Shown here: positions 1-20,083 of the stretch, piece by piece
How positions within the stretch are numbered: the stretch's first letter is position 1
How the letters are laid out: every line of letters begins with the position of its first letter
Virus record (IMG/VR): IMGVR_UViG_3300037076_000005
Span: 1 to 20,083 of that record
DNA length: 20,083 nucleotides
Direction: 5' to 3' (one strand)
From: a virus
Notes under the pieces: model-generated
The model's database searches: none
What the model saw: only the letters and a program-made list of their open reading frames with translations
What the model was told of the DNA's origin: nothing
Translations under genes and position numbers: made by a program

Positions 1-879
1 TACTCCACTCGACATATCTTTCTCTGCCGAAGTAGTTTCCGCATTCTTCGCCAGCGCGCCGCGAATGATTTGAGACTGCTTAGACCATTGCTCACTAAGT
101 GATTTCAACTGAGCCGCAGCACCGGGATTTGAGAACGAAATAGCCGTGGCATATTTAGCCGCATCCGCCGCACGCTTGTCATACATCTGCGCAGTGGCTT
201 CATCCATCCTAGGTTGACCGCCAGATTGTGCGGTTTGGAATGGCTGTTGCTGAGGCTGCTGCTGAGACTGTTGCGGCTGAGCCTGCATAGGAGGCTGCTG
301 AGGTTGCCCCTGCGGAGGCATCTGACCGCCGCCATTAGTCTGCACAGGACCATAATCAACGCCTGTGACCGTTGTATTTGGACCAGTAATGTTTTGACCT
401 TGAGGCATTGGCGTGCCAGTCGGAACGTCTGCCGGGCTATTCGGCTGTGCGCTCACTACCCGCCCATTAGGTGTGTTTGGAATGGCTGTGGCCGATGAAG
501 GTGGCCCCAAAGGCGCTTGCTGTGGCGTCTGATCCTGTCCACCAAGCGGTGAAAAGATGTTGGTACCGCCAAGATTATTTAACGCATCCCTTCCCATCTG
601 CATGTTCTGCAAGCCGATGACGCTTTGAATTTGGCCCGCTCCACCAGTCTGAGCTAGTTTCTGAGAAACTTGGTTCCAGTCGATATTTCCGTTGGGGTCT
701 TTCGGAAGTCCTTGCTTGAATACATCACGCTGGTTTTGCGTATAAGCCTGATCCTTGCCCTGAAAATACGAATTGGCAAGATTGTTCATCCATGACAGAT
801 CGGGGCCTTGCGCTATTCTGTCATTTATGCTGCTGGGAATAACACCAGGAGCTATCGGGACAGACCATGAATCAGGCAT
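1..879 (-). CDS. Putative DNA-ejection / internal virion protein, partial (runs off left edge)
   Basis: The frame is open from ATG at 879 to base 1, giving 293 codons with no stop, so the 3' end is missing. Residues 1-100 are polar and Gln/Asn-rich, with a stretch (SWMNNLANSYFQGKDQAY, then DPNGNIDW) that resembles N-termini of large phage proteins encoded after the tail genes. Residues about 125-240 form a long Pro/Gln/Gly-rich linker with many QPQQ runs. A more helical, Ala/Lys/Gln-rich part starts at about residue 245. The gene follows the DNA-transfer-like protein with a 23-nt gap and a weak AGGA ribosome site 13 nt upstream. In P22-type phages the genes here encode ejection proteins (gp7, gp20, gp16) that leave the virion with the DNA. 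The assignment rests on position and composition; the enzymatic part, if any, lies outside the window. Confidence 0.6.
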   Translation of the reverse strand, partial: MPDSWSVPIAPGVIPSSINDRIAQGPDLSWMNNLANSYFQGKDQAYTQNQRDVFKQGLPKDPNGNIDWNQVSQKLAQTGGAGQIQSVIGLQNMQMGRDALNNLGGTNIFSPLGGQDQTPQQAPLGPPSSATAIPNTPNGRVVSAQPNSPADVPTGTPMPQGQNITGPNTTVTGVDYGPVQTNGGGQMPPQGQPQQPPMQAQPQQSQQQPQQQPFQTAQSGGQPRMDEATAQMYDKRAADAAKYATAISFSNPGAAAQLKSLSEQWSKQSQIIRGALAKNAETTSAEKDMSSGV

Positions 880-902
880 TTAACTTAGTCTTTCCTGAAA
901 AG

Positions 903-1595
903 TCAGAATGGTAAGCTTGGGCTCATATTTCCAGAAGACGGCATTCCGCCATACCCGAGCAACTTAGTCCCCAAATTAAGCACGCCACCAAGGAAAGAAT
1001 TTGAGGCGTTCTGTCCTGCCGTATCCGCCGCCGCCTGTGCATTGCCAATTCCAGCTTGCGTGTTGTAGGCGAGATTTCCCTGATTGCCATAGGACGTATT
1101 GAGCGCGTTGCCCTGCCCCATATTAACCCCGGCAACACCAGCAGCCGCCGATGTCTGCTGACCGAGATATGGCTGTAGGTTCTGCGTATATTGCTGATAG
1201 CTTTGATTGGCTAAGCCGGTTCCGTATTGCTGTTCGGCGTTTAGAGTATTTCCGCTGGTAAGCATTCCTCGTGAAGCTGCGCCGCGATCTATGGCCTGCA
1301 AGCCTTGGCCTAGTTGAAACTGATAGCCGGGATTGGCTTGAAAATTTGAAGTAGCCCGCGCATTACCAGCAGGACCATTCGCCCCTGTCGCATCGCCATA
1401 AGCATTTGCACCCTGTGTTGCGCTGCCTGACAATGCGGTGAATGGCTGTAATGCCGCAGCATAGTTTGTATTGATGGCAGCACGACCCTGCCCATATTGA
1501 TCACTGGCTTGATTATAGCCTTGGGTTAATCCGGCCTGTTGTGCTGCTGCTGCGTCTTGATAGCCGCCGCCTAGGAGATCAGAGAAAAAAGACAT
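903..1595 (-). CDS. DNA-transfer (ejection) protein-like
   Basis: This 230-residue protein is rich in Ala, Gly, Gln and Asn. A segment at about residues 89-135 (NPGYQFQLGQGLQAIDRGAA, SRGMLTSGNTLNA, then QQYGTGLANQSY) matches a recurring module of phage proteins annotated as DNA-transfer or internal virion proteins. Helical, Ala/Gln-rich ends flank it. The C-terminus (SFLGGVLNLGTKLLGYGG) is mildly hydrophobic, as in ejection proteins that reach the host envelope. The start is ATG with AAGGA 6 nt upstream. The gene sits between the fibre at the needle position and a larger ejection-like protein, the usual place for P22 gp7/gp20 functions. The family match is from memory of the motif; the exact role is inferred. 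Confidence 0.65.
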   Translation of the reverse strand: MSFFSDLLGGGYQDAAAAQQAGLTQGYNQASDQYGQGRAAINTNYAAALQPFTALSGSATQGANAYGDATGANGPAGNARATSNFQANPGYQFQLGQGLQAIDRGAASRGMLTSGNTLNAEQQYGTGLANQSYQQYTQNLQPYLGQQTSAAAGVAGVNMGQGNALNTSYGNQGNLAYNTQAGIGNAQAAADTAGQNASNSFLGGVLNLGTKLLGYGGMPSSGNMSPSLPF

Positions 1596-1604
1596 GCTAG
1601 TTCC

Positions 1605-2270
1605 TTACGTCAATTTGTATGGGGTTATCGTTAGTTTCCAATCGGCAGCGGTAATTGCCCCAGCAGCACTTGCGGTTTTGAATTGAAAAACTGGTAAAGC
1701 AACGGTGTTTGTTGCAAGAGCTAAATTTGTTGCATCAAAACTTATAGTTGGAGTGCCATTACTCCCTCCAACAGGCCAACCTATTATCTTATCTCCAGCA
1801 CTATAATTTAGGTTTGTAGTCAGACACTCCCATACCAATTCAATATGAGTGGGAGCAACACCAAGCCCGTGTGCCTGTGTTGTTGCGGAACTAAGAGCGT
1901 AAGGATTCAGAACTAGAGGAGTTCCTGCGACAAGTCGTCCCGGAAGCCCTGTTAGTTGAGAACCATCAACAGCAGGAAGTTTTGCGCTCCCATCAAGCTG
2001 AACAACATTACTTGCGCTTGTACCAACATTTTTTGTCGATGCCGTACCAAGAGAAGTTCCATTCAAATAAATTGTCTGAGAATTTATAGACCCGTCGCCT
2101 TTGTTCCCACCTGTCGGGGAACCAACGACTAGGCTCTTAAATGTCTGCGCGGTTTTATTAGCAAAATCTGAAAGTGATTTTAGAAAATTAGTGAAATCCT
2201 TAGTCGGCTTTCCTTTATCATTGATGTGCTGCGTAGAGGAATCCGGCAGCGGAAGAATGTTGAGTGCCAT
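1605..2270 (-). CDS. Tail fibre / needle-position appendage protein
   Basis: The 221-residue protein has three parts. The N-terminus, residues 1-50 (ILPLPDSSTQHINDKGKPTKDF), resembles a virion-attachment segment. A linker of the kind common in phage fibres follows at about 55-110 (GDGSINSQTIYLNG, ASNVVQLDGSAKLPAVDGSQ). The C-terminal domain, about 125-221, contains PTHIELVWEC, YSAGDKI and ITAADWKLTITPYK, resembling small beta-rich fibre tips found in many phages. The length is close to the P22 tail needle gp26 (233 residues) and the gene directly follows the gp10-like plug, as gp26 does, but I see no gp26-like coiled coil. The start is coupled to the upstream stop as TAATG. It may replace the needle or be a short fibre attached near the plug. 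Confidence 0.6.
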   Translation of the reverse strand: MALNILPLPDSSTQHINDKGKPTKDFTNFLKSLSDFANKTAQTFKSLVVGSPTGGNKGDGSINSQTIYLNGTSLGTASTKNVGTSASNVVQLDGSAKLPAVDGSQLTGLPGRLVAGTPLVLNPYALSSATTQAHGLGVAPTHIELVWECLTTNLNYSAGDKIIGWPVGGSNGTPTISFDATNLALATNTVALPVFQFKTASAAGAITAADWKLTITPYKLT

Positions 2271-3658
2271 TAGTAATTACGCACCTGACTGGATTGCGAA
2301 CCTCCTGTCAGTTCAACATCGACCGCATCATAAACAGTAAGTCTCCAGCGTCGTCCCTGATCCTTGGTTATTCCAGTTCTATTGACCCTAACAGGCCCTG
2401 GATTTGTAGCCTGCCGTCCTAGTTTGCGTTGTAGGGGGTTAGACCAGTTAATTCCCCCATCATCGCTCCATGAAATATAAACATTTGGATCAGTCTGATC
2501 TGGATCGTGGCCAGTTGCTATACCGACACCTCTTGCAATATCGAATGTAACCTGCGGAACCGCCAATCTATTCGGAAATGCCGTCACCGGGCCACTATAA
2601 ATATCGAAAGCTATTGGATCACCAATTTCATCCATAGCGGATTCTGTAATTTGAACGATATTGTTTGTCTTGCTATCCCCGCACAGCCACTTGTTAAAGG
2701 CATAAACCGAAGCAAATCCACGAAAGTAGTTTTGCAGATAGCTTGTTCGTTCGTGCCAATGCACCGTATCAAGATCGAATACCCAAGTGCAGGTTGTCAT
2801 TCTCAACACAACGCAGGAATGACCACCAGCTACATAAGGAAACATCTCAATATTATCGACACTTCCTCCACCATCAAAATATGCGGCTATGGCTCGATCA
2901 ACATCGGGCGTAGAAATCTTAACCGGATTGTACCCGTCCAAGGCATAGACAACTCGATCATCACCTACAAAAATAATGCCTTTGCCAAATCCAGGCTCAA
3001 ATCCCGTAATAGCATATCGACCAATTATCCCGCGCGGAATGATCTTAATACGCGTGAACGGAAACCCAGTAGGATTAGCCGTGTTCTGATACGGTTCTAT
3101 GCTCTGCGACCCACATAGATACAATTCACCGAATGGAATAGCTCTTAACAGGCCAGCAGGATTACCCTCGACTATCACAAAATCCAGAGGATTAACCGCC
3201 GTGGTATTCAGACCAGACGAAATGCAAGTTCCGTCGCCATAGGTGAAGAAGAAATATCCATCCAGAAACCCAACGCTATTCGGTGATCCAACGTCTGCAT
3301 CTGGATAATCAGGATCGACCCCGACAACATTAGGAGTGGCAGCATTATTGCGTGCCCAGAACAGTTTTTTTGTTCCAGTTCTGGTTCCTAGAGATGTTTC
3401 CGTTCCCGTGCTGGAATAACTTACGATACGCCCAGAAAATCCGGCATAAAGCAGGCTGCCTATAACGATCCCACCGCGCCAACCTGAATATGTAGAGAGT
3501 TTGAATGATTTTAGACCTGGGGCGCGACGCCATGCCTCTTTAGCTCTTGCCCCTTCCGGTAAAGGCTCGGAATAACAATTGATAAGCCTTCCCGCGCTTT
3601 CATGCGTGTTTTTTCCCGGAGCGGAAGTTACCGGGAGCGGGATAGGGACGGAAACCAT
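2270..3658 (-). CDS. Packaged-DNA stabilisation / tail plug protein (P22 gp10-like)
   Basis: The 462-residue length is close to P22 gp10 (472). The N-terminus (PLPVTSAPGKNTHESAGRLINCYSE) is typical of this hub protein family: it extracts a list of Cys/Asn/Tyr-bearing names for ligand strands, then repeated beta-rich blades follow (GGIVIGSLLYAGFSGRIVS, IIFVGDDRVVYALDGY, CTWVFDLDTVHWHERTSY). The C-terminal third has the ISWSDDGGINWSNPLQRKLG motif, a sialidase-like or beta-propeller-like strand also usual in gp10 homologues, and ends with RWRLTVYDAVDVELTGG. In P22 this protein binds below the gp4 ring and closes the portal channel after packaging. It follows the gp4-like gene with one base between stop and start, in the same order as in P22. 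I am fairly sure of the family; the beta-propeller description is inferred. Confidence 0.8.
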   Translation of the reverse strand: MVSVPIPLPVTSAPGKNTHESAGRLINCYSEPLPEGARAKEAWRRAPGLKSFKLSTYSGWRGGIVIGSLLYAGFSGRIVSYSSTGTETSLGTRTGTKKLFWARNNAATPNVVGVDPDYPDADVGSPNSVGFLDGYFFFTYGDGTCISSGLNTTAVNPLDFVIVEGNPAGLLRAIPFGELYLCGSQSIEPYQNTANPTGFPFTRIKIIPRGIIGRYAITGFEPGFGKGIIFVGDDRVVYALDGYNPVKISTPDVDRAIAAYFDGGGSVDNIEMFPYVAGGHSCVVLRMTTCTWVFDLDTVHWHERTSYLQNYFRGFASVYAFNKWLCGDSKTNNIVQITESAMDEIGDPIAFDIYSGPVTAFPNRLAVPQVTFDIARGVGIATGHDPDQTDPNVYISWSDDGGINWSNPLQRKLGRQATNPGPVRVNRTGITKDQGRRWRLTVYDAVDVELTGGSQSSQVRNY

Positions 3659-3659
3659 A

Positions 3660-4019
3660 TCAGAAGTATTCCGTGCGTTGGGGTTCCCCGGTTGGTTTTC
3701 CTCGCACCATCAAACGCAATTCGTTTTCAGCGTCTCCTACCGGGTCTTTGCTTCCTGCCGACGGTGGAACACCAGACAGCCCAAATTCCATTGCAGCATC
3801 ATCAGCTATGATAACCGATAAAGCAGAAAACCATTCAGTCGGAATGGCGTTGTCATCATCAACCGTAACAATGTCTCGAGCATCCAATGAGGCAAATGCT
3901 TGGTCCACATGACCATCGACCGTATCGTAATCCTCAGACGATGGTGTTTGACCAGCTGCCAGTACGCCAAGATTAGCGAGCGCCTGATAGACTAGATCAT
4001 TCCGTGATTTGGTCGCCAT
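3660..4019 (-). CDS. Head-to-tail connector / tail accessory factor (P22 gp4-like)
   Basis: The protein has 119 residues, shorter than P22 gp4 (166) but of the usual size for distant homologues. It is largely helical. The pattern LVYQALANLGVLAAGQTPSS followed by DYDTVDGHVDQAFASLDA and IPTEWFSALSVIIADDAAMEFG is the typical start of gp4-type adaptors, where the alternating small and hydrophobic residues form the helical bundle that docks under the portal ring. P22 gp4 stabilises newly packaged DNA and recruits gp10. The ATG at 4019 has AAGG 7 nt upstream. Its first 23 nt overlap the end of the small gene upstream, and the gp10-like gene follows directly. Confidence 0.75.
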   Translation of the reverse strand: MATKSRNDLVYQALANLGVLAAGQTPSSEDYDTVDGHVDQAFASLDARDIVTVDDDNAIPTEWFSALSVIIADDAAMEFGLSGVPPSAGSKDPVGDAENELRLMVRGKPTGEPQRTEYF

Positions 4020-4269
4020 CCGTCACCTTCTCAACTAGTTTAGGCGGACGGCCAGGGCCGCGCTTCGGATCACCATCCTCTACCTTGAAAAACTGATTTG
4101 TTTTAGCCTTGGCAATAATGCGGGCGTCCGTAACGTCAACCGCAGTATCCTTGGCAAACCTAATCCCTTGCCAAGTCGTGAAGCTAGGACCAGCACTCTC
4201 CAATCTTTCACCATCCAATGTAACCACACTATGCAATTCATCTTCGCCTTTCCATGTAATTTTAGCCAT
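3997..4269 (-). CDS. Small phage protein with AT-hook-like motif, function unknown
   Basis: I do not recognise this 90-residue protein as a named family. The first 60 residues look like a compact alpha/beta fold (ITWKGEDELHSVVTLDGERL, then TTWQGIRFAKDTAVDV). The C-terminal third holds KRGPGRPPK at about residues 69-77, a GRP core flanked by basic residues, as in AT-hook peptides that bind the minor groove. The start is coupled to the glycosyltransferase stop as TAATG, and the last 23 nt overlap the gp4-like gene. Placement among head-completion genes suggests a minor head or connector protein, possibly one that touches packaged DNA. Only the motif and position support this. Confidence 0.6.
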   Translation of the reverse strand: MAKITWKGEDELHSVVTLDGERLESAGPSFTTWQGIRFAKDTAVDVTDARIIAKAKTNQFFKVEDGDPKRGPGRPPKLVEKVTDGDQITE

Positions 4270-4979
4270 TACGCAGCCTCCGCGTCTTGTTTGATTTCCA
4301 TGTCAGCGAAACAAATGTCGTGGCATACGTTGCCCGTGTAATGACGGACCCTAATATCTGGATCAATCCAGCAAGAACCGCCGACTTCCACCCACTTCCG
4401 GCAGAAATTATAATCCTCACCTTCGTCCTCCATACGTCCTGCTATCGTTCCTATTGCATCAACCTTAATCAGATCGAGCCAGAACCAAGACCTAACTTCC
4501 GTATCCTCCGTCACATAAGGAGTGGTTACAGGTTCCATTTTCTCAAAGACAGTTGAACGAATAGCCATGAATCCCGTTGCAACACCGTCCATTTTCCATA
4601 GGCGTCCAACCGGAGTCATCATTCCTGTAATTGTTCCTTTCGGAAACTTCGCTATCGCCGCAGGTTGTTCATCCCAGCGATGATGACGTTTAGCTGGGCC
4701 AGCCGCTACAACATCGACGCCATGCTGCGTTAGCTTGAATAAATCCTTGGCTTCCCATGCTATGTCGTCGTCAATGAACACTACCCAATCGCATTGATCG
4801 GCAAGCGCACGAGCTACTAAACGATTGCGAACTCTTGGCAGAATTGCAGTTCCGGGAGCGGTATAGAAAACCAACTCAATACCCATACTCGCGGCCATGC
4901 GATCTGTTGCAATGGCCGCGAGCATGTGATCGTTATGTACGGTTTCCCCATAACAGGGCGTACAAATTCCGACTTTCAT
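4269..4979 (-). CDS. GT-A type glycosyltransferase
   Basis: This 236-residue protein has the features of a single-domain GT-A (GT2-like) sugar transferase. The first strand is KVGICTPCYG (residues 2-11). A basic helix with PRVRNRLVARAL spans about 48-60. The nucleotide-sugar/metal site is FIDDDI (68-73), with a DxD at 70-72. A hydrophobic acceptor region, DGVATGFMAIR, spans 131-141. The likely catalytic-base segment is EDYNFCRKW (188-196), followed by WIDPDIRVRHYTG. It has no membrane helix, so it should act in the cytoplasm. Its start overlaps the upstream stop (TAATG) and its stop overlaps the next start in the same way, so it is embedded in the head operon. Candidate acceptors are a virion protein, phage DNA or a cell-surface glycan; the sequence does not say which. 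Confidence 0.75.
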   Translation of the reverse strand: MKVGICTPCYGETVHNDHMLAAIATDRMAASMGIELVFYTAPGTAILPRVRNRLVARALADQCDWVVFIDDDIAWEAKDLFKLTQHGVDVVAAGPAKRHHRWDEQPAAIAKFPKGTITGMMTPVGRLWKMDGVATGFMAIRSTVFEKMEPVTTPYVTEDTEVRSWFWLDLIKVDAIGTIAGRMEDEGEDYNFCRKWVEVGGSCWIDPDIRVRHYTGNVCHDICFADMEIKQDAEAA

Positions 4980-5368
4980 TACGGAACCGGAATATACTCG
5001 ACAACCACATAACCAGCGCCAGTGGTAGCAGCAGCGCCAGTTGATGCCATTGTTGCAGTGAGCGATGTATCAGCGGTCGGAGCCATGACCGTTGCCGTCG
5101 CCAATGCAGTTCCGCCTGTGATTACGCCGACAGTTCCGAGAGCGATGCCTGTACCAAAGGCGGCAGCACTCCCCGAGGTTCCGATAGTCATGGTGTTAGT
5201 GGAACCATTGTTAAACGCTGTCGTAACGACAACCCAAGTACGCAGGACAATAGAGTTGGCGGGAATTGTACCAAGTTGCGTTACGCCCGTATAACCAAGA
5301 CCGAACGCAATAGGCGCTCGTAGATATTGGATCGACTGTGATCCGGTAACTCGTGCTGGGATAGCCAT
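4979..5368 (-). CDS. Small head decoration-like protein
   Basis: The protein has 129 residues and is very rich in Ala, Thr, Gly and Val, with almost no charged residues after residue 10. The pattern is of short beta strands (IPANSIVLRTWVVVTTAF, TMTIGTSGSAAAFGTG, TTGAGYVVVEYIPVP), like small phage beta-sandwich proteins encoded next to the coat gene. I infer a capsid decoration or head-fibre role from the gene's place just after the coat and its abundance-type leader: the ribosome site CGAAAGGAT, 7 nt before ATG, is repeated almost exactly in front of the coat gene. A hairpin terminator lies between coat and this gene. Confidence 0.6.
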   Translation of the reverse strand: MAIPARVTGSQSIQYLRAPIAFGLGYTGVTQLGTIPANSIVLRTWVVVTTAFNNGSTNTMTIGTSGSAAAFGTGIALGTVGVITGGTALATATVMAPTADTSLTATMASTGAAATTGAGYVVVEYIPVP

Positions 5369-5390
5369 AATTTTATCCTTTCGATTGGGT

Positions 5391-5422
5391 GAAAATGAAA
5401 AGGGCGGGAGTTACCCCGCCCT
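5391..5422 (-). terminator. Rho-independent terminator after the coat gene
   Basis: A perfect 8-bp GC-rich inverted repeat (AGGGCGGG at 5401-5408 and its complement at 5415-5422, with a 6-nt loop) starts 7 nt downstream of the coat stop. On the minus strand it is followed by TTTCATTTTC (5400-5391). It lies between coat and the decoration-like gene, so it may be partial and used to set relative expression. Confidence 0.8.
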
Positions 5423-5428
5423 CATACA

Positions 5429-6568
5429 TCAGGCGTCCGCCACGGAAGTGTAGAATCCAGTTGCGATTCCCCACTCCTTCAACAGTCCGCCAGTGGTTTT
5501 CTTGAACATCTTTCCGACGCCGTAAGCCATCTCAACACCAACGCCACGGTTGAACTCATAATCCGTGTTATCGAGTTGAGTGGGCTTGGCCATCTGGCCC
5601 CAACCGAAAGCCAATGCAGACTGACCGCACAGCCATACCGGAGTGACAGCAATGTTGGAGGCACCATTCGTCGCATAGAATGTCGGGCAACGGGTGTCGA
5701 TTTCCGGGATTTCCCGGATGATCATACCATCGTACATCATGTCGCCGTCCTGAAAGACCGGATTTTTGTCGAATCCGTTTCCTTCACGCGGGCGAGCAGT
5801 CTGGTTAATGGTATCAAGTGAGGCGCGCATATCACGGAATGCCTTACTTCCGGCAAACACTACGAAGTATTCACGCCCATCCGTTAGTTTCCACGGGCGG
5901 ATTTTTGGAATAGCCGCCTTGGCCTTGCGCTTGAGCAAGTCAAGATTGGCGTAGGTAAACTTGTCAGCAGAGGCATCAAGGGTTGCCGTCGCAGTGGCAA
6001 ACGTCGCACTGTAGTTAGATGTCGCGGCCCCAAACATAACGCGGTCAACGTTATCGACGACCCAGGTATTGCGCTGGGCAGCAGTAGCAGCATCAAACAA
6101 AATGCCGTTAACGCGCTGTCCAGCACTTGAGCCAAGTCCCACCGGGGACGATTCGGAAGGCAGTGCAAACAGCGCATCCACGATTTCATCACGTTGCAGC
6201 GACTTTCCCCAATCCCCCAAGAGAGGCCTGGCGACATCGAAGATAGCAGCGGAGTCCTTCTGTGTTTCCGCCTTGTTGGTCTTGACAGCATTACGCGCCC
6301 AATCAATCCAAAGCCTCAAACCATAGTTATCGACGTTCTCTTCGTTGCCGGTCACTGTGCCGGAACCAATGGCGGGAGCCGTAAGCGCCGACACCATCGG
6401 GATATTCATCTGCTCTCCACCTGATTTAAGGTCCTGCCGGACGCGAATGATCGCTGTCAGGCCGGTTCCCATATACGGAGAGAACAGATTTTCACGGACG
6501 TATTCACGATTGATCTCTCTCGTGAATTTAATGAGTTTATTGTTAGTTTGTATTGTGGTGACGGCCAT
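5429..6568 (-). CDS. Major capsid (coat) protein, DUF4043-like
   Basis: The protein has 379 residues. The N-terminal third is characteristic of the DUF4043-type phage capsid family: KFTREINREYVRENLFSPYM at about 14-33, then SGGEQMNIPMVSAL (about 49-62), a GNEENVDNYGLRLWIDWARN block and ARPLLGDWGKSLQRDEIVDAL. A DGREYFVVFAGSKAFRDMRAS segment lies in the middle, and VGVEMAYGVGKMFK is near the C-terminus. It should assemble the icosahedral shell on the scaffold encoded just upstream. The start is ATG with AAGGAT about 10 nt upstream. Hairpin terminators sit before and after the gene. The capsid assignment is strong from motif and gene order; a shared HK97 fold is expected but cannot be seen here. 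Confidence 0.88.
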   Translation of the reverse strand: MAVTTIQTNNKLIKFTREINREYVRENLFSPYMGTGLTAIIRVRQDLKSGGEQMNIPMVSALTAPAIGSGTVTGNEENVDNYGLRLWIDWARNAVKTNKAETQKDSAAIFDVARPLLGDWGKSLQRDEIVDALFALPSESSPVGLGSSAGQRVNGILFDAATAAQRNTWVVDNVDRVMFGAATSNYSATFATATATLDASADKFTYANLDLLKRKAKAAIPKIRPWKLTDGREYFVVFAGSKAFRDMRASLDTINQTARPREGNGFDKNPVFQDGDMMYDGMIIREIPEIDTRCPTFYATNGASNIAVTPVWLCGQSALAFGWGQMAKPTQLDNTDYEFNRGVGVEMAYGVGKMFKKTTGGLLKEWGIATGFYTSVADA

Positions 6569-6603
6569 AGCCGTGATCCTTTCGGTTTAGCCGCCTTCGC
6601 ATT

Positions 6604-6625
6604 AAAAAACCGCCAGAAGGCGGTT
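6604..6625 (-). terminator. Rho-independent terminator or attenuator between scaffold and coat
   Basis: There is a perfect 7-bp stem, AACCGCC (6608-6614) with GGCGGTT (6619-6625), and a 4-nt loop. On the minus strand the hairpin runs straight into TTTTTT and TAATG. It is 25 nt after the scaffold stop and 39 nt before the coat start. No convincing promoter fits in those 39 nt, so read-through is needed for coat expression. Confidence 0.8.
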
Positions 6626-6649
6626 GGCATCCAATACGTTTAGGTCGGC

Positions 6650-7513
6650 TTATCTTGCTAAAAGCGCCTCAACGCTGATTTCACCGTCTCCTAGATCGTC
6701 AGTAGCGGACGATCCGGTAGTTCGGCTAAGCGAGGGGGGCAATCGGGTGATAGTGTTTGTTTTTGGCTGACCGGCTGAAACTTTCGCGGCTTCGATAGCC
6801 TTGGCTAGAAACTCGGGATTTTTCAAAGCCTCATCAAGCAAAGTTTGCTTGTATTTGGCCGGATCGCTCCCGACTTCCTTCAACGTCTCCTGGTCTGAAT
6901 ACCATCTCACGATAGCCTCACCGGGATTGGCTTGGCTTGTGAGTTGGGGCACGATCTGACGGTTGCCCGCCTGTGCCGTTGCCAGTAGCGCGTTGTAGGC
7001 TTTCTCAAATTTATCGCCGTGCCTGACATGAGCTAGTGCCAGATTGTTGTTGAGACGTTCTTCTTGCATCCGAGTTTCAAAAGACGTTTCAATCCGCTTG
7101 GCAAACCCTTGTGGGTCCAGAAGCGGGTCTATGTCATCTTGTTTCGGCTGCTCTTTCGGCCTTTCAAGGCTTTGCAGACGACCGTTAAGCTGAGCAAGTT
7201 GCGACCGTAAGGTGTCGCGTTCCGTTTCAGCCGAACGTCTAGCGTCCGCTACCTCTCTAAGCCGCCATGACGGAACCTGACCGTCCTTGTCGTCGGCTTC
7301 CTTTCCCGTCTCGGCTTTCACCGTATCCGGCTTGGGTTCACCTTCAACAATAGGATTGTCGGGCTTTGCTTCCTTGGCCGCAAACTTTCCCGTTTCATCG
7401 CGGGGCTGTTCGTCGGTCTTAGGTTGCTCGGTTTCCTTCGGCTGTTCCGTTACTGTTTCAACCGGAGTTTCCGCCAGTAAGTCTTCAACATTTGGAGTTT
7501 CAGTGTCAGCCAT
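6650..7513 (-). CDS. Scaffolding protein
   Basis: The protein is acidic and hydrophilic, 287 residues from the chosen start. It has an extended Glu/Pro/Lys/Thr-rich N-terminus (ETEQPKTDEQPRDETGKFAA) and a predicted coiled coil at about 75-125 (WRLREVADARRSAETERDTL, then LAQLNGRLQSLERPKEQ). A helical middle follows, then a short flexible C-terminus (DLGDGEISVEALLAR). The composition and the place directly before the coat gene are those of an assembly scaffold that is lost on maturation. P22 scaffold ends in a basic helix-turn-helix that binds coat; this C-terminus is acidic, so coat binding may use another region. I chose ATG 7513 because AGAGGA sits 6 nt upstream; that site directly abuts the ATG at 7519, and a start at 7549 would lie farther upstream of it. 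Confidence 0.8.
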   Translation of the reverse strand: MADTETPNVEDLLAETPVETVTEQPKETEQPKTDEQPRDETGKFAAKEAKPDNPIVEGEPKPDTVKAETGKEADDKDGQVPSWRLREVADARRSAETERDTLRSQLAQLNGRLQSLERPKEQPKQDDIDPLLDPQGFAKRIETSFETRMQEERLNNNLALAHVRHGDKFEKAYNALLATAQAGNRQIVPQLTSQANPGEAIVRWYSDQETLKEVGSDPAKYKQTLLDEALKNPEFLAKAIEAAKVSAGQPKTNTITRLPPSLSRTTGSSATDDLGDGEISVEALLAR

Positions 7514-7548
7514 TGTCATTCCTCTGTTTCGTAGAGATACGTAGTTCA

Positions 7549-7587
7549 CCCTTATCGCCGGGAGTGGCGTTCCCCTTATCGCCGGGG
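7549..7587. repeat. Tandem 24-nt direct repeat upstream of scaffold
   Basis: CCCTTATCGCCGGG occurs at 7549-7562 and again at 7573-7586, a 24-nt period. In the second copy TCCCC and GGGGA flank TTATCGCC, so it can also form a 5-bp hairpin. The repeat lies 36-74 nt upstream of the scaffold start in an otherwise non-coding spacer. A regulator or RNA element is possible; I see no proof. Confidence 0.6.
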
Positions 7588-7738
7588 AGGCGTATTCATT
7601 GCTCGGATCACCAGTCGGGATCGCAGAGCGGTTATTGTCTAAAGGCTATCTATGCTTGCGCTTTCGGCGCTAGTGGCGTCGGGCATTAGTGTTTTATCCT
7701 GAATAGCGGGGATTGCTAACCTGTGGTCTTTTGCCCTA

Positions 7739-7760
7739 TTGTTCCCATACGGAGGAACAA
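7739..7760 (+). promoter_or_regulatory. Hairpin that masks the ribosome site of the mini-ORF
   Basis: TTGTTCC (7739-7745) pairs perfectly with GGAACAA (7754-7760) across an 8-nt loop. The Shine-Dalgarno GGAGG (7751-7755) of the plus-strand 35-codon ORF lies partly in the loop and partly in the stem. If transcribed rightwards, the structure could reduce or gate translation. As DNA it could also be an operator. Confidence 0.45.
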
Positions 7761-7763
7761 GTC

Positions 7764-7871
7764 ATGCTGATGTCTGTATTACTGATCGTAATGGCCGTTG
7801 GATTTATCGTAATCGTAATCGCTGCCGTCAGCCTAGCGTCCGTTTTTGCTCACGTTAGAATTAATCGTTAG
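7764..7871 (+). CDS. Putative 35-residue single-span membrane peptide
   Basis: This short ORF is the only credible plus-strand gene. It begins with ATG 8 nt after GGAGG and encodes about 28 uninterrupted hydrophobic or small residues (LMSVLLIVMAVGFIVIVIAA, then VSLASVF) followed by a short basic tail (HVRINR). This suggests one membrane helix with a cytoplasmic basic end. It sits in a 354-nt spacer between the protease and scaffold genes, and its last 4 nt overlap the end of the protease gene tail to tail. A weak candidate promoter, TTGCTA at 7713 and TATTGT at 7737 with 18-nt spacing, lies upstream. Functions such as holin-like or superinfection-exclusion peptide are guesses. At this length the ORF could be fortuitous, though the good ribosome site and continuous hydrophobic run argue for it. 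Confidence 0.45.
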   Translation: MLMSVLLIVMAVGFIVIVIAAVSLASVFAHVRINR

Positions 7872-8695
7872 ATCCCCGCCAACGTCCTACCAGCCGCCGT
7901 CAGGTTCCAACCCATCGCGGCCATTACGCGCATATCTCGCAGAGTCGGCACGCCTGATTGCCCTGTCGTATTCTGATAATCGCAACAGTCGCCAAGTTGG
8001 TTCCAATCCCCATAGTCGCCACCATTGGCAACATGGTTCCAAGCTCCTAAATTTGTGGTTCCGTTATCGTCGCTGAAATATCTAGTGGCCAAATGAGTCT
8101 CGTTACGAGTGGCCGGGGCCGTGAAACTGAATAGTCCTTGAGCGGAAGTAAAGCTATCATTTGTCCATACCCTGCCCATCACCTCGAAAACTTCATGGAC
8201 ATACTCGCCGTACAGGCTGATATGCCCTGCTGCACAACTCCCATCCGTGGACAAATCCCAAGTAGTGCTTGAGCTAAAGCCAACCGAGCCATCGTGAACG
8301 GGATTGGGGCCGTTCAGACCAAGAGCCTGACCTAATGGCGAAGTAGAAGCCATAGAACCAGAACCGTTTGAAAGCGAACTCGGCAACGTGCCCGAAGCAT
8401 ATGTAGAGTTTGCAATCATGGCTGCTTTAACGTCAGCGTAGGTTGGTAAGATAGGGACCACGATACTGCTGCCGCCACCTCCAAGAGCGCCACCTCCAAC
8501 CGTATTATATCCTATGTCGATAACGATGTTGATCGTAGTTGAAAACCACAGCCCCATATCAGTCGTGAATTGATTTCGAACAGTTGTCCATCCAGCCGGA
8601 GCATTGACCCAAGTATTATCCGCATTGACCCACGTTATCTGAAACGTAGGAGAGGCTACAACTGTGCGCCCGAACGATAGCAGTCCGGCGGTCAT
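7868..8695 (-). CDS. Virion-associated zinc-metalloprotease-like protein (NF038122-like)
   Basis: The 275-residue protein resembles the NF038122 family of metalloproteases known from alphaproteobacteria and cyanobacteria. Family-type segments are VHEVFEVMGR at 166-175, where HExxE replaces the common HExxH, then RYFSDDNGTTNLGAWN (205-220), GGDYGDW (225-231) and a terminal DMRVMAAMGW (254-263). H167 and E168 are the expected zinc ligand and catalytic acid; other ligands are not certain. There is no signal peptide, unlike secreted host relatives, so delivery is probably with the virion. Its first residues, TAGLLSFGRTV, match those of the tailspike encoded just upstream. Start and upstream stop overlap as ATGA, so the two are coupled. 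Substrate unknown: host surface protein, or a virion part. Confidence 0.65.
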   Translation of the reverse strand: MTAGLLSFGRTVVASPTFQITWVNADNTWVNAPAGWTTVRNQFTTDMGLWFSTTINIVIDIGYNTVGGGALGGGGSSIVVPILPTYADVKAAMIANSTYASGTLPSSLSNGSGSMASTSPLGQALGLNGPNPVHDGSVGFSSSTTWDLSTDGSCAAGHISLYGEYVHEVFEVMGRVWTNDSFTSAQGLFSFTAPATRNETHLATRYFSDDNGTTNLGAWNHVANGGDYGDWNQLGDCCDYQNTTGQSGVPTLRDMRVMAAMGWNLTAAGRTLAGI

Positions 8696-11355
8696 GGGTT
8701 GCCGGTTTCATTGTAATTCTTATAGGCCAACAGCATCGGCGCACTCGCTACGCCAGTGTTCACTCCCCATTCATTCGGCTCTATCGGACCCCACATTGCT
8801 GTATATCCCCACTGAGTTGTCATTGCGTAGAGTGATGCGTGAGTTCCGCCGTTGGCTTTGAACGCCTGTAAGCTACTGTCGTTTGTTGGGCCTGATTCAT
8901 TTAACAAATCCTGCGCGTAGTTACTCTGGAAATACCCAAAGAATAGATTTTGTATATCAAAGCCAGTCAGCGTGACACCCGAGTATGGATTTCCAGTTAT
9001 TGTAAAGTTTCCTGCGTTTCCCTGCAATCCACCTTCGTACTGTATCCAAGGGACGACTTGAGAGCCGTTCCCAGTATTACCATTCGCACAATGCCCCCAA
9101 ACCGGGAAATTCTGTTGCGTGTATGAGTAAAGATTTTCAGTACTTCCTACGTCAAATGTATCGCGCCACAGAGTATCAAATGTTGCTAAAGCAGTAGCTT
9201 GTAAACCGCCGTAACAATATTGCCAGATCATTTGTGCTGAAAGGCCGGTTGGAACAAATCCATTCTTTGCTCCTGGTGGGCTTGTATAGGACGAAGTGGC
9301 GATGCTGTCCGCGACAGAAATTGGCGGCGCGGCAGTGTTGCATCCTGACGCCAAATGACGGCCCTGAATAGCCGGATCGTTTGAGTTCAAGAAGCGATTG
9401 AGAGTTCCTGCGCCTGCCTGATGAGCAAGTGTGCAATGACATTGATTGAGTTTCCCAGCATAAACAGTCTTTACATTCGACATGACCTCATAAAATTTCC
9501 AGCCATACCAAAACCAACTGTAATAACCCCCGGCTGAGATTGGATAAGATGGAAGTGCCCCCGCCGTCCAGCCGTGTAACCCGTTCCTTGCGTATAATGC
9601 CGCTTTAGTGGTTGCGTACCCTGTCTCATACCAAAATCCGTTCCATACCTCGTTACTCAATTCGTAATAAGCCACGAGATTTGAATTTAGATTGTCCCTG
9701 ATATACGTCGCCATCTGCGTGACATAATCATCGTCCGCCATGTGCGGAATGCCAAACCACCCATTACAATTCAACTTATTGCAGAGCGCAACTTGCTGCT
9801 CTAGCGGCCACCCATACTGACATGAGCTGTAAGGTTGGGCTAAGATTAAATCAAATTCGGCATCGTAGGTGAATATCCATAATTGATTAGTTTGGGTATT
9901 AACATATGACGGAGACATTGCAGAAGTTGCAGCAAATATAACTTTCTTTGCGGAAAGAGAAGGAGTAGCGAGCGTAAGACGCGGGCAAACTTGACCGCCG
10001 CTCGTGTATACAGGCCATGTCGTGCTATCGCGTGCAATAGTGAAATTGGTACTGTCTATGACCGTTACTTGTGCGCCACCTGAGCCAGCGATGAGATTGT
10101 TTATTGAACATCCTGCGCCGGTAGGACTGCCCGTGAAGTAACTCCACTTCGTTATATCTGAACCTGGATAAACACCAAAATTGCCGCCAGCAATGGAAAT
10201 ATAGACGCCCTGCGGGCCAGCGCCACTTGTTACGCTCACAAGTTCATCGGCGGCATAGGTCGTCCCACTGCCCCATGTGGGAACGGATGTTGGTGGCGTG
10301 CTTAAAATCAATCCTTCTGGAAAATACACATAGTCATTAGTGCTAAGGCCGTGCGCGGTAGCTGTCGTGATTTGACACGGATTGGCGTTGGTGATCGCAG
10401 TCGGCATAGCTGCAATATTTGATGAAGAAATATTTGCAGTGCTTGGCCAATAAGCCTGCACCTGCATCTTGTCGGTCCAGCCGCCTGAGACATACCCAGG
10501 CGGGTCTTGCGGAGCAACTAGGGCGTTTTTTGTCGGCGAAGGAAACTTCCCAACATACCACTGACTATTAAGGGTGTTGCCCCACCAGCTAAAAGTACCG
10601 GACTGTGAACGATTGGACCAAAGGCTTATCGGAGAGTCGATGGTCTGACCCCACTGAATAAATCTAATTATACCGTATCCGCCATAGACGCTGAGAAGCT
10701 GAGGATCAAACATATTTGTCGGAGACGGGGCTCCGAGACTTGTTCTATAAAATTTAATGTCGGAAACAGGAGTAGCAGTAATTTGAAGTCTTATATTAAC
10801 CTGAAATCCTGTTGTTATTTTCGACCAATAACAACCGTTATCCGTCACAGGGTCTTTGTTGGTATTATTGAGATTGCAAAAATAATACTTTCCGTCGCTG
10901 CCTATAACGTAGTTGGCTATTAGCCCGAAGTCAGTAGTATACGCAGTAGCAGAACTCCATGCTGTATAATTGGCGCTGTCTGGAACAAGTGTAATTGTAT
11001 GCGGATTGGTGCCACTCGCTGAACCTGTGAAACCAGGATATAAAAATCCAAGGGTGACAGTCCCCGCCCCAGTCCAAGACAAGGTGTATGACTCTCCAGG
11101 GGGAGGCATGTAAACCGCAAAAACAGTTTGAAAATGCTCCCCTGCATCTGGAATACTTGTCGGGTATCCCGTCGAGTCCAGATACGTATAGCCATCACGC
11201 GATGTATTGGAATATGCGAAGGGCCGGTCACTTGCCATAAACATATTGACGAATGGGAAGGCATTACCGCGTTGTAGATTGTAGGTATTGACCTGCAAGT
11301 TCTTCTGCGAGGCAGAGACAGACCTACCAAATGATAAAAGCCCCGCAGTCGTCAT
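8692..11355 (-). CDS. Tailspike-like protein with clan GH-A glycosidase domain and carbohydrate-binding inserts
   Basis: The 887-residue protein is the largest here. After an N-terminal peptide (TAGLLSFGR, 3-11), a beta domain starts at about 30 (FVNMFMASDRPFAY, then GYPTSIPDAG). The barrel-type catalytic part includes IIRFIQWGQTIDSP (229-242), GWPLEQQVALCNKL, GIPHMADDDYV (535-545) and YYELSNEVWNGF (563-574). N568-E569 is the usual acid/base pair of GH-A enzymes, and E774 in WIQYEGGLQG fits the nucleophile. Two stretches resemble CBM5/12-type sugar-binding modules: 133-178 (WSSATAY to CYW) and 361-404 (WGSGTTY to ITKW). The second lies within a fold like the E1-FCCH repeats of phage fibres (318-457, TAHGLSTNDYVYF). 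It probably cuts or binds a surface polysaccharide during adsorption. The substrate is unknown; cellulose-like or chitin-like glycans are only suggestions. Confidence 0.72.
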   Translation of the reverse strand: MTTAGLLSFGRSVSASQKNLQVNTYNLQRGNAFPFVNMFMASDRPFAYSNTSRDGYTYLDSTGYPTSIPDAGEHFQTVFAVYMPPPGESYTLSWTGAGTVTLGFLYPGFTGSASGTNPHTITLVPDSANYTAWSSATAYTTDFGLIANYVIGSDGKYYFCNLNNTNKDPVTDNGCYWSKITTGFQVNIRLQITATPVSDIKFYRTSLGAPSPTNMFDPQLLSVYGGYGIIRFIQWGQTIDSPISLWSNRSQSGTFSWWGNTLNSQWYVGKFPSPTKNALVAPQDPPGYVSGGWTDKMQVQAYWPSTANISSSNIAAMPTAITNANPCQITTATAHGLSTNDYVYFPEGLILSTPPTSVPTWGSGTTYAADELVSVTSGAGPQGVYISIAGGNFGVYPGSDITKWSYFTGSPTGAGCSINNLIAGSGGAQVTVIDSTNFTIARDSTTWPVYTSGGQVCPRLTLATPSLSAKKVIFAATSAMSPSYVNTQTNQLWIFTYDAEFDLILAQPYSSCQYGWPLEQQVALCNKLNCNGWFGIPHMADDDYVTQMATYIRDNLNSNLVAYYELSNEVWNGFWYETGYATTKAALYARNGLHGWTAGALPSYPISAGGYYSWFWYGWKFYEVMSNVKTVYAGKLNQCHCTLAHQAGAGTLNRFLNSNDPAIQGRHLASGCNTAAPPISVADSIATSSYTSPPGAKNGFVPTGLSAQMIWQYCYGGLQATALATFDTLWRDTFDVGSTENLYSYTQQNFPVWGHCANGNTGNGSQVVPWIQYEGGLQGNAGNFTITGNPYSGVTLTGFDIQNLFFGYFQSNYAQDLLNESGPTNDSSLQAFKANGGTHASLYAMTTQWGYTAMWGPIEPNEWGVNTGVASAPMLLAYKNYNETGNP

Positions 11356-11356
11356 A

Positions 11357-12253
11357 TCAATACGCGATCCCGGCTACAGTTGTCAGGTAGGTATGCAAAT
11401 AGGTAGTATATGCTGTTACTTGCGACGAGGTGAGTGAGCCGCCTGCTGATACGGCCATAATTTGATGTGCGGAACCTAAACTAATGCCGGTTGCCTGTGT
11501 ATTTCTAGCGCAGAATACAAGGTTATAGGTCGTTGCAATCGGGCCAGAGGACACAGGCGTTATGCTCTGATCTACTCCACGCAAATATCCTTGTTGTGTT
11601 GAAGCGCCACTACGATTTGCAATAATTAGGCCACGCGGATCACCTGAAGTTGAACTCATTGATCCGCCGGCCGAGGGTGACGCGGAGTTGTCGTTGATGC
11701 GATAGTATTGAAGATTGGTTGAAAATTTCGGGAATATATGAGTGGATGAGTTGGACGCATAATCCAGACCAGCCGCTATGCCGCCGCTTGCAGTTGATGC
11801 GGCATTAGTGTTGTTCCATGCGGCTATATGAGCAGAATTTTGGGAATAGTTCCCTCCCGCAGTTCCGGGAGCAAAATTGGAGTCAACATAGTCGGTGGTA
11901 CTGGCATCATTTCCGCCAATACCACAAGCTCCACTTCCTGTGGCAGCGGTGAAGAGAACTCCACCCGTGAGAACTGAGGTGTGCGCGGTTGATGGAAGAT
12001 TTAAAACCGCCAAGGCTGCGGCTGCGTTAGGTGCCCCTGCAAAACCTTGAGTAGCCCAAATTTGCAACACATCAAAGACACCCCACATCGCTCCGCTATC
12101 GAAGTTCACCATGCTATTGATAAAGTCTTTATAAGCTTGACGTATGGTCGCGTTTGTAAGCCCGGCGGCATTTGCGCGGGTGATAAACGCGGTGGCTTGC
12201 GCGGTATCGCCGCCCGCCGCAGCATAATTTGCGCTTGAAATAATAACCGCCAT
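11357..12253 (-). CDS. Phage appendage protein, lectin (LamG)-like
   Basis: From ATG 12253 the protein has 298 residues; GAGG lies 7 nt before this ATG, and a GTG 36 nt further up would overlap the previous gene. The N-terminal 90 residues are mostly helical. The segment WGVFDVLQIWATQG, then AALAVLNLPSTAHTS and GGVLFTAATG, matches a module I know from phage tail proteins that carry a concanavalin-like domain. Residues 100-285 are Ser/Asn/Gly-rich with short strands (NSAHIAAWNN, LQYYRINDNS, TYNLVFCARN), and the end SSQVTAYTTYLHTYL is a usual closing helix of such domains. It is likely to bind sugars or form part of an adhesin. The stop is one base before the tailspike ATG, so it belongs to the same transcript. 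Confidence 0.6.
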   Translation of the reverse strand: MAVIISSANYAAAGGDTAQATAFITRANAAGLTNATIRQAYKDFINSMVNFDSGAMWGVFDVLQIWATQGFAGAPNAAAALAVLNLPSTAHTSVLTGGVLFTAATGSGACGIGGNDASTTDYVDSNFAPGTAGGNYSQNSAHIAAWNNTNAASTASGGIAAGLDYASNSSTHIFPKFSTNLQYYRINDNSASPSAGGSMSSTSGDPRGLIIANRSGASTQQGYLRGVDQSITPVSSGPIATTYNLVFCARNTQATGISLGSAHQIMAVSAGGSLTSSQVTAYTTYLHTYLTTVAGIAY

Positions 12254-12254
12254 C

Positions 12255-12761
12255 TTACGTCCTCTGGACTTTGAGAGAGACGGTGACACGAGTAATCGTG
12301 GTCGCGCTGTTGATGTGAAACGCTAGAATGTCGCCAGCAGAGAAAGAGGTCGTCCAACTGGTCAGAGTAGCGTCCTGAGCCTTCACTGCCGTTGAGATCG
12401 TTGTCGCCGTTCCAGCGCCATTAAGTTTGTCGCCAGTGACAGGATGCGTTGAAATATCAAACGCGGAGTAAGTGGTTTTCCAAATCTCGACCACGCATGA
12501 TCCTGACACATCGGCCAAGGCCGTAACCTGCTTGAGCGTGCAGCCATACGGGACTTCGATAAATCCGTAAGTCTTTGCCGTTAGCGCCGAGCCACCGCCA
12601 TCGCAGACGAACTCAAGCATGTCTAGGTCTTGCGTTTTACGATATGCCAAGATCTCGTTGACGGTAGTTTTCCTATCGGCTGACCCGTTATCGACATAGA
12701 TTAATTCCGTGCCGGCAATCGTAGCGATGTCGGTCATTGAAGTGAGTGTTGCGTCAGCCAT
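12255..12761 (-). CDS. Phage tail-fibre protein
   Basis: The 168-residue protein has two parts. Residues 1-48 (ATLTSMTDIATIAGTELIYV, then DRKTTVNEILAYR) look like the short attachment segment found at the start of many fibres. Residues about 52-168 form a small beta domain with the pattern EFVCDGGGSALTAKTYGFIE, CTLKQVTALADVSGSCVVEI, TSWTTSFSAGDILAFHI and TITRVTVSLKV. That pattern recurs at the C-termini of phage fibre and receptor-binding proteins. ATG has AAGGA 9 nt upstream. The next gene starts one base after its stop. I infer a receptor-binding accessory; the family resemblance is by eye. Confidence 0.65.
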   Translation of the reverse strand: MADATLTSMTDIATIAGTELIYVDNGSADRKTTVNEILAYRKTQDLDMLEFVCDGGGSALTAKTYGFIEVPYGCTLKQVTALADVSGSCVVEIWKTTYSAFDISTHPVTGDKLNGAGTATTISTAVKAQDATLTSWTTSFSAGDILAFHINSATTITRVTVSLKVQRT

Positions 12762-12781
12762 TGCAGCGTTCCTTCGCTAGA

Positions 12782-13498
12782 TCAGGTGAATATGCCGATG
12801 CCGATGACGGAGGCACCAGCAAGTGTCGTTATCTTCCATGCGCCGCTCACACTCTTGATGCCCATCAGGTCGATCAAGAACGGCTTAAGATCGGCGTTGT
12901 AGGTGCCCCCCGCATAGACCGTTATTGCGGTCGCATTATCGGTAAGCGTTATCGCGCCTACGGTAGTCGATGACGGAATGACATAAATACCCATCATCGT
13001 ATCGCCGGTTGCGCCGGTGCCCATTGTCGTCGGTCCAGTAGATGCCGCGACGGTGTGGTAGGCGTAGCGAGCGTTGATGACTGGCGCAGAATTAGCTGGG
13101 TCGGCAACTCCATTGGCGTTAACGCCAGACTTTAGGTTAAGGTCAAGCGCATTCGTGGTTGAAGTCAGCAGATTTCCGGAACCATCCGCCAAGCGCACCA
13201 CGCCGATAACTTTTGTGGTTTCCGCAGTCAGTGTGGCGGCTGCCTGCACGGCAAACGTGCCAGCGTTCGTAACTGCATGGGAGGTGACCGTAATACCGCT
13301 CACCAGGAGCGACACGATACCGCGCAAGTATCCTTGGAGCGTCCCGGTTGCGCTGGTAACAACGGCTGCGCCAGTGGTGACGCCTATCGTTGCCTGCCCA
13401 CCATCGGCCATCAAGGCGTCGATGGTAGACGCATCACCAGTTCCCGAGTTAGGAACACCATTAACGACGCCTACTTTATTTCCAGCTATAGCTGCCAT
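12782..13498 (-). CDS. Phage structural / appendage protein
   Basis: This 238-residue protein is dominated by Ala, Gly, Thr, Val and Ser with repeated beta-strand patterns, and few aromatic or charged residues, typical of fibrous or head-surface phage proteins. The N-terminal half has VNGVPNSGTGDASTIDALMA, then a segment around TGTLQGYLRGIVSLLVSGI (about 51-69), which resembles a helical neck found in phage structural proteins. The C-terminal half (about 130-238) has MGIYVIPSSTTVGAITLTDN and FLIDLMGIKSVSGAWKITTL, which looks like a compact beta domain. AGGAT lies 9 nt before the ATG. I do not recognise a named family with certainty. Confidence 0.55.
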   Translation of the reverse strand: MAAIAGNKVGVVNGVPNSGTGDASTIDALMADGGQATIGVTTGAAVVTSATGTLQGYLRGIVSLLVSGITVTSHAVTNAGTFAVQAAATLTAETTKVIGVVRLADGSGNLLTSTTNALDLNLKSGVNANGVADPANSAPVINARYAYHTVAASTGPTTMGTGATGDTMMGIYVIPSSTTVGAITLTDNATAITVYAGGTYNADLKPFLIDLMGIKSVSGAWKITTLAGASVIGIGIFT

Positions 13499-13501
13499 GA
13501 T

Positions 13502-14047
13502 TTAGAATCCTAGGATGTAGTAGGTTGGAGCGGAGCTGCCGACCGAGGCAACATGCAGTTGCAGATAGTCGGTGCCGTTGTGTAGGAGAAAATGATCGGT
13601 GCCGTTGTGTAGGAGAAGGTCTGGGCCAGCATGCGAGCCGCCTCCTCCAAGTGTTATTTCAGTTCCAGTTTCATCAACCGGACAAAACGCGATTATTCCG
13701 CGCTGTTGAAGTTGTTTGACCGTTAGAATTCCGCCTTGTGCAACGCCCGTTGCGTCAACCGGACACATACTAATAAGACCGCGTTGGCGAATTTGATCTG
13801 CCGTATCTCCACTGACTGGATCAACACCGGATTCTGTTATTTGACAAAATGTTATTAGGCCGCGAGAAACTAGAGAGCTTTCAGAGAGTGTATTTGAAAC
13901 GCCTAAACTATCGACTTCGCAAATTGAAGACATTCCACGCGCAGCAATATCCTTGATTGTAAGCGTTCCGTTAACAGCGACCCCGTTTGCATCAACTACA
14001 CAATAGGCTCTGATCCCGCGAGACCGCAGAGCGTCAAGGTCGCTCAT
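13502..14047 (-). CDS. Five-fold Cys repeat phage protein, function unknown
   Basis: The 181 residues contain five tandem units of about 27 residues with the strict pattern RG-x4-C-x5-G. R/G pairs lie at 10-11, 37-38, 62-63, 89-90 and 116-117; cysteines at 16, 43, 68, 95 and 122; and glycines at 22, 49, 74, 101 and 128. Example units are RGIRAYCVVDANGV and RGIIAFCPVDETGT. A Gly-rich hinge (133-141) follows, then two copies of HNGTD (147-151 and 156-160) in a strand-rich tail ending TYYILGF. The gene lies 6 nt after the portal gene and starts the appendage insert. A solenoid of short beta-alpha units, perhaps an adaptor that holds fibres to the capsid or portal, is a guess. No family name comes to mind. 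Confidence 0.6.
   Translation of the reverse strand: MSDLDALRSRGIRAYCVVDANGVAVNGTLTIKDIAARGMSSICEVDSLGVSNTLSESSLVSRGLITFCQITESGVDPVSGDTADQIRQRGLISMCPVDATGVAQGGILTVKQLQQRGIIAFCPVDETGTEITLGGGGSHAGPDLLLHNGTDHFLLHNGTDYLQLHVASVGSSAPTYYILGF
13569..13617. repeat. Exact 22-nt direct repeat in the repeat-protein gene
   Basis: TCGGTGCCGTTGTGTAGGAG plus AA occurs at 13569-13590 and again at 13596-13617. The 27-nt period keeps the frame and encodes the doubled LLHNGTD peptide near the C-terminus. Complete identity at the DNA level, unlike the diverged 27-residue units upstream, points to a recent duplication. Confidence 0.85.
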
Positions 14048-14053
14048 GTTCTA

Positions 14054-16015
14054 TTATCTCGCCAACGCGCCTTCGGGAATCTGACCGGGCATTTGCAATG
14101 GCAATTGCGGCTGCATAGGTGGAACACCACCAGTAGGATTCATATCAGGTGGGACCGGACCAAAACCTTGGGGTGGCATAGGCGGTGAGATCTGCTGTCC
14201 CTGCGGCTGTGGATTTGACTGTTGTCCAGTCTCACGTCCTAAAGTCTGTGCGTCGATATGTGCGTCATGCAGTTGCTTGGCAGCCGAGGCAAAATCTTTG
14301 AACGTCTTGGCCTTGGTATTCTGCACTTTCGCTGCTTCTCCAGCCAGGCCGATCTGCTTAGCCTGTACCTGCATAGGATCTGGCGGCTGTTCGGAAGCCT
14401 GCTTGAACTTATTCTTAGCAGCCTGTGGCAACGGGGAAGTCTCGATCAATATGCCAAGTGCTGCTGACGCTTCTGCAGGGCTTAGCATTTGAGCAATAGA
14501 CGGAATGATCTGCTGGAGCGTATCGAATACGTCCTGCATCATCGTTACAGTGTCCGGCCCTTCATCAATGATAATATCTACATCTAATGAACCGATTGCA
14601 TTGACTAATGCCGGTTGTCCGTACTGGTCTGTAGATAGCCCGTTGATCTGAATGAACTGAGCCAATCCGTCATCGTCGGTAACTCTAATCCAACGCTCGG
14701 AGGTCCAATATCTTTGAACGATATTCCAGATCGAGCGATAGACCCGTATTTTCCAAGCCTTATGCGCCAAGATATACGGGCCTAGTTCAGCAATGCCCGC
14801 CTGTTGCAATAGTGAAATTGCCTTACCGGATGAACTCTCTAAACCATTCCCAACCAATGCAGGATTAGGACCGAAATTATCAATGTCGTTATTAGCCTCT
14901 TTCATCATCTCCAACTGTCCGGCAAAATCGGACTTCATATCTACAAGTTCAAAATTCTTGCCGGGATTCTTTTCAATATACCCATCAGGTCTAGCTACTT
15001 GAAGCCTCGCCGCCTCAACATCATCAACCGCCCCCTTGTCGGCAATTACCTGCTTTGAATTGAGAATGTGGAGCGACTTTGAATTGCGGTGATTAACTTC
15101 GTCCTGCGCTCCCTTGAAATTCCTGACAAAACCGTACCTGTCCCCGTCATGATCGACAGATGCAGCGAACATCAGGAACTTGCAGAAGCTCTTGCCTCGC
15201 TCATCAACGTAAGGCGATATGCCTTCCATCAAGATCGCGTTGCCGATATAAAGCGCCCAGCACCATTTTCCCTTGTGAATATACCAATGGTCGATCAACC
15301 TGACTTTCTTGGATGATGTATTAACCCAAGTGATTTCACGGTCACTGTTCGGCGTCAGATCAGTCCCGGATTCAATCAGTCCGTCGATCTGTTCTGCCTT
15401 ATCGGGGACCAATTCTTTTGCCTGATCGACATCAACCCACTTGGACACGCCCATAAACCGCGCATCGGTAAATCCATCATCATAGGAACGGGGATCATAG
15501 AAAAACGTATCCGGGTAAACGATATGCAGATCAATGTCAGGATCGCCATGATCGCCAGTGGCTAGATCAAGTTCAATCCCACCTATGCCATCAATCGAAG
15601 CCATTCGAGCACAGCGCGGAGATTTTGATTTCCAATCAACATGATCGAGCGCATAGCGCATGACCGCTGTAGCCACGTCCGCACCTTGTTCCTGTTTAGG
15701 TGTGCGGGGATATGCTTTTGGGTCCTGTCTGAGACGTTCGACCAATCCAATAACGGCGTTGATCTTGCGGGCAATCTTGTTCTTGGTGATGACGGGTTGC
15801 TTGCGTTTCTTTAGTACCCTTATTTCCTTATCGGTCCATTGAGAGCCGTGATAATAGCGCCTGGATTCCTTCTGTTCCGCAATCTCATTCATCTTTACGC
15901 CAAGATAATCGTAGTATTGGCGTCGTAGTATTCCGATCTCGTAGTATTCAGGCTTATCATCTGATGGTGCTGGCGAGTCATTAGACCCTGCCTGCATGTC
16001 GTTGTAAGAGGCCAT
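14054..16015 (-). CDS. Portal protein (P22-type)
   Basis: The 653-residue protein is in the size range of P22 portal (725). Typical P22-portal segments include YEIGILRRQYYDYLGV (about 25-40), YYHGSQWTDKEIRVLKKRKQ with PVITKNKIARKINAVIGLV, a KAYPRTPKQEQGADVA region, and the wing segment IVYPDTFFYDPRSYDDG with DARFMGVSKW. The stem/crown region includes FVRNFKGAQDEVNHRNSKSL and NGLESSSGKAISLLQQAG. The last 55 residues are Pro/Gln/Met/Gly-rich and probably disordered. It forms the dodecameric ring at the packaging vertex, docking the terminase and then the gp4-like connector. Start and terminase stop overlap as TGATG, with AAGGA 7 nt upstream. High confidence. Confidence 0.9.
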   Translation of the reverse strand: MASYNDMQAGSNDSPAPSDDKPEYYEIGILRRQYYDYLGVKMNEIAEQKESRRYYHGSQWTDKEIRVLKKRKQPVITKNKIARKINAVIGLVERLRQDPKAYPRTPKQEQGADVATAVMRYALDHVDWKSKSPRCARMASIDGIGGIELDLATGDHGDPDIDLHIVYPDTFFYDPRSYDDGFTDARFMGVSKWVDVDQAKELVPDKAEQIDGLIESGTDLTPNSDREITWVNTSSKKVRLIDHWYIHKGKWCWALYIGNAILMEGISPYVDERGKSFCKFLMFAASVDHDGDRYGFVRNFKGAQDEVNHRNSKSLHILNSKQVIADKGAVDDVEAARLQVARPDGYIEKNPGKNFELVDMKSDFAGQLEMMKEANNDIDNFGPNPALVGNGLESSSGKAISLLQQAGIAELGPYILAHKAWKIRVYRSIWNIVQRYWTSERWIRVTDDDGLAQFIQINGLSTDQYGQPALVNAIGSLDVDIIIDEGPDTVTMMQDVFDTLQQIIPSIAQMLSPAEASAALGILIETSPLPQAAKNKFKQASEQPPDPMQVQAKQIGLAGEAAKVQNTKAKTFKDFASAAKQLHDAHIDAQTLGRETGQQSNPQPQGQQISPPMPPQGFGPVPPDMNPTGGVPPMQPQLPLQMPGQIPEGALAR

Positions 16016-17484
16016 CAGTATTCCTTAAAACTATCGCTCTCACGATCCATCGACTTATAGCCGCTGATGTTAGTCGGCTTCTCAGGCTTGCTCGGATTGC
16101 GACCGCTAACCATGCGATCAAGCAACTGCCCAACTAAACCTAACGCATCAACCTGATCGTCATGTCGGCCAGCCGGGAAGCTAAGAAGCTCAGCCCTGAA
16201 ATCCGCAAACCAAGAAGCCTGCGTAGGAACATAAAGACCGTCGATTGACATCCGGCCTCGGATCGACTGAGCGCGCACAGCCTTATCCCCGCGCGTAGGG
16301 AATTGTTCTCGATTGACGTAAGCGGCTTTGCGTGACGCTTCCTGTTCAATGAAAGGACCTAAGCCTGCACTTATTTGCCCAGTTTCCTCGGCCCAGTCTT
16401 GCGGCTTCCATTGCTTGACCAACCTGCACCATTCCGAAATCCATTTATCGGATGATGTTTGCCCGCGCCATAGATCGAGCAGATAGCATCGGCCTTCAGG
16501 ATCAAGTCCGATAACAACATGAACGGTATAGTCGCCTCCGTCCGAAGTGACGGCGTAATCTGAAGCTCCATAGACGGATAAGGTATTTTGATCGGGGGCT
16601 GTGACATAGGGCCTTAGCCATTCTGCTTTGAAGTAATCACCTGATTCTGGTGCGGGTCGCTGTTGATATAGGGCAGACCAGTTACGAGCCGTTTGCGTAG
16701 CTTTTTCGTGCCGTAAGAAATTTCCGTATCCGTATTCGTCGTCCCACAAATACTCGCCCCGCTCTCGACCTAGAGCGTCGTTGTCCTCGGCCTCGGCCGG
16801 TAGTGATAGAATGTTCCATGTGTCACCACCTTTAGCCATCTCACCTAAGAGACGACCAGCCAAATCATCCTCATGCCATCGGGTTTGAATAACGATCTGC
16901 CGACCACCAGGCTTCATGCGAGTTGACAGATCGGACTTGTACCAATCCCAAATACGCTCACGCACTAAATCGGAATCAGCGTCCTCACGAGAACGTATAG
17001 GATCATCAATGATAGCAAGATCGGCCCGGAAGCCCGCAATGCCAACCCCAACGCCCGCAGCGTAATACTCACCACCCTGCTTGAGCGCCCAACGGCCTGC
17101 CGCTTGACTATCGCCGGATAGGCTAAGCCCAAGCGTGTTGCCATGCTCAATGACCAGATTGCGGACCTTCCGGCCCCATTTCTCGGCTAGTTCGCTAGTG
17201 TGCGATGCAGCAATAACAGCACATTCAGGTCTGGACGCCAGAAACCACGGTGCAAACAGGATCGAGCCATATGTTGATTTGGCCGAGCCAGGTGGCATGA
17301 ATACAGCCAGCCTTGGAACATCACCACGAGCTACAGCCTCTAGCTTGGCTATCAACAGTTGATGATGCTTGGCAGGTTCAAATCCGCAATGACGACACCA
17401 ATCAGTGAAATTTCGTCTGATCGTCCTGCGTTTCAGCAGTTCTATCGCTGCGTCCTGACGCGATATTTGCAAGCTCATCGTCAC
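16015..17484 (-). CDS. terL: Terminase large subunit (packaging ATPase and nuclease)
   Basis: The 489-residue protein has both terminase domains. The ATPase part shows a P-loop of the PPGSAKST form at 64-71, a Walker B LAIIDDP at 156-162 and a motif III-like QTRWHEDDLAGRL at 200-212. The RNase H-like nuclease part shows GASDYAVTSDGGDYT (306-320; D309 a likely metal ligand) and RHDDQVDALG (440-449; D442/D443/D446). It cuts the concatemer and drives DNA into the prohead through the portal. The chosen start is GTG 17484; ATG 17478, two codons in, is an equal candidate. The 5' end overlaps the small terminase candidate by about 80 nt, and the portal gene follows with an overlapping start. Confidence 0.93.
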   Translation of the reverse strand: MTMSLQISRQDAAIELLKRRTIRRNFTDWCRHCGFEPAKHHQLLIAKLEAVARGDVPRLAVFMPPGSAKSTYGSILFAPWFLASRPECAVIAASHTSELAEKWGRKVRNLVIEHGNTLGLSLSGDSQAAGRWALKQGGEYYAAGVGVGIAGFRADLAIIDDPIRSREDADSDLVRERIWDWYKSDLSTRMKPGGRQIVIQTRWHEDDLAGRLLGEMAKGGDTWNILSLPAEAEDNDALGRERGEYLWDDEYGYGNFLRHEKATQTARNWSALYQQRPAPESGDYFKAEWLRPYVTAPDQNTLSVYGASDYAVTSDGGDYTVHVVIGLDPEGRCYLLDLWRGQTSSDKWISEWCRLVKQWKPQDWAEETGQISAGLGPFIEQEASRKAAYVNREQFPTRGDKAVRAQSIRGRMSIDGLYVPTQASWFADFRAELLSFPAGRHDDQVDALGLVGQLLDRMVSGRNPSKPEKPTNISGYKSMDRESDSFKEY

Positions 17485-17752
17485 CCAATTCCGCCGCGTT
17501 CACCAACGTAATTGTGGCTTCAACCTCTTTCGGCAATAGCGAAGCGGCAACCTTCACAAACTCGGCTGGCTTACTCCAAGCCGCAGCTAACAGTGCAGGC
17601 CGTCCAAACGCTTGCCATGCCTCATAGAAATCCCGAAGGAACACATCATTGATCTTATGGCGTGAACCTTTTGGTCGGCCCTTCGGGTTTCCAGATTGAC
17701 CAGGTTTGAATGGCGTTAGCTGTTTTGGTACTGTTTTATTAGTTGAAGACAT
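17402..17752 (-). CDS. DUF5681-type protein, probable terminase small subunit
   Basis: The 116-residue protein opens with FKPGQSGNPKGRPKGSRHK at residues 14-32, the signature of DUF5681, which often lies next to large terminase genes. The stretch is basic with a GRPKG core, suited to DNA contact. A helical part follows (INDVFLRDFYEAWQAFGRPA, then WSKPAEFVKVAASLLPKEVE), and the tail is acidic and polar. A small terminase would recognise the packaging site and hand DNA to TerL. The last 83 nt overlap the terL 5' end in another frame. There is no strong ribosome site (AGGAT at 7 nt). The role rests on the domain and its place; no other gene here fits the small subunit better. Confidence 0.65.
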   Translation of the reverse strand: MSSTNKTVPKQLTPFKPGQSGNPKGRPKGSRHKINDVFLRDFYEAWQAFGRPALLAAAWSKPAEFVKVAASLLPKEVEATITLVNAAELGDDELANIASGRSDRTAETQDDQTKFH

Positions 17753-17781
17753 AACTTATCCTAGTCGCTTACTACCTGCTG

Positions 17782-18216
17782 TCATACCGGTGAGTATCCA
17801 GACCTGCCACGTTTCGCATCGGCTCTGACTTTTGCTCTCGCCGCCTCTGCATCAACTTCAACCTTGTTCTGTGCCGCTATGCGAGCGTCATAGGCTTTTG
17901 GGTCATGCAGAGCATCTACATGATCGAGGAGTTGTGCAGAAATTGTTTCAGCGGCAGACGGGCTTGCCCCATGAAGGCTTCGGACTAGTTCCGCAATTCC
18001 ATGCAAATGATTGACTTTCGGAACTTGTGGATTGTTTGGAGACTTATCTCCTAATCGCCCAGGTCCACCGGACACGGCTAGATTGTCTGGCGTGTTAGGT
18101 GCAAATTGCGGATTATTCGGATTATTCGGATTGGCAACAGATGGGTTGTTCGGTGGGGTATTTTCGAATGAAGATGGGCGAGGGGACACACTCGGGCTTG
18201 TCGGTTGGTCGGTCAT
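17782..18216 (-). CDS. PNNP-rich protein of unknown function
   Basis: I do not recognise this 144-residue protein. Residues 1-75 are disordered-looking and rich in Pro, Asn and Ser with repeats of NNP (TPPNNPSVANPNNPNNPQFA), partly from a 9-nt tandem repeat ATTATTCGG near 18112. Residues 75-144 are helical, with LHGIAELVRSLHGASPSAAE and a basic C-terminal helix EAARAKVRADAKRGRSGYSP. It has one of the best ribosome sites in the window, AGGAGG 6 nt before ATG, so it is probably well translated. It is first in the packaging block, 30 nt before the small terminase candidate, and follows the structured spacer. A packaging accessory is possible but unproven. Confidence 0.55.
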   Translation of the reverse strand: MTDQPTSPSVSPRPSSFENTPPNNPSVANPNNPNNPQFAPNTPDNLAVSGGPGRLGDKSPNNPQVPKVNHLHGIAELVRSLHGASPSAAETISAQLLDHVDALHDPKAYDARIAAQNKVEVDAEAARAKVRADAKRGRSGYSPV

Positions 18217-18250
18217 GGTAGCCTCCTGGTTTATTTACCTGTGAATTTGA

Positions 18251-18321
18251 GCGCGCTGGTCAGCTCTGGGGTGACGGGAGTCTATAGCGACCTAGCGCGC
18301 ATTCCGTGGGGGGCACGGAAT
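18251..18321. promoter_or_regulatory. Two adjacent inverted repeats upstream of the packaging genes
   Basis: GCGCGCT (18251-18257) pairs with AGCGCGC (18294-18300), and the stem extends to GGTC/GACC with one bulged base. Directly next to it, ATTCCGTG (18301-18308) pairs with CACGGAAT (18314-18321) around a loop of five G. No T-run follows on either strand, so these are not simple terminators. Transcribed leftwards they would form the leader of the packaging genes. A packaging (cos/pac) site, an operator or an RNA switch would all fit the position. Confidence 0.5.
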
Positions 18322-18354
18322 TGAAAACCTGTCGCGATTTGTGAGCGTGCCTAA

Positions 18355-18918
18355 TCATAGGGTGGTTAGGTCACAAGTCAAATTTTGTGTCTGTCCTTGT
18401 GCATAACCCCAACGAATAGCTAATCGTTCAAGTCCCCACCTAAAATGCTTTCCAATGGTTAGAACGGCCCGCGTGGTGTAGAAATCCCGTCTTACCGCAG
18501 CTTCCGATATTGTCATGCGCCTTCCTAAAATGTCCCGCATTAAACCAGAGGCAAGCGGGCCAAGTTCCTTATCCGCCCCGGCTAATGCCTTAAATGCTTT
18601 CATTTGCGCGTCAGATAGCATTTCTGTAACTCTGCCACCATCAACAGCCTCCTTCGTTGGGTCTATGGCTCGTATTGATCCTATTTCCGATTGTTCATGG
18701 TAGCGTTGCCATTGGCGTCCGGCTTCGTATTGAGCTTGGTCTATTTGATTTCGTGAGAGCATTCCAGCAAGCGGATCGTCGCGGACGGAGCGCAGAACTT
18801 CTATTTTCTCCCCGATATTTGAAAAAGGGTCCGCAACAATAGCTATCGAAACTACCGACCCTGTTGGTAAGTCGATTGCGCGCCGGTCATGGACTTTCTC
18901 AGTTTGTCGCTTGGCCAT
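18355..18918 (-). CDS. DUF6456-like phage regulatory protein (tentative)
   Basis: The protein has 187 residues. The middle (DPLAGMLSRNQIDQAQYEAG, then RQWQRYHEQSEIG) and the end (AVLTIGKHFRWGLERLAIRW) resemble the pattern of DUF6456 proteins, which are common in alphaproteobacteria and their phages. The C-terminal half (LSDAQMKAFKALAGADKELG, then MRDILGRRMTISEAA) looks like a helical, possibly DNA-binding, fold. The start overlaps the upstream stop as TAATG, so it is translated with the two replication genes. In this place it may be a late-gene or copy-control regulator. The family assignment is from pattern only and could be wrong. Confidence 0.5.
   Translation of the reverse strand: MAKRQTEKVHDRRAIDLPTGSVVSIAIVADPFSNIGEKIEVLRSVRDDPLAGMLSRNQIDQAQYEAGRQWQRYHEQSEIGSIRAIDPTKEAVDGGRVTEMLSDAQMKAFKALAGADKELGPLASGLMRDILGRRMTISEAAVRRDFYTTRAVLTIGKHFRWGLERLAIRWGYAQGQTQNLTCDLTTL
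18398..18406 (-). promoter_or_regulatory. DnaA-box match
   Basis: The minus strand reads TTATGCACA, a full match to the TTATNCACA DnaA-box consensus, inside the 3' part of the DUF6456-like gene. The 11-nt string TGTGCATAACC is shared with a second match at 20020. About 0.6 such matches are expected by chance in 20 kb. Confidence 0.35.
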
Positions 18919-19556
18919 TAGCGTAGTTGCTCCCCAGTGATTTTAAACCATTTTCCACCGTCCTTATTTGGGTGAGGTTCAAGCCCCTTGGCACTTTTGA
19001 AATCCTCAGCGTAAGCGTTCCATTCGTCCTCTTTTTGCTTTTCAATGTAGATTAGGTTTTTGCCCATCGCGACTTGCCCGTGCCTTGGAGGCGTCCACCT
19101 CTTCCCATTATCTTTCCCCGATAGAGATTTTTCCTTATCTATCTTTGATGGTTCAGTAGTAATGGTTCTAAGTGATGGTTCTGTACCGCACAGCTGCGGT
19201 TCCTTAACTCGATTTTGCGGTTCCTTAAGTTCGATTTGCGGTGTCTTGATTTTATTCCCATGATTTTCAATGTTTGATACCGCATCTTGCGGCTTCTTAA
19301 TCTGAGGCATCAATAGGCAGTAGATATGGCTGCTGCGGCGGCGTGATTTGTGGGTCAAGAAGCCTTCGGTTTCTAGCTCCTTGAGGCGACGTTGCACGGA
19401 ATCAACGGATTGTTCGGTCTGTCGAGCAATAAGCTGCTGAGAAGGCCAGCAAACGCCACGTTCATCGGCATAATTTGCAATTGTGATAAGAACTAATTTT
19501 GCGCTGGGGCTGCCAGTTCTGACCGATAACGCCCATGAAATAGCTTGGACGCTCAT
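18918..19556 (-). CDS. Winged-helix replication initiator-like protein
   Basis: The 212-residue protein starts with a helix-turn-helix/winged-helix domain at 1-85 of the HTH_36 type seen in phage replication initiators: SAKLVLITIANYADERGVCW, PSQQLIARQTEQSVDSVQRR, LKELETEGFLTHKSRRRSSH. A polar linker at 86-140 with repeated K-x-PQ (KTPQIEL, KEPQNRV, KEPQLCG) follows, then a C-terminal part ending in GGKWFKITGEQLR. By analogy with lambda O, the N-terminal domain may bind the repeats and the C-terminus may recruit a host helicase, but no helicase-loader motif is visible. The linker DNA carries 21-nt iteron-like repeats. It is coupled to the DnaA-IV gene by ATGA and to the next gene by TAATG. Confidence 0.65.
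   Translation of the reverse strand: MSVQAISWALSVRTGSPSAKLVLITIANYADERGVCWPSQQLIARQTEQSVDSVQRRLKELETEGFLTHKSRRRSSHIYCLLMPQIKKPQDAVSNIENHGNKIKTPQIELKEPQNRVKEPQLCGTEPSLRTITTEPSKIDKEKSLSGKDNGKRWTPPRHGQVAMGKNLIYIEKQKEDEWNAYAEDFKSAKGLEPHPNKDGGKWFKITGEQLR
19147..19308. repeat. Iteron-like repeat array inside the initiator gene (candidate origin)
   Basis: TGCGGTTCCTTAA occurs exactly at 19195-19207 and 19216-19228. Diverged copies begin at 19237 (TGCGGTGTCTTGA) and 19288 (TGCGGCTTCTTAA). The spacing of the first three is 21 nt. ATGGTTC occurs three more times at 19148, 19162 and 19175, and one of these is in a different reading frame. ACCGCA/TGCGGT (19185-19200) forms a hairpin with a 4-nt loop. 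An AT-rich stretch follows at 19243-19277. The layout resembles lambda ori within gene O. Confidence 0.55.
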
Positions 19557-20077
19557 TGCTCAGTCACCAGCTCATGCGCCCGGTTGACCCATACCGATAA
19601 ATAATCCGTGGGGTTTAATTCACGGCCCAGCCGGTCAAACAGCCATTGATATTTGCGTATGGAATGAAGGATCGTCGTATGGTCGCGCCCACCTGTGCGC
19701 CGTCCAATATCGGGTAGGCTTCGTGAAGTAAGTAGCTTGCAAAGGACACATGAAATTTGTCTCGGCTCCACAATTTCCGCCGTGCGCCGCGCCGAAAGAA
19801 GATCAATCACCCTAACCTCCCATTTTTTAGCAACCGCGCGCTGAATATCTATTACCCTGACTTCGTAGGATGGGCGGTCTGGTTCCAATTCAATAACTGG
19901 CGCAGGTTCAGCAGATGGCATAAACTCAGCCCGTCTGATTATTTCCAAAATAAAAGGATGAAGACCGGAAATTGGCTTTGGTTGAAAGCTGTGAGTAACT
20001 TTGCGGGATATTTCGCGCCTGTGCATAACCGCCTTAGAGGCTTCTCGTACGTCCTGTGCGGAGTGGCAGTGGTCCAC
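19553..20077 (-). CDS. Stand-alone DnaA domain IV (Bac_DnaA_C) protein
   Basis: The C-terminal half (about 72-143) is DnaA domain IV: IDIQRAVAKKWEVRVIDLLS, then RQISCVLCKLLTSRSLPDIG and the signature GGRDHTTILHSIRK at 129-142, the part of DnaA that reads the DnaA box. There is no AAA+ domain, so this is not DnaA. Proteins of this kind occur in alphaproteobacterial genomes and phages, where they may act at the origin or as regulators. The start is uncertain: GTG 20077 is shown, the frame stays open to 20083, and ATG 20026 (AAGG 5 nt upstream) is a good alternative. A TTATGCACA box spans that ATG. The gene overlaps the initiator start by ATGA. Confidence 0.75.
   Translation of the reverse strand: MDHCHSAQDVREASKAVMHRREISRKVTHSFQPKPISGLHPFILEIIRRAEFMPSAEPAPVIELEPDRPSYEVRVIDIQRAVAKKWEVRVIDLLSARRTAEIVEPRQISCVLCKLLTSRSLPDIGRRTGGRDHTTILHSIRKYQWLFDRLGRELNPTDYLSVWVNRAHELVTEQ
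20020..20028 (-). promoter_or_regulatory. DnaA-box match at the alternative start of the DnaA-IV gene
   Basis: The minus strand reads TTATGCACA, matching TTATNCACA, and contains the ATG of the alternative start at 20026-20024. If real, the encoded domain IV could bind its own gene; this is inference. Confidence 0.35.
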
Positions 20078-20083
20078 CTGGTG

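Follow-up and report, generated by a model that had tools for sequence, protein, structure and literature searches.

The window analysed here is an entire virus record, a linear fragment of 20,083 bases. A gene on its reverse strand (18918-19556) encodes a replication initiator of 212 amino acids composed of a winged helix-turn-helix (wHTH) domain, a disordered linker and a small C-terminal domain. The N-terminal wHTH matched the Pfam family HTH_36 (PF13730) with E = 1.6e-15 and 57 bits, for a cut-off of 25. The protein also matched phrog_1032 (E = 1.9e-28), phrog_391 ('O-like'; 9.5e-21) and phrog_270 (7e-19), and its PHROG annotation is 'replication initiation protein / O-like'. The sequence match of the N-terminal wHTH places it among the HTH_36 phage replication initiators of PHROG 1032/391/270. 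These are families defined by their proteins, and their descriptions as seen include neither an intragenic origin nor the GAACC element described below. The initiator had no match to RepA_N (PF06970) at E<=0.01 and does not group by this measure with the RepA_N plasmid initiators. It also falls outside the lambda O family, as it matches HTH_36 and not Phage_rep_O (PF04492), the family that lambda O itself matches with 5.7e-36.

In the AlphaFold2 model of the initiator, the winged-helix domain (residues 1-81; 19314-19556, reverse strand) had a pLDDT of about 95, with helices at residues 3-11, 17-29, 40-47 and 51-64 and strands at residues 67-71 and 77-81. The wing corresponds to residues 67-81, and the recognition helix, which is of the EQSVDSV type, to residues 51-64 (19365-19406, reverse strand); the latter assignment is based on the model and on the co-occurrence of this helix with the CCGCA...TGCGG iteron. 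The linker, from about residue 85 to 160, was modelled as disordered, and the iteron array sits inside it. A C-terminal mini-domain (residues 161-206; 18939-19076, reverse strand) was modelled with low to moderate confidence (pLDDT 61-72). Searches of PDB sequences with the protein family of the window gave weak generic wHTH matches only, and the same search with lambda O gave no relative. Foldseek likewise returned generic wHTH matches only, none of them at E<=0.001, the initiator structures 4pt7 and 5kbj appearing among them.

Upstream, a gene for a stand-alone DnaA domain IV (Bac_DnaA_C, PF08299, E = 4.5e-23; 19553-20083, reverse strand) overlaps the start of the initiator gene, its own 5' end being open at the edge of the record. 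DnaA_C-like genes were likewise present at a few kb or less from the initiator in several viral relatives, such as L113, L115, L173, L018, L167, L161 and L023, which suggests a recurrent pairing of the two genes. The replication genes of the window have a perfect DnaA box (TTATGCACA) on either side, at 18398-18406 and 20020-20028 (-). We rejected these boxes as a sign of an origin: chance alone should give about 0.6 perfect sites per 20 kb, and among eight relatives that have a DnaA_C gene close by, seven lack such sites in the stretch examined, so that the boxes of the window are probably without meaning. The next gene after the initiator (18355-18918) had no Pfam match and matched only PHROGs of unknown function; no P-like helicase-loader gene was identified beside the initiator. 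Other proteins of the window contain repeated or common sequences. Those encoded by the adjacent genes 8692-11355 and 7868-8695 (-) are otherwise different but have a common N-terminal leader, M-T-(T)-A-G-L-L-S-F-G-R-(S/T)-V-x-A-S, which is possibly a virion-attachment or sorting tag. The protein encoded at 13502-14047 (-) has about four internal repeats of the RGxxxxCxVDxxGV type, of roughly 36 residues each. In another locus, L003, a gene at 1826-2782, which precedes a phage DnaA_C gene, codes for a protein with tandem repeats of the NTGDSNTGHRNTG type.

The DNA of the linker carries a series of short repeats. TGCGG starts at positions 19195, 19216, 19237 and 19288, in steps of 21, 21 and 51 nt, and the copies at 19195 and 19216 are the same over 13 nt (TGCGGTTCCTTAA). 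These TGCGG heads are half-sites of a palindrome, CCGCA-N3/4-TGCGG. Two iterons are full palindromes: iteron a (19280-19292; CCGCA-TCT-TGCGG) and iteron d (19186-19199; CCGCA-CAGC-TGCGG), which are kept in the sister locus L113 as CCGCAATCTGCGG and CCGCAACTGTGCGG, respectively. Both fold as DNA hairpins, with z-scores against shuffled sequences of -3.6 (19280-19292) and -3.8 (19185-19200). Between them, iterons b (19237-19257; TGCGG...) and c (19216-19236; TGCGGTTCCTTAA...) are half-site units with a 21-nt step. Together they make up an in-frame 21-nt duplication; L113 has one such unit against two in the window, and comparison of the sequences indicates that iteron c is likely a duplicate of b. 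The two full palindromes are the only CCGCA-N2-5-TGCGG dyads in the 20-kb window. Under a first-order Markov null with the composition of the gene itself, two such dyads or three copies of ATGGTTC were found in 0 of 2000 simulated stretches of 210 nt, and four TGCGG with a frequency of 0.0005, the dyad pattern having been picked after inspection of the sequence. The gene contains an internal array of palindromic iterons, two full palindromes plus two half-sites, with constraint at the DNA level.

Next to the array lies a second element. ATGGTTC occurs at 19148, 19162 and 19175, the 19162 copy being out of phase with the other two, and only one more copy exists in the rest of the plus strand. 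On the coding strand, these are three copies of GAACCAT in 13- and 14-nt steps (19146-19181, reverse strand), one of them out of frame. They fall within a predicted unwinding region (19100-19180), proposed on nearest-neighbour stability and with a GC content of 36% compared with 47% for the gene. Within this region, 19120-19179 is the weakest 60-bp segment of the window (stability z = 3.1, top 0.1%); an unstable segment beside iterons is a feature of lambda-type origins. An earlier sequence-only reading of this DNA had pointed out four TGCGG repeats, three at 21-nt spacing and two equal over 13 nt, a hairpin at 19185-19200, three ATGGTTC copies, one out of frame, and an AT-rich stretch; we recovered each of these features, and add that the TGCGG sites are halves of a palindrome, a point that it did not make.

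The GAACCAT copies of the window are one case of a wider pattern in homologous initiator genes, GAACCNTCA, found on the coding strand just past the iterons, in steps of 12, 11, 13 or 14 nt. Across the three codon phases, its counts in homologues were 49/6/6, against null means of 5.5/0.5/1.6, and where it lies the G+C content dips locally, by about 13 points over 40 nt. When viral contigs were scanned at the DNA level alone for two copies of GAACCNTCA, 82 distinct instances were retrieved, 56 of them on the same strand as, and downstream of, a wHTH initiator domain; seven were cut by a sequence edge and 19 were elsewhere, several in low-complexity repeats. A scrambled control pattern gave 50 instances, none of them near a wHTH initiator domain. 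Carriers of GAACC copies include hosts or phages of Pseudomonadota (L094, L095 and L096), Verrucomicrobiota (L103, with three copies in three frames) and Actinomycetota (L106, and Arthrobacter phage Renna12 with four copies), as well as a Chloroflexota bin (L109). In a literature search of partial coverage, no origin paper was among the ten of 290 matches listed for the word GAACCATCA, which in one phage paper occurred only inside ribosome-binding-site strings. The GAACC word is constant although the iterons vary, which makes it an unlikely target of the wHTH; its place and low stability suggest the unwinding region. Within the linkers of some gammaproteobacterial phages (L007, L008, L009, L194 and L195), we also observed a shared sequence, AGAACC(A/T)(G/A)TCAC(T/C)CTT...GAACC, whose CACTCTTT part resembles the boxA antitermination element.

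Several characterised replicons offer points of comparison. The iterons of phage lambda are inverted repeats to which O binds as a dimer, and next to them lies an A+T-rich region of 40 bp, which opens (PMC5043065). As in lambda gene O, the candidate origin of the window lies in the initiator gene between the DNA-binding and C-terminal parts, with palindromic iterons and an adjoining unstable region. Unlike in lambda O, the DNA-binding domain is HTH_36 and not Phage_rep_O, the iteron sequence differs, and there is a GAACC element, for which we searched lambda O and found none. The lambda-type comparison made by the sequence-only reading therefore holds for the architecture (wHTH, then iterons, then unstable region, all in the initiator gene) but not for the Pfam family. 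In phage SPP1, oriL sits in the initiator gene 38, inside which are direct repeats bound by gp38 and an AT-rich DUE (PMC6316719). Repeats and weak DNA inside an initiator gene are common to SPP1 and the window, a likeness at the level of published description; SPP1 differs in having another origin, oriR, as well as gp39 and gp40, a loader/helicase pair. In the staphylococcal plasmid pSK41, Rep boxes in the middle of the rep gene are bound by the wHTH N-terminus, and the linker peptide that they encode is dispensable; in pPR9, the N-terminus of Rep is of the pfam13730 (HTH_36) type and was swapped along with the origin region, giving a rep region capable of autonomous replication (PMC5703833). 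pSK41 resembles the window in a wHTH N-terminus with repeats mid-gene, and pPR9 in its HTH_36 N-terminus. Among experimental cases, pPR9 comes closest to supporting an HTH_36 initiator whose origin lies in its own gene. They differ from the window in being Firmicutes plasmids with antisense-RNA control and, in pSK41, in the presence of a RepA_N domain.

Palindromes bound by wHTH domains are typical operators, which speaks for a different function of the array, as an initiator binding site for autoregulation or copy control, with the origin located elsewhere. We consider this improbable: the array is about 250 nt inside the coding sequence, not at a promoter, the DNA after it is highly unstable and carries a second, conserved repeat, and the proven intragenic arrays of lambda, SPP1 and pSK41 are origins (PMC5043065, PMC6316719, PMC5703833).

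An origin in the linker has also to be weighed against the possibility that the repeats merely follow from a repetitive peptide in the linker (KxPQ, EPS), maintained by selection on the protein or created by recent in-frame duplication, as the repetitive peptide and the in-frame 21-nt unit of iterons b and c would allow. We addressed the level at which the linker is constrained using homologues retrieved with a bait made of the window row and three artificial HTH-core variants; all analysed homologues were real database loci. Between the window and its sister L113, whose wHTH is 71% identical, the same codon was used at 20 of the 53 identical residues of the wHTH (38%) but at 24 of the 27 in the linker (89%; Fisher p = 1.2e-5). 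Codon identity in wHTH and linker was 0.47 vs 0.84, 0.48 vs 0.87 and 0.33 vs 0.70 in other divergent sister pairs; most divergent pairs went in the same direction, and very close ones had little contrast between the two regions. Linker codons are, thus, frozen where selection on the peptide should freeze only amino acids. We then compared repeats with a null that kept the peptide and redrew synonymous codons from each gene's own codon counts. Above this null at p<=0.01 were 76 of the 100 nonredundant homologous linkers (22-24 fell short), against 3/86 for wHTH and 2/52 for C-terminal parts as controls, in a set of relatives that are not phylogenetically independent. Pooled out-of-frame direct 8-mer pairs numbered 1436, whereas the null gave 108 at most; for inverted pairs, the figures were 689 and 309. 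Lambda O, a proven intragenic origin, passed the same test (p = 0.002). The window alone was only modestly significant (p = 0.02 for direct repeats) because its 21-nt repeats are in frame, a result that by itself leaves some room for the peptide.

The palindromes of homologues were also read as different peptides. In the kin of the window L015, L094 and L095, CCGCA...TGCGG is translated as PQIA, ADCG, ALLR, PQFA, AICG or IALR, and in L103 one palindrome (GGACAATATGTCC) is read in three frames, as PDNMSS, RTICPP and PGQYVR. Together with the out-of-frame and inverted repeats above the null across the family and with the disorder predicted for the linker, this makes a peptide by-product very unlikely and largely refutes it. 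The comparative sequence evidence from homologues argues strongly that the signal of the linker is in the DNA, not in the peptide. The sequence-only reading had named, as the outcome that would speak against it, homologues keeping the KxPQ peptide but losing the DNA repeat; we saw no such homologue, L113 keeping KPQ/PQLCG with 89-92% identical codons, while in L015, L094 and L095 the DNA palindrome persists and both peptide and frame change.

The iteron sequence was associated with that of the recognition helix. Among 135 nonredundant linkers, CCGCA-N2-5-TGCGG was present in seven of the nine whose helix starts with EQSxD[ST]V (or EMS...) and in three of the 126 others (Fisher 3e-8, an optimistic p-value since the helix pattern was written after part of the sequences had been seen and the nine linkers are related). 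The EQSxD[ST]V subgroup contained 13 sites, for a synonymous-null mean of 1.1 and a maximum of 5. Such a large contrast would be expected of a wHTH whose targets are the palindromes. Terminase genes are close by (16015-17484, and a DUF5681 gene at 17402-17752), but a role of the segment in packaging (pac/cos) or recombination, with its position inside the initiator gene due to chance, is extremely improbable, as the repeat sequence co-varies with the recognition helix of the initiator and not with the terminase, and the array comes after the initiator wHTH in a large, diverse set of loci.

As a whole, these data are very probably best explained if the initiator linker doubles as the phage replication origin, through wHTH binding and melting. 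We read the locus as a probable origin of the lambda-like, intragenic kind, in which the DNA-binding domain is of another type and a conserved repeat marks the predicted unwinding region; the original proposal that the linker is a candidate for the protein's own origin appears to be largely right. The anatomy of the locus, the DNA-level constraint, its recurrence across the family, the helix-iteron association and the low duplex stability were computed directly. GC skew was uninformative, the window being a fragment; in a complete relative, C72C1, the extremes of the skew were not in the initiator gene. By analogy with the characterised systems, we infer initiator binding, dimerisation, melting, helicase loading and origin function, in a mechanism that might operate as follows. 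The full CCGCA-N3/4-TGCGG palindromes would be bound by the N-terminal winged helix, probably as a dimer, and the two intervening half-sites would be bound less tightly. By bending or crowding the DNA at the array, the initiator would favour the melting of the adjacent 60-80 bp of weak DNA containing the GAACCAT repeats. A helicase could then be loaded at this melted GAACC-repeat segment, with the C-terminal part of the initiator recruiting the helicase or its loader.

For the GAACCNTCA repeat (2-4 copies, 11-14 nt), there is about an even chance that it represents a widely conserved element of HTH_36-initiator origins, independent of the replicon-specific iterons, which signals where the DNA unwinds and has a conserved partner that reads it, be it the non-wHTH part of the initiator, a replication protein of the host or the binding of single-stranded DNA as the helicase is loaded. 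The question is then what reads a constant GAACC word in phages and prophages of Pseudomonadota, Actinomycetota, Verrucomicrobiota and possibly Chloroflexota, next to iterons that are all different. For most uncultured phages, we know of no replication origin. If the linkers of HTH_36 initiators are origins, these could be read directly from sequence, each iteron could be matched to the recognition helix that binds it, and it would become possible to predict copy-number or incompatibility groups.
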